Assembly: GCF_004122035.1 (NCBI RefSeq)
Contig: NZ_SAXA01000001.1
Coordinates: forward strand, 186,001-250,000
From: Ancylomarina salipaludis
GTDB lineage: Bacteria > Bacteroidota > Bacteroidia > Bacteroidales > Marinifilaceae
DNA length: 64,000 nt
Direction: 5' to 3'
The notes below the pieces were generated by a model. It ran no database searches. It saw only the letters and a list, made by a program, of their open reading frames with translations, and was not told the origin of the DNA. Numbering within the stretch: the stretch's first letter is position 1; each line of letters opens with the position of its first letter. A program made the translations under genes and the position numbers. Shown here one piece after another: positions 1 to 64,000 of this stretch.

Positions 1-198
1 CTGAATATTCCCCATCATTCCGGGAACATCTTTGAAAATATTTTTATTCTTTCGTTGCAACAAATAATCAGGATCAGTATTCCCAACTGTTTTCACAAAA
101 AATGTGTCGTTGATAAACCCCTCGCCTAAAGGACGAATATTTTCGATATTCCCCTCAACCTGAAACTTCGATGCAATATAATTTAGATTTCTATCCAT
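1..198 (-). CDS. N-acetylhexosamine kinase-like phosphotransferase, N-terminal part
   Basis: The first 66 residues of a protein whose remainder lies left of the window. The start PLGEGFINDTFFV followed by YLLQRKNKNIF and VPGMM is typical of the aminoglycoside-phosphotransferase-fold kinases that include N-acetylhexosamine 1-kinase (NahK), often annotated as mucin desulfatase or phosphotransferase in Bacteroidota. The glycine-rich segment LGEGFIN is the nucleotide-binding loop. The ATG at 198 lies 33 bases after the stop of the permease gene, so the two are probably co-transcribed. Family membership is fairly clear. The substrate (GlcNAc, GalNAc or another hexose) is inferred from its neighbours: a permease, GlmM and a sugar nucleotidyltransferase. 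Catalytic residues are off the window and cannot be checked. Confidence 0.72.
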   Translation of the reverse strand, partial: MDRNLNYIASKFQVEGNIENIRPLGEGFINDTFFVKTVGNTDPDYLLQRKNKNIFKDVPGMMGNIQ

Positions 199-231
199 CT
201 GTTTAAATTAATTTCCCGCAAAATATTCTGC

Positions 232-1500
232 TTATTTCCAAGATTTCAACTTGTATCCCTTTATTGAATAAAAAAGAATGAATAGATAACAAGGTATCAT
301 AACCCAATAGGCTTGTTGACTTCCAAATGAATCAGAAAGATGTCCCCAAACCAATGGCATAATTGCACCACCTGAAATAGCCATAATTAAAAGAGCTGAT
401 CCGGTATTTATAAATCTTCCCAGATTGGAAAGAGCTAATGGCCAAATGGCTGGCCAAACCAAAGCATTTGCAAATCCAAACAGAGCAACAAAAACAACTG
501 AAGTAAGACCTGATGTAAAGACAACTCCCAATGCGAAAATAACACCAAAAATAGCGGACATCTGAAGTGCAAATCGTTGTGAAATAACCCGGGGAATTAA
601 GGTAATTCCTAACAAATATCCCACAACCATTGTGACCATTGTATACGATGTAAAGGCTTTTGCGACATTTAATTCTATTCCCAAGGAAAGGCCATAACGA
701 ATAATGGTATCGCCTGCGACAACTTCAGCCCCAACGTAAAAAAACAGAGCTAAAACACCTAGTATTAAATGAGGAAAGGCAAAAATATTTTTCTTATTGG
801 AATGATCTACTGATTCGTCATCTCCATTTTTTGTAACGTCAATTTCAGGTAGCGGAGCCATACGTACCCCGAATCCCATTAGTATAAGTACAATGGTCAT
901 CACAATATATGGATTGATCACGCGAGCCGCTAAACTGTCTAAAGCTGCAACACGGGCAACCGCACTCATTGTTTCTAAACTTTGTTTAAAAGCATCGCCA
1001 TCGTGCAGAATATAATAAGCCAAAATAAGAGGTGCCATCGCTCCTGCAAACTTGTTGCAAATTCCCAAAATACTAATTCGACTCGCAGCACTTTCTTTGG
1101 GACCAATTACCGTTACGTAGGGATTTGAAGCTGTTTGCAAAATTGCAAGTCCGGTTCCCATCACAAAAAGACCTGTTAAAAAAGTTAGGAAAGTTCTGGA
1201 TAAAGCTGCCGGAATAAAGATTAAAGTTCCCACTGCCATGACCCATAAACCAACCATCATACCATTTTTAAAACCCGTCTTTTTTAATATCCACGACGAT
1301 GGCAAGGCCATAATAGTGTAGGCGATATAAAAAGAAAAAGCAACAAACATAGCCTGAAAATCAGTCAGATCACATGCAATTTGTAAATAAGGAATTAAAA
1401 TTCCATTCAGCCATGTTACAAAGCCAAAAATGAAGAACAAGGCGCAAATGATAATCATTGGCAGAACAAAGCTCTTGAATGAAGATTGAGAAGTACTCAT
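232..1500 (-). CDS. FucP-type sugar:H+ symporter (MFS, FHS family)
   Basis: A 422-residue inner-membrane protein with about 12 hydrophobic segments. Its N-terminal stretch FFIFGFVTWLNGILIPYLQ and the segment TASNPYVTVIGP are signatures of the fucose/galactose/glucose (FHS) branch of the major facilitator superfamily, which also contains N-acetylglucosamine permeases (NagP). It probably imports a monosaccharide by proton symport. Length and ends are normal. It sits between glmM (56 bases upstream) and the NahK-like kinase (33 bases downstream) in one minus-strand run headed by a ROK regulator, so an N-acetylhexosamine is the likeliest cargo; that part is inference. No promoter is evident in the short gap before it. 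Confidence 0.85.
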   Translation of the reverse strand: MSTSQSSFKSFVLPMIIICALFFIFGFVTWLNGILIPYLQIACDLTDFQAMFVAFSFYIAYTIMALPSSWILKKTGFKNGMMVGLWVMAVGTLIFIPAALSRTFLTFLTGLFVMGTGLAILQTASNPYVTVIGPKESAASRISILGICNKFAGAMAPLILAYYILHDGDAFKQSLETMSAVARVAALDSLAARVINPYIVMTIVLILMGFGVRMAPLPEIDVTKNGDDESVDHSNKKNIFAFPHLILGVLALFFYVGAEVVAGDTIIRYGLSLGIELNVAKAFTSYTMVTMVVGYLLGITLIPRVISQRFALQMSAIFGVIFALGVVFTSGLTSVVFVALFGFANALVWPAIWPLALSNLGRFINTGSALLIMAISGGAIMPLVWGHLSDSFGSQQAYWVMIPCYLFILFYSIKGYKLKSWK

Positions 1501-1556
1501 TTTATAAATGATTTTAGGTTAAAAAATCGATATACAATCTGTAAGAATCGATTCTG

Positions 1557-2936
1557 TTAATTTTGATTTTTCATTAATTGTTTAACACACTCTGCCAAAT
1601 CCTTAGCATATTTTTCGGTCGTTGCTTCGGCATAAATGCGAATAATTTGTTCCGTATTGGATTTTCTCATATGAACCCAGCCTTCCGGAAATATAATTTT
1701 CAGTCCATCAATGGTATGACATGGGTAATCGATAAATTTTCTACGAACTTGCTCCAGAATATTATCCAAATCAACAACGCCTTCCAATTCGATTTTTTGT
1801 TTCTCTATTTTGTAATCCGGATAAGTTGCACGCAACTCCGAAGATGTCATCTTACTTTTAGCCAAATAAGTCAGAAATAACGCAACACCAACCAAAGCAT
1901 CTCTGCCATAGTGTAATTCCGGATAAATGACTCCTCCATTACCTTCACCACCAATAACAGCTGATTGCTTCTTCATTTCTCGTACCACATTGACTTCACC
2001 AACTGCCGATTCAAAAAACTCAACACCATTTTTTTCAGCAATCCCGCGCAAAGCCATTGTCGATGATAAATTGGCAACCAATGCTCCTTTGGTCTGTTGA
2101 AGGACATAATCGGCAACAGAAACCAGCGTGTATTCTTCACCGAAAGGCGTTCCGTCATTGCATACCAAAGCCAAACGATCAACATCAGGATCAACAATAA
2201 TCCCCAAGTCTAATTTCTCTTTTTTAACCAACTCGCTTATCTCCACAATATTCTCGGGAAGGGGTTCCGGATTGTGAGCGAAATGTCCATCAGGCACACA
2301 ATTGATTTCAGTCACTCGATTAACCCCTAAAGCTTTTAAAAGACGTGGAATCGCAATTCCTCCAACCGAATTAACAGCATCAACAGCAACAGAAAAATCA
2401 GCAGCAGCAATAGCATCAACATCAACCAAATCTAAATCAAGAATATGTTGAATATGCTTATCTAAATAGGTTTCGTCTCTCGTATAAGTTCCCAACTCAT
2501 CTACAGCATTGTAAGTGTAGCTTTTATCTTCAACCAGCTGAAGAATCTCTTTTCCGTCCTGATCGGAAATAAACTCACCTTCACTGTTCAACAATTTAAG
2601 GGCATTCCAGTTTTTAGGATTATGACTGGCTGTAATGATAATACCACCACCTGCATTCATATCGGTCACTGCCATTTCCACAGTTGGCGTTGTTGCTAAG
2701 CCAAGGTCGATGACCTCCACCCCAACTGCCATCAGAGAGCCAACGACAAGTTGGTTCACCATTTCACCACTGATTCTGGCATCGCGCCCAATCACAAGCT
2801 TTTTGCTCGCTCCATTTTTTTGTAGCCAAATACCAAAAGCCCCGGCAATACTGACTACGTCCATAGGTGTCAAAGCCTGACCTGGTCTGCCACCTATTGT
2901 GCCTCTAATTCCAGATATCGATTTAATTAAAGTCAT
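1557..2936 (-). CDS. glmM: phosphoglucosamine mutase
   Basis: A 459-residue alpha-D-phosphohexomutase that interconverts GlcN-6-phosphate and GlcN-1-phosphate on the way to UDP-GlcNAc, needed for peptidoglycan. The active-site serine lies in TASHNPKNWNALKL (about residue 104), the metal loop is DPDVDRLAL (about residue 250), and the phosphate-binding C-terminal segment is RKSNTEQIIRIYAEA. The N-terminus SISGIRGTIGG is typical of the GlmM form found in Bacteroidota. A general phosphomannomutase/phosphoglucomutase activity cannot be excluded from sequence alone. It lies 72 bases after the nucleotidyltransferase and 56 bases before the permease gene, so it could also serve salvage of imported amino sugars. 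Confidence 0.87.
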   Translation of the reverse strand: MTLIKSISGIRGTIGGRPGQALTPMDVVSIAGAFGIWLQKNGASKKLVIGRDARISGEMVNQLVVGSLMAVGVEVIDLGLATTPTVEMAVTDMNAGGGIIITASHNPKNWNALKLLNSEGEFISDQDGKEILQLVEDKSYTYNAVDELGTYTRDETYLDKHIQHILDLDLVDVDAIAAADFSVAVDAVNSVGGIAIPRLLKALGVNRVTEINCVPDGHFAHNPEPLPENIVEISELVKKEKLDLGIIVDPDVDRLALVCNDGTPFGEEYTLVSVADYVLQQTKGALVANLSSTMALRGIAEKNGVEFFESAVGEVNVVREMKKQSAVIGGEGNGGVIYPELHYGRDALVGVALFLTYLAKSKMTSSELRATYPDYKIEKQKIELEGVVDLDNILEQVRRKFIDYPCHTIDGLKIIFPEGWVHMRKSNTEQIIRIYAEATTEKYAKDLAECVKQLMKNQN

Positions 2937-3008
2937 TCTTGTTCTCTTTAGGGTAATTTCATTGTTATAGCCCCATGGCTACCTTTATCCTTAATAATTC
3001 ATCCTATT

Positions 3009-3908
3009 TTAGCTCCAAAGCTTTGCAGGATAAATGCCTTTTTCAACCAATTCTAAAATAGCCTTGGCTGCTTTTTCTTTATCCTCACGATAGGTTACAC
3101 CAAACCACTGCGCATCTGATTTCAACACCTTAACCTTGGTATTTCCTCCCTCAATTATTTTAGCAACAACTGAAGGAATATAAAACTCCGATGTTAAGGC
3201 TTCTCCTTCGGCTGCTAAAAAACTGATAAACTGTTCTTCCAGATGCTTAAACAATTGAGGCGTGAATCCCCAAAAATTCATCGACACAGTTGTCTCTCCA
3301 GCAAGCGGTATCCACTTATCGTCTTCCTTATAGGCTATTCCCTCTTTCAATTTCTCAATATGAGTACGCTCAACAACTGTTACCAGATGATCATCTGCAT
3401 TCGTAGAACAAACACCACGTGAGACAGAACCATTTTCGGATATCGTATTAGCCAGCTGATAGCCAACCATCCCATATTCTTGTTCTGTAATTGAATTTTT
3501 TAAGAAATTAGCCATCGTAGTAAATGCTTCCACACCATAATAATCATCCGCATTAATCACTGCAAAAGGCTCATTAATACAATCTTTAGCCATTAAAATA
3601 GCATGACCAGTTCCCCATGGTTTTTCCCGATCAGGATTAAATGATGCCCCCTCAGGCACATTCCCAATTTCCTGATTCACATAAGCAACTTCAATTTTGC
3701 CAGCTAATTTTGCATTAAAAATTTCTTTGAATTCCTTTTCAAAACTTTCTCTGATCACAAAAACAATTTTTCCAAAGCCAGCTTCAATCGCATCATAAAT
3801 TGAATAATCGATAATCGTTTCATTTGATGGGCCTATAGGATCAATTTGTTTTAATCCGCCATAACGGCTTCCCATTCCTGCTGCAAGTACGAGTAATGTC
3901 GGTTTCAT
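3009..3908 (-). CDS. sugar-1-phosphate nucleotidyltransferase family protein
   Basis: A 299-residue cytoplasmic protein. The N-terminal LAAGMGSRYGGLKQ is the nucleotide-binding motif of NTP-transferases that activate sugar 1-phosphates, and NADDYYG (about residue 119) matches the metal-binding Asp region. There is no left-handed beta-helix acyltransferase domain, so it is not a GlmU fusion. It starts 18 bases after the ROK regulator gene, which indicates one transcript. With the NahK-like kinase and GlmM in the same run it could make a UDP- or other NDP-activated sugar from a salvaged sugar 1-phosphate. The exact sugar and nucleotide are not readable from the sequence. Confidence 0.78.
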   Translation of the reverse strand: MKPTLLVLAAGMGSRYGGLKQIDPIGPSNETIIDYSIYDAIEAGFGKIVFVIRESFEKEFKEIFNAKLAGKIEVAYVNQEIGNVPEGASFNPDREKPWGTGHAILMAKDCINEPFAVINADDYYGVEAFTTMANFLKNSITEQEYGMVGYQLANTISENGSVSRGVCSTNADDHLVTVVERTHIEKLKEGIAYKEDDKWIPLAGETTVSMNFWGFTPQLFKHLEEQFISFLAAEGEALTSEFYIPSVVAKIIEGGNTKVKVLKSDAQWFGVTYREDKEKAAKAILELVEKGIYPAKLWS

Positions 3909-3926
3909 TATATCTTAATTTATATC

Positions 3927-5153
3927 TTAGCTTATTCTTAAAACTTCTTTCATCACATTGGATAGGGTTCCCATCAGTGCTGCATCATCAATCAGGTCGG
4001 AACAAACAACTTCTGTTTCTGAACTAATTCGGTCCATAGCATATTTATTTAAGGCCATTCTCACAGGATCTACAATATACTTTCCGGTTTGAGCCAATCG
4101 CCCACCAATGATTATCATTTCGGGATTCAGTAAGTGAATCAAAGTCACCAGACCTTTCCCCAGATAATCACTCATTTTATTTAGCTGATCGATTGCAAAT
4201 TGATCGCCATTATTGATAGCAGCGACAACCTCTCGCAAATCGATTGATTTGCCTTCGTCTTTAGCTTGACGTAAAAAACTTGCCTGCCCTTTTTCAATGC
4301 CTTCATTTACATTTCTGACCAGAATCTCACCCGAGGTTAAAGTCTCCAAGCAACCAATTTTTCCACAATAACACTGCTCGCCTTCCGGATCGATTAAAAT
4401 ATGACCAAACTCACCTGCAAAACCATTTTTACCTGAATACAACTGCTCATTTAAAATAATCCCCAGACCGATTCGGTTACTTAAATTCAGACATAAAACA
4501 TCTTTTTTTCCTTTTGCTTTTCCAAAAGCTTTTTCTCCCAAAGCCATCATTCTGGCATCATTATCCAATACAACTGAGAAACCTAGCTTCTCACTCAAAT
4601 AATTTCCCAGGCCCTGCTCTGCAAAAGTTAGGTGCGTAAATGACACCCCATTTTTAGCATCAATCAAACCGGGAATGGATAGCCCCATAGCTAAAACCTG
4701 CGATGTCGAAATGTTCTTCTCATTAAGTACGTCATTTATCTTCCCCACCAACTTGTCGGTATATGCTGATGAATTTTCAAGATCAAAATTCTTATACTCT
4801 TCACGACGAATAAGCTGATTGCTTAAATCAAACAGAGCAATAGTAAGCGTATGCAAATTGATATCAACACCTACAACATATTGATATGCCGGATTAATAC
4901 AATACAAATTTGGACGTCTTCCTCCTATCGATTCTCCAATCCCATTATCAAGTAATACTCCAAAACCCAACAAATCATCAACCAACGAAGCAACCAAAGG
5001 TTGGCTGATTTTCGAATGTTTTACAATTTCGGCAATTGACGCATTCCCTGTTTCATACAAAAACGAAACAATCTTTCGATACTGTTCTTGTTTTCGATTT
5101 CTTGCATTTGCAGTTCCTGCAATCTCTTTTTCATATTTGAATTCCGGTCTCAA
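3927..5153 (-). CDS. ROK family transcriptional regulator (NagC/XylR-like)
   Basis: A 408-residue protein with an N-terminal winged helix (about residues 20-75; IAEIVKHSKISQPLVASLVDDLL is the recognition region) followed by a ROK sugar-kinase-like domain. GIDINLHTLTI opens the ATPase fold, GEFGHI and the zinc motif CYCGKIGCLETL follow at about residues 247-268. ROK regulators repress sugar operons and are released by a sugar or sugar phosphate. It is the first gene of the amino-sugar run, so autoregulation of the whole operon is likely. Catalytic kinase activity is doubtful because of the DNA-binding domain, but the fold residues are largely present. The 5' region up to the divergent FKBP gene is AT-rich. 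Confidence 0.86.
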   Translation of the reverse strand: MRPEFKYEKEIAGTANARNRKQEQYRKIVSFLYETGNASIAEIVKHSKISQPLVASLVDDLLGFGVLLDNGIGESIGGRRPNLYCINPAYQYVVGVDINLHTLTIALFDLSNQLIRREEYKNFDLENSSAYTDKLVGKINDVLNEKNISTSQVLAMGLSIPGLIDAKNGVSFTHLTFAEQGLGNYLSEKLGFSVVLDNDARMMALGEKAFGKAKGKKDVLCLNLSNRIGLGIILNEQLYSGKNGFAGEFGHILIDPEGEQCYCGKIGCLETLTSGEILVRNVNEGIEKGQASFLRQAKDEGKSIDLREVVAAINNGDQFAIDQLNKMSDYLGKGLVTLIHLLNPEMIIIGGRLAQTGKYIVDPVRMALNKYAMDRISSETEVVCSDLIDDAALMGTLSNVMKEVLRIS

Positions 5154-5286
5154 TCTGTTTCTCTTTAGTTAGCGATTATTTCGTGATAAAAGTAAATTTA
5201 TTTTTAAAAGAAATATCATCTTTTAAAATATTTTTTAAAAGTATTTTTCATTAGAGACTAATCCATTATCACTCTAAACAGTATCT

Positions 5287-5318
5287 CCTTTCAATACAGG
5301 CAGTTTTTACTATATTTG
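5287..5318 (+). promoter_or_regulatory. Bacteroidota-type promoter of the FKBP lipoprotein gene
   Basis: TATATTTG at 5311-5318 fits the TAnnTTTG -7 element, with TTTC at 5287-5290 twenty bases before it as the -33 element. The start codon follows 22 bases downstream at 5341. The spacing and sequence match known Bacteroidota sigma-ABfr promoters; this is a sequence match only. Confidence 0.6.
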
Positions 5319-5340
5319 CCCGCAATAAAAAAATTTAGAT

Positions 5341-6189
5341 ATGAAATATACCCTATTTATTTTAGCCATTTGCCTCTTTACTTCCTGTAATAAAGACGAA
5401 GAAGCTGATTATACAGTGAAAAATGAAACCGAAATTCAAGACTACATTACAACACACAATCTGAATGCAGAAAAGAGTAGCTCAGGTTTGTATTATGTGA
5501 TTGAAGAAATCGGTACTGGTAAAGCTGCCAGCCCGGATTCCTATGTAAATGTAACATACAAAGGTTATTTAACTAACGGAGACGTATTTGACGAAAGTGA
5601 TTCTAATGGCATTTTCACGAACTTACAGCAAGTAATACAAGGTTGGACAGAAGGAATTAGTCATTTTAATGAAGGCGGTTGTGGGAAGCTTTTAATTCCA
5701 TCTCGTCTGGCATATGGTAATTCAAGCAATGGCCCAATACCTGGAGGTTCTGTTCTTATTTTTGATATTCAACTTAAAACAGTATATGACAATTTAGAAA
5801 CCTGTTTAAAAGCTAAAAACGAAACCGAAATTACCAATTACATAACAAACCATAAACTGGAAGCTCAAAGAAGCGATTCTGGCTTATATTATATAATTGA
5901 AGAAGAAGGAACGGGCATTCAACCCACTGCCAACTCAAATGTCACAGTAGCTTACAAAGGCTATTTCACCAATGATAAGGTATTTGATCAAAGTGGTTCT
6001 AATGGTATTTCTATTGGTTTGGATAAAGTTATTAAAGGGTGGACTGAAGGTATTCCCTATTTTAAAGAAGGTGGTAAAGGTAAACTATTAATTCCCTCAC
6101 ATTTAGGATATGGCGCCTACGGTGGAGGTTCAATTCCTGGCGGCACAGTTCTTATTTTTGATGTCAACCTTATAAAAGTTAATGAATAA
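5341..6189 (+). CDS. lipoprotein with two tandem FKBP-type peptidyl-prolyl isomerase domains
   Basis: A 282-residue protein with a lipoprotein signal (MKYTLFILAICLFTSC, Cys 16). Two FKBP domains follow: roughly residues 25-147 and 157-280. They are internal repeats; each begins with NETEI..YIT.H.L.A..S.SGLYY.IEE and ends with IPGG(S/T)VLIFD. FKBP-type isomerases catalyse cis-trans isomerisation of X-Pro bonds; a lipid anchor places this one in the cell envelope. The core residues YKGY, FD, VI.GWTEG and IP are present in both. Domain 1 carries GGCGKLL where domain 2 has GGKGKLL, an unusual free cysteine for a periplasmic protein. It has its own promoter and terminator and is monocistronic. Confidence 0.87.
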   Translation: MKYTLFILAICLFTSCNKDEEADYTVKNETEIQDYITTHNLNAEKSSSGLYYVIEEIGTGKAASPDSYVNVTYKGYLTNGDVFDESDSNGIFTNLQQVIQGWTEGISHFNEGGCGKLLIPSRLAYGNSSNGPIPGGSVLIFDIQLKTVYDNLETCLKAKNETEITNYITNHKLEAQRSDSGLYYIIEEEGTGIQPTANSNVTVAYKGYFTNDKVFDQSGSNGISIGLDKVIKGWTEGIPYFKEGGKGKLLIPSHLGYGAYGGGSIPGGTVLIFDVNLIKVNE

Positions 6190-6220
6190 CAGACTAATCC
6201 GAAGATTAGCTTGACAAATT

Positions 6221-6263
6221 AAAAAGGCTTACCCTAAATTCTATTTTAGGGCAAGCCTTTTTT
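6221..6263. terminator. bidirectional terminator between FKBP gene and plsC-like gene
   Basis: AAAAAGGCTTaCCCTAAA pairs with TTTAGGGcAAGCCTTTTT around a short loop; a T-run follows on the plus strand and A-run precedes it, so it can stop both convergent genes. Observed directly. Confidence 0.85.
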
Positions 6264-6287
6264 ATTAAACCATTAACGTAGGTTTAT

Positions 6288-7040
6288 CTACACGCCATAT
6301 TTTTGTTTTAAGGGTTGGTTAATCACCTCCTTAAGTTTCTCTTGCAAAGCCTCAGTATCTTGTTTTGTTAATCCCTCAGTTGAAATAGGCGGATGAATAA
6401 TAACTTCAGCTACACCCGGACTAGCATTTCCCTTAAACAAGCTGCTTCGTTGCAATCTTTTCCAATTGGTCGTTTGTGTCACAGGTAAAATAGGAATACC
6501 CATTTGTATGGCAATTGATACCGCTCCCGATTTAAACTCGCCTAATTTTGGTGCATTTTTCGGTATAGTCCCCTCAGGTAATATCACCAAAGGATGACCT
6601 TCCTTTACCACATCCATCATCGTTTTAAAACTTTTTAAAGCCCCAAGCCTGTTGTGTCTATCGACCAATATATTCATACCTGAGGTATAAAAAATGTGAA
6701 ACAGAGGCCATTTTTCAATTTCCTTTTTACCTGTAAAAACAAAGTGCTGATCGAAAATAGCATAAAGAGGCGCCGGATCGAGAAATGATGTGTGATTGGA
6801 ACAGATTAAAAAAGGCTGGTCTCTTAAAATATTCTCCCTTCCTTTTACTCGCAAATAAATACCCGAACCATAAAGCCAAACCTTAGCATAAACTCTAATG
6901 ATTTTAAAAGCCGTAGGAAACCTCTCTTTTTTAGCCAAAAAGAAATAAAATAAAGGATAAAATAAGATTAAAGTCAATACAAAATAGAGCAGAAAATAGA
7001 TTTTGTAAATCAGTTTAAATGGGAATAAGATAAAATTCAT
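6288..7040 (-). CDS. 1-acyl-sn-glycerol-3-phosphate acyltransferase family protein
   Basis: A PlsC-type membrane acyltransferase of about 250 residues. NHTSFLDPAPLY contains the catalytic HX4D motif, and LPEGTIP is the acceptor-binding motif. A long hydrophobic N-terminal segment anchors it in the inner membrane. It probably transfers an acyl chain to lysophosphatidic acid in phospholipid synthesis. I chose the ATG at 7040 because MNFILFPFKLIYK is the usual family start; an in-frame ATG at 7091 would add 17 residues that do not look like family sequence. Another possibility is an acyltransferase for ornithine lipids or a related lipid, since this motif set is shared. It stands alone and converges on the FKBP gene. 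Confidence 0.82.
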   Translation of the reverse strand: MNFILFPFKLIYKIYFLLYFVLTLILFYPLFYFFLAKKERFPTAFKIIRVYAKVWLYGSGIYLRVKGRENILRDQPFLICSNHTSFLDPAPLYAIFDQHFVFTGKKEIEKWPLFHIFYTSGMNILVDRHNRLGALKSFKTMMDVVKEGHPLVILPEGTIPKNAPKLGEFKSGAVSIAIQMGIPILPVTQTTNWKRLQRSSLFKGNASPGVAEVIIHPPISTEGLTKQDTEALQEKLKEVINQPLKQKYGV

Positions 7041-7328
7041 TATAAAAATCGATATTAAATTTAAGCTAACCAAAATGGAAGAGTCATCCATAAAACATTA
7101 ACAATCTTTAAGTACAAATGCCTTAACTAAACCAATCCATAACTTACACAAAAGTAAAATATCAATTCGTATTATCATTCATAATCCTTTGGAATATCCA
7201 ATTTAAGTTAATAATGCCAGGATATTCGCAAACTTAATACTGATCAGGATATGATATTAGGCATACTTCCTCTTTTAGATATTCATTATCTTGTACCGCA
7301 AAACAACACGACGCTAAAACACAGAACT

Positions 7329-8738
7329 ATGAAAAAAACGTTTGTATTAGCCTTATTACTAATGGGAAGCTCCATTTTTGCAAAGGCACAATATGCTGAA
7401 TATTTTACCTCAGCAACCATGCGATTGGATTATAATCATGTGGGAAACTCAAATGAGGAACACTTTGCATTCGACCAAATGGTCAACGACGGCGAATGGG
7501 CCGGAAGCAAAACAGTTTTAATTGACGACTTGAAATTAGGCAAATACTTTTTCGAAGTCAAAGACATTAAAACTGGCAAACTGCTTTATTCAAGAGGCTT
7601 TTCAAGTATTTATGGCGAGTGGGAAACCACACCCGAAGCAGATAACGAATGGGGAAGTTTTCATGAATCAATTCGTTTTCCCTGGCCCAAAACCGAAGTA
7701 AATGTAACCCTATCGAAACGTAATATTAATAATGGTTTCGATCCTGTTTGGACTTATAAGGTAAATCCCCAACACTACCGCGCTTTTACAAGTCCTGTTA
7801 AAAATTACTATAACACCATAGATTTAGTTGTAAACGGAAAACCCGAAAATCAAGTTGATATTGTTGTTCTAGGTGAAGGATATGCAAAAAAAGACATGGC
7901 TAAATTTAGAAAAGATGCTCAACGTTTTGCTGAAGTGCTTTTGAATACAGAACCTTACGCATCTTTCAAAGACAAATTCTCAATCAGAGCCGTTGAAACG
8001 CCATCTCCGGATTCAGGTGTTAACCACCCTCATCAGGATATTCACACTCGATCAGCGCTTTCTGTAACATATGGCGCTTTCGATTCAGAACGCTACGCCT
8101 TAGGTTTCGATAATAAAACCATTCGCAATGCAGCTGCTGCCGTACCCTATGAATTTACTGCTATTCTGATGAATGACTCTATCTATGGCGGTGGCGGTAT
8201 TTACAACTTATACATCACTGCCGCAGTTGATAATGCGTTTCAGGAATACTTATTCGTTCATGAATTCGGCCATCACTTTGCCGATTTGGCTGATGAATAT
8301 TACACATCAGCTACAGCTTACGAAATGGATGCCAAACATCTTGAGCCATGGGAGTTGAACGTAACAGCTAATGCCGATCCTGAAACCATCAAGTGGAAAG
8401 ATATTGTAACTGAAAATACGCCTATTCCAACCCCTTGGGAGAAAGAAAAATATGACAAACACAGTATTGCCACTCAGAAGAAACGTGTCGAAATGCGTAA
8501 AGCTAAAGTTGACGAAAAGGTAATGGAAGACTTCTTTATCAAGAAAAGAACCTGGGATGACGAACTATTGGCTAATATGAAATACAGCGGCAAAGTGGGT
8601 GCATTTGAAGGAGCCCAATATAAATCAAAAGGCTTGTACAGAAGTGCTGCCAACTGCATCATGTTCACTCGTCACGATAAATTTTGTCCGGCTTGTCAAA
8701 GAGCCATCAAACTCATTATTGATCAGAATACAAAATAA
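7329..8738 (+). CDS. secreted M64-family metallopeptidase (IgA peptidase M64)
   Basis: About 469 residues. The start at 7329 gives a clear signal peptide (MKKTFVLALLLMGSSIFAKAQ); the in-frame ATG at 7251 would add 26 residues before it and is less likely. The N-terminal 110 residues form a beta-rich domain found with M64 peptidases. The zinc motif HEFGHHFADLADEYY (about residue 312) matches HExxH...GLADEYY of family M64. Such enzymes are extracellular or periplasmic endopeptidases; only a few members cleave IgA, so the family name should not be taken as function. Two Cys near the C-terminus (CPAC) may form a disulfide or bind metal. The gene is monocistronic with its own terminator. Confidence 0.85.
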   Translation: MKKTFVLALLLMGSSIFAKAQYAEYFTSATMRLDYNHVGNSNEEHFAFDQMVNDGEWAGSKTVLIDDLKLGKYFFEVKDIKTGKLLYSRGFSSIYGEWETTPEADNEWGSFHESIRFPWPKTEVNVTLSKRNINNGFDPVWTYKVNPQHYRAFTSPVKNYYNTIDLVVNGKPENQVDIVVLGEGYAKKDMAKFRKDAQRFAEVLLNTEPYASFKDKFSIRAVETPSPDSGVNHPHQDIHTRSALSVTYGAFDSERYALGFDNKTIRNAAAAVPYEFTAILMNDSIYGGGGIYNLYITAAVDNAFQEYLFVHEFGHHFADLADEYYTSATAYEMDAKHLEPWELNVTANADPETIKWKDIVTENTPIPTPWEKEKYDKHSIATQKKRVEMRKAKVDEKVMEDFFIKKRTWDDELLANMKYSGKVGAFEGAQYKSKGLYRSAANCIMFTRHDKFCPACQRAIKLIIDQNTK

Positions 8739-8760
8739 AGTATTGGTCACAACCAGTTAC

Positions 8761-8795
8761 AAAAGCGATTCATATAAAATGAGTCGCTTTTTTTT
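8761..8795 (+). terminator. terminator of the M64 peptidase gene
   Basis: AAAAGCGATTCAT pairs with ATGAGTCGCTTTT (one T-G wobble) around a 5-base loop, followed by a run of T. Observed directly. Confidence 0.82.
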
Positions 8796-8883
8796 ATATG
8801 TCCTCGAATAAAAGATTTTTAGCTCTTTAATTGTATTCATTTTAAATCTTAATATCTTAGACTTGAAATTATAACACATTACA

Positions 8884-9555
8884 ATGCTTAGTCAACAACT
8901 CATACAATCTCCTGTTTTTAGAGGTATCAACGCCGAAGAAATGGAAGAGCTTCTGCAAAAAGTACAATACCGCATTCGAAAATACCATAAAGGCGACATG
9001 GTTGCCTTTCGGGAAGATCGATGTGAAAACCTAATGATTGTTCTCAAAGGCAGTGTTAAGGGGGAGATGCTCGATCCTTCAGGAAAAACGATTAAGATAG
9101 AAGATATTATGGCCCCCTATCCTATTGCTTCAGCTTTCCTTTTTGGGCAAAAAAATCAATTTCCGGTAAACGTTACAGCCAATGCCGATGTCGAAATATT
9201 CTTCCTCGATAAGCAATCGGTCATCGAACTTTTTCAAAACAATAAAACGTTCTTGGTCAACTATCTCAATTCCATTTCAAACAGATCACAATTCCTGGCT
9301 CAAAAGCTGCTTTTCCTCAGTTTCAAAACCATAAAAGGGAAACTGGCCAATTATATATTGAAACAAGCCGCTCCGGATAAAGAGAAAATTGAGCTACCCA
9401 AATCACAAGCTGAGATGGCACAGTTTTTTGGTGTTACACGTCCCTCATTCGCTCGTAGCCTAAAAGAGATGGAACAAGAAGGCATGATTGAAGTCAATCG
9501 GCGTGAAATTAAAATTAGAGATCGACGAGCCTTATTTAGTCTGATGCAGCAATAA
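8884..9555 (+). CDS. Crp/Fnr family transcriptional regulator
   Basis: 223 residues: a cyclic-nucleotide-binding-like beta-barrel (about 10-125), a dimerisation helix and a C-terminal Crp-type helix-turn-helix (about 165-210; SQAEMAQFFGVTRPSFARSLKEME). The segment where E. coli CRP binds cAMP is replaced by YPIASAFLFGQKNQFPVNV, so cAMP binding is not evident. The cysteine set of Fnr is absent, so it is unlikely to carry an oxygen-sensing 4Fe-4S cluster. It precedes a flavodiiron gene by about 250 bases on the same strand, which suggests a role in oxygen or nitric-oxide response; this is inference from neighbourhood. Confidence 0.85.
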   Translation: MLSQQLIQSPVFRGINAEEMEELLQKVQYRIRKYHKGDMVAFREDRCENLMIVLKGSVKGEMLDPSGKTIKIEDIMAPYPIASAFLFGQKNQFPVNVTANADVEIFFLDKQSVIELFQNNKTFLVNYLNSISNRSQFLAQKLLFLSFKTIKGKLANYILKQAAPDKEKIELPKSQAEMAQFFGVTRPSFARSLKEMEQEGMIEVNRREIKIRDRRALFSLMQQ

Positions 9556-9676
9556 GCTTATTCAGCTCGTATATAAATAACAGGCAGAGTTTACTTACAC
9601 ACCATAAACAATTATCCATCAAACAAATAATAAAACTCTATTTCATCAACGGTCGGATATAAAGACATTTTTATCC

Positions 9677-9706
9677 TTTTCAAGAAAAAAAATAATATTA
9701 CTTTTG
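9677..9706 (+). promoter_or_regulatory. candidate promoter of the flavodiiron gene
   Basis: TACTTTTG at 9699-9706 is an exact TAnnTTTG element, with TTTT at 9677-9680 about 18 bases before it. A leader of about 95 bases follows. It contains a GGAGG at 9717-9721, rare for this group and not next to an ATG. Confidence 0.5.
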
Positions 9707-9722
9707 TGCTCTGAAAGGAGGC

Positions 9723-9761
9723 TTGACTTAACGCGTCTTAATATCAGTGTATTCAAGTCAA
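9723..9761 (+). other. inverted repeat in the leader of the flavodiiron gene
   Basis: TTGACTT at 9723-9729 and AAGTCAA at 9755-9761 are exact inverted copies separated by 25 bases. They lie between the candidate promoter and the start codon, so they could form an RNA hairpin or be half-sites of an operator. The stem is short and the loop long; function unknown. Confidence 0.35.
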
Positions 9762-9807
9762 TTTCAACAATAAGAAAACAATATTCAAAACATATAAATC
9801 TTTTAGC

Positions 9808-11007
9808 ATGCACAATAGAGTTAACATTAGCGATAAAATTTATTGGGTAGGATGTAACGACAGAAGAACTCATCTTTTCGAAAATTATTGGCCTATTCCT
9901 AAAGGAGTCGCTTACAATTCATATGTCATTGTTGACGAGAAAATAGCCATTGTTGATACCGTTGAAAAAGGGGCTATGGATGAGTACCTTGACAATATTG
10001 AAGCGGTTTTAGATGGTCGTCAGGCAGATTATTTGATCGTGAACCATATGGAACCTGATCACTCAGGATCGATTCGTTCGTTAACCGAACGTTACCCTAA
10101 TATGCAAATCGTTGGAAACAAGAAAACCTTCCCAATGCTAAAGGGTTTTTATGGTATTTCTGAAAATTTGCTTGAGGTAAAGGAAGGCGATTCTATCGAT
10201 TTAGGCGAACACAAACTTAATTTCGCTATGGTGCCTATGTTACACTGGCCTGAGACTATGGTCACTTTTGAATCAACAAAGGGAATTCTATTCTCTGGGG
10301 ATGCATTTGGTGCTTTTGGTACTTTGGACGGTAGTATTTTCGACGATGAGTTGGATCTGGATTATCTTGAAGAAGAAATCAGCCGCTACTACTCAAATAT
10401 CGTAGGTAAATATGGTAGTCCAACTCAGCAGGCGCTTAAGAAATTAGGCGGACTGGATATTAAAATGATTTGTGCGACTCACGGTCCTGTTTGGAGAACT
10501 CATATCGCCGATATTATTGCAAAATACGACAAGTGGAGCAAATACGATACTGACGAAGGGGTTGTGATCGTATTCTCATCGATGTATGGTAATACCGAAA
10601 AGATGGCTGACAATATTGCACGTCAATTGGTTAAGCGTGGTATCAAAAAGATCAGAATCCACGATGCCTCTAAAACGCACCCTTCTTACATCATCAACGA
10701 TATTTTCCGTTTCCGTGGTGTCATCTTAGGTTCTTGTGCTTACAATGGCGGTCTTTTCCCTGCTATGGAAACCTTGATTCACGAACTGCAGAATATGGCC
10801 GTTAAGAATCATGTCTTGGGTATTTTCGGATCGAAAGCCTGGGGGGGCGGTGGTGTTCGCACACTAAGCAAATTTGCTGAGACTATTAAATGGGAAGTGG
10901 TTGCTGAACCTGCAGAAGCGCTTTGTGCTCCTGCGAACAAGGATTACAACCAATGTGAAGCCATTGCTGAGAGCATGGCCAATCGTTTGAAAGAATTATA
11001 TAGCTAG
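9808..11007 (+). CDS. flavodiiron protein (A-type flavoprotein, O2/NO reductase)
   Basis: 399 residues in two domains. The N-terminal metallo-beta-lactamase-like domain (1-250) has the full di-iron ligand set: HMEPDH (about residues 79-84), His in LHWPET, Asp in SGDAFG and His in ATHGPVW. The C-terminal flavodoxin domain (about 253-395) has the FMN loop SSMYGNTEKMA. Flavodiiron proteins reduce O2 to water or NO to N2O in the cytoplasm of anaerobes, with electrons from rubredoxin or a similar donor. There is no fused rubredoxin or flavin reductase domain, so a separate donor is required. A Crp/Fnr-type regulator lies just upstream. O2 versus NO preference cannot be told from the sequence. Confidence 0.92.
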   Translation: MHNRVNISDKIYWVGCNDRRTHLFENYWPIPKGVAYNSYVIVDEKIAIVDTVEKGAMDEYLDNIEAVLDGRQADYLIVNHMEPDHSGSIRSLTERYPNMQIVGNKKTFPMLKGFYGISENLLEVKEGDSIDLGEHKLNFAMVPMLHWPETMVTFESTKGILFSGDAFGAFGTLDGSIFDDELDLDYLEEEISRYYSNIVGKYGSPTQQALKKLGGLDIKMICATHGPVWRTHIADIIAKYDKWSKYDTDEGVVIVFSSMYGNTEKMADNIARQLVKRGIKKIRIHDASKTHPSYIINDIFRFRGVILGSCAYNGGLFPAMETLIHELQNMAVKNHVLGIFGSKAWGGGGVRTLSKFAETIKWEVVAEPAEALCAPANKDYNQCEAIAESMANRLKELYS

Positions 11008-11038
11008 ATCTAAAATTTAGATCTCAAAGTAAATCATT

Positions 11039-11069
11039 AAGCTCTCTCGATCATTCGAGGGAGCTTTTT
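11039..11069 (+). terminator. terminator of the flavodiiron gene
   Basis: AGCTCTCTCGA and TCGAGGGAGCT form a stem with one wobble and a 4-base loop, followed by five T. Confidence 0.82.
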
Positions 11070-11087
11070 CTTTGCATGTCTTTCGAA

Positions 11088-11127
11088 ACAAAAAATCCCA
11101 ACTGTACATGACTTACAGTTGGGATAA
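11088..11127 (-). terminator. terminator of the GH97 gene
   Basis: TCCCAACTGT and ACAGTTGGGA are a perfect 10-bp stem. On the minus strand a T-run follows the stem, 26 bases after the glycosidase stop codon. Confidence 0.82.
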
Positions 11128-11153
11128 AAAACGAACGAGTTTTTAAAAATCAA

Positions 11154-13232
11154 TTACTTTATTTCGATCAAACTGATGGCTGCACCACCACCTGCTGCTA
11201 AATGCAGATCTAAGACCGATTTCGAATCGACAACCTGTGATTCTATTTTATAATCGGTAGGATTTTTATCCCAATGTGCATTATCTCCATCCAGATAAAG
11301 GCTTGCCTTATATTTTTTCCCTGCAGGAAGAAAATCAAGTTTAAGACTCATATCTCTGGCATTTTCATCAGTAATTGCCCCAACAAACCAATTCTTTGAA
11401 GCTCTGTCCTGACGAGCAATCGTTACAAAGTCACCAATCTCGCCATTCAAAACTTTTGATTGTTCCCAATTAACTGCTACATCGCGGATAAATTGAAAAG
11501 CCGGATGCCCCTTATAATTTTCAATCAAATCCGGCACCATCTGGATAGGGCTATTGATCACCACATATAAAGCCAACTGATGCGCCAGTGTTGTATTCAC
11601 CTGATTGTTTTCTTTATATGGTTTTAATTTAATATTAAAAATCCCGGGTGTATAATCAATAGGGCCAGCCAACATACGTGTAAAAGCCACGATAGGTAAG
11701 TGTTCTGCAGGGTTTCCCCCATCACTCGACCAGGCATTAAATTCCTGACCACGTAAACCTTCACGAGAAATGGCATTGGGGTAAGTTCGACGCAAACCGG
11801 TCGCTTTAATTGGCTCATGCGCGTTGACAGCCACCTTATATTTTGCCCCCATTTCCAAAGCACGACGATAATGATTTACCATCCACTGGCCATGATGATA
11901 TTCTCCTTTAGGAATGAGCTTACCCACATAACCTGTTTTAACCGAATGAATCCCCAATGAATTCATCAAATGATAAGCGGTATCCAGTTGCTGATCATAG
12001 GTACGAGGTGCTGCAGACGTTTCATGATGCATTATCAACTCAACCCCTTTTTCTTTTCCATAACGAACAACTTCCGGTAAATCGTAATCATCGTAAGCCG
12101 TTACAAAATCAAATACCCCTTCGCGGTCTTCAAAACCAATCCAGTGTTCCCAACCCGTGTTCCAGCCTTCAACTAAAATTCCTCCAATATTATTTTCCGA
12201 TGCGAAATCGATCAGCTCTTTAGCATATTCGGTGGTTGCACCATGTCGTCCACTGGCTTTATCCCAGGTCTTGGTTCCCAAGTGCATATCCCACCAAATG
12301 CCCACATACTTCATTGGTTTGAAATAGGATACATCACCAATCTTGTTCGGTTCGTTTAAATTTACAATTAAATCCGACTCGATTAGGTCACCTGCTTTCT
12401 CTGCAATTTGAATGGTACGCCAGGGCGTGTGAAATGGTAACGATCGTTTCACCTTATAGTCAGTTCTTTCAGATCCAACCAAAGTAGAAACCATCTTCAT
12501 ATTCGAAGTATCTACTTTAAGTGTCATCCCTGAATAATCAGTCAGGTTGGCCTCATGAAAACTCAAATAAATACCCTCTACCGTTTTCATACTAACAGGC
12601 GTATTCATAGCATTATTTGGGATAGATGTTTGTGCCAAACTTGCATGACCACGCAATTTAGTCGCATCAATTTCAGAAAACTGACTTGTATGATAAAGAT
12701 GTTCGTAAATATCCCAGTCTCCCGGAATCCACCAAACCTTATGATCTCCAGTCAAATTAAACTCTGTATTCTCTTCCGCAATCAAGAGCTCTTTCATAGC
12801 TTCCTGTTCAGGAAACTCGTATCTAAAACCGATTCCATCATTATAGGCTTTAAACTCCAAATTCATTTTTCTATTGGGAGCCTGTTTTTCAACTAAAGCC
12901 ACAATAAGTTCGTTAAAGTGATCTTCAACCACACGCTTTTCGCCCCAAGGCATCTCCCAATTAGAATTGCTACTTGTTTCTTTGGCTGATACAATTTCCC
13001 ATCCCGATTTAATAGCTGGCATATTGGTAAAATCGAACCCCAATGTCGAAGGATTAATGACTGATTTCCCATTGAAACTTACTTGATAAGTTGGTTGACC
13101 ACTTTCAAGATTAATTGAAATTGCAATTTTACCATCAGGTGATTTAAGCTCTTGTTTTTGCATATTGCCATTACAAGAAACCATAGCCATTGTCAAAATG
13201 ACCAAGCCAAATAAAAGTCTTTTAATGTTCAT
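11154..13232 (-). CDS. glycoside hydrolase family 97 lipoprotein (alpha-glucosidase, SusB-like)
   Basis: About 692 residues. Start at 13232 gives a lipoprotein signal (MNIKRLLFGLVILTMAMVSC); the ATG at 13292 adds 20 non-signal residues. The fold is the GH97 arrangement: an N-terminal beta-sandwich (30-280), a TIM barrel (290-590) and a C-terminal beta domain. Conserved carboxylates occur in HHETSA (about residue 400) and VNAHEPIK (about residue 471), and VKTGYVGKL and GPIDYTPGIF are family landmarks. GH97 holds inverting alpha-glucosidases and retaining alpha-galactosidases; the pattern of Glu residues resembles the inverting SusB type, but I cannot confirm it. It acts in the periplasm. A SusR-like regulator lies immediately upstream on the same strand. 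Confidence 0.87.
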   Translation of the reverse strand: MNIKRLLFGLVILTMAMVSCNGNMQKQELKSPDGKIAISINLESGQPTYQVSFNGKSVINPSTLGFDFTNMPAIKSGWEIVSAKETSSNSNWEMPWGEKRVVEDHFNELIVALVEKQAPNRKMNLEFKAYNDGIGFRYEFPEQEAMKELLIAEENTEFNLTGDHKVWWIPGDWDIYEHLYHTSQFSEIDATKLRGHASLAQTSIPNNAMNTPVSMKTVEGIYLSFHEANLTDYSGMTLKVDTSNMKMVSTLVGSERTDYKVKRSLPFHTPWRTIQIAEKAGDLIESDLIVNLNEPNKIGDVSYFKPMKYVGIWWDMHLGTKTWDKASGRHGATTEYAKELIDFASENNIGGILVEGWNTGWEHWIGFEDREGVFDFVTAYDDYDLPEVVRYGKEKGVELIMHHETSAAPRTYDQQLDTAYHLMNSLGIHSVKTGYVGKLIPKGEYHHGQWMVNHYRRALEMGAKYKVAVNAHEPIKATGLRRTYPNAISREGLRGQEFNAWSSDGGNPAEHLPIVAFTRMLAGPIDYTPGIFNIKLKPYKENNQVNTTLAHQLALYVVINSPIQMVPDLIENYKGHPAFQFIRDVAVNWEQSKVLNGEIGDFVTIARQDRASKNWFVGAITDENARDMSLKLDFLPAGKKYKASLYLDGDNAHWDKNPTDYKIESQVVDSKSVLDLHLAAGGGAAISLIEIK

Positions 13233-13412
13233 GAGTTTATAATTTGATTTTGATTGTTTTCGATATTCAAAATAAGAGCATTCAATTTCCAATAACTAAA
13301 ATATAAACCAATATATAGACAATAATCAGCAAACTCAAAACACAAATACTTAATTAACTGACAATTACATACAATTTATTTAATCAAAAATATAGATAAT
13401 ATAAAAAAGAAT

Positions 13413-14996
13413 TTATACCGATTTAATCGCCATCACCTTCAAATCAAACTCCTCGTTAGGATAAATGGAACGATTCCGAATCTTGGTTTTGTAAGTGTAA
13501 ATGGTATTAACCGACAGGTTGAGGATTCCGGCAATTTTCTCACTATCGTTCACGCCAATTCGAATCAGTGCAAAGATTCGAAGATCGGTATTCAAACTTA
13601 ATTCGTCCTTTAAACGGATACGATCCTTTTCATCGAAAAGCTGATTGAAGCGCTGTACAAAATCAGGAAACAACTTTAAGAAAATTCGATCGAAGTCTTC
13701 AAATAAGCGTTGACGTTCCTTTTTTGAATTGTATTTCTTCAATTCCTGTTCAATATTATCGTAGGACTTTGTGATCAGCTGACGAGAGATAGACTTCTTA
13801 AAATCTTCAAGTTTGTCGATGTATTGGGAACTAAAATTGAAATAATAACCGATATATTCCTCTTTTATCTGACTTGCCTCACGAAGCATTTCATTCACAT
13901 GAATTAAATTCTGATTGCTTCGCACAATTTCCTTTCGCGCCTGACGTAATTTCTGCAATTGTCGAAGAATAACCAATGAAAAAACCAAAACCAACACTCC
14001 TATCAAGCCAAACATCTTTTTCTGCTTATTTTCCTTTCGAAAACGTGCCGACTCAATTAGAGGTAAAATATATGAAATCTCAAACTTGCGTTGTTCCGAA
14101 CCATAAAAATCGGCATCAGCTTTGGCTAGTAAAATGTATTGATATGCTTTTTCAATTTCCACTTCCTTATAAAATATTTCAGCTAACGATCGGCAGGCTG
14201 TGGTTTCCTTTGTCGAGGATTTGATATCGGCAATACTGGCTTGCATTAAGTATTCTTTTGCCTTCTCCACTTCCCCCTTGTCCGAATAAATAAATCCCAA
14301 ACCCGAAGTCACAATCGCCGTTTCATGATTATTCAAGTTAAATTGATTCAAAAGCTCGATATAATAATCCTCAGCTTGATTCAACTTACCAGTCACCATG
14401 CTTTGTAATGCCAACCCTAATAGCTTCTCAAAAGAAGGCTCCTTAAACTCATCAATCAGCTTCTGACTGTAGAAATGGCCCAATTTCTTATAGGCTTCGC
14501 TGTAATGTTTGTCTCGTGAATAGCCTGATAAATCGTAATAAGCCCGATATGCCGTGCTGTAGAATTCTTTCCTTTTCTCATTAGACAAGTACTGATACTC
14601 AACCGTATTTAAAGTATCAATCGAAGACGTATACAAACCTTTTAAAAGCATAATCAGACTGAGCTTCGACTTGGACTCAGCAATTTTCGACTTATCGTTT
14701 AATTGATAAGCCAAACGGTTGGCTGACTGTGCATATTTAAATGCCGAATCGTAAACAAAATATTCGTAAGCCTTTACGGATTGCATTAACGCTATGAATT
14801 CCTTATCTCTATTTTTTTCTTCTCTGGTAGATTGCAAATCTTTCAGGAGATTTTTAATTGTCTTCTTCTTTACAGCATCAATTTCATCCCGTTTTGAGAT
14901 ATAATGATCCAATTGCTTAGACCAATCAGTTTGAGCGATACTGGTCTGACAAAGAAAGATCTGAACAAATAAAAACGAAAAGAAAAACCTTAGCAT
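13413..14996 (-). CDS. SusR-like membrane-bound regulator (TPR domain, transmembrane helix, C-terminal HTH)
   Basis: 527 residues: a signal peptide (MLRFFFSFLFVQIFLCQTSIAQ), a periplasmic helical repeat region (about 40-320) with TPR character, one transmembrane helix (about 326-345), a coiled segment, then a cytoplasmic domain ending in a LuxR-like helix-turn-helix (about 480-510; NDSEKIAGILNLSVNTIYTYKTKIRNRS). This is the layout of SusR, the starch-utilisation activator of Bacteroides, and of the DUF6377 family. It probably senses a periplasmic sugar and controls transcription. The adjacent GH97 gene in the same orientation (180 bases downstream) fits starch or alpha-glucan use. No SusCD pair is in the window, so the target operon may be elsewhere. 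Confidence 0.78.
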   Translation of the reverse strand: MLRFFFSFLFVQIFLCQTSIAQTDWSKQLDHYISKRDEIDAVKKKTIKNLLKDLQSTREEKNRDKEFIALMQSVKAYEYFVYDSAFKYAQSANRLAYQLNDKSKIAESKSKLSLIMLLKGLYTSSIDTLNTVEYQYLSNEKRKEFYSTAYRAYYDLSGYSRDKHYSEAYKKLGHFYSQKLIDEFKEPSFEKLLGLALQSMVTGKLNQAEDYYIELLNQFNLNNHETAIVTSGLGFIYSDKGEVEKAKEYLMQASIADIKSSTKETTACRSLAEIFYKEVEIEKAYQYILLAKADADFYGSEQRKFEISYILPLIESARFRKENKQKKMFGLIGVLVLVFSLVILRQLQKLRQARKEIVRSNQNLIHVNEMLREASQIKEEYIGYYFNFSSQYIDKLEDFKKSISRQLITKSYDNIEQELKKYNSKKERQRLFEDFDRIFLKLFPDFVQRFNQLFDEKDRIRLKDELSLNTDLRIFALIRIGVNDSEKIAGILNLSVNTIYTYKTKIRNRSIYPNEEFDLKVMAIKSV

Positions 14997-15049
14997 ATTG
15001 AACTTTAAGTATTAAAATAAATGTAGCATACAAAGTAAAGCATAAAATG

Positions 15050-15091
15050 TAAAAACAAAAACAGGAGATCAAGTGCTAACCAATCTCCTGT
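15050..15091 (-). terminator. terminator of the ilv/leu cluster
   Basis: ACAGGAGA (15061-15068) and TCTCCTGT (15084-15091) pair exactly; on the minus strand TTTTTGTTTTT follows. It lies 20 bases after the ilvA stop. Confidence 0.78.
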
Positions 15092-15111
15092 CTTCTCTAA
15101 CTCTAATCTAC

Positions 15112-16377
15112 TTAAACTATAAACTGAAACAAATCTGTTTTATCATTCAGGTATTCGAAAATAAATTTTCGATCCGTCATTCTATCTTGCAGACGCTGCA
15201 AGTCTTCAGGTTTTTGCACCTCAATTCCAATTACAGCCGGGCCTTTTTCACGACTGCTTTTTTTATAATATTCAAAGTGAGTAATATCGTCACCCGCATC
15301 AAGCACATCGTTTACAAATTCCTTTAATGCACCTGATCGTTGTGGAAATCGAACAATAAAATAATGCTTAAGGCCTTCATACAAAAGGCTTCTCTCCTTT
15401 ATCTCTTCCATTCGGGTAATGTCGTTATTGCTGCCACTAAGGATACAAACCACATTTTTTCCCTTAATTTTATCTCCTATCAACTCCAAAGCAGCTATTG
15501 ACAAAACGCCGGCAGGTTCAGCAACTATAGCATCCTCATTATACAAGCGCAAAATGGTCGAGCAAATCAAGCCTTCGGGCACAACCAAAATGTCATCCAA
15601 AACCTTATTGCAAATCTGCCAGGTGTAATCGCCCACCTTTTGAACGGCTGCCCCATCAACGAATCGATCGATACTATCCAAGGCCAGATTGCACTGATTA
15701 TCCAGTGCCAATTTCATTGAAGCTGCCCCCTGTGGTTCTACTCCTATAATCTTTGTATTGGGACTAAACTCTTTGATCCAGGCACCAACTCCCGAAGCCA
15801 ATCCCCCACCACCTATGGGTAGCAACAGATAATCAATCGGTTCGGTAAACTGTTGTAATATCTCGAGTCCAATTGTCCCCTGCCCTTCTATGGTTTTAGG
15901 ATCATCAAAAGGGTGAATAAAGGTTTTGCCTTGCTCTTTAGCATCCGCAATCGCCTTTGAAGATGCATCATCAAAAGTATCTCCTGTCAGGAAAACTTCC
16001 ACATAATCGCCACCAAACATTTTCACCTGTTTAATCTTCTGACGAGGTGTGGTTTCGGGCATATAAATACTGCCAAAACATTTCAGTTTCTGGCAGGAAT
16101 AAGCCACCCCCTGAGCATGATTCCCCGCACTGGCACAAACAATTCCTTTGTCCAGATTCGCCTTGCTCAAACTCGCAATCTTATTGAAAGCCCCTCTTAT
16201 TTTATAAGAACGAACCAATTGCAAATCCTCTCTTTTTAGATGAATATTGGCCTGATAACGCGAAGACAAATTCAAATTATTTAGTAACGGAGATGCTAAG
16301 ACAACCTCCTGAACCGTTCGGTTAGCCTTGACGATCTCCGACATTTTAGGATAATATTCCTTTTTATTTTCTGACAC
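15112..16377 (-). CDS. ilvA: threonine ammonia-lyase (threonine deaminase)
   Basis: 421 residues. It deaminates threonine to 2-oxobutyrate, the entry step to isoleucine, using PLP. The PLP lysine is in SYKIRGA (about residue 60), and IGGGGLASG is the phosphate-binding loop (about residue 191). The last 90 residues form one ACT-like regulatory domain (HYFIVRFPQRSGALKEFVNDVL), shorter than the double domain of E. coli IlvA. It is the last gene of the branched-chain cluster, 97 bases after leuB, and is followed by a terminator. Its presence in the cluster argues that isoleucine is made from threonine here and not from citramalate. Feedback control by isoleucine is expected of this form. Confidence 0.92.
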   Translation of the reverse strand: MSENKKEYYPKMSEIVKANRTVQEVVLASPLLNNLNLSSRYQANIHLKREDLQLVRSYKIRGAFNKIASLSKANLDKGIVCASAGNHAQGVAYSCQKLKCFGSIYMPETTPRQKIKQVKMFGGDYVEVFLTGDTFDDASSKAIADAKEQGKTFIHPFDDPKTIEGQGTIGLEILQQFTEPIDYLLLPIGGGGLASGVGAWIKEFSPNTKIIGVEPQGAASMKLALDNQCNLALDSIDRFVDGAAVQKVGDYTWQICNKVLDDILVVPEGLICSTILRLYNEDAIVAEPAGVLSIAALELIGDKIKGKNVVCILSGSNNDITRMEEIKERSLLYEGLKHYFIVRFPQRSGALKEFVNDVLDAGDDITHFEYYKKSSREKGPAVIGIEVQKPEDLQRLQDRMTDRKFIFEYLNDKTDLFQFIV

Positions 16378-16402
16378 AATTTTCCCTTTTAGAATTCAAA
16401 TG

Positions 16403-16426
16403 ATGCTCAGGCATTAACCTGAGCAT
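16403..16426 (-). other. hairpin in the leuB-ilvA gap
   Basis: ATGCTCAGG and CCTGAGCAT form a perfect 9-bp stem with a 6-base loop. On the minus strand no U-run follows, so it is not a standard terminator; it may stabilise or process the mRNA between leuB and ilvA. Confidence 0.5.
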
Positions 16427-16474
16427 TCTGTAAAACTTGCTATGGGGTAACCAATCCCACAAACACAAGATTAA

Positions 16475-17554
16475 CTACAAACTATTTTCTTTTATAAAAT
16501 TGACTAACCAATCACCAACTTCAGAGGTCGAAAAGGCTTTGCCTCCCTCTGCTAAATCTTCAGTCACAAAATTGGCTTCTATTGATTTCTCTACAGCTAA
16601 ACGAACCAAAGCTGCTTCCATTTTTAAACCAAAAGCATGATCAAGCATCATGGCAGCTGATAGAACGGTAGCACATGGGTTCGCAATATTCTTACCTGCA
16701 GCCTGAGGATAGGAACCATGAATCGGTTCGAAAATTGATGTATGAATACCAATTGAAGCTGAAGGCAACATGCCCAGTGATCCCGAAATAACACTCGCCT
16801 CATCGGTTAATATATCACCAAACATATTCTCGGTTACCATCACATCGAAACGCTTCGGCCAGGTGATAATTTGCATCGCCGCATTATCCACAAACATATA
16901 CTCCACCTCTATTTGGGGATATTCAGGCTCAAGTTTCTGAGCAATTTCTCTCCAAAGACGGGACGTAGCCAAGACATTGGCTTTATCTACAACGGTTAAT
17001 TTCTTTCGACGTTTACCTGCAAATTCAAAACCCAAACGGACAATTCGTTCCACCTCTTCAGCAGTATAAACACAGGTATCGTAAGCTGTTTGCCCATCTT
17101 CAGAACGTCCTTGGGGCCGACCAAAATAAATGCCGCCTGTTAACTCACGTATGCACAAAAAATCGACCCCTTCGAGCAATTCTGTTTTAAGGGGGGACTT
17201 ATGCAATAAAGCCTTAAAAGGTTCCAAAGGACGAAGATTGGCATACAAACCCAACTTCTGTCTCATGGCTAATAGCCCCTGCTCCGGACGAACTTTTGCA
17301 TTGGGATCATTATCATATTTGGGATCTCCAATAGCACCAAAAAGAACTGCATCCGAATTCATACACAGTTCATGTGTTTCATCCGGATAAGGATTTCCAT
17401 GTACATTAATGGCTGAAGCTCCAATTAAAGCCTCGGTATATTCAAATTGATGATCGAATTTTTCTGCAATTGCATCAATCACTTTGCGCGCTTGTGCAAC
17501 AATTTCGGGACCGATACCATCACCGGCTAATACTGCAATTTTATATGACATCAT
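16475..17554 (-). CDS. leuB: 3-isopropylmalate dehydrogenase
   Basis: 359 residues. It oxidises and decarboxylates 3-isopropylmalate with NAD to give 2-oxoisocaproate. Motifs: AGDGIGPEI at the N-terminus, [10 protein letters not shown] (about residue 138), VDKANVL with the catalytic Lys (about residue 190), and [15 protein letters not shown], whose Asp residues bind the metal. [16 protein letters not shown] is the NAD-binding region near residue 280. The gene starts ATG ATG; either Met could initiate. It follows leuD after 162 bases that contain a heptanucleotide tandem repeat, the loosest join in the cluster. Confidence 0.95.
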
Positions 17555-17672
17555 TATGATGATTTGTGTTTTTATTAATATATGATCGTGTTATCAACTT
17601 TCAATTATCGGTTATCTCAGTTTCTATTAGATTATAAGGATGATGACCGACAAGAGAAAACGACCAGCGCAA

Positions 17673-17731
17673 CCTTTAACCTTTAACCTTTAACCTTTAA
17701 CCTTTAACCTTTAACCTTAAACCTTTAACCT
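17673..17731. repeat. heptanucleotide tandem repeat (CCTTTAA)n overlapping the 3' end of leuD
   Basis: Seven exact CCTTTAA units (six contiguous at 17673-17714, one at 17722-17728) with one variant CCTTAAA (17715-17721) between them. The array crosses the leuD stop codon (17717-17719), so the last codons (Leu-Lys-Val) and the stop are built from repeat units. Because seven is not a multiple of three, gain or loss of a unit inside the coding part would shift frame. Such arrays vary by slipped-strand mispairing. Confidence 0.92.
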
Positions 17732-18310
17732 TGATTCCTCAAAATCATGAATCTTAGTCTTCTTATCAATCAAGTAATCAATATCATCGAATCCATTTAA
17801 AAGACAAGTCTTCTTGTAAGGATTAATCTCAAACTGAAAAACTTCATCCTTATAGCTCAGCTCTTGTTTCTCCAAATCAATACTTAATTTCTGAGAATGA
17901 TCTTTCTCAATAGCCTCGAATAGTTTTTCAAGAAACTCAGCAGACACCTGGATCGGCAATACCCCATTGTTCAAGGCATTGTTTCTGAAAATATCGGCAA
18001 AGAAACTGCTGATAACAACTTTAAAACCATAGTCGGCAATGGCCCAGGCGGCATGTTCTCTTGATGAACCGGATCCAAAATTCTTTCCGGCAACCAAGAC
18101 TTGTCCTGAATACTCGGGTTGATTTAATACGAAATCTTTAATCGGGTCTCCGGAAGAATCAAAACGCCAATCGCGAAACAGGTTTTCACCAAAACCATCG
18201 CGACTGGTTGCTTTCAAAAAACGGGCAGGTATAATCTGATCGGTATCCACATTCTCGTTGGGAAGTGGTACACAAGATGATTCTAAATATGTAAATTTAT
18301 CTACGGACAT
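17717..18310 (-). CDS. leuD: 3-isopropylmalate dehydratase, small subunit
   Basis: 197 residues. With LeuC it isomerises 2-isopropylmalate to 3-isopropylmalate. [13 protein letters not shown] (about residue 20), [16 protein letters not shown] (about residue 76) and the FRNNALNNG segment (about residue 108) are the swivel-domain signatures. The last three to four residues are encoded by a CCTTTAA repeat array that also supplies the stop codon. The C-terminus of this family is variable, so the protein is probably functional. It follows leuC by 61 bases. Confidence 0.94.
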
Positions 18311-18371
18311 TGTATATCTGTTTAATGTAAAAGATGAAATCTGTTGTCTATAACAGACAACTAATACTGTA

Positions 18372-19772
18372 TTACAAAAATTCCCGGGGATCGGTAATCA
18401 CTCCTGTAATAGCCGCTGCTGCTGCAGTCAGGGGACTTGCCAATAAAGTTCGTGAACCAGGCCCCTGTCTTCCTTCAAAATTCCTATTGGACGTGGAAAC
18501 ACAGTATTTACCTGCTGGCACCTTATCCTCATTCATTGCCAAACACGCTGAACAACCGGGTTGACGAAGCTCAAATCCTGCCTCCTCTAAAATTTCAACC
18601 AAACCTTCTTCAATCGCCTGTTTTTCGACCTTTTTAGAGCCTGGAACAATCCATGCTGTGATTGAATCGGCCTTTTGGCGTCCCTTCACCAAAGCAGCAA
18701 AAGCTCTTAAATCTTCAATTCGCCCATTGGTACAAGAGCCAATAAAAACGTAATCAACTTTCTTACCCAGAATTTTTCTACCAAACTCATAATCCATATA
18801 AGCCAATGATTTCTTAAACGATGGAAGCTCCGAAGCTTGAATATCTGCCAGAGCAGGAACACTTGCTGTAATTCCCATTCCCATGCCAGGATTGGTTCCG
18901 TATGTAATCATGGGTTCAATGTCTTCTGCCCTAAATGTGTATTCCTTATCGAATACAGCACCTTCATCCGTTTTTAAAGTCTTCCACTTTTCTAAAGCCT
19001 GTTCCCAGGCCTCTCCCTTTGGGGCATGCATTCTACCTTTCACATATTCAAATGTGGTTTCATCAGGCGCAATCATCCCGCCACGAGCCCCCATCTCGAT
19101 ACTCATATTACAAACAGTCATTCTGCCTTCCATGCTAAGGCTTCGAACTGCTGATCCGGCATACTCAACAAAGTAGCCCGTAGCACCACCGGTTCCCAAT
19201 TGCGCAATCACATAAAGCGTTAAATCTTTCGCTGAAACACCTTTAGCTAACTCGCCATCAATAGTAATCCGCATCTTTTTAGGCTTGGATTGCATAATGC
19301 ATTGCGTGGCAAAAACCATCTCAACCTCCGATGTCCCAATTCCAAAAGCCACAGCGCCAAAAGCCCCATGTGTTGAGGTATGACTGTCGCCGCAAACCAA
19401 AGTCATACCAGGCTGGGTATGTCCCAGTTCCGGCCCAACCACATGCACAATACCATTATTGGGATGATTCAGACCGTACATTTCAATCTGATTTTTCTCA
19501 CAGTTCGCTTTTAAAGTTTCAACCTGCGTCCGCGATTCCATATCAACGATAGGCAAATCCTGATTCACAGTTGGAACATTGTGATCTGGCGTTGCGATAG
19601 TTCTTTCCGGTCTAAATACCTTTAAACCTCTTGCATTCAAGCCCGAAAAAGCCTGCGGGCTGGTTACCTCATGAATCAAATGCTTGTCGATATAAAGAAT
19701 GTTTGGACCACCTTCAACATGTTCGACCACGTGTGCATCCCAGACCTTATCAAATAGTGTTTTTGCTTTCAA
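18372..19772 (-). CDS. leuC: 3-isopropylmalate dehydratase, large subunit
   Basis: 466 residues, normal for the bacterial type. Aconitase superfamily: [14 protein letters not shown] (about residue 128), and the three 4Fe-4S cysteines in IGSCTNGR (about 346) and GCSACLAMN (about 407-410). [13 protein letters not shown] is the usual N-terminus. It forms a heterodimer with LeuD. It follows leuA by 80 bases in the same orientation, with no promoter or hairpin visible in the gap. Confidence 0.96.
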
Positions 19773-19852
19773 AATATTGTATTTTATGAATTGTGGGTTT
19801 GTAAATAATTGACTGACATTCGTTTTCAGTTATCATTTACTGATAACTTGAA

Positions 19853-21346
19853 TTAAACCAACTTCGCCAAGGCATTCACCAAGGCCTCAACCGAAGCGGT
19901 AATGATGTCGATATTGGCTCCAAAGCCATAATACATTTTACCTTGGTGCTGCAACTGCACATGCACTTTCCCCAAATCATCGCTGCCACGAGTCAAGGTT
20001 TGCACAAGGAATTCTTCCATCGAAAACTTCTGCTTTATCAACTTCTTAACTGCATTAAAACAAGCATCAATAGGACCATTTCCCTCAGCCGTAGCTGCAC
20101 AGGATTCTCCTTTGATCTTGAGATGAACCGTGGCCATAGGAGTCGTCGATTTACCGGCAAGCACTTGCAACAATTCCAACTCAACGGATTGGGTTTCCAA
20201 CTCATGATCCCCCATCAACTCAGCCAAATCATTTTCGTTCACATTCTTTCTCTCATCAGCCATCACCAGGAATCTTGAGTAAGCATCATCCAAATCTTCC
20301 TTCGAAAGGGTGTAGCCCATTTCACCAAGGTGATGATTCAATGCTGCACGACCACTTCGGGCAGATAGAATAATAGCCGATTCCTTAATACCGACATCAG
20401 CAGGATCGATAATCTCGTAATTCTCACGATTTTTCAAAACCCCATCCTGATGAATACCCGATGAATGGGCAAAAGCATTACGACCAACAATAGCCTTATT
20501 TGCCTGAACCGGCATATTCATCAATGAAGAAACCAAACGGCTGGCCTCATAAATACCTTTCGTATTGATATGTGTATGGTAAGGCAAATCGTGATGCGTC
20601 TTAATTGCCATCACCACTTCTTCAAGAGACGTATTCCCCGCACGCTCGCCAATTCCGTTCAAAGTCACTTCAACCTGACGCGCACCATTGATCACACCAC
20701 TCAATGAATTGGCTGTGGCCATACCCAAATCGTTATGACAATGCGTCGACAAGATCGCCTTATGAACATTGGATACATTTTCCATCAGATATTTGATTTT
20801 CGCACCATATTCGCTTGGCAAACAATAGCCTGTTGTATCCGGAATATTGATAACGGTTGCTCCTGCTTTAATCACAGCTTCAACCACTCTTGCCAGGTAT
20901 GCATTATCCGAGCGGCCTGCATCCTCACAATAAAATTCCACATCCTCAACATAACGCTTGGCATATTTTACCGCTCGAACGGCACGATCAAGAATCTCAT
21001 CAGGATTTGAATTTAACTTATTAAATATGTGATAAGACGAGGTTCCAATCCCCGTATGAATTCGACCTCTTTTAGCAAACTTAAGTGCCTGAGCAGCCAC
21101 ATCAATATCCTTTTCAACAGCACGGGTTAATGCGCAAATTGTAGGATGGCTCACTGCTTTGGCTATTTCGACTACAGATTGAAAATCTCCCGGACTTGAT
21201 ACAGGAAAACCCGCTTCGATCACATCGACGCCTAAAGCCTCAAGCGTTCTTGCGACTTCAATCTTCTCAATTGTGTTCAACTGACAGCCAGGGACCTGCT
21301 CCCCATCACGCAATGTGGTGTCGAAAATAAATAATCTATCACTCAT
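19853..21346 (-). CDS. leuA: 2-isopropylmalate synthase
   Basis: About 497 residues with start at 21346 ([17 protein letters not shown]). An in-frame upstream ATG at 21391 lies inside the U-run of the attenuator hairpin and is not credible. It condenses acetyl-CoA with 2-oxoisovalerate, the first step of leucine synthesis. TTLRDGEQ and [11 protein letters not shown] carry the metal-binding Asp and His residues of the TIM barrel. The C-terminal 130 residues are the LeuA allosteric domain that binds leucine, so feedback inhibition is expected. Its own promoter and a leucine/isoleucine-rich leader with attenuator precede it, making it a second transcription unit within the cluster. Confidence 0.94.
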
Positions 21347-21389
21347 TTTTTCTTGTGTTTTGTGGTTAAGTTTTATTCGGTTAATAGCC

Positions 21390-21420
21390 AAAAAAAAAGT
21401 CCTTCCTTATGGGAAGAACT
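21390..21420 (-). terminator. attenuator terminator upstream of leuA
   Basis: On the minus strand AGUUCUUCC pairs with GGAAGGACU (nine pairs, one U-G) around a CAUAA loop, followed by nine U at 21398-21390. It lies between the leader ORF and leuA. The segment GGGAAGA in the leader ORF (plus 21461-21467) is complementary to UCUUCCC at the 5' arm (plus 21411-21417), giving an antiterminator alternative. Confidence 0.88.
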
Positions 21421-21449
21421 TCGTATAATTTTATCTGATCGGATTTAAA

Positions 21450-21533
21450 TTACAGCACAGTCTTCCCTCTCGATCTCATAATAATGAGGTCGATAATGAG
21501 AATTAAACCAATAAGAATAAGATTCATCTTCAT
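21450..21533 (-). CDS. leuL: leu leader peptide
   Basis: A 27-residue ORF, ATG at 21533. Residues 5-18 read LILIGLILIIDLII: five Leu and seven Ile codons in fourteen. It then runs into MRSRGKTVL and stops. It lies behind a promoter match and ahead of a terminator hairpin, the layout of a translation-coupled attenuator. Leucine (and isoleucine) shortage would stall the ribosome in this run; the codons AGA GGG AAG beyond it hold the segment that can pair with the terminator arm. Not resembling any enzyme. Strong by composition and position; translation itself is inferred. Confidence 0.85.
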   Translation of the reverse strand: MKMNLILIGLILIIDLIIMRSRGKTVL

Positions 21534-21587
21534 GATATTTTCTTTACTGCGATATATCTCATCGAGTCTCTTTTCCCGATGGCCGAA

Positions 21588-21619
21588 CAAACCTAAAAAC
21601 TATACAACTTGAGTGAAAA
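21588..21619 (-). promoter_or_regulatory. promoter of the leuA leader
   Basis: TAGGTTTG on the minus strand (plus 21588-21595) matches TAnnTTTG; TTTTC lies 19 bases upstream (plus 21615-21619). The leader ORF begins about 55 bases downstream of the -7 element. Confidence 0.6.
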
Positions 21620-21785
21620 CAATTTATCCGATTCAATTACGATCTTCAAATCAATTCGGGATTCAAATTCATATAAACAAACATTAATCAAACACCTAAA
21701 AGACTGAAACTTAAAAATCAAATCTATTTCGAACTGAATGGGTTATTCAACATCCTTTTTTTAATTAAATCGACTTAACATTTAT

Positions 21786-21824
21786 ACTATTGGCACCCCA
21801 AAATGGGTATGGGGAACCAATAGT
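21786..21824. other. strong palindrome between ilvC and leuA
   Basis: ACTATTGG (21786-21793) and CCAATAGT (21817-21824) are exact inverted copies, with CCCCA and TGGGG nested inside. It lies 58 bases beyond the ilvC stop in the 348-base gap before the leu leader. No T-run follows directly, so it may be a weak terminator, an mRNA 3' end stabiliser or a protein site. Confidence 0.55.
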
Positions 21825-21840
21825 TAATTGCAAATTAACA

Positions 21841-21863
21841 AGGTGTAAATATGTCTTACACCT
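21841..21863. other. second palindrome after ilvC
   Basis: AGGTGTAA and TTACACCT form an 8-bp perfect stem with a 7-base loop, 18 bases after the ilvC stop. Same uncertainty as the neighbouring palindrome; together they mark the end of the ilvD-ilvC transcript. The remaining 21620-21785 is AT-rich with nothing I can name. Confidence 0.5.
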
Positions 21864-21881
21864 AATCAACTAAGTCTTTAC

Positions 21882-22928
21882 TTAGTTGTTCTCCGGGCGA
21901 AGCTTACGAACCGCAGTTCCGGCTTGCCACATTTCACTATCACGTAACTCTTCCAATTCAGCATCCAATTTCACCCGGTAGTCCTCCTGAGAGTTCGAGT
22001 CGATGGAACGTTGCGCTTCGTTTCCGGCAGCAACCTCCTTGTATAACTTTTCGAAAACGGGTTTGGTTGCATCACGGAAAGGCTTCCACCAATCCAGTGC
22101 GCCACGCTGAGCGGTTGTCGATGTATTGGCATACATCCAATCCATACCATTTTCAGCAACCAAAGGCATCAGACTCTGGGTCAATTCTTCAACCGTCTCA
22201 TTGAAAGCCTCTGATGGCGAATGACCATTAGCACGCAAAACATCGTACTGAGCTGCAAAGATTCCCTGAATACATCCCATCAAAGTACCACGCTCACCTG
22301 TCAGGTCAGAATAAACTTCACGTTTGAAAGTGGTTTCGAAAAGGTAACCCGAACCAACCCCAATACCCAACGCAACCACACGATCGAAAGCACGACCTGT
22401 TGCATCCTGAAAGATGGCATAAGACGAATTCAATCCACGTCCCTCAAGAAACATACGACGCAAACTGGTGCCAGAACCCTTTGGTGCAACCAATATCACA
22501 TCAACATCAGCCGGAGGTACAATACCGGTTCGCTCCTTATAAGTAATGCCAAATCCGTGAGAGAAATAAAGCGCCTTCCCGGGCTTCAAATATTTCTGAA
22601 CTGTTGGCCAAACAGCAATCTGGCCCGCATCTGACAATAGATACTGAATAACAGTCGCTCTATCCAAAGCCTCTTCGATCTCGAAAAGATCTTTACCGGG
22701 AACCCAGCCATCAGCGACTGCCTTATCCCAGGTTTTGGAATCTTTACGTTGTCCAACGATGACATTGAAACCATTATCTTTCAGATTTAGAGACTGTCCC
22801 GGTCCTTGTACACCATAACCGATAACAGCAATGGTTTCGTCTTTCATCACTTCACGCGCTTTTTCCAATGAAAACTCTTCTCGTGTTACAACCTGTTCTT
22901 CTGTTCCTCCAAAATTTATTGTTGCCAT
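21882..22928 (-). CDS. ilvC: ketol-acid reductoisomerase
   Basis: About 348 residues with start at 22928 (MATINFGGTEE); the ATG at 22976 would add 16 unlikely residues. It converts acetolactate or acetohydroxybutyrate to the dihydroxy acid with NADPH and Mg. GYGVQGPGQSLNLKD is the dinucleotide loop and GQRKDSKTW covers the cofactor-specificity region. SDLTGERGTLMG contains the metal-binding acidic residues. The knotted C-terminal domain looks complete. It follows ilvN and is the last gene before the leu promoter; two palindromes lie after its stop. Confidence 0.94.
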   Translation of the reverse strand: MATINFGGTEEQVVTREEFSLEKAREVMKDETIAVIGYGVQGPGQSLNLKDNGFNVIVGQRKDSKTWDKAVADGWVPGKDLFEIEEALDRATVIQYLLSDAGQIAVWPTVQKYLKPGKALYFSHGFGITYKERTGIVPPADVDVILVAPKGSGTSLRRMFLEGRGLNSSYAIFQDATGRAFDRVVALGIGVGSGYLFETTFKREVYSDLTGERGTLMGCIQGIFAAQYDVLRANGHSPSEAFNETVEELTQSLMPLVAENGMDWMYANTSTTAQRGALDWWKPFRDATKPVFEKLYKEVAAGNEAQRSIDSNSQEDYRVKLDAELEELRDSEMWQAGTAVRKLRPENN

Positions 22929-23056
22929 CTTTTTTAATTTTTTATCCGGGATATAAGATTTGAAAACCAAATTCATACATCTTTTATCCCATTTTATTAT
23001 TTATTCAATTTTTATTTCCAATTCTAAAATCAGAATTCATCATTCTGAAATTAGCC

Positions 23057-23578
23057 TTAACTGGCTTCAGCCAATTCCTTTAAATATGTTGTAAAATCTT
23101 TCTTCAAGGTAGATACCGCAACGCGTCCAGATCGTGCGAATTGCAATACGCCATATTGCTCTAACTCCTCAAACAAGTCTTGATTTTCGGCCTTATAACC
23201 TACTCTCTCAATCACCATAAAATCAGTACTCACCGTTAGAATCTTTGCATTATAATTTCTGACCAGAGCCTCAAGATTCCCATTCAAACGGGTTGAATTT
23301 GAAATTTTAAACAGAGCGACCTCCTGATGAACGATCTCTTCTGCTTCGAAATAAATCGCTTTGAAAACGCCAATAATCTTTTCAATTTGAAGCACAATAT
23401 TCTCAACTTTACTTTCGTCCATGAAGGCGACAATCGTGTATCGGGACACTCCCTTTACCTCTGACTCCGAAACAGTCAGACTTTCAATATTGATCTTTCT
23501 TCTTGAAAAAACGATGGTTATTTCATTTAGGAGACCAATATTGTTTTCCGAAAAAACGGTTATTGTATATTCTTTCAT
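23057..23578 (-). CDS. ilvN: acetolactate synthase, small regulatory subunit
   Basis: 173 residues with an N-terminal ACT domain (YTITVFSENNIGLLNEITIVFSRR... with SLTVS) that binds valine and a C-terminal ACT-like half. It activates the large subunit and confers feedback control. It starts 30 bases after ilvB, so translation is probably coupled. Often named ilvH in other annotations; the sequence is of the long IlvN/IlvH type. Confidence 0.9.
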   Translation of the reverse strand: MKEYTITVFSENNIGLLNEITIVFSRRKINIESLTVSESEVKGVSRYTIVAFMDESKVENIVLQIEKIIGVFKAIYFEAEEIVHQEVALFKISNSTRLNGNLEALVRNYNAKILTVSTDFMVIERVGYKAENQDLFEELEQYGVLQFARSGRVAVSTLKKDFTTYLKELAEAS

Positions 23579-23608
23579 CTCTTTAAATTTTAGTTCCTTA
23601 TTTTAACT

Positions 23609-25345
23609 TTACTCCAGTCTCATATCCGAAACGGCTGCTCCCGGTGCAATCATGGGTAATACATTTGATTCGGTTTCGACAACAACCTCAAGAAAATAGG
23701 CATTGGGTGATTCCAACATTTCCCTGATCGCAGCATCCAACTCATCCCGTTTACTAACCCGTTTCGCTTGTATGCCGTAGCCCTCCACAATCTTAACAAA
23801 GTCAGGATTATCCAATCGGGTACATGAAAAACGTTGGTCAAAAAACAAATCCTGCCACTGTCGAACCATACCCAGAAATGAATTATTCAAAACAATGGTT
23901 TTCACTGGCAAATTGTATTGTCTGATTACAGCCAATTCCTGCAAAGTCATCTGAAAACCACCATCACCTGATATGGAAACAACCGTGGCCTCTTTATCTC
24001 CAATCTGTGCTCCAATGGCCGCAGGCAAACCAAATCCCATGGTTCCCAAACCGCCTGAAGTAATCTGTGTATTGGGTTTCTTAAACTCATAATAACGCGC
24101 TGAGGCCATCTGATGCTGCCCCACATCAGTACACAAAACAGCCTCTCCCTTAGTTTGTTCCGACACCAATCGAACCACCTCAGCCATATTAATCTGCTCC
24201 CTGTCCGAATAGGCTTGTTTCCTGATTACCTTATCAAATTCAAGCTGATGGTAAGCTTTAAAAGTGTCCATCCACTCAAGCTTCTCTACTCCCTTAACCA
24301 ATTTATTCAATTCACTTAAAGCCTGTCTGGCATCAGCCAATACGGGCACATCAACCTTTATATTTTTATTGTGTTCCGATCGGTCAATATCAATATGAAT
24401 AATCCTGGCCTGTCGGGCATATTTCGCGGTATCACCTGTTACCCTATCGTCGAAACGCATACCCACAGCAATCAACACATCACATTCGTTAGTATTTTTA
24501 TTAGGTCCGTAATTACCATGCATACCCAACATGCCCACATAGAGGGGGTGATACGTCGGGAAAGACGACAAGCCCAAAAGAGTACAAGCCACCGGAATCT
24601 GAGTCTTTTCAACAAAGGTCATCAACTCCTTTTCTGCTCCTGATAAAAGAATTCCCTGACCAGCAAGCAATAAGGGTTTCTTCGCATTATTGATCAATTC
24701 GGCTGCTGCTACTATCTGGCTCATATCCAGCTGCGGTACAGGTTGGTATGAGCGAATAAAATCACACTTTTTATATTTATAATCCGCTGTTGCAATCTGT
24801 GCATCCTTGGTGATATCAACCAAAACAGGCCCCGGGCGCCCCGAGCGCGCGATATAAAAAGCTTTAGCCATCACCTCTGCAATCTCTTCGGCTTTGGTAA
24901 TTTGAAAATTCCACTTCGTAACCGGCATGGATAAACCAATCATGTTGGTTTCCTGAAAAGCATCCGATCCCAAAAAGCCACTGGCTACCTGTCCGGTGAT
25001 AATTACAAGTGGGGTTGAATCCAGATAAGCATCTGCCAATCCGGTCAAAACATTGGTGGCTCCCGGTCCCGATGTTGTGAAACAAACACCTGGCTTTTTA
25101 CTGATTCGCGCATAGGCCTGTGCCGCATGAGTTGCCCCTTGCTCGTGACGCGCCTGATAGTGCTGCAGTTCATCCTGATGATCGTATAAGGCATCGTATA
25201 CAGGCATAATCGCCCCACCGATATAACCAAATATGCTGTCGACACCTTCTTCAATCAAACTTCTAACTAATATTTCTGCACCAGATAAATGCTCTGTAGC
25301 TTTAGTCATGGTATTCGTATCCTGAGTTTCTGTTGCTAATTCCAT
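23609..25345 (-). CDS. ilvB: acetolactate synthase, large catalytic subunit
   Basis: 578 residues; ThDP- and FAD-dependent enzyme joining pyruvate with pyruvate or 2-oxobutyrate. The catalytic Glu is in ARHEQGA (about residue 69). The ThDP motif begins SGDGGFQM and ends at [12 protein letters not shown] (about residues 460-490). SGPGATN and TGQV are conserved. An internal ATG at 25309 ([10 protein letters not shown]) is an alternative start nearer the usual N-terminus. It follows ilvD after 92 bases. Confidence 0.95.
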
Positions 25346-25437
25346 TCTGTTTGTTATTTATCTTTGGTCGATAGTCACTGATGAGTCATTTTTCCACACA
25401 GCACAAATCGTCACTTTAACCTTTATCTTTGAATATT

Positions 25438-27273
25438 TTAAACGTTTCGCACAGCCCCTTTGTCTGCTGAACTGACCAGTTTCGAATAGGCTTGTAAGGC
25501 TTTCGATACGACCCGATCTCTGCCTCTTGGTGTGAACGCTTTGTTGCCAAAGGCCTCTTCTTCTTTTCTTCGGGCTTGCAATTCATCATCCGAAATACAA
25601 ATGTTCAGGCTTCGGTTTGGGATGCTGATTTCAATCACATCTCCCTCTTTAATCAGGGCAATGGCGCCTCCCGCTGAAGCTTCGGGTGAAACATGTCCGA
25701 TTGATAAACCTGAGGTGCCTCCCGAAAATCGGCCATCGGTAATCAGGGCACACTTGGCTCCCAATCCCATGGCTTTCAGGTAAGAGGTTGGATAAAGCAT
25801 CTCTTGCATACCAGGTCCTCCCGCTGGCCCCTCGAACTTGATAACCACGACATCGCCCGCATTTACTTGTCTGGTGAGAATGGCTTCGCAAGCATCCCGC
25901 TGTGAATGATACACCTTGGCTCTTCCCTTAAAGTTGAAAACCTCTTCAGCCACTCCGGCAGTTTTCACCACACAACCATCAGGAGCAAGATTCCCAAAGA
26001 GAACCGCCAATCCTCCATCCTGAGAATAGGCATTGGCAATACTTCTGATACAACCCTCTTCTCTATCAATATCTACTTGCTTATATTCCGAAGCTTGTGA
26101 AGCAAAACTCAAGTTACGTCCACTACGGCCCGGTGCAGCATGGTAAATCGCCTTTGCTTTTTCTGTCAGACTTTCTGCTGACAGATCATATTCCTTAAGT
26201 GCTTGCTTTAAACTTTTCTGATCAACACGAGTCACTTCGGTGTTTAAAAGGCCACCCTTGTCCAGCTCGGCCAATATGCTCATGATACCACCTGCGCGAT
26301 TCACATCTTCGATATAATATCTGTCGGAGTTGGGCGCGACCTTACACAGGTTTGGCGTTTGGCGCGACAAGTCATCCATATCTTTCATTGTAAAATCAAC
26401 TTCGGCCTCATTGGCGATAGCCAAAAGATGAAGCACCGTATTGGTTGAACCGCCCATTGCAATATCCAATGTCATTGCATTCTTAAAAGCCTCACGTGTG
26501 GCAACTGATCTGGGTAAAACCCTAGCATCGCCCTGCTTGTAGTAAGCATCTGTTATTGTCACAATGCAGTCAGCCGCATCCAAAAACAAAGCCTTGCGTA
26601 ACTTGTGTGTCGCCAATAAAGTGCCGTTTCCAGGTAAAGCCAATCCCAAAGCCTCATTCAGACAATTCATCGAATTGGCCGTGAACATACCGGAACAAGA
26701 TCCACAGGTTGGACAAGCCGATTCTTCAATTTCCTGAAGACGTTCATCACTCACGCTATCGTCTCCAGCTTTAACCATGGCATCAACCAAATCAAGCTTT
26801 TCGCCTTTCGATTCGCCAGCCTCCATAGGTCCACCCGACACAAAAACGGTGGGGATATTCAATCGCATAGCAGCCATCATCATACCCGGAGTAATCTTGT
26901 CACAATTCGATATGCAAATCATCGCATCCACCTTGTGTGCATTACACACATACTCCACACTATCGGCTATCAGCTCGCGAGATGGCAACGAATACAACAT
27001 GCCATCGTGTCCCATGGCGATACCATCATCAATGGCTATGGTATTGAACTCAGCAGCAAAATAACCTGATTTCTCAATCTGCTTTTTCACCATTTGTCCA
27101 ACATCCTGCAGGTGTGCATGCCCCGGAACAAACTGCGAAAATGAGTTCACTATGGCTATTACGGGTTTCCCAAACATTTCCTCTTTCATGCCATTCGCCC
27201 GCCACAAGCTTCTGGCTCCTGCCATGCGTCTGCCCTCGGTGGTTTGGCTGCTGCGTAATTGGTTTTTATACAT
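25438..27273 (-). CDS. ilvD: dihydroxy-acid dehydratase
   Basis: 611 residues. It dehydrates dihydroxy acids to 2-oxoisovalerate and 2-oxo-3-methylvalerate. Iron-sulfur cysteines are in [11 protein letters not shown] (about residue 123) and [17 protein letters not shown] (about residue 195). [15 protein letters not shown] near residue 518 is the family signature. It is the first structural gene of the cluster, read through two tandem leader/attenuator modules (27352-27653). The distance from the downstream hairpin's U-run to the start codon is about 78 bases. Confidence 0.95.
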
Positions 27274-27351
27274 TTTGGTTAAATGTTAAGTTATTTATCC
27301 TAATCTCGTTTATCAGTTGTCTGTTGTCGCTTAATAAAGCGGAGTCAAAGC

Positions 27352-27384
27352 AAAAAAAAACGCTCTTCCATTTCGGGAAGAGCG
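27352..27384 (-). terminator. second (ilvD-proximal) attenuator terminator
   Basis: On the minus strand CGCUCUUCC pairs exactly with GGAAGAGCG (plus 27376-27384 with 27361-27369) around a 6-base loop, followed by nine U at 27360-27352. The 5' arm extended by two bases reads GCGCUCUUCCC and is partly complementary to GGGAAAGCG inside the leader ORF (plus 27421-27429): five plus three pairs with a bulge. Confidence 0.9.
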
Positions 27385-27406
27385 CTCATCAATTCATTTG
27401 TTCGAA

Positions 27407-27496
27407 TTATTGTGTGTGCACGCTTTCCCTCATCCTCATTTTAATAATGACGATGACCATAATAATGATAATAATGACTAGCTTACTTGATAACAT
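27407..27496 (-). CDS. ilvL: ilv leader peptide 2
   Basis: A 29-residue ORF, ATG at 27496, TAA at 27409-27407. Residues 6-18 read LVIIIIIMVIVII: eight Ile, three Val and one Leu codon in thirteen positions (ATT, ATC, GTC, CTA), then KMRMRESVHTQ. It stands directly before a terminator hairpin ahead of ilvD. The codon run is the expected sensor of Ile/Val charging. The simple ATT/ATC pattern could be mistaken for a microsatellite, but start, stop, spacing and hairpin all fit an attenuator. Confidence 0.88.
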   Translation of the reverse strand: MLSSKLVIIIIIMVIVIIKMRMRESVHTQ

Positions 27497-27511
27497 ACAA
27501 TAATCTGATCT

Positions 27512-27540
27512 AAAAAAAAACCCCTTCGTTTCGGAAGAGG
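27512..27540 (-). terminator. first (promoter-proximal) attenuator terminator
   Basis: On the minus strand CCUCUUC pairs with GAAGGGG (seven pairs, one U-G), followed by nine U at 27520-27512. It ends 16 bases before the ATG of leader peptide 2. CAAAGCCUC at and before the 5' arm (plus 27537-27545) can pair in eight of nine positions with GAGGUUGUG in leader ORF 1 (plus 27583-27591). Confidence 0.85.
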
Positions 27541-27569
27541 CTTTGAATATTTTGTAAAACTTGTTTCGT

Positions 27570-27653
27570 TTAGTTTAATATGCACAACCTCGATTCATGT
27601 CCAATTAGGACGCGAATAATGACGTTAATAATAATGATTGTATTCAATTGCAT
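27570..27653 (-). CDS. ilv leader peptide 1
   Basis: A 27-residue ORF, ATG at 27653, TAA at 27572-27570. Residues 6-17 read IIIINVIIRVLI (seven Ile, two Val, one Leu), then GHESRLCILN with more Leu and Ile. It lies about 118 bases after a promoter match and 30 bases before a terminator hairpin with nine U. Same architecture as leader 2, with unrelated peptide sequence outside the branched-chain run. No ribosome binding site is obvious, as usual in this group. Confidence 0.84.
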   Translation of the reverse strand: MQLNTIIIINVIIRVLIGHESRLCILN

Positions 27654-27770
27654 ATTGCTTTTTCTATTTCCGGATTCCTCATTAATTTATTGAAATCCTT
27701 TTGTTTTAATCTTGTCAACGAACCTTTACAATCTCTCTTTCGATCTGATTACGCTGACAAATCTATGCTA

Positions 27771-27803
27771 CAAATATAGGTGATAAAATCCTTTATTTCC
27801 AAA
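27771..27803 (-). promoter_or_regulatory. promoter of the ilvD-ilvC operon
   Basis: TATATTTG on the minus strand (plus 27771-27778) with TTTG 21 bases upstream (plus 27800-27803). This is the best Bacteroidota promoter match in the window. A second TAGATTTG lies at plus 27758-27765. The rest of the gap to the next gene (27804-27998) is AT-rich with nothing I can name. Confidence 0.7.
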
Positions 27804-27998
27804 TCCTACGATTCCCAAGCCTGCTTCCAGCCCTTCAATTCATTCTAAATAATATCTAAAAACACCTTTATTAACGGGCTTTCTTATTTTTAAAAGATTT
27901 TATAATTCATATTACTTTCACAGCTTTTCTTACTGATTAAATTAATAGTAATTAGTTATTTTTTCAAAGGCTATATATTTATTCAACTTAAAAAAAAA

Positions 27999-30194
27999 TT
28001 ATTCAATCTCTCCCAAGTTGGTCACTTCATCGGTCAATTTATAGTCGTATTCAGGATACTCAAACAAACTCATTCGGGGTTCGGTTTCGCCAATAGAATA
28101 ACCCCAAATACTTTCATAATCGGAAATCTCTTCACCCATTTCTTCCAATTGGTTTAAGTATTCTCCAATCGACTTCGATTCAATAATAATCACCTTATCC
28201 ATCTCGTGTACAGCCGGACTGTGGGCACGGGTTTTGTCCAACTCAAACTCCAATATTCGACGACCGTAACGAGTGATGCCAATCGTCCTGAATGTCATAC
28301 TCTTTCCTACCCCTGGTAGGTTCAGAACATTCCTATCCGTCGCAAGAAATGGCAAAGCTAATTTTCGCATCAAATTTCGAATATTATCAACTAAGTCCTC
28401 AGCATGATTTGCGTATTCGAATATTTCCTCTTCGTACTCAGGCGGAATCTGACCAATTCTTTTTTCCTCAGTTAACTCCTGAACCGATCGCTCATTGGTG
28501 GCAAAATTAAAGCTATTTTCCATATAACCTTTTACACTAAAGGTGTAATAATTCAAAACCCCAATTTCATTCAGAACCTGACGGAGTTTCGCAGAATGCC
28601 CCCGTCGTGATGCTGCCGAAGTCAATACCAGTTGATTGGTAACCGTCCACCCTGCGTTATTTAGTAAACGCACCGCCTCCCGTGCTTCGGGTGTCAGTTC
28701 CATGGGCGATTCAAAATGCGTTTGTACAATAAACTTCTTCACGCCCAATTGCGATGCATTGTGTTTAAAATCCTTCAAAACCTGCACAAACTCAGCATTA
28801 ATTCTTTGGGGTAGATATACAGGTATTCTTGTTCCCAAACGAACTCTTAAAATCTCAGCATACTTCTCTCCATCCGGGCGCTTTTCATTCGCTTTCTTTT
28901 TTCGTGCAGCCATATCATAAACGGCATCCAAAATTTGTTTTAAGGATTGATTCGAGCACATAAAAGCATCGCCACCTGTAATTAAAATATCGCGCAATTG
29001 AGAATCAAATTCGAAATACTCAAGCAAGCGATTTAGTTTATCGGGCCAGCTATCTTTAGGTTTAAGCTTGTCGAGATTAAAATTCAAATTTCCTCTCTGA
29101 AAGTCGAACATGCGTTGGCAGGAAGCACAAAGGCCTGCACAGGCTCGTCCCATGGTATCGGGGATTAATATAGCCACCTCAGGATAGCGACGATGAATAT
29201 TATGATTCGATGGCAAAAGCCAACCCGCAGCATTGGGTTTTCCAGGCTCAACCAAATCTTCCTTCTCCCAAGCCACAATATGGCCGTATTCATCAATCAA
29301 TTGTTGACTATACAGCACATAATACCTAATGGCCAAATCGGCACCAATCGCAAAATAAGGGACGCGAACATGAAGTAAGGATAAATAATAAGGATTAACA
29401 AAAAAGGGAATCCCCTTCTTTTCAGCCTTATAAAGAATCTTCATTGAATCGGGGTCGAGGGATTCATCCAATAACTCGTTTAACAAATCGGGGGAACGAA
29501 CCGCAAAGCTTAAGTGAAACCTGTAATCATCCCACCATTTTAGCATCAGAAAATATTTTTGCTCATCGCTCAAGTCGGGAGGAAAAATATAAGTCTTACT
29601 TTTTATTTCACCCGAATCTATTTTCTCAATCAGAACGTTAACAATACGTTCCCTATTTTCTTCCCGGAGTTTTATAATTCGGGGATCAAGCCCTGTACAC
29701 CAACGATCCATCCAGGCCTCAATTCTTTCACGAGCAGGTATTTCGCGCTTGTAAGTGCCACAAAACTGACGAAATAAATAAAGCATATCATTGAAAAAAT
29801 AGGGTTTTGCCCCGCCCGTCCCGTAGTTAACAGCAAGCCAAATTAATTTAACAGGGTTGGTGACCGCTTTTTCATTCCCAATGTTGGGGTCATGGAATTC
29901 ACGCCCGGCATTATCGATATAGTCGAGTATTCTAATGGCTGCAAAATCGCGCCAGGACAATTTCTCATAGGCATCCCGGCCTTTTACTTTCCCCTTATAA
30001 AACCGATAAGCATCCTCGTGTTTTTTCAGTTCTGCAAGCACCCAATACCGAACTCCCTCCAAAGCTTCCGTCGAATTCTTAGCCTGACTCATAATCTCTT
30101 CTAAAATCGGACTTACTTTTAAAAGTTGTTTTAAAAGCATGTGCGATTTAACACTAATAGCTATATGATCAAGTTGATGTCCTTTCGATACCAT
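27999..30194 (-). CDS. KamA-family radical SAM protein (lysine 2,3-aminomutase-related), long form
   Basis: 731 residues, against about 420 for classical lysine 2,3-aminomutase. The radical SAM cluster motif CAGLCASC (CxxxCxxC) is at about residues 350-357. LPGVGKS at about residue 627 resembles the site of the PLP-binding lysine in KamA enzymes. An N-terminal extension of some 200-250 residues has no motif I recognise. It could be an aminomutase acting on lysine or glutamate, but substrate cannot be read. It stands alone, minus strand, 186 bases after the multihaem gene; a shared transcript with that gene is possible but not shown. Confidence 0.78.
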   Translation of the reverse strand: MVSKGHQLDHIAISVKSHMLLKQLLKVSPILEEIMSQAKNSTEALEGVRYWVLAELKKHEDAYRFYKGKVKGRDAYEKLSWRDFAAIRILDYIDNAGREFHDPNIGNEKAVTNPVKLIWLAVNYGTGGAKPYFFNDMLYLFRQFCGTYKREIPARERIEAWMDRWCTGLDPRIIKLREENRERIVNVLIEKIDSGEIKSKTYIFPPDLSDEQKYFLMLKWWDDYRFHLSFAVRSPDLLNELLDESLDPDSMKILYKAEKKGIPFFVNPYYLSLLHVRVPYFAIGADLAIRYYVLYSQQLIDEYGHIVAWEKEDLVEPGKPNAAGWLLPSNHNIHRRYPEVAILIPDTMGRACAGLCASCQRMFDFQRGNLNFNLDKLKPKDSWPDKLNRLLEYFEFDSQLRDILITGGDAFMCSNQSLKQILDAVYDMAARKKKANEKRPDGEKYAEILRVRLGTRIPVYLPQRINAEFVQVLKDFKHNASQLGVKKFIVQTHFESPMELTPEAREAVRLLNNAGWTVTNQLVLTSAASRRGHSAKLRQVLNEIGVLNYYTFSVKGYMENSFNFATNERSVQELTEEKRIGQIPPEYEEEIFEYANHAEDLVDNIRNLMRKLALPFLATDRNVLNLPGVGKSMTFRTIGITRYGRRILEFELDKTRAHSPAVHEMDKVIIIESKSIGEYLNQLEEMGEEISDYESIWGYSIGETEPRMSLFEYPEYDYKLTDEVTNLGEIE

Positions 30195-30379
30195 TATTCA
30201 TTTTTTTGCATTCTTTATAAGATACGATTTTTTACGCTCTTTTACTAATGCATTTTCGAATAAGAATGCTTATGATATCTAGCACAGAGGGTAATCTGCT
30301 GAAACAAAATGAACCGTTTGAAACCGAATATTCACAGCTTAAATCCGGACAAAAGACGCCAATCTGAAACTGATAATCT

Positions 30380-33181
30380 TTACTTCACACCTAAAAGCAA
30401 AGAATAAATAATCAAACTAATTAACAAGAAACCGAGGAACAGGAAGAAGAAACCAAAGAGCTTAACAGACAGACGTCTTTCTTTTGTAATCTCCATTTCG
30501 ACAAGCTGCTCATCCAATTTTCCGGAATCTTTTAGTTCCTGATAATCTCTTGGTCGATCATTTTTATACTCATCAAGCAAAACATGCCCTGTAAAAATAA
30601 CCGTATCCATAGGGAAAGATTCGGGACGGAAATGTGTATTGAAAAAATGAATGGTAAATATAAAGCCTACAGCTAGCAGGGCTTCATCACTATGTATGAT
30701 TTGGGCAACATTGATCAACCATCCCGGTAGAAATTTGGTGAAAACTTCAGGAAACCACAACATCAATCCTGTAAAGCCAATAATCGCAACGCCCCAAAAT
30801 ACAGCAAAATAATCAAATTTTTCCCAATAGGTCCATCGTCCGTACTCTGGACGCTTCCCTTTCCCAACAAACCATTTCAAACTTGCCCAAAAATCTTTAA
30901 GATCCTGACCATTGAACATGAGTGAATGTCTGCCAAATATAAACGCCGACCATTTCAGTCCCCTTTGACGCTTGTTCTGCACAAGACTATAAAGATGATA
31001 AACAAAATATGAAAAGGTCACAACAGCCCCCATACGATGCAAAATACCTGCTGTCTCAACACCTCCCAATAAGTCAACCAGATATCTGGCCCATTGCATA
31101 TTGGCAAACTTCAGCATCATTCCTGTTAAAGCTAAAACCACAAAACTTAGAATGACAAAAATGTGCGTATACCGCTGACTATCAGTGAAACGTCTAATAT
31201 AAACCGCCTTGCCCTTAGGTTTATGCAATTTTCTTTTCCGTCTCTCCCTTAAGGATTGAGGTAACCACAACAAGGTGTGCAGACCAAAGAATCCAAAAAC
31301 AAAAATCAACAACGAAGACATGCTCCAGAAGGTGTAATATAAAACCGGATATTTATCGCGATTATTGTGAGTGGCATGCGTTAAAAAACCCGTAAATCCC
31401 ATATTGGCATCCTCATGACATTTCTGACAAGTCGCCACAATATTGTTGTAGCCAACAGCTGAGTTGGGATGCTTGACATTCATATCTGAATGCGCCCCAT
31501 GACAATCGGAACAACGCGCGGCTTGTAAATAACCAAGCTGATATGCTTTCCCATGATAGGTTTCCATATAAGTATCCGACAAACGTTTATGACAAAGCCC
31601 ACATTGATGGGTAATTTCATGCATAAATTTATCCTTATCAATCTCGGTGATCAGGTGAGCCGAATGACAAACCGTACAGGTCGGGTATTTTTCCTTCTCC
31701 TTATCATTCACAATACTATGATCACTCTTGATGTAAGTATTGTAAATTCCTCTATGGCAAGTCCCGCAGGTTGCCGGTATATTTTTCGGATAAACCGAAG
31801 ATCTTTTGTCACTATCTTTCAGCACAAAATGGGTCGTATGACAATCGGTACACACAGCACTTGACAAAAGTCCCTTTTTAATCATCCCCTTACCATGAAC
31901 ACTTAAAGAATAATCGTGATAAGCATCCACTTCCTTAAGTGTTGTTTGCTGAATTGCCCTCCCATTTTCACGATGACAACCTCCGCAAAGTGTTGGAATT
32001 GAAAGACGATAAACAGGTGAGGTTTCATCCTTTTTGGTTTTGATCAGATGTTTTCCGTGACAATCGGTACAATAAGGGGCCGATTCTTTCCCTTCGAGAT
32101 GAGCGACTCCATGGCCACTTATAGTATAAATCTCTGATATTTCGGCATGACAAGAGGAGCAATCCACTTTACCAGCCGTTTCACAAGGCCGTTTCTTTCT
32201 GGCAGAAACATCTGAATGACATTTTACACAAGTAATATTGTTATGGGCAGAACTTGTCAGAAAATTCACATCAACCTGAAGAGGAATGGTATCCAATCCA
32301 ACCACTTTATGAATCTCTTTCTTTTCGTGACAAACCAAACATGAACGATCAGAAATCGTCTCAAGAATATTCTGGATATTAACCACATGAGGAGGATGAC
32401 AATCAGTACAGGCGGGAATGGCACCCGGTTTTTTCTCCCACTGCTGTTCATTAATCACCTTGGTATGAACCTGTTCAATTCTTGCATGGCATTTCATACA
32501 AGTTGCAGCAATATTGTTGAGAGAAATACTGGAATGCCGATTGGTATGAGGCAAAATCAAATGATTCCCATGGCAATTATTGCAGGTTGCCGTCACAATC
32601 AAACCACTTTTATACAAACCTTTACCGTGAATACCCTGACTATAATTCTCCAAAATATTGTGCTCGGTAATCTTATAGGTTCGAGCCACAGGGGCACCTT
32701 CACGATGACACCTCCCGCAAAGAATGGGAATATTCATTTTATAAGTTCTACTATCAGGATTAGAATGGGACAAAATATCATGCCAGCCATGACATTCTCT
32801 ACAATCGGGAGCATATCTTGCCTTTTTAGCAAGGGCTTTACCATGAATCCCCTCTTTAAATTTAGCCATAGCCTCTTCATGACAAATTCCACAGTCAACA
32901 GGCTTCATTATAGAAGGATGAGGCCAATCATCACCAACAGCCGCTTCAGGATGACAAGAAATACAAGTTACATCTTTATGAATGGATTTAAGTAAGAGCG
33001 GATAATCCACCCAAACGGATTGTTTTTTAGCCTTCCCTTCTCTGACAATATACGGATCGTCATGACACATCATACAAGTTTCGTCATCCTGGGCAATAAG
33101 ATGGGGACTGCTGAAGAAAAACAACAGAAAGACAAAACATCCAATGAAGCCTTTAGCTTTAACGAGGTAGGAATCATCCAT
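30380..33181 (-). CDS. 19-haem cytochrome c fused to a cytochrome b membrane domain
   Basis: 933 residues. After a hydrophobic N-terminal signal (about 10-30) come 19 CxxCH haem-binding motifs in some 575 residues (CMMCH at about 36 to CQKCH near 595), in repeated modules such as GIHGKGLYKSGL / SVHGKGMIKKGL ...C..CH. Extra His residues (HG, HxxH) can be distal ligands. The C-terminal 330 residues hold about six transmembrane helices with conserved His (HRMGAV, IHSDEALL, FTIHFFNTHF) like a di-haem cytochrome b561/formate dehydrogenase gamma domain. This joins quinone-level membrane electron transfer to a long periplasmic haem wire in one chain. The haem part faces the periplasm. Substrate or acceptor unknown; no reductase is adjacent. 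Confidence 0.85.
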   Translation of the reverse strand: MDDSYLVKAKGFIGCFVFLLFFFSSPHLIAQDDETCMMCHDDPYIVREGKAKKQSVWVDYPLLLKSIHKDVTCISCHPEAAVGDDWPHPSIMKPVDCGICHEEAMAKFKEGIHGKALAKKARYAPDCRECHGWHDILSHSNPDSRTYKMNIPILCGRCHREGAPVARTYKITEHNILENYSQGIHGKGLYKSGLIVTATCNNCHGNHLILPHTNRHSSISLNNIAATCMKCHARIEQVHTKVINEQQWEKKPGAIPACTDCHPPHVVNIQNILETISDRSCLVCHEKKEIHKVVGLDTIPLQVDVNFLTSSAHNNITCVKCHSDVSARKKRPCETAGKVDCSSCHAEISEIYTISGHGVAHLEGKESAPYCTDCHGKHLIKTKKDETSPVYRLSIPTLCGGCHRENGRAIQQTTLKEVDAYHDYSLSVHGKGMIKKGLLSSAVCTDCHTTHFVLKDSDKRSSVYPKNIPATCGTCHRGIYNTYIKSDHSIVNDKEKEKYPTCTVCHSAHLITEIDKDKFMHEITHQCGLCHKRLSDTYMETYHGKAYQLGYLQAARCSDCHGAHSDMNVKHPNSAVGYNNIVATCQKCHEDANMGFTGFLTHATHNNRDKYPVLYYTFWSMSSLLIFVFGFFGLHTLLWLPQSLRERRKRKLHKPKGKAVYIRRFTDSQRYTHIFVILSFVVLALTGMMLKFANMQWARYLVDLLGGVETAGILHRMGAVVTFSYFVYHLYSLVQNKRQRGLKWSAFIFGRHSLMFNGQDLKDFWASLKWFVGKGKRPEYGRWTYWEKFDYFAVFWGVAIIGFTGLMLWFPEVFTKFLPGWLINVAQIIHSDEALLAVGFIFTIHFFNTHFRPESFPMDTVIFTGHVLLDEYKNDRPRDYQELKDSGKLDEQLVEMEITKERRLSVKLFGFFFLFLGFLLISLIIYSLLLGVK

Positions 33182-33251
33182 ATCGAAAGGAAATAATAGC
33201 TATTAAACTTATTTCCTAACTAAGTTAATGACTATTCGAGGGAAATAAAAA

Positions 33252-33284
33252 TAAAAAAAGCCGAAGGAACGACTTCCCCCGGCT
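33252..33284 (-). terminator. terminator after the DPP-IV gene
   Basis: On the minus strand GCCGGGGGAA pairs with TTCCTTCGGC (ten pairs, two G-U) around GTCG, followed by seven T. It lies 29 bases after the peptidase stop codon and separates it from the multihaem gene. Confidence 0.85.
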
Positions 33285-33312
33285 ATTAAACTTACCTATC
33301 TTTTTAACTTTC

Positions 33313-35499
33313 CTACTTCAAATTCTCATTTAAAAAGTCAGTCATCATCCCATAAAGGTGCAAGCGTGTTTTACCACCATAAATACCATGATTTCGATTG
33401 GTGTATAAATGCATTTGAAATTTTTTATTGTTCTGAACCAACTCTTCTGCCAATTCAAGGCTGTTCTGCATGTGTACATTATCGTCAGAAGTCCCGTGAA
33501 TTAAGAGAAATTTCCCTTTCAACTGATCGGCAAAGCTAATTGGTGCATACTTATCATAGCCTTCGGGATTTTCCTGTGGTGTACGCAGGTAGCGCTCAGA
33601 ATAAATACTGTCGTAATAACGGTAGTTTGTCACAGGAGCCACAGCTATTCCGGCAGAAAAAACATCCGCTCCACGAAACATACATAGTGAAGACATTTGT
33701 CCACCAAAACTCCAGCCAAACACACCTATTTTATTACCATCTATATAGTCCAGACCAGCCATATATTTACCGGTTTCAATCAAGTCGATGGCTTCCAGAT
33801 TCTGAATTTGCATGTAAGTGCATTTTTTAAAGGCTTCTCCTCTACCTCCTGTTCCACGATTATCAACACAAACTACCACAAAACCTTCCTGAGCCAAATA
33901 TTCGAACCACTCGAAACGGTAACGATCCAAAACACGCTGCGATCCAGGCCCTCCATAAAAAGTTAGTAAAGCCGGATAATTCTTCGTCGCATCAAAGTTT
34001 GTTGGCTTAATCATAAAGGCATTCAACTCCACATCTTCTGTGGTTTTAAAAGAAAAGAACTCTCGTTGCGGCAATTGATAAGCTGCCATTCTTTTTTTCA
34101 AGTCTGCATTATCTTCAAGCACGCGAATCTGTTTGCCTTTAGCATTATGCAAAGTCACCAAAGTTGGTGTTTGAGTATTCGAAAAATAATTAATGTAGTA
34201 TTTGAATCCCTTAGAAAAAACAGCCGAGTTCGTTCCCACATCAGTACTCATTTTATTGGTTCGTTTTCCCTTTATATCAACACAATAAATCTCGCGTTGC
34301 AAAGGTGAAACGGCTGCAGCCTGATAATAAAAAAGCTTGTGTGCCTCATCATAACCCAAAAATTGAGTCACGTCCCAATTTCCTTTAGTAATCTGACGCT
34401 TAAAATTCCCTTCAATATCGTAAAGATAAATGTGATTGTAACCAGATTTCTCACTCGTTAAAATAATCGATTTTCCATCTTTGGTAAAAGTTAAATCATC
34501 GTTCACATCAATCCAAGCCTTATTTTTCTCTTCGTAGATCAGCTTAGTCTCACCCGTTTGGGCATCTGCAAACAAAAGCTCATAATGATTTTGATGACGA
34601 TTCATACGAACCAGACTCAACACTTCAGGATTATGTGTCCATTTGATTCTGGGAATATACTGGTCAGTCTCCTCACCCACATCCATAGCCTGAATTTTAT
34701 CCGAAGCCAAATCGTAAACATGAATACTTACCACTGAGTTATCTTCACCAGCCTTTGGGTATTTGAAAGTGTAATTTTCAGGATATAAAGCGTTGGCTTT
34801 CTTCTCCGGGTATCGGCCTTTAAAAACCGTCATATTAAACTGCTTTACACGAGATTCATCGAAACGCATAAAAGCAATGCGCTTTCCATCAGGCGACCAT
34901 TGAAAACCCTTACTAAACGAAAATTCCTCCTCGTAAACCCAATCCGGAGCCCCATTAATAATATGATTGTATTTGCCATCAAAAGTGAATTGCTTCTCCT
35001 TATTGGTTTTTAGATCTTTAATAAATAAATTGTTCTCTCGAAAGAAACAAACCTGATCGCCTGCAGGTGAAAAATCGGCCAACTGCTGACGCCCTGAAGA
35101 TAGGGCCTCTAATTTCTTATTCTCTCTATCGTAAACAAAAAATTCAGCCGAATAGGAGTGGCGATAAATATTAATTCGATTACTTGCCAACAAAAGTTTC
35201 TTCTCATCTGAGGAAAATTGGTAACTATCAATTCGCTTGATATCTGTCTTTTCTATCTTAGATAAATCGAAAAGCACTTCAATCAATTGTCCGGTAGCGT
35301 AAGCGTATTTTTCAACTCGTTGCCCATCTTTTAGAATAGTGTAATGCGAGCCATCGTTCATCGAACGCAAGCCGTAAACCGATTGAGCATTGAAAGTTCC
35401 TTTTAACGTCACATCTTCCAACGAAAAAGTCTTGTCGCCATTTTGTGCCCCAACAATAAATGCAATCAATAATAAGGGGATTAGGAGTAGTCGTTTCAT
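33313..35499 (-). CDS. dipeptidyl peptidase IV family serine peptidase (S9B)
   Basis: 728 residues with a signal peptide (MKRLLLIPLLLIAFIVGAQ). An eight-bladed beta-propeller DPP4 N-terminal domain (about 80-470) is followed by an alpha/beta hydrolase domain. Catalytic Ser in GWSFGGQ (about residue 597), Asp in HGTSDDNVH (about 670), His in NRNHGIYG (about 702). The double-Glu segment DWVYEEEFSFSKGF (about residue 190) binds the free N-terminus of substrates, diagnostic of DPP-IV. It removes X-Pro or X-Ala dipeptides in the periplasm. It follows the glycyl radical enzyme gene by 100 bases in the same orientation, so proline-rich peptide use may link the two. Confidence 0.9.
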   Translation of the reverse strand: MKRLLLIPLLLIAFIVGAQNGDKTFSLEDVTLKGTFNAQSVYGLRSMNDGSHYTILKDGQRVEKYAYATGQLIEVLFDLSKIEKTDIKRIDSYQFSSDEKKLLLASNRINIYRHSYSAEFFVYDRENKKLEALSSGRQQLADFSPAGDQVCFFRENNLFIKDLKTNKEKQFTFDGKYNHIINGAPDWVYEEEFSFSKGFQWSPDGKRIAFMRFDESRVKQFNMTVFKGRYPEKKANALYPENYTFKYPKAGEDNSVVSIHVYDLASDKIQAMDVGEETDQYIPRIKWTHNPEVLSLVRMNRHQNHYELLFADAQTGETKLIYEEKNKAWIDVNDDLTFTKDGKSIILTSEKSGYNHIYLYDIEGNFKRQITKGNWDVTQFLGYDEAHKLFYYQAAAVSPLQREIYCVDIKGKRTNKMSTDVGTNSAVFSKGFKYYINYFSNTQTPTLVTLHNAKGKQIRVLEDNADLKKRMAAYQLPQREFFSFKTTEDVELNAFMIKPTNFDATKNYPALLTFYGGPGSQRVLDRYRFEWFEYLAQEGFVVVCVDNRGTGGRGEAFKKCTYMQIQNLEAIDLIETGKYMAGLDYIDGNKIGVFGWSFGGQMSSLCMFRGADVFSAGIAVAPVTNYRYYDSIYSERYLRTPQENPEGYDKYAPISFADQLKGKFLLIHGTSDDNVHMQNSLELAEELVQNNKKFQMHLYTNRNHGIYGGKTRLHLYGMMTDFLNENLK

Positions 35500-35599
35500 A
35501 TTATATGGTTAAAGAATAAAGGTTAAGTTTAAAATAGTTGAACTGCCTCTAAAGAAGCAATCCAACTATTTACCAAACTAAAACTAATTGAGTTGATGT

Positions 35600-37963
35600 T
35601 TAAAATTCTGTGTGTTCATTTCGGCGGATAATCTCATTTTGAAGATCCTCACCCAAATCGTTAAAATAGTCGCTGTATCCTGCTACACGCACAATCAGAT
35701 CTTTATACGATTCCGGATTTTTCTGTGCGTCGCGAAGGGTATCGGCACTAACCACATTGAACTGAATATGATGTCCATCCATACGAAAATAAGACCGAAC
35801 CAAATTCATCACTTGAGTGATCCCCGCTTCATCTTCCATAAACTGTGGACTGAACTTCTGATTCAGAAGCGTTCCTCCTGTACGCAAATGATCAATCTTT
35901 GATGCCGATTTCACCACGGCTGTTGGACCTTTGGTATCGGCACCCTGATAAGGCGAAATCCCTTCGGAAAGAGGCATTTCTGCCAAACGTCCATCGGCAG
36001 TAGCGCCCATAATATTTCCAAAATAAACATGACAAGTCGTCGGAAGCATATTGATACGAAAAACGCCTCCCTTTGCTGTAGGTCTGCCATTTATTGCCTC
36101 ATAAAAAGTTTCAAAAATATCCACAGCTAAATCATCAGCATAATCATCATCGTTACCATATTTGGGTGTCTTATAAATCAAATCGCTTCGCAACTGATCG
36201 TAACCTTCGAAATTAGCATCCATGGCTTTCTTAAGCTCTGTCAGGCTCAACATCTTCTTTTCGAAAACATTCAATTTTATAGAAGCCAACATGTCAGTCA
36301 AACTGCCCAAACCTACCCCTTGAACGTATGAGGTATTGTAGCGGGCACCGCCTGCATTATAATCTTTTCCTTTGCTGATACAATCGTCAACTAAAACCGA
36401 AAGGAAAGGCACTGGCAAATAAGTCGCATACAAACGCTCAATCACATTATTCCCTCTTAGTTTAATATCAGCAAAATATTTCACCTGCTTTTGCCAGGCA
36501 GCAAACAGTTCTTCGTAAGAGTCGAAGCTTGACAAATCACCCGTTTGCAAACCAATCAGTTTACCCTTACGTGGATCTACACCATTATTCATGGTCACTT
36601 CAAGAATCTTAGCCAAATTGAAATAACCACTCAGACTGTAGTTCTCTGTTCCAAAAGCACCCGTTTCAACACAACCCGAACAGCCACCATTACGCGCATC
36701 CTCGATACTTTTTCCCTGACGCAACATCTCCTGAATCACCGCATCGGTATTGAAAATTGAAGGCTGACCAAAACCCGTCTTTACAATTCGAAGCGCTCTT
36801 TTGATAAAGCGATCCGGGTTTTTCTTGCTCAACTGAACCATCGAACTTGGTTGCAAGAGACGCATCTCTTCAATCACATTCAACAGAACATATGACATCT
36901 CGTTCACAGCATCAGAACCATCCTCCTTCAAACCTCCAAGATTGATCAAACAGAAATCGGTATAGGTGTTACTTTCTTTAGCCGTCACCCCCATTTTAGG
37001 TGGTGCAGGATGATTGTTGAATTTAATCCAGAAAGCATGCAGTAATTCGTACATACTCTCTTCGCTTAATTTTCCCGTCTTGACTTCCTGCTCGTAAAAA
37101 GGCAACAAGTGCTGATCCAATCGGCCCGGATTAAAGGAATCCCATGGGTTAAGCTCTGAAATCACACCCAGATGTATAAACCAATAATGCTGTAATGCCT
37201 CGTGCATTGTCTGCGGTGCATGCGCAGGCACCCTGCGACAAACTTTAGCCATCTGCTCCAATTCTGCTTTTCTTATAGCATCCTCTTCTACTTTAGCCAA
37301 ACGTTCAAGTTCATCAGCATGACGCTTTGCAAAATGGATAATGCCATCGCAAACAATATCCATGGCTTTCAGCTCTTCCTGCTTATCGTAGGCTTCATTG
37401 TCATAAAAAAAATCCAACGCCTCTATCGCTGCTTCAATATCCTTTTTTACATCAAGAAAACCTCTTTGAAACATTTTCTTTCCCAAAACTGTGTGTCCCG
37501 GAGCCCTTTGCTCCTGAAACTCGGTAAAAATACCCGCTTCGTAAGCGTTTAACCACTCAGGAGTCATATTCCCAATCAGTTTGTCCCGATTGGTTTTGCC
37601 AGTCCAAAATGGGATAATACTATCCTCATATATCTTAAATGTTTCTTCATCTACTTTAAAAGACACTTTCTCTCTTTCATTCAAAATCTTGAGATCATCC
37701 AATGAATGAATGCAAATTTCAGGATAAGTCGGACAGGCTTTAGGTGCTGGTCCACGCTCACCGACAATCAGTTCATCAGGATTGATGCATATCTTTTTAT
37801 TTGCAAAAAAATGTTGGAAAGACATGGCACGTTTCACTGGTGTAGAAACCATTTGTGCCTCATCTGATTTATAAAATTCGGTCATTAACAAAGCACGCTC
37901 CGGCGATATGCAGTTGATTGCATTTAAACTTTGTTCTCTTAATTTTTGTATTCTAGTGTTCAT
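35600..37963 (-). CDS. glycyl radical enzyme, likely trans-4-hydroxyproline dehydratase-like
   Basis: 787 residues. The catalytic cysteine lies in GGCSGCVETG (about residues 427-436) and the glycyl radical in RVAGYSDYF (Gly at about 763). CVE (Cys-x-Glu) plus the Asp in NPWDSFNPGR (about residue 280) are shared by the dehydratases of the family (glycerol, propanediol, hydroxyproline); pyruvate formate-lyase has a Cys-Cys pair instead. The combination GCSGCVE with LRGNNVIERLY resembles hydroxyproline dehydratase (HypD). Product of that enzyme is pyrroline-5-carboxylate, reduced by ProC, which is not in this window. The activase gene lies 50 bases upstream on the same strand. The radical form works only without oxygen. 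Confidence 0.8.
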   Translation of the reverse strand: MNTRIQKLREQSLNAINCISPERALLMTEFYKSDEAQMVSTPVKRAMSFQHFFANKKICINPDELIVGERGPAPKACPTYPEICIHSLDDLKILNEREKVSFKVDEETFKIYEDSIIPFWTGKTNRDKLIGNMTPEWLNAYEAGIFTEFQEQRAPGHTVLGKKMFQRGFLDVKKDIEAAIEALDFFYDNEAYDKQEELKAMDIVCDGIIHFAKRHADELERLAKVEEDAIRKAELEQMAKVCRRVPAHAPQTMHEALQHYWFIHLGVISELNPWDSFNPGRLDQHLLPFYEQEVKTGKLSEESMYELLHAFWIKFNNHPAPPKMGVTAKESNTYTDFCLINLGGLKEDGSDAVNEMSYVLLNVIEEMRLLQPSSMVQLSKKNPDRFIKRALRIVKTGFGQPSIFNTDAVIQEMLRQGKSIEDARNGGCSGCVETGAFGTENYSLSGYFNLAKILEVTMNNGVDPRKGKLIGLQTGDLSSFDSYEELFAAWQKQVKYFADIKLRGNNVIERLYATYLPVPFLSVLVDDCISKGKDYNAGGARYNTSYVQGVGLGSLTDMLASIKLNVFEKKMLSLTELKKAMDANFEGYDQLRSDLIYKTPKYGNDDDYADDLAVDIFETFYEAINGRPTAKGGVFRINMLPTTCHVYFGNIMGATADGRLAEMPLSEGISPYQGADTKGPTAVVKSASKIDHLRTGGTLLNQKFSPQFMEDEAGITQVMNLVRSYFRMDGHHIQFNVVSADTLRDAQKNPESYKDLIVRVAGYSDYFNDLGEDLQNEIIRRNEHTEF

Positions 37964-38013
37964 ATTCTTAATTAGTAATTATTGATTATTAATTGTAAAT
38001 CGTTAATTGTAAA

Positions 38014-38808
38014 TCAGCCTCCTACTTTCACTGTATACCCCTCTGCCTTAAAAACATTCTGTACCCAAACAGTATCTTCTTCCAAGAGAGAAGGGATGTC
38101 AGGCATAGTTGTTTCAATTCCAAAGCGTCGGAATTTATCCTGTCCGGTTCGATGATAGGGTAGAATATGAAATTCGGGTTTGCTAGGCAATTGGTTCAAA
38201 AAATCGAGCATCAAATTGATATTTGATTTCGAATCGTTATAGCCTGGGATCATAGGGAAACGAATAATTATACGCTTTCCTTTTTCTGACAGATAAACCA
38301 AATTATCCAGAATCAACTGATTGGAAACACCTGTGTGCTTTCGATGGTCCTCATCGACCATGTGTTTCAAATCGAAAAGGAAAAGATCGACATAATCGAT
38401 AATACGATCAAGTTTGTCCCTTTTTGCATAAGCTGTGGTATCCAAAGCTGTATGGATTTCTCTTTCTTTACAAGCCTTTAGTATGCCCTCTAAAAAATCG
38501 ATTTGCATCAAAGGCTCTCCACCACTAAACGTAACACCTCCGCCCGATTCATCAAAGAAGAGCTGATCATTTTCTATCTCAAAAATCAATTGGTCAAGCG
38601 AATAGACTTTACCAATCTGCGACTCATCAGCAACTTCGATATCCCCCAGGCGATTGCTTCGGCAGATTGGCTCAATACCTGCCTTATAAGATTCCGGATT
38701 ATGACACCAGACACAACGCAAGGGACAGCCTTTAAAAAAAACAGAAGTTCGAATCCCTGGCCCATCATGCACAGCATAGCGTTTAATATCAAATACAATT
38801 GCTTGCAT
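38014..38808 (-). CDS. glycyl radical enzyme activase (radical SAM)
   Basis: About 264 residues with start at 38808 (MQAIVFDIKRYAVHDGPGIRTS); the ATG at 38841 adds 11 residues. The motif CPLRCVWC (CxxxCxxC, about residue 30) binds the SAM-cleaving 4Fe-4S cluster; DGPGIRT and FSGGEP are activase signatures. It makes the glycyl radical on the adjacent enzyme. The region after the first motif, where dehydratase activases usually carry an 8-Cys ferredoxin insert, is short and has a single Cys (PICRSN), so the extra clusters appear to be absent. It lies 50 bases before the glycyl radical enzyme gene, certainly the same operon. Confidence 0.9.
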   Translation of the reverse strand: MQAIVFDIKRYAVHDGPGIRTSVFFKGCPLRCVWCHNPESYKAGIEPICRSNRLGDIEVADESQIGKVYSLDQLIFEIENDQLFFDESGGGVTFSGGEPLMQIDFLEGILKACKEREIHTALDTTAYAKRDKLDRIIDYVDLFLFDLKHMVDEDHRKHTGVSNQLILDNLVYLSEKGKRIIIRFPMIPGYNDSKSNINLMLDFLNQLPSKPEFHILPYHRTGQDKFRRFGIETTMPDIPSLLEEDTVWVQNVFKAEGYTVKVGG

Positions 38809-39121
38809 TATTTCAAACTTTAAAATACGAGCTAGCAACAAGTTGCAATTATCCCATTAAGGATATGCCCTGGTACTCGTATTACAATTCATAAAATGTG
38901 AGTATAATTATCAACCGGTAGGATATCGGTCGATATTAATTCCAAAAATTTGGATATAGAAATGGAGGTCGGATCAACAAATCCAACATTCGTAGAGGCC
39001 TTTATAGGAAGGTTTTTGTATTACGGTTTTAGTCATCTTGCTTACAGACTTTTTAGTAACTCTGTAAAGTTATGACTTTTTTTGAATAGAAAAACTGACA
39101 ATTAGCAGCTTTCAATAATTC
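38809..39121. other. intergenic stretch with an unassigned 37-codon ORF
   Basis: No known gene. An open frame without an upstream stop runs from about 38910 to 39075 on the plus strand, with ATG at 38962; it encodes MEVGSTNPTFVEAFIGRFLY followed by 17 more residues ending SNSVKL. The opposite strand is also partly open. ATATCGgtCGATAT at 38923-38936 is a short palindrome. The composition is less AT-rich than its surroundings. It may be the relic of a repeated element; I cannot assign it. Confidence 0.3.
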
Positions 39122-39138
39122 ACCACGAATTCACGAAT
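39122..39138. repeat. left copy of a perfect inverted repeat flanking the GxxExxY gene
   Basis: ACCACGAATTCACGAAT. Its exact reverse complement is at 39663-39679. The unit contains two direct copies of ACGAATT. See the right copy. Confidence 0.85.
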
Positions 39139-39196
39139 TAAGTTTTTTAAATTATTTTATTAATTTTAATATCAATCATTTAACCATCTGCATTGT

Positions 39197-39571
39197 ATGA
39201 CTGAAATCTTGTATAAAGAAGAAAGCTATAAAATTATGAATAAGTGCTTTACTGTGCATAATAATTTAGGCTTTGGTTTTCTAGAAATCGTCTATAAAGA
39301 TGCGCTTGAATATGAATTTAAAAAAGCTGGAATCCCTTATGAAAGAGAAAAAAAATATGAAGTCAACTATAAAGGCGTTATTTTACCACATAAATTTTAT
39401 GCAGACTTCGTTTTGTACGATAAAATAATTCTTGAAATAAAAGCCATAGCGCAGTTGCACGCAGCTTTTACTTCACAAGCATTTAATTATCTTAAAGTTT
39501 CAAATAATAGGTTAGCTTTAATTGTCAATTTTGGAGAACCAAGCTTAACAAGTAAACGAATTGTATTATAA
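39197..39571 (+). CDS. GxxExxY protein (PDDEXK-like small protein)
   Basis: 124 residues. GFGFLEIVYKDALEYE contains the G-x-x-E-x-x-Y motif that names the family. YADFVLYDKIILEIKA has the D...ExK pattern of PDDEXK nuclease-fold proteins. The biological role of the family is not established. The gene lies alone between perfect 17-base inverted repeats, about 60 bases inside the left copy and 90 inside the right, with no transposase. It is AT-rich and looks like a compact cassette. Start at 39197 fits the family N-terminus (MTEILYKEESYKIM). Confidence 0.85.
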   Translation: MTEILYKEESYKIMNKCFTVHNNLGFGFLEIVYKDALEYEFKKAGIPYEREKKYEVNYKGVILPHKFYADFVLYDKIILEIKAIAQLHAAFTSQAFNYLKVSNNRLALIVNFGEPSLTSKRIVL

Positions 39572-39662
39572 TCCAAATTGAAGTTAGTATTCCCATCATT
39601 ATAAATACAAGTGAGATTTTATACACTTACCTCTTAAAAAAACACAAATTAATTAAAATTTC

Positions 39663-39679
39663 ATTCGTGAATTCGTGGT
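39663..39679. repeat. right copy of the inverted repeat flanking the GxxExxY gene
   Basis: ATTCGTGAATTCGTGGT, the exact reverse complement of 39122-39138. Flanks outside and inside also share AT-rich similarity for some 15 bases. The two copies enclose 524 bases holding one gene. Confidence 0.85.
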
Positions 39680-39710
39680 TATATATTTTTAAAGGGTATA
39701 CTGAAAATAC

Positions 39711-40178
39711 TTACTCCTTAATCATTCCAATATGTGGAATTCCATCTTCCAAATATTCCTCCCCCATTTGGACAAAACCATGGCTTTCGTAGAACTTCTT
39801 CAGATATTTCTGAGCTGATATTTTAATTCGGTCTTCCCCGTAATGGGCTTTTATAGCTTTAATACTCTCAGTCATCAAAGCATGTCCATAACTATATCGT
39901 CTTTCATCTTCTGCAACAATAACCCGCCCAATACTACAAGCGTCGAAATAATCACCCTTATTGAACAGACGTGCATAAGCACAAATCTTTTTACCCTTAC
40001 AGCCTAAAACATGCAAAGCTTTTCTGTCTTTACCATCCTGATCAAGATAAACACAATCCTGCTCTACAACAAAAATTTGCGATCGCAGCTGCATTAAATC
40101 ATACAATTCATCAAGGGTGAAATCATTAAATTCCATGACTCTCCAATGCAGACTTGTAGCTTCTGTATTTGCTTTCAT
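39711..40178 (-). CDS. GNAT family N-acetyltransferase (ElaA-like)
   Basis: 155 residues. LYDLMQLRSQIFVVEQDCVYLDQDGKD is the ElaA signature, and IGRVIVAEDERRYSYGHALM is the acetyl-CoA loop (R-x-x-G/A type). ElaA proteins are small cytoplasmic acetyltransferases with unknown in vivo substrate. Converges on nothing downstream; the MFS gene on the same strand ends 71 bases before its start. Fold assignment firm, function open. Confidence 0.82.
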   Translation of the reverse strand: MKANTEATSLHWRVMEFNDFTLDELYDLMQLRSQIFVVEQDCVYLDQDGKDRKALHVLGCKGKKICAYARLFNKGDYFDACSIGRVIVAEDERRYSYGHALMTESIKAIKAHYGEDRIKISAQKYLKKFYESHGFVQMGEEYLEDGIPHIGMIKE

Positions 40179-40249
40179 ACCATGTAAAACTATAGAAAGA
40201 CCACGAATTCTTAAACCCGTGGCCTAATTTTTATCAAATGAGATATTTC

Positions 40250-41608
40250 TTATTTTGAATTGGAAGGCAGCTCAAGGCCATAACCAGAGATCTTGTCTTC
40301 ACGCTTTAAAAGGATTGCAAATAATAATCCCAGAATCCCAAGAGCTGCAAACATGATTAGAGTAAACGTATAGTTGAGACTCTCAACTCCTTCAGCATTT
40401 GTCTTATCCAATACCACTCCAGCCAGGATAGGGAAAATCCACAACCCAATATTCTGAATCGAAAACATGAATCCATAAGCCGAACCAATACGTTTTTCAT
40501 CAACAATTTTAGCAACTGAAGGCCACATTGAAGCAGGGACCAATGAAAATGCAATGCCCAAAATAACCATCAATACATATGGATTAATGGTCGTAAATGC
40601 AAAACAAGTATGTACTAACACTAAGATTAAAGACCCGTAAATCATCAAACTGGCAGCACGCCCGTATTTATCAACAACAAAACCAAAAAGAGGGGTGAAA
40701 AACATCGTCCCAACCGGCAACATGGATGAAATAAAGCCCGATTCTTTCACACTTAAACCAAATTTATTTAAGAAAAAATCGGCTGAGAACGATAAAAATG
40801 GAAATACAGCTGAATAGAAAGTCAAACACAATAAAGTCACATACATAAACGACGGATTCAGAATCAGCTTCTTCAAATCAGATAGTCTGAATGGATCACT
40901 TTTAACAAGCTCACCATCTTGTTGACTTTGCCTATCAAGCTTCAAGTCCAGCATCATGTAAATCATGAAAACAATTAAGGAAGCTGTTACAAAGAAGGCT
41001 GCAAACCAAATGGCTGTTGTCCATCCTGCCGGAGATTCAATCAAAATTGGAGACAAATTAAAAGCCAAAAAAGAACCTGTTCTTGCCAGGCCTAATTTCA
41101 CTCCAAAAGCCAAGGCCAACTCTTTACCCTTAAACCATTTCACAATAATTTTGGATATAACCACAATACTGGTCTCAGCACCCAATCCAAAAAGGAAACG
41201 CCCTAGAAGCATCATCTTCAATTCCGGAGAATAGGATGGCATAAATGAAGACATAAATCCGTATCCCCAGCCCCCGTTGGTATAGATATCACTAGCGCCA
41301 TAGGCCGTAATTAAAGCACCAAAAGCCATAAACGAAACAAACATGAAACCCGTTCGACGTATTCCCAATTTATCAAGAATAACACCACCCAATACGGCCA
41401 TTAATAAAAACACATTGGGAATCGAATATACAGAAACAAAAAGTCCAAAATCAGTTGATGAAAAACCAAACTCTTCGGTCAATTTTGATTTTAAAGGCGA
41501 TAGTGCATCATAAAAATAATAGTTTGCTGCCAATACAAAACCTACCATAAGTAGCATTCCCCAACGAATCCATGCATTATCACGAAGTGTTATTTTCAAA
41601 TTTCCCAT
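40250..41608 (-). CDS. MFS transporter
   Basis: 452 residues with about 12 hydrophobic segments and a long cytoplasmic loop in the middle (about 215-245, DLKLDRQSQQDGELVKSDPF). GGVILDKLGIRRTG (about residue 75) is the loop 2-3 signature of the major facilitator superfamily, and FVVDKYGRA its repeat in the second half. It resembles the broad MFSD1-like group of Bacteroidota, but no substrate can be named. Monocistronic, with no obvious terminator before the acetyltransferase gene. Confidence 0.78.
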   Translation of the reverse strand: MGNLKITLRDNAWIRWGMLLMVGFVLAANYYFYDALSPLKSKLTEEFGFSSTDFGLFVSVYSIPNVFLLMAVLGGVILDKLGIRRTGFMFVSFMAFGALITAYGASDIYTNGGWGYGFMSSFMPSYSPELKMMLLGRFLFGLGAETSIVVISKIIVKWFKGKELALAFGVKLGLARTGSFLAFNLSPILIESPAGWTTAIWFAAFFVTASLIVFMIYMMLDLKLDRQSQQDGELVKSDPFRLSDLKKLILNPSFMYVTLLCLTFYSAVFPFLSFSADFFLNKFGLSVKESGFISSMLPVGTMFFTPLFGFVVDKYGRAASLMIYGSLILVLVHTCFAFTTINPYVLMVILGIAFSLVPASMWPSVAKIVDEKRIGSAYGFMFSIQNIGLWIFPILAGVVLDKTNAEGVESLNYTFTLIMFAALGILGLLFAILLKREDKISGYGLELPSNSK

Positions 41609-41841
41609 ATCTATTTTTAACTAAATGTTTGTTGTCTTTTGTAATTAGCTTGAATTTTTATCAGCTTCGAAAATACAAATTAAATTGAGACTTATACTTT
41701 AAAATACATGTATCCTGATCTTATATTATTCTTTCTACACAGAAAATTATGACTAAGTTTTTTTGTAATTAAATCGATGAATTAAGCGCAATGATTATCT
41801 TTAATAAATATTACATCATCAGAACTCAATTCTTTTTAGAT

Positions 41842-43257
41842 ATGAAGGCGCGCATAGTCCATTTATTATTTCTGCTTATCATTCCTTTTGTTTCATTTTC
41901 ACAACAAACCAATGATAGTTTAGAGTCAAATAAAGTCAAAGTATATCAATTTGATATTAAACAGGAAATCGGGCCTCCGGTTTGGCGACAGACCAAAGAT
42001 GCCTTCTCTGAGGCTAAAGAGTGGAAAGCTAACATCTTTCTCATTCATATGAACACCTATGGAGGAATGGTGGTTCATGCCGACTCTATCCGCACTGCAA
42101 TTCTCAACAGTAAAATACCGGTTTATGTCTTTATCGATAATAATGCAGCCTCTGCAGGTGCTCTTATTTCTATAGCCTGCGATAGTATATATATGCGTAC
42201 GGGCGCTAATATTGGTGCTGCAACTGTAGTAAATCAAACAGGACAAGCTATGCCTGACAAGTATCAATCCTATATGCGTTCAACCATGCGAGCCACGGCT
42301 GAATCCCATGGGAAAGATACCCTGATTCAAAATGGTGATACCATTATAAAATGGAAAAGAGATCCTCTGATAGCTGAAGCGATGGTTGACCCGCGCACCT
42401 ATATCAAAAATGTAATTGATACGGGTAAGGTATTAACTTTTACACCCAACGAAGCTATTAAAAATGGGTACTGTGAAGGCATCGCCAATTCGATTGAAGA
42501 AGTTTTGGAACAAGTGCATGTTAAAGAATATGTCATTAAAAAATACGAACCATCCGGCATTGAGAAATTAATTGACTTTATGCTGAATCCTATGTTACAA
42601 GGTATTTTCATCATGCTCATCGTTGGAGGCATTTATTTCGAATTGCAGTCGCCGGGAGTTGGTTTTCCTTTGATTGTCGCCATTATTGGTGCTTTCCTAT
42701 ACTTCTCGCCACTTTATCTTGATGGGCTGGCTGCCAACTGGGAGATTATAATTTTCGTTTTAGGTGTCATCTTACTTGGGGTTGAAATATTTGTCATTCC
42801 CGGATTTGGTGTTGCCGGTGTTTCTGGTATCATTCTTATCATCGCTGGTCTTAGTTTAAGTTTGATTGATAATGTCAACTTTGAATTTGAACCCCGACAT
42901 GTCAAATCCCTTTTAGGAGCCATTCTACTTGTCACCTTTTCAATGCTCGCATCAGTTATTTTGTCAATTAATCTCAGTAAAAGACTTTTTGCCGGAAGTG
43001 GTTTCCTTGGCAAATTGGCTCTGAATACAGAAGGAAAAATCGAGGAAGGTTTTATCGGAGTTGATATGAGTCCAAAAACATTAATTGGCAGACAAGGTAT
43101 TTCCTCTACAGATCTTCGTCCTTCGGGTAAAGTGATAATTGATGATGAAATTTACGATGCCAAATCAGAAGATGGTTTTATCAATAAGAACACCGAGATT
43201 AAAGTAATCAGATACGAAACCGGACAAGTGTATGTAATCAAAAGTGAAAATGGATAA
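41842..43257 (+). CDS. NfeD-type membrane-bound ClpP-class serine protease
   Basis: About 471 residues with start at 41842 (MKARIVHLLFLLIIPFVSFSQ, a signal peptide); the ATG at 41791 is in frame but adds 17 unlikely residues. A ClpP-like protease domain (30-230) has HMNTYGGMV, and the nucleophile Ser in NNAASAGALIS (about residue 103), with a Ser/Lys dyad expected. It is followed by three to four transmembrane segments (about 255-375) and a C-terminal OB-fold NfeD domain (about 400-470). Such proteins are thought to act with stomatin-like partners in membrane quality control; no stomatin gene is adjacent. The gene is free-standing. Confidence 0.85.
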   Translation: MKARIVHLLFLLIIPFVSFSQQTNDSLESNKVKVYQFDIKQEIGPPVWRQTKDAFSEAKEWKANIFLIHMNTYGGMVVHADSIRTAILNSKIPVYVFIDNNAASAGALISIACDSIYMRTGANIGAATVVNQTGQAMPDKYQSYMRSTMRATAESHGKDTLIQNGDTIIKWKRDPLIAEAMVDPRTYIKNVIDTGKVLTFTPNEAIKNGYCEGIANSIEEVLEQVHVKEYVIKKYEPSGIEKLIDFMLNPMLQGIFIMLIVGGIYFELQSPGVGFPLIVAIIGAFLYFSPLYLDGLAANWEIIIFVLGVILLGVEIFVIPGFGVAGVSGIILIIAGLSLSLIDNVNFEFEPRHVKSLLGAILLVTFSMLASVILSINLSKRLFAGSGFLGKLALNTEGKIEEGFIGVDMSPKTLIGRQGISSTDLRPSGKVIIDDEIYDAKSEDGFINKNTEIKVIRYETGQVYVIKSENG

Positions 43258-43323
43258 ATCTGTTTATTCGCAACAATCTCTTTTATTTCTTTTTCTTTAA
43301 ACATTTTAACATCAACCTGCAAC

Positions 43324-43353
43324 TTGACACTTTAGCCTTAATCTCTATCTTTA
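43324..43353 (+). promoter_or_regulatory. candidate promoter of the mgtC-like gene
   Basis: TATCTTTA at 43346-43353 with TTGA at 43324-43327, 18 bases apart; the start codon is 18 bases downstream. One mismatch to TAnnTTTG. Confidence 0.45.
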
Positions 43354-43371
43354 CACTCAAAATAAGAGTCT

Positions 43372-44082
43372 ATGAGTTTCATTGAACACATAATAAATGA
43401 ACAGAGCATTACTACAGAAACAATAGCCTTCAGAATGCTATTGAGTCTTATTGTTGGTGCTGTAGTCGGATTCGAACGTGAATACCACAAACAACCTGCC
43501 GGATTACGCACACACATTCTCATTAGTATGGGAGCCACGCTTATCATGTTGCTTTCTATTTATATTCCTCAAACATTCAGCCAATACAAACCTGCTGATC
43601 CTGCCCGATTGGCTGCGCAAGTTGTGTCGGGTATTGGTTTTTTGGGAGCAGGAGCCATCATGAAATTTGGCTTTAACGTTAAAGGCTTAACCACAGCAGC
43701 ATCCATTTGGGTGATTGCAGCTATCGGTTTAGCTGTTGGTGCCGGTATGTACTGGGCAACAACTATTGCAACACTAATTTTATTATTTGCATTGATTTTC
43801 CTTGATATTATTGAGAAATGGATGTTTCCTGCAAAATTCATCAAATACCTAAGGATATATTCTTCGGCTGGTTATGACCTGCAAACTGATCCCATTTCAG
43901 ATCTGCTGAAAAAGCATAAAGTGAGCATTCGTACAATAGATATTGAACAAACCTTTGATGACAAACGAACCAGCCTTTATTTTGTTATTCAAATTAACGA
44001 GAATGTAAAAATCAATACCCTTTCTAAAGAAATTGGTCAGATCGAAGGCGTACAACGAGTTAAACTCCAGCAAATTGTCTGA
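43372..44082 (+). CDS. MgtC/SapB family membrane protein
   Basis: 236 residues: four to five transmembrane helices (10-150) and a C-terminal cytoplasmic ACT-like domain (about 160-235). RMLLSLIVGAVVGFEREYHKQPAGLRTHILISMGA and VVSGIGFLGAGAIMK are MgtC family hallmarks, present here without change. MgtC proteins affect magnesium homeostasis or ATP synthase activity; most family members outside pathogens are uncharacterised. Gap of 38 bases to the following methyltransferase gene on the same strand suggests co-transcription. Confidence 0.87.
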   Translation: MSFIEHIINEQSITTETIAFRMLLSLIVGAVVGFEREYHKQPAGLRTHILISMGATLIMLLSIYIPQTFSQYKPADPARLAAQVVSGIGFLGAGAIMKFGFNVKGLTTAASIWVIAAIGLAVGAGMYWATTIATLILLFALIFLDIIEKWMFPAKFIKYLRIYSSAGYDLQTDPISDLLKKHKVSIRTIDIEQTFDDKRTSLYFVIQINENVKINTLSKEIGQIEGVQRVKLQQIV

Positions 44083-44120
44083 TCCTATTCAATCAAAATA
44101 TTACATCTACAAAAAAGCAT

Positions 44121-44999
44121 ATGAACCTAATTAATAATGGGAAACTCGATTTTTCCCAATTGGAAAGTATTACTAAAAAACCCAAACTTTTCACTAAAGA
44201 CAAAATCAACTTTTGGCAGGATCCTTACATCTCCGAACACATTTTGTATGCGCACTTAGACGATGAAAGTGATGAAGGTTCCCGAAAATATGAGACTATT
44301 ATCAAATCTGTTTTGTGGCTTTCCGAATATATGGATCTGCCCAAAGGAGCACGTCTACTCGATTTGGGCTGTGGCCCAGGCTTATATAGCGAACATTTCC
44401 ACGGACAAGGTTTTAAGGTAACTGGTATTGACTTTTCACAAAGTTCTATCAACTATGCAAAAGAAGAAGCCAAAGCCTCACAATACGATATTGAATACCT
44501 CTGCCAAAATTATTTGGAAATTGATTACACCAACGAATTTGATGTAATCACCCTTATTTATGGCGATTTGTGTGTTCTTTCACATCAGGAAAGAGACTTG
44601 CTTTTGACCAAAGTGCGCAAAGCGCTAAAGCCAGGTGGTTATTTGATATTCGACTTGTTCACCAAACAATATTTTAAAAAAGGACACGAAAACCAATCCT
44701 GGTATTTAAGCCGGGAAGAAGGTTTTTGGAAAGAGGACGAACATCTGCTCCTACACGAACATTTCAAATACAAAAAAGAAAAAGTTCGCCTGGAGAAATA
44801 TACTCTGATTATGGCTGACGGAGAAATGCAGAGCTACCATATCTGGAAACATTACTTCTCTCTTAAACGTGCCAAAGAAATGCTTCATGAGCATCAACTT
44901 ATCTTAAAAGATTTTTGGAGTGACCTTTGCGGAAAACCTTATGAAATTGAGAGTTCATGGATAGGTATGATTGCTCAAAAACCTTTATCTAAACAATAA
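44121..44999 (+). CDS. class I SAM-dependent methyltransferase
   Basis: 292 residues. LLDLGCGPGLYSEHFHGQGFKVTGID (about residue 75) is the SAM-binding motif I and post-I region; LYGDLCVLSHQERDLLL and LKPGGYLIFDLF are motifs II-III. Substrate unknown; small-molecule methyltransferases of the Methyltransf_25 type look like this. Lies 38 bases after the mgtC-like gene, same strand, and 93 bases before the next. Confidence 0.82.
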   Translation: MNLINNGKLDFSQLESITKKPKLFTKDKINFWQDPYISEHILYAHLDDESDEGSRKYETIIKSVLWLSEYMDLPKGARLLDLGCGPGLYSEHFHGQGFKVTGIDFSQSSINYAKEEAKASQYDIEYLCQNYLEIDYTNEFDVITLIYGDLCVLSHQERDLLLTKVRKALKPGGYLIFDLFTKQYFKKGHENQSWYLSREEGFWKEDEHLLLHEHFKYKKEKVRLEKYTLIMADGEMQSYHIWKHYFSLKRAKEMLHEHQLILKDFWSDLCGKPYEIESSWIGMIAQKPLSKQ

Positions 45000-45092
45000 A
45001 AATCAGCACTATCTCCAAGTTTAATTTTAAGCGTAAAAAAAACAATCTCTTATCAAATACAATTCAAAACCCAACAAAATCCCCAAACACAC

Positions 45093-45878
45093 ATGTTTAA
45101 ACTCATTTCGAAGCTTAAAAACAAAGGTAACCTCTGGCCCTATTTCTTTGAATTCTTCACAGTTCTTTTAAGTGTATATCTCGCTTTTCTGTTAACAGAA
45201 TGGCGCGAGAATCATAAAGAACAGCAAGAAACCAAACTAGCTATAGAAAGATTAAATCAGGAAATATTTCAAAATTACAGAGAGATAATTTCCTTTAAAA
45301 AAGATGTTGCCCAAAGGCTTCATAAGATGCAACTCATTGAAAAAATTATTGAACCCAATATCAGTTTTAATGATTATATCGGAGTTTTTAATGGTTTCAG
45401 GTATGTGCGGTTTAGTACCGCCAGTTGGAAGCGAATAGGCGATAGTAAGATTGGTAATTTAATGCCCGTTGATTACTTGGATTGGGCACATGACCTATAC
45501 AGAAGCAATGAACATTTAAATCAACATAATTTAATTATAAATGATCTAATGTACAGTAATATGAACTTTGATCCTAAAAAATGTAAAATCGCATATCATA
45601 TAGCCGAACTGTACGTTTGGCAACAAGCTGTTTGGGCCATTGATGATGTTTATAACTACACTCAATTTATTCAGAAATATAAACAGGATTTCGAATATCT
45701 TCTGAAACAAGACAGTACCGTTAATGCCTATTTTATAAGCAGAGACAGCCTAACACCTGACAAATTAAAAGATCTTCTTAAAAAAGAAGCACGTGAGATT
45801 AATAGCCTTAGGAAATCAGAAAAGATGGATGCAATCAGATCTAAAATTAAATCGTTAAAGACTCAGGCTGTCCAATAA
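45093..45878 (+). CDS. unassigned membrane-anchored protein
   Basis: 261 residues with one N-terminal transmembrane helix (about 16-36, FFEFFTVLLSVYLAFLLTEW) followed by charged helical sequence predicted to lie outside the membrane. The helix and the following WRENHKEQ resemble the DUF6090 group of Bacteroidota, but I am not sure of that. Many Lys, Glu and aromatic residues, no catalytic motif. Its 3' end overlaps the convergent SDR gene by 24 bases, so the two may interfere when transcribed. Confidence 0.6.
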   Translation: MFKLISKLKNKGNLWPYFFEFFTVLLSVYLAFLLTEWRENHKEQQETKLAIERLNQEIFQNYREIISFKKDVAQRLHKMQLIEKIIEPNISFNDYIGVFNGFRYVRFSTASWKRIGDSKIGNLMPVDYLDWAHDLYRSNEHLNQHNLIINDLMYSNMNFDPKKCKIAYHIAELYVWQQAVWAIDDVYNYTQFIQKYKQDFEYLLKQDSTVNAYFISRDSLTPDKLKDLLKKEAREINSLRKSEKMDAIRSKIKSLKTQAVQ

Positions 45879-46646
45879 ATCGGCATGAATAAACTCATAA
45901 TTCAATCTTCTTTTAAGCTTTTCATTCGTGATGAGTTTAAAAGAAGAGGGGTTTCCCTCCTTCTCATCAAAAATTGGTAGTGGTACCTCTATCAGCTTAG
46001 CAGCTCTGGTATAAAACTCTTTTTTCGAAGGATGTGTATCTGCTGTACAGTTAAAACATTCCTCCCACACATCTTGTTTGATAATTTCATTGATAATCTG
46101 AATGCAATCATCACGATGAATTAGATTCACAGGAGCTTCTCCATTTTGAACACTCCTACCAGATAAAAAATTACCGGGCTTTCGGTTTCCCCCGAAAAGA
46201 CCTGAGAATCTTAGAATAGTCGTTTGATAATTCGGGTTGTCTTTCATCAGATTCTCAATAGAAACCCAAACCGATTCACTCAATTCTGAGTTTTCATCAA
46301 CCGGTTTTGCAGAATTTTGATAAACACCTGTCGAACTAATCAATATCAGCTTCTTAACTGGTGATTGTTCCAACACAGGTAGAAATTGCCTATAGAGTTC
46401 AAGATCTTTTATCGTCAGATTTAAAACCAGAATATCTGAATTGAGGAAGCTTTTCATAGCATCATTCAAATCTTCGAATCTTAACTGATAAGCATCAATT
46501 CCTTTCTCAAGTAAGCGCTCCTTTTTATCCTGACTCGTAGTAGCACCCTTTACTATAAAACCTTTATCCAGCAGATCAATAGCTAAAGATTCGCCTAACC
46601 AACCACAGGAAAGAACACTTACAGTTTTATATATTGATACATGCAT
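45855..46646 (-). CDS. NAD(P)-binding SDR family epimerase/dehydratase-like protein (YeeZ-like)
   Basis: 263 residues. SVLSCGWLGESLAIDLLDKG is the Rossmann dinucleotide loop (G-x-G/x-x-G form), and ISSTGVYQ (about residue 105) holds the Ser/Thr and Tyr region of extended SDR proteins. The fit is to the YeeZ type of NAD-dependent epimerases, function unknown. The 3' end overlaps the convergent membrane-protein gene by 24 bases. Upstream lies the start of a decayed region. Confidence 0.78.
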   Translation of the reverse strand: MHVSIYKTVSVLSCGWLGESLAIDLLDKGFIVKGATTSQDKKERLLEKGIDAYQLRFEDLNDAMKSFLNSDILVLNLTIKDLELYRQFLPVLEQSPVKKLILISSTGVYQNSAKPVDENSELSESVWVSIENLMKDNPNYQTTILRFSGLFGGNRKPGNFLSGRSVQNGEAPVNLIHRDDCIQIINEIIKQDVWEECFNCTADTHPSKKEFYTRAAKLIEVPLPIFDEKEGNPSSFKLITNEKLKRRLNYEFIHADLLDSLSL

Positions 46647-46732
46647 AACAGATAGTGTAAGGTTTAAAAAGATTTAGATTTAGATCAATATCAAAGCTAA
46701 AGAAAGATTAAAAAAAATCGAATAAAAATTAA

Positions 46733-46913
46733 TTAGAAATTAATATTTAATCCAGTGAGACGAGCCTCTCTGAATTTTTCATGCATAAAATTCCAAACCT
46801 TGTTCAATAACCCGTTCAAAATTTCCTTTTTAAAACAGCTTGTTTAAATCTTTGTTCTGTGCCCAAACGGCAAAATTCAAAACCACCAGCAGAATACTCA
46901 AAAATTGTTTCAT
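46733..46913 (-). pseudogene. remnant of a small secreted-protein gene
   Basis: On the minus strand the ATG at 46913 opens a perfect signal peptide (MKQFLSILLVVLNFAVWAQ) followed by NKDLNKLF and then a TAA at 46832-46830. In the same frame after the stop KGNFERVIEQGLEFYA reads like protein. In the +1 frame, past a TTTTAAAAA tract, an equally plausible 32-residue stretch (KEILNGLLNKVWNF, then HEKFREARLTG) ends at TAA 46735-46733. Either a nonsense change or a one-base slip in the homopolymer would explain it. No promoter was found. Small genes of this kind are often missed, so a genuine 27-residue peptide cannot be excluded. Confidence 0.5.
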
Positions 46914-47132
46914 CAGATATACAATATTATAAAATCTTAAGTAATCAAATAAAGCTACAGTTAAATAAGTCGCAAAAAAATACGTTTCATATTATTTTTT
47001 AAAGCCACTACAAATACATTAACTAACATTCAGTTTAAGGCAATTCATGTATAAATAAGATGTATTCATTTTATTTTTGACTATTTTTGTTCATATTGAA
47101 CATGACTAAATTCAACCAATATTAATAATATT

Positions 47133-47775
47133 ATGAACTTGTCTATATCGAAATTCAGAGATTGGAAAATAAAAAAGGCAATCTGACAGTTCTATTTCCA
47201 GACAATATGGAGGGACTGGCTTGGGGCTAGCTATCTCAAAAAATCTCACCAACTTAATGGGAGGAAAAATAACACTTCAGAGCAAAGAAGATGTCGGTTC
47301 AGAATTCATGTTTGAACTAAAATTTGAATATAAAGAACAAGAAATGACTACAATTCAAAAAAGTTATGAAGATCTTCCTCAAGACCTTTCAATACTTGTA
47401 GCTGAAGACAATCCGATTAATCAGAAAGTTGCTGTGTTAACACTTAGACAACTCGGTTTAACTTGCGATGTGGCTAAAAATGGTCTCGAAGCCTTACAAA
47501 TGTATAAGGAAAAGAATTACGATATCATCCTGATGGACATGCAAATGCCCGTATTAGACGGCATTAATGCTTCTGAAAAGATCAGAAACTACGAGGCAAA
47601 TATGAATATTGGTAACACATGCTATATTATTGCACTAACAGCCAATGTTTCTTACGAAGACAAACAACACTGTATCAACTCGGGTATGAATAATTTCATT
47701 TGCAAGCCTTTCAAAAAAGAAGACTTGAGGGCAGTAATAAGTCAGGGAGTCAAAACCGTTCAAAAATATGACTAA
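47133..47775 (+). pseudogene. hybrid sensor kinase with its middle deleted (N-terminal stub plus ATP-box end and receiver domain)
   Basis: ATG at 47133 opens 17 codons typical of a kinase N-terminus (MNLSISKFRDWKIKKAI) and stops at 47184-47186. In another frame from 47173, SDSSISRQYGGTGLGLAIS is the G2 box of a histidine kinase ATPase domain, then a complete receiver domain follows (VAEDNPINQKV about 65 residues before ALTANVSYEDKQHC; phospho-Asp in ILMDMQMP, Lys in FICKPF). Sensor, dimerisation domain and the N and G1 boxes are gone. The receiver domain could still be made from ATG 47344 (MTTIQKSYEDLPQDLSILVA). The gene runs into cheR with an 8-base overlap. Confidence 0.75.
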
Positions 47776-48634
47776 CAAACAAAACAAGGTCGAGCAAGAT
47801 GAAAATATTGATATAGAAATACCTCTAATGCTCGAAGCCATCTATCAGAAATATGGTTACGATTTTCGAAAATATTCACGCTCTCATATAAAGAGACGTC
47901 TACTGCATCGTATGGCAGTTAGTCATTTCGAAAGTATATCTCAAATGCAGGATAAAGTCTTGCATTCTAAAGATTTTTTCATTGAACTTCTTGAAGACTT
48001 ATCCATTAATGTAACAGAGATGTTTCGCGACCCGGAATTTTATGCCTCATTTCGTGAACATGTTATTCCGAATCTTAAAACATACCCTTTTATTAAGATA
48101 TGGCATGCAGGCTGTTCAACCGGCGAAGAAGTTTACTCCTTTGCCATACTCCTGCGTGAGGAAGGAATTCTTGATCGGTGTCAGATTTATGCAACTGATT
48201 TTAACCGTAAAGTTTTGGAAATTGCCAAACAAGGCATCTACCCCATTCGCGACTTAGAACAATTTGAGAAGAACTATAAAAAATCAGGTGGAAAATCCCA
48301 ACTATCCGATTTTTATACCATGAAATATGGATCTATAAAATTAGATCAAAGTCTGGTGAAAAAAGTGGTTTTTGCTGATCACAACCTTGTTACCGATTCT
48401 GTTTTTGCTGAAGTAAATCTCATTATCTGTCGAAATGTGCTCATTTATTTCGATAAAGATTTACAAAACAGAGTTATCAACTTATTTCACGAAAGCCTTT
48501 CATCAAGTGGTCATTTATGCTTAGGCTCAAAAGAAACCTTAAAGTTTTCAAGCAAAGAATACAATTTTTCAGATGTCGACCAGCAACAAAAAATTTACAA
48601 AAAGAACCTGGTTAAAGCATGTATAAAGCATTAG
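47768..48634 (+). CDS. cheR: CheR-type protein-glutamate methyltransferase
   Basis: 288 residues. An N-terminal helical CheR_N domain (about 10-70; YDFRKYSRSHIKRRLLHRM) precedes the SAM-dependent domain with WHAGCSTGEEVYS (about residue 112) and LIICRNVLIYF (about residue 217). It methylates glutamates of chemoreceptor-like proteins. It overlaps the truncated kinase gene by 8 bases and cheB by 16, so all three are translationally coupled. No chemoreceptor, cheA or cheW is in the window, and gliding or non-motile Bacteroidota often use CheR/CheB with a hybrid kinase instead, which would fit here. Confidence 0.88.
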   Translation: MTNKQNKVEQDENIDIEIPLMLEAIYQKYGYDFRKYSRSHIKRRLLHRMAVSHFESISQMQDKVLHSKDFFIELLEDLSINVTEMFRDPEFYASFREHVIPNLKTYPFIKIWHAGCSTGEEVYSFAILLREEGILDRCQIYATDFNRKVLEIAKQGIYPIRDLEQFEKNYKKSGGKSQLSDFYTMKYGSIKLDQSLVKKVVFADHNLVTDSVFAEVNLIICRNVLIYFDKDLQNRVINLFHESLSSSGHLCLGSKETLKFSSKEYNFSDVDQQQKIYKKNLVKACIKH

Positions 48635-49188
48635 TTATCGGAACTTCATTTGGAGGACTGGAGGCTCTAAAAGCCACCATCCCCCTTTTTCCGAAGGAAT
48701 TTCCTTTGGCCATTATCGTTGTGCTTCATATTGGTGATAACCCCAACAATACCTTTATTCACTATTTGAATGAGATCAGCCAATTAAACGTTAAGGAAGC
48801 AGAAGAAAAAGAACAAATACTGGCTGGCACAGTCTATTTTGCGCCTCCCAATTACCACCTGCTCATTGAGAACGATGAAACATTTACACTTTCAACCGAT
48901 TCAAAAGTTCATTACTCCCGTCCTTCGATTGATGTTCTGTTTGAAACTGCTGCTTTGTGCTATAAAGACAAATTAATCGGACTTATTCTTTCCGGATTAA
49001 ATGAAGATGGAGCATATGGTCTTTATCAGATAAATGAAATAGGAGGCGTTTGCATTGTCGAAGATCCGGATAATGCAATCGCCCGAATTATGCCATCAGC
49101 TGCATTTCAAATAGCAAAACCTCAATTCATATTCCCTCTCCATCAAATTTCTGAAAAGATTATTGAAATTGTGAATTCTCAAGACTAA
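48619..49188 (+). CDS. cheB: CheB-type methylesterase, catalytic domain only
   Basis: 189 residues. Ser in GTSFGGLEAL (about residue 10), His in LHIGDNPNN (about residue 36), and Asp in LSGLNEDGAYGL (about residue 130) are the CheB catalytic set. There is no N-terminal receiver domain, so it is the free-standing methylesterase type. It removes methyl groups added by CheR. The ATG at 48619 overlaps the cheR stop by 16 bases. The remaining receiver domain upstream may be its partner. Confidence 0.86.
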   Translation: MYKALVIGTSFGGLEALKATIPLFPKEFPLAIIVVLHIGDNPNNTFIHYLNEISQLNVKEAEEKEQILAGTVYFAPPNYHLLIENDETFTLSTDSKVHYSRPSIDVLFETAALCYKDKLIGLILSGLNEDGAYGLYQINEIGGVCIVEDPDNAIARIMPSAAFQIAKPQFIFPLHQISEKIIEIVNSQD

Positions 49189-49250
49189 ACAAGAGCTTGT
49201 TTCCCCCAATTTATTTTTACTTTTGAATCATATTCTTTATTCTTAAAACT

Positions 49251-49793
49251 ATGTCAATAAATATCGAAATTAAAGCCCGTTGTCGCGATTTAAGCAAAAT
49301 CCGAGAAATTCTCAAAACTCAAAAAGCAGAGTTCAAAGGCGTTGATCATCAAGTCGACACGTATTTCCATTCGAAAAACGGACGCTTAAAACTACGGGAA
49401 GGAAATATCGAAAATAACCTGATCCATTACGAAAGAGAGAATACTCCTGATAGTAAAGAAAGTCGTTTTACCTTATACAAAACAAAACCCGACTCCAATC
49501 TCAAAAACATATTGGGAAAGGCTCTTGGCAATAAATGTATTGTTGAAAAGGATAGAGAAATCTATTTTATTAATAATGTTAAATTCCATCTGGATACCGT
49601 TGAAAAGCTGGGAACATTTGTTGAAATCGAGGCATCAAATATGGATCATGATTACACAAAGGACAAACTTCAGGAACAAAGTAATTTTTATATTAAATTA
49701 CTCCAAATCAATCCTAAAGATTTTATTTCAGAATCCTATTCAGACCTGCTCCAACAAAATAATTTATTTTCACAAATACTGATTGAAGAATAA
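49251..49793 (+). CDS. CYTH domain protein (class IV adenylate cyclase/triphosphatase fold)
   Basis: 180 residues. NIEIKARC at the N-terminus is the start of the CYTH tunnel motif (usually ExExK; the first Glu is Asn here), then KLREG, YERE and FVEIEA line the tunnel. The fold hydrolyses organic triphosphates or makes cAMP; the sequence does not tell which. Monocistronic, 62 bases after cheB. Confidence 0.8.
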   Translation: MSINIEIKARCRDLSKIREILKTQKAEFKGVDHQVDTYFHSKNGRLKLREGNIENNLIHYERENTPDSKESRFTLYKTKPDSNLKNILGKALGNKCIVEKDREIYFINNVKFHLDTVEKLGTFVEIEASNMDHDYTKDKLQEQSNFYIKLLQINPKDFISESYSDLLQQNNLFSQILIEE

Positions 49794-49867
49794 AATGATT
49801 TTTAATCAGAGTTTTTATGTTGATTCATTTTTAAGTAACTTGAATTAAATATTAAAAACAAAATGCG

Positions 49868-50317
49868 ATGCTTCAATTCGAATACGATATCAGAAGTCAT
49901 AAAATTAAGGCACTCAATGCTAAGAGTAAACAATTAGCTGTTGGGATCGCCTCTATTATCACAGCAATTGTTTTATATTTTTTCGTCAAGTATATCGACG
50001 TTCTTCCTCTTTGTCGATACTTTGCACCTTTTATTGTTACAATTGCGTGCATATACACAATTGGGATTCTTTTGGGATGTAAGTTTATGTACCCACGCGA
50101 ATACCTAAAAATAAATTCGAGACGAATAAAATACAAATACGGGTGGTTTAAACGACGCACCAAAATCTATAGAAAAGACATTAAAGAATTTAAAATCGAA
50201 GATCGAGAACTTATTGTCTTAACAAAAGAACAAGAAGAATTTCGGATTTGCTTAAAAGATTTTTCGGAAGAAGCCATTCTGGTTTTGAAAGGCTATTTAA
50301 ATATTAATACCGAATAA
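49868..50317 (+). CDS. unassigned small membrane protein with PH-like C-terminus
   Basis: 149 residues: two transmembrane helices (about 25-45 and 52-75) followed by a basic region and a beta-rich segment (REYLKINSRRIKYKYGWFKRRTKIYRKDIKEFKIEDRELIVLT) like the PH-type domains found in bacterial membrane proteins. No catalytic motif. Ends just before a terminator shared with tsaD. Confidence 0.6.
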   Translation: MLQFEYDIRSHKIKALNAKSKQLAVGIASIITAIVLYFFVKYIDVLPLCRYFAPFIVTIACIYTIGILLGCKFMYPREYLKINSRRIKYKYGWFKRRTKIYRKDIKEFKIEDRELIVLTKEQEEFRICLKDFSEEAILVLKGYLNINTE

Positions 50318-50333
50318 ATTTCCGTAAAAGGAT

Positions 50334-50370
50334 AAAAAAACAGCCTTGAAAATCCAATTTCAAGGCTGTT
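50334..50370. terminator. terminator between the small membrane protein and tsaD
   Basis: AACAGCCTTGAAA and TTTCAAGGCTGTT form a perfect 13-bp stem with a 6-base loop; on the minus strand seven U follow, six bases beyond the tsaD stop. On the plus strand it can also stop the convergent gene. Confidence 0.87.
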
Positions 50371-50375
50371 TCAGT

Positions 50376-51398
50376 TTATTTTATTGTCATTCGGGCAAAA
50401 GGAGCCGTGTCCTGTTCCACAAAATCTTTCTTTAGATATTTAAAATACCCCGTGATGGCAATCATTGCCGCATTATCAAGAGAGTATCCTAACTGCGGAA
50501 TATAAACTTTCCATCCCTGTTTTGCCGCTGCCTCTTTCATTGCATTTTGCAAACCTGAATTAGCCGAAACACCACCTGCAATAGCAACTTCTTTGATACC
50601 CGTTTCACGTACTGCTCGCTTGACCTTATTCATTAAAACATCAACAATCGTGTATTGAAGTGAAGCACACAAATCATTCATATTCTCCTCAATAAAATTA
50701 GGGTTGACTTTTACTTTATCACGAATAAAATATAAGAATGAAGTCTTCAATCCACTAAAACTATAATTCAAACCTTGAATTTTTGGCCTGCTAAATTCAA
50801 AAGCCAAAGGATTCCCTTCCTTAGCTCGCTTATCAATCACAGGTCCTCCCGGATAGGGAATTCCCATTACTTTTGCACACTTATCAAATGCCTCACCTGC
50901 AGCATCGTCAATGGTTTCGCCGATCACTTCCATGTCAGAATGATCTTTCACAATAATAATTTGTGAATTACCTCCCGAAACTAAAAGTGCCAAAAAAGGA
51001 AAACCCGGATGATCGTAAGTATTCTTTAAATCATCGATAAAATGTGCAAGAATATGAGCTTTAAGATGATTAACTTCAATCAGAGGAATGTTCTTCGATA
51101 GAGCAAAACCTTTTGCAAATGAAGTTCCAACCATCAAAGATCCCAATAACCCTGGCCCTCGTGTGAAAGCAACAGCATCGATTTCATCAGCGGTTATATT
51201 CGCTTCTTTCAAAGCTTGATCCACCACCGGAATTATATTTTGCTGGTGTGCACGAGAAGCAAGTTCAGGCACAACCCCACCATATGCCATATGCACCGTT
51301 TGAGTGGCAATAATGTTAGAATGAATCACCCCATCTCTCAAAACTGAAGCAGATGTATCATCACACGAAGATTCAATTCCTAATATCGTTATACTCAT
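50376..51398 (-). CDS. tsaD: tRNA N6-adenosine threonylcarbamoyltransferase
   Basis: About 340 residues with start at 51398 (MSITILGIESSCDDTSAS); the ATG at 51452 adds 18 hydrophobic residues that do not belong to the family. It transfers the threonylcarbamoyl group to A37 of ANN-reading tRNAs. Metal-binding His pair in HLKAHILAH (about residue 111) and GVSANSGL near residue 270 are diagnostic. Universal housekeeping gene. It is divergent from tamB with about 85 bases between the starts. Confidence 0.95.
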   Translation of the reverse strand: MSITILGIESSCDDTSASVLRDGVIHSNIIATQTVHMAYGGVVPELASRAHQQNIIPVVDQALKEANITADEIDAVAFTRGPGLLGSLMVGTSFAKGFALSKNIPLIEVNHLKAHILAHFIDDLKNTYDHPGFPFLALLVSGGNSQIIIVKDHSDMEVIGETIDDAAGEAFDKCAKVMGIPYPGGPVIDKRAKEGNPLAFEFSRPKIQGLNYSFSGLKTSFLYFIRDKVKVNPNFIEENMNDLCASLQYTIVDVLMNKVKRAVRETGIKEVAIAGGVSANSGLQNAMKEAAAKQGWKVYIPQLGYSLDNAAMIAITGYFKYLKKDFVEQDTAPFARMTIK

Positions 51399-51477
51399 CA
51401 AATTAAAAATTAACGTAAAAAGATTAAAAAAGAATACAAACACAGCTTTCACCCGCTGTTTTCTATTTCTTTTTGTC

Positions 51478-51485
51478 TAATTTTG
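51478..51485 (+). promoter_or_regulatory. candidate -7 element overlapping the presumed tamB start
   Basis: TAATTTTG fits TAnnTTTG exactly, but its last bases are the TTG usually taken as the tamB start. If used, transcription would begin at about 51492 and translation must start later. Confidence 0.45.
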
Positions 51486-54400
51486 TGCAATTGCACTCAA
51501 AAGCACAAAACTATTAAAAAATTCCTCAAAATATCAATTTGGTCCATAGCAAGTATCATTATGGTACTTATATTGGCCTATCTTATATTTTTAAGCCCCC
51601 GTGTGCAAACCTATTTCTGTCAAAAGATAGCCAAATCAATTTCAGAACGGGCACATACACCGGTAAGCATTCAAGGCGTCGATTTTTCCCCTTTCAAAAA
51701 AATCATTCTTAAAGGGGTCTATATTGAGGATCACAGAAAAGATACTCTGATTTACGTTGGGGAATTGAGTTCCAAACTGGATTCCATCAATTTCAAATCG
51801 AAGAAAGCCTACATTGGGAAACTCAATTTAAAACAAGCCTATTTTAATTTATATGAGGGGAACGATCGGGTGCAGAACCTTCAGGTTTTCTTAGATTCTC
51901 TATCCAATAGCCCAGAAATTCCTGACACGACAAGTCAACAAAATTCCTGGATTATTAATGTTTCCAATCTCGATTTGATTGATTCACATTTTCGTTTCTT
52001 AACCATAGATGCTAAAAAGCAAGCTTTTGGAATGAACTACGACGATATCGATGTCAGAAATATAAACCTACAGGCACGCAATATCAAAATCATCGGCGAT
52101 TCGGTTGATTTCGATGTGAAACATATGAGTTGTATTGAAAAATCAGGTTTTATCCTAACAGGTTTTAAAACGCATTCATGGATTACACCTACACAATGGG
52201 GGATGTCTGATGCTACCATAAGTTCACCTAAAAGTGTCCTTTCTGCCAGTCAAATACTTCTCAATTATGTAAGTGGAGAAGGTTATTGGAGTCATTTCAC
52301 AAAAAAAATGAAGCTCGATTTCCAGATTAGATCATCAAAAATCAGTTTTGAAGATCTGGCTTATTTTAATGATGTCCTTCTGGGCTATAGAGAATCAGGA
52401 TTTTTATCGGGGCATTTATTTGGCACAGTTTACGATCTAAAAGGACGTAACATTAACGTTATTTATGGGAATCATACCAACTTTAAAGGACGATTTTATC
52501 TCAATGGTCTTCCGCAAATTGAAAATTCTTACCTCGAAGCCAATTTTGAGGAACTAACGACTAGTATTTCAGATCTTGAGAATGTGTATATCCCAAACTA
52601 CGAGGGTAACCATATCGTACTACCCAGTCAACTTGATAATCTGGGGCTCATTCATTATAAAGGGAAATTCAATGGATTTATCAATGATTTTGTTTTTTAT
52701 GGAAATTTTAAAACCGATCAGGGAGATATCAGAACTGATATCCTTTTAAAACCAAATTTAATTGACAACAGCCTAAGTTTTACGGGTGATATCAACACGC
52801 AAAATTTTAATTTGGGCCATTTACTGAACCATGAAAAAGTTGGTCAGGTATCGATGAATGTTTCATTAAAAGGATCAACATCGAAAAAAGGAACTCAAGG
52901 GGTAATGAATGGTAATATCAAACAGTTCAATTTTTACAATTACGAATACAAAAATCTATCTCTAAACGGGTATTTTGCTGATAAGCATTTTGATGGTCGG
53001 ATTTCACTTTTAGACCCCAATATTGAATTTGACTTTGCTGGAAAAATCGATTTTTCAAAAGAAATCCCAGTTGTTAACTTTGATTCTCATTTAAAGAATG
53101 CTAAACTATTCCCTCTCCATTTAAACACAAAAGATGAGCTTGCTGAGCTCAATTTAAATTTGAATGCAAACTTTACCGGTAATCGGTTTGACAATGCCAA
53201 TGGTCATATTTTTATTAACAATATTGAATACAAAAATGGTAGAGGTAAATTCAATCTGAATGATATAAAAATCGATTCTAAGACCACACCCGAACTCAAA
53301 CAATTTGATCTAAAATCAGATCTAGCTGATCTCAATGTAAAAGGTAATTATGAACTTGATAAACTTGTTTCATCCTTATCAAATATGATTTATTACTATT
53401 TGCCAGCTTATGCTCCCGATTCATCTTACACAAAATTAGATTCAACTAATAAATTTGAAATTGATCTTTTAGTGAAGGAGAATTCCGGTCTAACCGAACT
53501 CATTTATCCTGATATAATCTTAGCTCCCAACAGCCAATTAAGTGGTGAAATTAATGCGGCAGAGCATGCCTTAAATTTAAAACTAGATATCCCGTTCTTA
53601 ACCTATGACTCAAAGTCAATAGAAGGTATTAAAGTCAACTTAAATACCAATCACGATAAACTAATATTAAAAGGACGCAGTGACAAATTAGCTTTCACTG
53701 AAGATTATAATATCTTCAATCTTTCACATCAAATTGAAGCTCAAAACAATCAGCTTAAATACGATTTAAACTGGAATAATTGGGGTGCCAAAACATACAG
53801 TGGATCCTTATCAGCCGTAGGAACAGTCGAATCTAAAACAATGGGGTCTAGCCCAAAGTGGGAAATCGATCTTCTTCCAAGCACCATTATTCTAGCCGAT
53901 AGCACCTGGCAAATTAATCAATCTCATATCCAAATCGATAGCACAAGTTATAGTATTGATCAATTTAAAATCAGCCAAAACGAGCAGTTTTTATCTATTG
54001 ACGGCAAAATCTCAACTTTAGCTAAAGACATTATAAAATGCCAATTTAATGATATCAGCCTAAAAAATATCAATACGATAAACAACAGCAGAAATTTAGG
54101 GATTGATGGTAAAACCAGAGGTTACTTCCAACTTTCCGATTTTTACGGCGACCGTTTAACCAATGCAGATCTTGTTCTGGATAACCTGACATTTAATAAT
54201 GACACCATTGGGGATTTACATCTCAAAAGCAATTGGGTTAAAAATGAACAAAAACTTTCTTTGGAAGCATATGTTATTCATAAAAATAAACGTGAAATTA
54301 ATATTCAAGGAAGCTATTATCCTGTGTTGGATTCTATTAATCTAAGTCTGAACTTAGATTCCATGCGCATGAACATTCTTCATCCCTACTTAGAAGGTAG

Positions 54401-55964
54401 TATCTCAGAACTTGAAGGCAGACTTGGCGGTTTTATGCAGGTGGAAGGACCAACTAGTTTGCCTCGAATATTTGGCAAACTCAAATTCTTAAATACCTCA
54501 TTCAAAATTGATCAGTTACAAACCAAATACACATGCAACGACAGTGTGGTTTTCACTCCTAAGGAAATACAGTTTAATAACTTTAAATTTTACGACTCTG
54601 AAAACAATATGGCTGAAATTTATGGAGCCATTACCCTAAATGATTATAACAAATTTGATTTGGATCTTGCCTTAAGCACCAATAATTTCAAGCTTCTAAA
54701 CACCAAAATTACGGATAACGAATTGCTTTATGGCCAAGCCTATCTCACAGGAATAACTCACCTTTACGGATCTCCTGATGATATTGAAATTGAGATAGAT
54801 GCCAAAACCAGTAGAGACACACGTATTTACATCCCACTTAATAAAACTGGAGATATTGAGAACAGCGACTTCATTACTTTCATCAATACTGTAAATACAG
54901 ATGAAACTGAACTTGAAAAATATGATATTGATCTGACCGGTATCAAACTAAACTGCAATCTGGAAATTACTCCTGAAACTGACATACAAATTATTTTCGA
55001 TTCGAAAATTGGTGATGTTTTAAAAGCAAATGGAAGTGGAAATCTCCAACTTGGAATTGATACTAAAGGTGACTTTAAAATTTATGGCAACTACACCATA
55101 CAAACGGGAAGTTATTTATTTACGCTTCAGAATGTCATCAACAAAAAGTTTGATTTATCGAATGGAGGAACAATCAAATGGGATGGCGATCCCTACAGTG
55201 CGACAATTGATATAAATGCAATTTACAATGTAAAAACAACGCTTTATGATATTTTATTAAACACTCCTTACGTTGACAATACCAAAAAGATACAAGTCCA
55301 GTGTAATATGAATCTGAGCCAAAAACTCAGCAACCCCAATATCCATTTTGACATTGCCTTTCCAACACTGGATCAACAAACTCAAAGTATATTGGCAGCA
55401 CTCTTTTCTACCGAGGATGAAATGAACAAACAAATTCTGTCCTTATTAGTCTTGAATCGTTTTTATACGCCTGAATATATGCGATCAACTGATGCTAATT
55501 TTGAAAACAAAAACTCAAGTTATGCCGTTGGTGTAACCACAAGTGAGCTACTTTCAAATCAACTATCCAACTGGTTGAGTCAAATCAGTAATAAATTTGA
55601 TGTGGGTTTTAGCTATCGTCCTGGCGATAACATTACAAGTGATGAAATTGAATTTGCGCTTTCTACTCAGCTTTTCAATGATAAAGTAACCATCAATGGC
55701 AATCTCGGAACCAATTCAAATCAAAACCAAAAACAAGATAATGATATTGTTGGAGATTTTGATGTCAATATAAAATTGGATAAAAAAGGCAAGCTTCAAA
55801 TGAAAGCTTTTACTCGCTCAAATGAATATTTAGCCTCAGATGCATCACGAAATACTCAGGGTGTTGGAATTTTTTACAAAGAGGATTTTGATACCATTTC
55901 TGAGTTATTCAAAAAATACATGAATTTCCTCAGAAGCAACAAAAAAGAAAAAGCATCTGAATAG
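51483..55964 (+). CDS. TamB-like translocation and assembly module protein
   Basis: Up to 1493 residues. An N-terminal transmembrane anchor (about 20-42), then a very long beta-helical repeat region, and a C-terminal DUF490/TamB domain (about 1080-1470; the segment GSGNLQLGIDTKGDFKIYGNYTIQTGSYLF begins the conserved part). TamB spans the periplasm and helps insert outer-membrane proteins or carry phospholipids with TamA. No TamA/Omp85 gene is in the window. The start is doubtful: no ATG lies near the usual N-terminus; candidates are TTG at 51483 or ATT at 51513, where (M/I)KKFLKISIW would match the usual family beginning. The next ATG (51558) lies inside the transmembrane helix. Confidence 0.85.
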   Translation: MCNCTQKHKTIKKFLKISIWSIASIIMVLILAYLIFLSPRVQTYFCQKIAKSISERAHTPVSIQGVDFSPFKKIILKGVYIEDHRKDTLIYVGELSSKLDSINFKSKKAYIGKLNLKQAYFNLYEGNDRVQNLQVFLDSLSNSPEIPDTTSQQNSWIINVSNLDLIDSHFRFLTIDAKKQAFGMNYDDIDVRNINLQARNIKIIGDSVDFDVKHMSCIEKSGFILTGFKTHSWITPTQWGMSDATISSPKSVLSASQILLNYVSGEGYWSHFTKKMKLDFQIRSSKISFEDLAYFNDVLLGYRESGFLSGHLFGTVYDLKGRNINVIYGNHTNFKGRFYLNGLPQIENSYLEANFEELTTSISDLENVYIPNYEGNHIVLPSQLDNLGLIHYKGKFNGFINDFVFYGNFKTDQGDIRTDILLKPNLIDNSLSFTGDINTQNFNLGHLLNHEKVGQVSMNVSLKGSTSKKGTQGVMNGNIKQFNFYNYEYKNLSLNGYFADKHFDGRISLLDPNIEFDFAGKIDFSKEIPVVNFDSHLKNAKLFPLHLNTKDELAELNLNLNANFTGNRFDNANGHIFINNIEYKNGRGKFNLNDIKIDSKTTPELKQFDLKSDLADLNVKGNYELDKLVSSLSNMIYYYLPAYAPDSSYTKLDSTNKFEIDLLVKENSGLTELIYPDIILAPNSQLSGEINAAEHALNLKLDIPFLTYDSKSIEGIKVNLNTNHDKLILKGRSDKLAFTEDYNIFNLSHQIEAQNNQLKYDLNWNNWGAKTYSGSLSAVGTVESKTMGSSPKWEIDLLPSTIILADSTWQINQSHIQIDSTSYSIDQFKISQNEQFLSIDGKISTLAKDIIKCQFNDISLKNINTINNSRNLGIDGKTRGYFQLSDFYGDRLTNADLVLDNLTFNNDTIGDLHLKSNWVKNEQKLSLEAYVIHKNKREINIQGSYYPVLDSINLSLNLDSMRMNILHPYLEGSISELEGRLGGFMQVEGPTSLPRIFGKLKFLNTSFKIDQLQTKYTCNDSVVFTPKEIQFNNFKFYDSENNMAEIYGAITLNDYNKFDLDLALSTNNFKLLNTKITDNELLYGQAYLTGITHLYGSPDDIEIEIDAKTSRDTRIYIPLNKTGDIENSDFITFINTVNTDETELEKYDIDLTGIKLNCNLEITPETDIQIIFDSKIGDVLKANGSGNLQLGIDTKGDFKIYGNYTIQTGSYLFTLQNVINKKFDLSNGGTIKWDGDPYSATIDINAIYNVKTTLYDILLNTPYVDNTKKIQVQCNMNLSQKLSNPNIHFDIAFPTLDQQTQSILAALFSTEDEMNKQILSLLVLNRFYTPEYMRSTDANFENKNSSYAVGVTTSELLSNQLSNWLSQISNKFDVGFSYRPGDNITSDEIEFALSTQLFNDKVTINGNLGTNSNQNQKQDNDIVGDFDVNIKLDKKGKLQMKAFTRSNEYLASDASRNTQGVGIFYKEDFDTISELFKKYMNFLRSNKKEKASE

Positions 55965-56170
55965 CAGCAACTTAATAAAAACACGATCAATTCTTCAATA
56001 TTGAAAACCTCTAAATTGAAAGCTCAATTCATAATTAATGCTCAGTCTAAATTACCGAATTGGGGCTCATATTAGCTATTAGATAACTTTTAGCATTCTG
56101 CAGATAGTTAAATATGATTATATTAGTGCCTGACAAAAAGCAATTAATTAACTATTAAAACGAAAATAAT

Positions 56171-57559
56171 ATGTTTACATTAATGGTCATAGTTTTTGTT
56201 CTTGGCTATATTGCAATCGCTCTAGAACATCCATTGAAAATTGACAAAGCAGCTTCGGCTCTTTTAATTGGAGTTATAACCTGGGTAATTTACGTTATCG
56301 GTGGTGTTGATATTCTAACATCCGGAGTTAGTCGAGCGTGGAACGAGTACGTTACAACAAACCCAAGTATGGATAACACGCATGGCATGCTAAACTTCAT
56401 TACTCACCATGAAGTGCTTCACCATTTATCCGAAATATCTGCCATTCTTTTCTTCCTTTTGGGAGCTATGACCATTGTTGAAATTGTAGACCAACATCAA
56501 GGTTTTAAAGTAATTACCGATAAAATTAAAACGACCAACAAAGTTAAACTCCTTTGGGTATTAAGTATCTTAACTTTCTTCATGTCGGCGACTTTAGATA
56601 ATTTAACAACAACAATTGTTTTGGTTGCCTTAATTCGAAAACTAATTGATGATCAAAAAGACCGTTGGTTCTTTGCCTCAATGGTTGTATTAGCGGCAAA
56701 TGCAGGTGGAGCCTGGTCTCCTATTGGTGATGTGACAACCATTATGCTATGGATTGGTGGTCAGGTAACCACAATTAATATCATCACCCGAGTATTCCTT
56801 CCAAGTTTGGCCACAATGATTGTGCCCCTTATCATTGTAAGCTTTTACATGAAAGGAGAAGTAACCCGACCACAAATATCTAATAATGGGGATGATAATT
56901 ATATCTCTCAAAAAGAACGAATTTTTATTCTGTGTTTAGGAGTATCAGCCCTACTATTTGTGCCTGTATTTAAAACAGTAACGCACTTACCTCCATATCT
57001 TGGTATGTTATTCGGCCTGGGTGTTATGTGGGTTGTGACAGAAATTATGCATAAAAATAAAGAAGGTGAATTTAAGAATCGTTTAAATGTAACAGGTGTT
57101 CTTAAAAAAGTAGACGTTCCAACAGTCTTATTTTTCTTAGGAATTCTTTCCGCAGTTTCAAGTATGCAATCTGCAGGTCACCTCGATATTTTAGCTTCAT
57201 GGCTAGATAAAAACATTCACAACATCTATATCATTAACTTGATTATTGGTGCCCTTTCTTCAGTTGTTGACAATGTACCTTTAGTGGCTGCTGCCATGGG
57301 CATGTATCCAATTGAAGGTGCACAAGCCATTGGTTATGCTTCAAACTTCGTTCAGGATGGTTTATTCTGGGAATTCTTAGCCTATTGTGCCGGAACCGGA
57401 GGTTCTATGCTTATCATCGGTTCAGCTGCCGGAGTTGCTGCAATGGGAATGGAAAAAATCGATTTCATTTGGTATTTGAAAAAAATAAGTCTTCTGGCTT
57501 TAGTTGGCTACCTCGCTGGTGCAGGTGTTTATATCATTCAAACCATGATATTACATTAA
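56171..57559 (+). CDS. nhaD: NhaD-type Na+/H+ antiporter
   Basis: 462 residues with about 12 transmembrane helices. ATLDNLTTTIVL (about residue 139), NAGGAWSPIGDVTTIMLW (about residue 177) and SSVVDNVPLVAAAMG (about residue 363) are NhaD/ion-transporter signatures, with paired conserved Asp-Asn motifs for ion binding. It exports sodium at the expense of the proton gradient, fitting a saline habitat. Monocistronic with its own strong terminator. Confidence 0.9.
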   Translation: MFTLMVIVFVLGYIAIALEHPLKIDKAASALLIGVITWVIYVIGGVDILTSGVSRAWNEYVTTNPSMDNTHGMLNFITHHEVLHHLSEISAILFFLLGAMTIVEIVDQHQGFKVITDKIKTTNKVKLLWVLSILTFFMSATLDNLTTTIVLVALIRKLIDDQKDRWFFASMVVLAANAGGAWSPIGDVTTIMLWIGGQVTTINIITRVFLPSLATMIVPLIIVSFYMKGEVTRPQISNNGDDNYISQKERIFILCLGVSALLFVPVFKTVTHLPPYLGMLFGLGVMWVVTEIMHKNKEGEFKNRLNVTGVLKKVDVPTVLFFLGILSAVSSMQSAGHLDILASWLDKNIHNIYIINLIIGALSSVVDNVPLVAAAMGMYPIEGAQAIGYASNFVQDGLFWEFLAYCAGTGGSMLIIGSAAGVAAMGMEKIDFIWYLKKISLLALVGYLAGAGVYIIQTMILH

Positions 57560-57616
57560 AAGACAAATTTTCTCATAATTTCTATGAGGAAACAAAAAAC
57601 AATAATATTACTTTAG

Positions 57617-57651
57617 CGAGATATAATATTCTATATTATATCTCGTTTTTT
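57617..57651 (+). terminator. terminator of nhaD
   Basis: CGAGATATAATAT and ATATTATATCTCG are exact inverted copies (13 bp, 3-base loop), followed by six T. Confidence 0.88.
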
Positions 57652-57680
57652 ATATATAGATAAATCAGAAAATTGACAAT

Positions 57681-58391
57681 ATGAATTACCTTTTGATGTT
57701 TGCAAGTCTTCAGAGCATAGCTCAGAATGAAGACATTATCAGTGAATCAGGAAATAAGTCCAGTGAAATAACACTTAATTTTATTGATTTGGCTTTTAAA
57801 GGTGGTTGGATCATGATTCCTATCTTTGCCTTATCAATTATTGCGATTTGGATTTTCTTTGAGCGTTTTCATGCCATCCGTAAAGCCTCTAAAAAGGATG
57901 ATAACTTTATGAATCGCATTAAGGATTACATTCATGATGGTAAAATTGATTCCGCTCTCTCGCTATGTGAATCGAATGATACACCAGTTTCAAGAATGAT
58001 CTCAAAAGGTGTGAAACGTATTGGTCGCCCACTAAACGATGTCAATGCGGCAATTGAAAATATCGGAAACCTTGAAGTTTCTAAACTTGAAAAGAATTTG
58101 CCGACTCTTGCCACTGTTGCAGGGGCTGCCCCAATGATTGGATTCCTGGGTACAGTAATGGGAATGATTCAGGCTTTTTATGCCATGGCCAATGCCGGAA
58201 ATAATATCGATGTCTCTCTGCTTGCCAATGGGATTTATACTGCTATGGTTACAACTGTTGCCGGGCTTGTTGTGGGTATTATTGCCTATTTTGCCTACAA
58301 TATTTTAGTCGCCAAAGTTGAAAAAGTCGTTTTCACAATGGAAGCTACAACAACTGAATTTATGGATCTTTTGAATGAACCTATCAAGTAA
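57681..58391 (+). CDS. MotA/TolQ/ExbB proton channel family protein
   Basis: 236 residues with three transmembrane helices (about 38-60, 135-160, 175-205). GAAPMIGFLGTVMGMI is the ExbB/TolQ hallmark, and the following helices form the proton channel. With the next two genes (8- and 3-base gaps) it forms an energy-transducing operon that uses the proton gradient to power outer-membrane processes. The sequence does not separate ExbB (TonB system) from TolQ (Tol-Pal) function; TolB and Pal are not nearby. Confidence 0.87.
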   Translation: MNYLLMFASLQSIAQNEDIISESGNKSSEITLNFIDLAFKGGWIMIPIFALSIIAIWIFFERFHAIRKASKKDDNFMNRIKDYIHDGKIDSALSLCESNDTPVSRMISKGVKRIGRPLNDVNAAIENIGNLEVSKLEKNLPTLATVAGAAPMIGFLGTVMGMIQAFYAMANAGNNIDVSLLANGIYTAMVTTVAGLVVGIIAYFAYNILVAKVEKVVFTMEATTTEFMDLLNEPIK

Positions 58392-58399
58392 GTCGCACT

Positions 58400-58792
58400 A
58401 TGGCATTAAAATCAAGAAATAAAGTCAACGCCAATTTCAGCATGTCTTCTATGACTGATATTGTCTTTTTGTTGTTGATCTTTTTTATGGTAACATCAAC
58501 TTTAATTGCACCCAATGCATTAAAATTATTATTGCCAAAAAGTAGCAATCAAACGGCTGCAAATCCAATCACATCAGTATCGATAGATAAGCACTACAAC
58601 TTTTATATCGAAACAACTCCTACTCCATTCTCAAAACTTGAAGGAAAACTACAACGAATGTTGGCTAAACACGAAGATCCAACGATTTCACTTCATGTGG
58701 ATAAATCTGTCCCTATGGAACAGGTTGTAAAAGTGATGAACATAGCCAAAAACAATAAATACAAACTGATTTTAGCAACTTCAGCAAAATAA
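58400..58792 (+). CDS. ExbD/TolR family biopolymer transport protein
   Basis: 130 residues: a short cytoplasmic N-terminus, one transmembrane helix with the functional Asp in MTDIVFLLLIFFMV (about residue 19), and a periplasmic domain. The Asp is the proton-binding residue. A single ExbD is encoded here, whereas TonB loci in this phylum often have two. It starts 8 bases after the ExbB-like gene. Confidence 0.88.
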   Translation: MALKSRNKVNANFSMSSMTDIVFLLLIFFMVTSTLIAPNALKLLLPKSSNQTAANPITSVSIDKHYNFYIETTPTPFSKLEGKLQRMLAKHEDPTISLHVDKSVPMEQVVKVMNIAKNNKYKLILATSAK

Positions 58793-58795
58793 TAT

Positions 58796-59743
58796 ATGAA
58801 GGATTCCAGAAGCAAACGTGTCGGTCTTGTGGGAACTTTATTGTTTCACACAGCAATTATTGCACTCCTGTTTTTTCTGGGTTTCCGAACTCCTCTGCCT
58901 TTACCTGAAGAAGAAGGCATTCTCATTAATTTTGGTAATACAGATCAAGGGGCTGGTAATAAAAGACCTGCTCCAACACAATCACAAGCTGCAAAAAAAG
59001 CAGTGTCGAAACCGGTTGTTAAAAAGAAAGACGCTGTAAAATCAGTAAAAAAAACAGCAAGCTCACCAAAAGAAAAAATCCTGACTCAGAATACCGAAGA
59101 TGCACCTAGTCTTCCATCTGCTGAAGAAATTGCGAAAAAGAAAGCGAAAGAAGAGCAGGCAAAAAAACTAAAAAGAGAACGAGACAAGGCTCAAAAAATT
59201 GAAGCAGAAAAAAAACGTCTTGCTAAGCAAAAAAGACTGGAAGAAGAAAGAGCTGAACAAGAAAGATTGGCTGAAATTGAACGTGAAAGATTAGCCGAAT
59301 TGGCTCGCCAGGAAAAAATTGCCAAAATCAATAACAAAACAAAAAATGCGTTTGGCAGTGGCAGCTCAAATGCCAGTTCACAAGGAAAAACATTTCCTTC
59401 CGGCCATCAAGGTAAAACAAATGGATCTGCAGATTCAAACAATTACACAGGTAGCGGGCTAGGTAACAATGGTTACTCTTTTGATTTAAAAGGGCGAAAT
59501 TCATTGTATATTCCTAAACCCCAATACAATCTTCAGGAAAGTGGAAAAGTTGTGGTAGAAGTTACGGTGGATCGAAATGGAAAAGTAACCAGTGCCCGAC
59601 CAGGTGTTTCTGGTTCGACTACTGCTAATATTACACTTCTTGAGGCCGCAAAAAGAGCGGCACTAAAAGCTAAATTCAATTCTGACAGCAAAGCTCCTGC
59701 CTATCAGCGTGGTACCATCACTTATCATTTCCAATTAGACTAA
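58796..59743 (+). CDS. TonB/TolA-like energy transducer
   Basis: 315 residues: an N-terminal transmembrane helix (about 10-30), a long Lys/Glu/Ala-rich coiled region (about 60-185) that spans the periplasm, a Gly/Ser/Asn linker, and a C-terminal TonB domain (about 235-315; VVVEVTVDRNGKVTSARPG). The coiled middle resembles TolA more than a Pro-rich TonB. It starts 3 bases after the ExbD-like gene and ends 7 bases before the convergent TSUP permease gene. Confidence 0.85.
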   Translation: MKDSRSKRVGLVGTLLFHTAIIALLFFLGFRTPLPLPEEEGILINFGNTDQGAGNKRPAPTQSQAAKKAVSKPVVKKKDAVKSVKKTASSPKEKILTQNTEDAPSLPSAEEIAKKKAKEEQAKKLKRERDKAQKIEAEKKRLAKQKRLEEERAEQERLAEIERERLAELARQEKIAKINNKTKNAFGSGSSNASSQGKTFPSGHQGKTNGSADSNNYTGSGLGNNGYSFDLKGRNSLYIPKPQYNLQESGKVVVEVTVDRNGKVTSARPGVSGSTTANITLLEAAKRAALKAKFNSDSKAPAYQRGTITYHFQLD

Positions 59744-59750
59744 ATTTGAT

Positions 59751-60527
59751 CTATTTAAGAATCATCATAAACAAATCAAATACACCTAAAAATTTGATTG
59801 AAGCGACTATAATCACTCCCATTAAAATATAACGAACATATTTAGCACCCCAACTCACAGCGAATCTCGTTCCAAACCAAGCTCCAATCATATTCCCTAA
59901 TCCAAGAATTAATCCTATTTTATAATCGACTTGATCGTTATAGATAAACACGGCTAAAGCAAATGCGGTATAAAGCAGTACGATAAATATTTTGATTGCA
60001 TTGGCCTTCACCAAATTGAATCCGGCACCAAGAACTAAACCTGCCAGAAGAAAAAAACCAACTCCTGCCTGAATAAAACCACCATAAAAACCAATGAAAA
60101 AGAAAATGATATTTTGGCTCAAACTCGGTCTCTTCCCCATTTTACCAGCCTGACCTTTGACCCAGGCATCAGGTTTATAAAGGACAATGAAAAAAAGAAC
60201 AATCAGAATGGCCCCAATCGTCCGCTCCATAATTTTCTCGTTGATGTTCACAGCAAAAACGGCCCCAAGAATAGAACCAACAATAGCAGGTAAGGCTAAA
60301 CCAATTCCTTCCTTATATTTAAAAACCTTTTGCTGTTTAAAACTGGCAACACCAACAATGTTTTGCATTAAAATAGCTATGCGCAAAGTACCATTAGCCA
60401 CTGTAGCCGGCAAACCTAGAAAAATCAGCAAAGCCAAAATTAAGATAGAGCCACTCCCGGCTAATACATTGATAAAACCGGCAAATACACCTGCTAAGAC
60501 AACTAAAATATACGAGTACCATTCCAT
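59751..60527 (-). CDS. TSUP family membrane transporter (TauE/SafE)
   Basis: About 258 residues with start at 60527 (MEWYSYILVVLAGVFAGFIN). The ATG at 60635 would overlap the end of glyA and run through its terminator, so it is rejected. Eight or so hydrophobic segments with the internal repeat LAGSGSILILALL / FFIGFYGGFIQAGVGFFLL typical of the family. Such proteins carry sulfite, sulfonates or other anions; substrate unknown. Confidence 0.85.
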   Translation of the reverse strand: MEWYSYILVVLAGVFAGFINVLAGSGSILILALLIFLGLPATVANGTLRIAILMQNIVGVASFKQQKVFKYKEGIGLALPAIVGSILGAVFAVNINEKIMERTIGAILIVLFFIVLYKPDAWVKGQAGKMGKRPSLSQNIIFFFIGFYGGFIQAGVGFFLLAGLVLGAGFNLVKANAIKIFIVLLYTAFALAVFIYNDQVDYKIGLILGLGNMIGAWFGTRFAVSWGAKYVRYILMGVIIVASIKFLGVFDLFMMILK

Positions 60528-60569
60528 AAATCTATTCCATCTAGAATCAAACAAAATTTTTTGCAAGGT

Positions 60570-60602
60570 AAAAAAATAAAGGCCACCCAAGAGGCAGCCT
60601 TT
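60570..60602 (-). terminator. terminator of glyA
   Basis: On the minus strand AAAGGCTGCC pairs with GGGTGGCCTTT (ten pairs, two wobbles), followed by a run of T. It lies 23 bases after the glyA stop. Confidence 0.8.
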
Positions 60603-60624
60603 AAAATATATCAGTAATAAATAA

Positions 60625-61905
60625 TTACCAAGCAAACATAGGACGCTCAGTCATCATTGCATTTACACGAGTTTTAACAGAAGCAATCACTTCTTCGTTT
60701 TCTATATTAGAAATCACCTCGTCAATCATCTGAACGATAATTGGCATTTCAGTTTCTTTAAGACCACGAGTTGTAATAGCCGGAGTACCCACACGAATAC
60801 CAGAAGTCGCAAAAGGAGAACGTGTATCAAAAGGCACCATATTCTTGTTGATTGTAATATCAGCCTTTACTAAAGTATTCTCAACTTTCTTACCTGAAAT
60901 CTCTGGAAATTTAGAACGAAGGTCAACCAACATAGAGTGGTTATCTGTTCCGTTAGAAACAACTTTATAACCCAATTTAATGAACTCTTCAGCCATTACC
61001 TTAGCATTCTTCTGCATCTGAATAGCATACTCTTTATAGCTATCAGTTAAAGCCTCACCAAAAGCTACCGCTTTAGCAGCGATAACGTGCTCTAAAGGAC
61101 CACCTTGTTGTCCTGGGAATACTGCGAAATCCAACACCTGAGACATCATTTTGATCTCTCCTTTAGGTGTTTTTTGTCCCCATGGATTTTCGAAATCTTT
61201 TCCAACAATAATCAAACCACCACGAGGTCCACGAAGTGTCTTGTGAGTTGTAGTTGTAATAACATGACAATAAGGAACCGGATTGCTCAATAAGCCTTTA
61301 GCAATTAAACCTGCTGGGTGAGCGATATCAGCCATCAAAATAGCACCTACTTTATCTGCAATTTCACGAAGACGTGGGAAATCCCAATCACGAGAATAAG
61401 CAGAAGCACCTGCTACAATCATTTTTGGATTATTTTCCAAAGCTAATTTTTCTATCTCATCGTAATCAACTAAACCCGTTTCTTCATTAACGTGATAAGC
61501 GATTGGGTTGTATAAATTACCAGATAAGTTTACAGGAGAACCATGAGAAAGGTGACCACCGTGAGCCAAATCTAATCCCAAGAAAGTATCACCAGGTTTC
61601 ATGCATGCATAAAAAACAGCAGCATTCGCCTGAGCACCTGAGTGAGGTTGAACATTAGCATACTCTGCACCAAATAATTCACAAGCTCTATCAATTGCCA
61701 ATTGCTCAGTTTGATCTACAATCTGGCAACCACCATAATAACGCTTTCCAGGATATCCCTCAGCATACTTGTTGGTTAAACATGAACCCATAGCCTGCAT
61801 TACCTGCTCACTAACGAAGTTCTCTGAAGCGATCAATTCGATTCCTTCTTTCTGGCGATTGTGCTCTTGTCCAATCAGGTCAAAAATAAGAGTATCTCTT
61901 TCCAT
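60625..61905 (-). CDS. glyA: serine hydroxymethyltransferase
   Basis: About 426 residues with start at 61905 ([21 protein letters not shown]); the ATG at 61956 adds 17 basic residues. It converts serine and tetrahydrofolate to glycine and methylene-THF. [10 protein letters not shown] (about residue 23), and the PLP lysine in [16 protein letters not shown] (about residue 225) are diagnostic. A TATTTTTG promoter element lies about 190 bases upstream, leaving a long leader. Confidence 0.95.
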
Positions 61906-62036
61906 TGTTGTTTTTTTCTTTTGTTTGTATTTTATAAATCTGTCAGTTCCATTCATCAGTTATACTAAAAGTTCTCACTAAAAGCATAACCCAATTCAAT
62001 TCGATTACAAGCCCAATAAATCAACTACAACCTACT

Positions 62037-62055
62037 GAATTACAAGTTGTAATTC
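62037..62055. other. 19-base palindrome in the glyA leader
   Basis: GAATTACAA-G-TTGTAATTC is a perfect palindrome with one central base. It lies 132 bases upstream of the glyA start codon and 40 bases after the -7 element, so it may be a repressor operator or leader hairpin. Odd-length perfect symmetry of this size suggests a dimeric protein. Confidence 0.5.
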
Positions 62056-62094
62056 CCTAAAAAGAAGGTCGATTCCTACCCGTATTCATTTTTC

Positions 62095-62102
62095 CAAAAA
62101 TA
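62095..62102 (-). promoter_or_regulatory. candidate promoter of glyA
   Basis: TATTTTTG on the minus strand fits TAnnTTTG; a T-rich -33 region lies about 20 bases upstream. The rest of the gap to 62397 is AT-rich with nothing else I can name. Confidence 0.5.
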
Positions 62103-62397
62103 GACATTTAGCCCTATTAAAAAAACATTTGAGACCTTTTTTACAATAGCTTTTAAAGATTGTTTTAAATCCCTAATAAACAGAAGTCTAAAACAATTTA
62201 ACATGAACAAGCATTCCTCCGGTTATAAAATAAATCAGTTTTAATAAAAATTATTGTAACCATTTCACTATTCACAATACTAATAATAACATCAAGCTTA
62301 TTTTTATGTATGGAATTGCAGTCTTTTTAGTACATTTATTATCAATTTCAAATGAAAAAGAATTCCGAAATATTATCACAAACCAAAAATCTATGAT

Positions 62398-62880
62398 ATG
62401 GAAACAATTTCTGTTCATCCAAATCCTCGTCCAACCCTACTCACTGTACTTTGCATATTGACATTTATAGGTAGTGGTATAGGTGTTTTAGGTAATCTGG
62501 TAGCCATGTTTTTTGCTCCTTTTATAGATCTGTTTCAACCCTGTATGCTGGATGATGCATATAATCATTTAGGCAACGATGCCGGTGCATTAATCGTTAA
62601 ACAAGCTCTTGACATGGCACAAATAGTCTTTGATAACTTTTTAGCCATCACACTTTCCAAATTCATATTATTTGCTTTAAGTTTAACAGGTGCAATTATG
62701 ATGTTTAAAATGAAAAGAATCGGTTTTTACCTCTACACTGCTGCTCAGGTAGGATTTCTGTTTGTAGCCCCTGTTTTTATTGGATGGAATCTGTTTGTCA
62801 GCATGGCCCTTTTATTTTCAGGCTTTTTCTCGGCTTTATTCATTGCACTATATGCTATCAATTTAAAACACATGTCCTAA
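62398..62880 (+). CDS. unassigned four-helix membrane protein, paralogue 1
   Basis: 160 residues. A Pro-rich N-terminus (PNPRPTLLTVLCILTFIGSG) leads into about four hydrophobic helices; the C-terminus ends ALYAINLKHM. The next gene is a paralogue with the same start (RPTFITVLCILSLIGSGG) and end (ILYAVNLKHM). No motif for catalysis or transport. I do not recognise a named family. The two probably arose by tandem duplication and share a transcript. Confidence 0.7.
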   Translation: METISVHPNPRPTLLTVLCILTFIGSGIGVLGNLVAMFFAPFIDLFQPCMLDDAYNHLGNDAGALIVKQALDMAQIVFDNFLAITLSKFILFALSLTGAIMMFKMKRIGFYLYTAAQVGFLFVAPVFIGWNLFVSMALLFSGFFSALFIALYAINLKHMS

Positions 62881-62943
62881 TAAAATTTTATTCTCACATA
62901 TAATACTATTTTAAATCTATACTAACACATAATTAAAAAAACA

Positions 62944-63450
62944 ATGGAAGACAATGTTTCTCAGGTAGTATTACCTAAAAAAAGACCTACATTTATAACT
63001 GTACTATGTATATTATCATTAATTGGTAGCGGTGGATTTGGAATACTTCAACCTCTTTACCAATACGTTACTTTTGACAAAACATACCCTGAAAAGGTAG
63101 CTCAAATTGAAGAAGGGATTCAAAAACTTGAAGATGCAGGAATGGACTCTGGTTTTTTCTATGAAACAGCTCAAAATGGCCTTTTAGTTCTTGAAAAAAC
63201 GGCAGAGAATTTAGGTCCTATGACTGCAACTAACGTTCTATTTGCCTTGTTAAGCTTATTAGGCGTTTTCTTAATGTTCAAACTTAAAAAGAATGGGTTT
63301 TATCTATACGCTGTTGCAAACTTATTTTGGATGCTGGTTCCCATCTATTTTATTGGTATGGAAGTTGGTATGATGACACTTGCAATGGGAGGAGTTATAA
63401 CAATTCTGTTCATCATTCTTTATGCAGTCAACCTCAAACATATGGAATAA
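62944..63450 (+). CDS. unassigned four-helix membrane protein, paralogue 2
   Basis: 168 residues, paralogue of the preceding gene, 63 bases apart. Helices at about 18-40, 95-115, 120-138 and 142-162. The middle loop is charged and diverged between the copies (VAQIEEGIQKLEDAGMDSG here), while the first and last helices are conserved. A terminator follows. Confidence 0.7.
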   Translation: MEDNVSQVVLPKKRPTFITVLCILSLIGSGGFGILQPLYQYVTFDKTYPEKVAQIEEGIQKLEDAGMDSGFFYETAQNGLLVLEKTAENLGPMTATNVLFALLSLLGVFLMFKLKKNGFYLYAVANLFWMLVPIYFIGMEVGMMTLAMGGVITILFIILYAVNLKHME

Positions 63451-63470
63451 TACAAACTCAAAAAACAAAA

Positions 63471-63500
63471 GAGGCTGTCCAGCAAGGCAGCCTCATTTTT
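63471..63500. terminator. bidirectional terminator
   Basis: GAGGCTG and CAGCCTC form a 7-bp stem followed by T5 on the plus strand and a T-rich tract on the minus strand, between convergent genes. Confidence 0.7.
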
Positions 63501-63507
63501 GTATCAT

Positions 63508-64000
63508 CTAAATCGATTTTGACCGGATGACCATTAATTTATCACGCGTCATTTCTTTCATTGAATAGGGAATACCTCCTACACCGATTCCTGATGCATC
63601 CCTGCCACCAAACGGCATCCAATCCACACGAAAAGCGGTATGATCGTTCACCATAACTGCCGAAGCATTCAGTTGATTAACGACATCCAAAGCCTTATCC
63701 ATATCCCTGGTAAATATCGAAGCTTGAAAGGCCAAATCCAATGAATTACTGCGATCAATAGCTTCCTGCAACTTACTGTAGGTATATAAACAGACAATAG
63801 GCCCAAACACTTCAAATTTTGAAACTTTTGACTCCTCAGAAGGATTTAACAAGACAGTTGGCAGGTAACAAGTTTCCATACACTTATGCCCCCCGCACAA
63901 TAATTCAGCACCTTCTTCTACAGCTTCGGTCACCCATTTATGAACTCGCTCCTGTTCATAAGAATCAATTAACGGTCCCACTTCGGTAAACGGATCCAAA
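63508..64000 (-). CDS. aldehyde dehydrogenase family protein, C-terminal part
   Basis: The last 164 residues of an NAD(P)-dependent aldehyde dehydrogenase; the rest lies right of the window. VGPLID, KFEVFGPIV (with the conserved Glu/Phe of the cofactor site) and MPFGGRDASGIGVGG are family signatures. The catalytic Cys and Glu are off the window. The C-terminus MKEMTRDKLMVIRS is of the non-phosphorylating glyceraldehyde-3-phosphate/lactaldehyde type, but the substrate cannot be set from this part. Confidence 0.87.
   Translation of the reverse strand, partial: LDPFTEVGPLIDSYEQERVHKWVTEAVEEGAELLCGGHKCMETCYLPTVLLNPSEESKVSKFEVFGPIVCLYTYSKLQEAIDRSNSLDLAFQASIFTRDMDKALDVVNQLNASAVMVNDHTAFRVDWMPFGGRDASGIGVGGIPYSMKEMTRDKLMVIRSKSI

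Follow-up and report, generated by a model that had tools for sequence, protein, structure and literature searches.

In its textbook form, attenuation of amino-acid operons gives each operon a single decision point. In the leuL leader the control codons are rare, as they are in the leaders described here. More generally, the enterobacterial ilvL, ivbL, and leuL leaders share with the present locus a stretch of Ile/Val/Leu codons, 2:3 and 3:4 hairpins as alternatives, a U tract, and a position ahead of the cognate operon. However, the enterobacterial ilv and leu operons have one attenuator each, whereas here two are arranged in series, in a member of the Bacteroidota, and match no Rfam leader family.

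Two leader ORFs in series have been described in the Salmonella mgtCBR leader (mgtM and mgtP), where they respond additively to ATP and proline without intrinsic terminators; its authors call this tandem arrangement a singular example (PMC3641672). Both there and here, each of the two serial ORFs has its own attenuating structure. The mgtCBR signals are unrelated and intrinsic terminators are lacking, whereas both leaders studied here are Ile/Val runs and both are followed by intrinsic terminators, which places the locus outside the mgtCBR type. Tandem riboswitches and T-boxes are known as well and also provide serial decision points (PMC12452182, on contiguous riboswitches; PMC7583486); PMC3641672 cites the B. 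clausii metE leader as one with two terminators. In riboswitches and T-boxes, however, the RNA senses the ligand or the tRNA directly, while the sensor here would be the translating ribosome.

Leader-type elements have previously been proposed in the Bacteroidota: predicted leader-peptide attenuation in Flavobacterium psychrophilum (PMC9723704), further elements (PMC7366714), and the Bacteroid-trp RNA (RF01692; PMC2864571). Like the elements studied here, the Bacteroid-trp RNA and the F. psychrophilum leaders are cis elements of amino-acid operons in this phylum; unlike them, they are not reported in tandem in the accessible portions of PMC2864571 and PMC9723704. A tandem ilv or his leader-peptide attenuator was not found in the open-access literature, although subscription papers may mention one. 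With mgtCBR as the only tandem leader-ORF case found, serial leader-peptide attenuators for the same signal appear to represent a new arrangement of a known mechanism. We propose that the ilvDBNC genes of Ancylomarina salipaludis are very probably controlled by two complete ribosome-mediated attenuators in series behind one promoter, which most likely derive from a duplicated ancestral unit and would multiply their readthrough.

The region upstream of ilvD

In the window (the whole stretch of DNA analysed, 64,000 nucleotides), all elements of the ilv attenuator region lie on the minus strand, within 725 intergenic nucleotides between a KamA-like radical SAM gene (end 27999) and ilvD (start 27273). 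Their order is promoter, conserved 5′ hairpin, leader 1 and its terminator, leader 2 and its terminator, then ilvD. The first gene under the proposed control, ilvD (25438–27273; dihydroxy-acid dehydratase; NF009103, TIGR00110), is followed on the same strand by ilvB (23609–25345; acetolactate synthase large subunit; TIGR00118), ilvN (23057–23578; acetolactate synthase small subunit; TIGR00119), and ilvC (21882–22976; ketol-acid reductoisomerase; TIGR00465), and then by leuA (ATG at 21346), leuC, leuD, leuB, and ilvA (together 15112–21391, minus strand). The enzymes encoded by ilvD, ilvB, ilvN, and ilvC make the amino acids whose codons fill the leaders. The protein encoded upstream of the cluster (30194–27999, minus strand) is a KamA-family radical SAM protein of 731 aa; it greatly exceeds the 2,3-aminomutase models in length and scores below the curated cut-offs set for them.

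Leader ORF 1 (MQLNTIIIINVIIRVLIGHESRLCILN; 27653–27570, 27 codons) and leader ORF 2 (MLSSKLVIIIIIMVIVIIKMRMRESVHTQ; 27496–27407, 29 codons), both on the minus strand, are kept in all core relatives and reach 10 and 11 Ile, Leu, or Val residues, respectively, in 12 positions. The codon counts of the sequence-only reading were accurate: seven Ile, two Val, and one Leu at codons 6–17 of leader 1, and eight Ile, three Val, and one Leu at codons 6–18 of leader 2. It had also described a terminator with nine U after each leader, and both can be recognized: predicted terminator 1 (strands 3 and 4; 27512–27544 with its U tract, stem 27544–27517, –12.4 kcal/mol) and predicted terminator 2 (27352–27387, stem 27387–27358, –18.3 kcal/mol), both on the minus strand and conserved by sequence between a leader ORF and the first gene. 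Such units do not readily arise by chance. In 4000 dinucleotide-preserving shuffles of the 725-nt region, none produced a leader with at least 9/12 Ile, Leu, or Val followed by a terminator, and only three units reach 10/12 on both strands of the 64-kb window, namely the two before ilvD and one before leuA. An Rfam scan of the window, at gathering and at relaxed thresholds, identified no leader family, including Bacteroid-trp, the weak matches lying far below threshold.

Upstream of both units lies a Bacteroidota-type promoter (27771–27803, minus strand), recognized by its conservation, with a –7 box TATATTTG (27778–27771) and a TTTG 21 nt upstream (27803–27800). The motif TAYATTTG, with an upstream TTG or TTTG, is present in all 22 core sequences. 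No other conserved TAnnTTTG box occurs in these sequences between the promoter and ilvD; one promoter therefore probably serves both units, as had already been read from the sequence. A separate promoter for leader 2 was rejected, since no conserved TAnnTTTG box lies between the units.

Between the promoter and leader 1, close to where the transcript presumably starts, conservation and folding both point to a hairpin (27712–27760, minus strand). These approximately 50 nt, which carry the inverted repeat TTGTCARCG/CGTTGACAA, hardly vary, even in the loop: 46 of 64 alignment columns do not vary, 98.8% of the outer-helix cells are paired, and the predicted energy is –14.6 kcal/mol (z –3.95). A covariance model of the hairpin (R1) matched once per genome, before ilvD, in 11/11 core tandem genomes of a 40-genome sample, and found no convincing match elsewhere in that sample; the idea of a widespread element was rejected because it occurs once per genome and in core genomes only. 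Both a 5′ RNA element and a DNA operator fit these observations.

Alternative pairing and the position of the switch

The pairing of each unit was followed in an alignment of core sequences, with 17 distinct rows for unit 1 (A2) and 21 rows for unit 2 (A3); covariation is limited by the close relatedness of the core genomes. In unit 1, strand 2 (GAGGTT...GCATATT; 27577–27591, minus strand) can pair with either strand 1 or strand 3. Strand 1, AATATGC, lies over the leader start codon (27656–27650) and has GCATATT as its partner. This outer 1:2 helix is 100% paired, with a double change from U-A to C-G in three sequences, and 94.9% of cells are paired in the 1:2 helix overall, its inner pairs being broken in up to 7/17 sequences. 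The pairing of GAGGTT..ATATT with strand 3 is kept in 99.5% of cells, and that of the 3:4 terminator stem in 99.4%, compared with 15–80% in the slid-pairing control, even if the 2:3 and 3:4 helices show too little variation to beat column shuffles.

In unit 2 (27421–27455, minus strand), strand 1 (CATCGTCATT; 27455–27446) lies within the Ile/Val codons and faces its partner AATGAGGATG (27440–27431), next to strand 2 (GGGAAAGCG; 27429–27421). Cells are paired at 90.5% for CATCGTCATT with AATGAGGATG (1:2) at 89.4% for GGGAAAGCG with strand 3 (2:3), and at 98.7% for the terminator, against 27–68% in the slid-pairing control. The terminator has nine both-side changes, and none of 500 shuffles scored as high. 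Two sequences (L016 and L118) carry U instead of C at one position of strand 3, and in both of them the facing G of strand 2 and that of strand 4 have become A (columns 73/130/137). Such three-way matched changes are expected of mutually exclusive helices. Both units thus contain a 2:3 antiterminator that excludes the terminator and a 1:2 protector within or over the leader, with weaker inner pairs in unit 1.

The position of the switch was modelled with equilibrium energies, for an RNA truncated ahead of strand 4 and a ribosome that blocks 12 nt from the start of its A-site codon. In six species and for both leaders, the modelled probability of the 2:3 helix was high with the ribosome stalled at any control codon and dropped sharply within some five codons after the last of these, which places the modelled switch point at codons ~18–20 of leader 1 and ~20–23 of leader 2 in all six. 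A third leader in the window, before leuA, showed the same modelled loss of the antiterminator past its control codons. The leader stop codons fall within strand 2 or shortly after it, a position at which a ribosome ending translation would mask this strand. The folding model without a ribosome mostly predicts the antiterminator, so that the proposed no-ribosome state would rest on kinetics.

Codon choice in the leaders is also biased. Most Val codons are GTC (55/61 in leader 1 and 63/104 in leader 2), which is the rarest Val codon (10%) in the 25 window genes counted. Part of this bias may come from base-pairing needs. Attenuation theory ties sensitivity to the choice among synonymous control codons (PMC1183508).

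On this basis, RNA polymerase would have to clear both units before it reached ilvDBNC. A ribosome stalled on Ile or Val codons, or in unit 1 also on Leu codons, would leave strand 2 free to form the 2:3 helix and so block the terminator, while a ribosome at the stop codon would cover strand 2 and allow the 3:4 terminator to form. With no ribosome, strand 1 would hold strand 2, and the terminator would form in this case too. Since both decisions have to be passed, readthrough would be the product Q1 × Q2. Multiplied repression is what the serial layout leads us to infer: with amino acids in excess the leak would be multiplied down, and the logarithmic sensitivities of the two units would add, giving tighter repression and steeper induction.

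Spread and origin of the double unit

Regions upstream of ilvD were drawn from whole genomes and named contigs. In the core Marinifilaceae set (82–100% IlvD identity, including named Marinifilum and Labilibaculum, with G026 left out because it looks chimeric), all 22 independent genomes with ilvD carry the two ORFs and the two terminators. The sequence-only reading had staked its proposal on conservation of the ORFs in relatives, and both leaders are indeed kept; a doubling unique to the A. salipaludis genome is consequently rejected. The length of leader 1 varies, with either 22 or 27 residues. The ilv region of G026 (L008) is a patchwork in which some stretches are 100% identical to G001 and others 94–99% identical to G014, and this assembly is probably chimeric. 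Another genome, G004, has a second match to the last 36 IlvD residues just downstream of ilvD (L007 1403–1296 and 3327–1504), perhaps a duplicated tail.

A scan of 202 distinct regions upstream of ilvD counted 107 with one unit, 63 with none, and 32 with two; non-Bacteroidota sequences and contig ends are among the regions without a unit, and three of the double calls were judged false. The class-wide IlvD search was too strict to take in Flavobacteriia. In the three rejected doubles (L030, L180, and L185), the first “leader” is weak (7–8/12) and far upstream, and the covariance models gave no second match in L180 and L185, and none at the far-upstream place in L030. Outside the core, two units occur in the same family in genera g3 (L026, L120, L121) and g17 (L126–L129), and in three other families: f23 (L130, L211), f25 (L195), and f184 (L204, L253, and L205, in which the first, upstream copy looks degenerate). 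According to the covariance models, 76 other loci in the order lack a second unit before ilvD on the coding strand. On the IlvD tree, the tandem state needs eight gains or losses, at least six of them forced by well-supported branches. These results indicate that the tandem state was gained or lost repeatedly, and reject a single origin followed by retention. Doubling looks like the derived condition, with a single unit before ilvD in most Bacteroidales.

The two copies appear to be related to each other. With a covariance model built on either unit, the other is recovered at E-values of about 1e-6 to 1e-4, which contradicts the initial statement that the sequences outside the codon run are unrelated; the two models also match the leuA unit and, in other families, single ilv units. 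In the window, units 1 and 2 are ~59% identical (z ~5, and 4.5 for the part after the run), although shared function raises such scores and could account in part for the resemblance. We consider it likely that they are old, diverged paralogues, and the initial remark that a recent duplication is not obvious holds for this pair. The two ilv copies of L195, at 88% identity, are by sequence a recent duplication. Most likely, a single ancestral Bacteroidales ilv attenuator would have been duplicated and its copies would then have diverged.

The survey covered ilv, leu, his, trp, and thr operons. Scanning the window revealed a leader absent from the sequence-only reading, leader ORF 3 (MKMNLILIGLILIIDLIIMRSRGKTVL, Leu/Ile; 21533–21450, minus strand), which directly precedes leuA and has its own intrinsic terminator (AAGTTCTTCCCATAAGGAAGGACTT and a U run; 21397–21421, minus strand). 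Homologous leaders are present in 17 of 20 core relatives. Together, the ilv and leuA units provide the cluster with two Ile/Val switches in series at the front and one Leu/Ile switch midway, and this latter, separate attenuator would control the leu half.

In the same genome, two His leaders precede hisG (MIFTAQHHHHIYLPQVSG and MIFVTQHHHHHFSLPQVSR). Each leader has a terminator of its own, and the copies are 84% identical over 159 nt (L256 reverse complement ~950–1300; G000:C34). Among 58 hisG loci, 45 have one unit, six none, and seven two, the latter being all five sampled members of the genus to which the window belongs, plus two from an unrelated genus (L263, L269). Tandem His leaders in the genome that carries the ilv pair suggest that doubling is not tied to ilv. 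The trp locus of A. salipaludis has a single WWW leader; this Trp leader (MNASVCKFWWWHNTN...) and a strong terminator lie before a chorismate-binding (trpE-type) gene (L258 ~720–873). No leader-plus-terminator unit was found near the homoserine dehydrogenase gene (Thr).

Amino-acid inputs and alternative readings

The sequence-only reading had suggested that the two leaders could respond to different amino-acid mixtures, a claim that finds modest support. In 21/22 sequences, codon 16 of leader 1, which immediately precedes the switch point, encodes Leu, whereas in leader 2 a Leu within the run (at codon 6, well away from the switch) occurs in the window's genus only (6/22). The two units may therefore weigh amino acids differently, only leader 1 keeping a Leu near its switch point. 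A reading that refines serial attenuation and is compatible with it takes leader 1 to sense Ile, Val, and Leu and leader 2 only Ile and Val, the two acting as an AND gate. A shortage of Leu alone would then open unit 1 and not unit 2, so that ilv stays off while the leuA attenuator opens. The distribution of these Leu codons and the separate Leu/Ile leader ahead of leuA are consistent with this reading. However, one or two Leu among at least ten control codons may matter little, the Leu codons may be kept for the GTCC/GGAC hairpin that contains them, and one relative (L007) has Ile at codon 16. We regard such a gate as possible, while leaning somewhat against it.

It is improbable that only one unit regulates, its duplicate surviving as a remnant whose terminator acts constitutively or not at all. 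Terminator 1 is the weaker one (–12.4 vs –18.3 kcal/mol), and the degenerate-looking upstream copy of L205 suggests that such decay can be found in one lineage; but ORF, control codons, stop position, antiterminator, and terminator are kept in both units, with compensatory changes across the core genera. Least of all do we expect the short ORFs to act mainly as functional small peptides, or the terminated leaders as trans-acting small RNAs with attenuation secondary, since the pairing conserved inside the coding region, the choice of rare codons, and a leader 1 of 22 or 27 residues fit a cis role, even though the leader peptides are hydrophobic, terminated products of ~250 and ~410 nt would arise, and a trans-acting attenuator leader, peTrpL, is known (PMC7298713).

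Beyond the preferred reading of two serial attenuators, a broader view can be put forward tentatively, and we hold it to be rather doubtful as a whole: that serial doubling is a recurrent way for Bacteroidales to square the range of amino-acid operons by repeated duplication (ilv in several lineages, his at least twice), that the Marinifilaceae ilv copies have diverged into a two-input AND gate of which only the first sees Leu, and that the invariant 5′ hairpin adds a further layer.

The locus offers a natural series of two attenuators for the same signal, kept in a group of genera, while most members of the order possess a single one. The double unit allows a direct test of attenuator-sensitivity theory (PMC1183508), under which logarithmic sensitivities add and leak multiplies, and the recently duplicated his copies and ilv copies of L195 serve as natural before-and-after cases. 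More generally, the double attenuators chart part of a little-mapped layer of control in the Bacteroidota.
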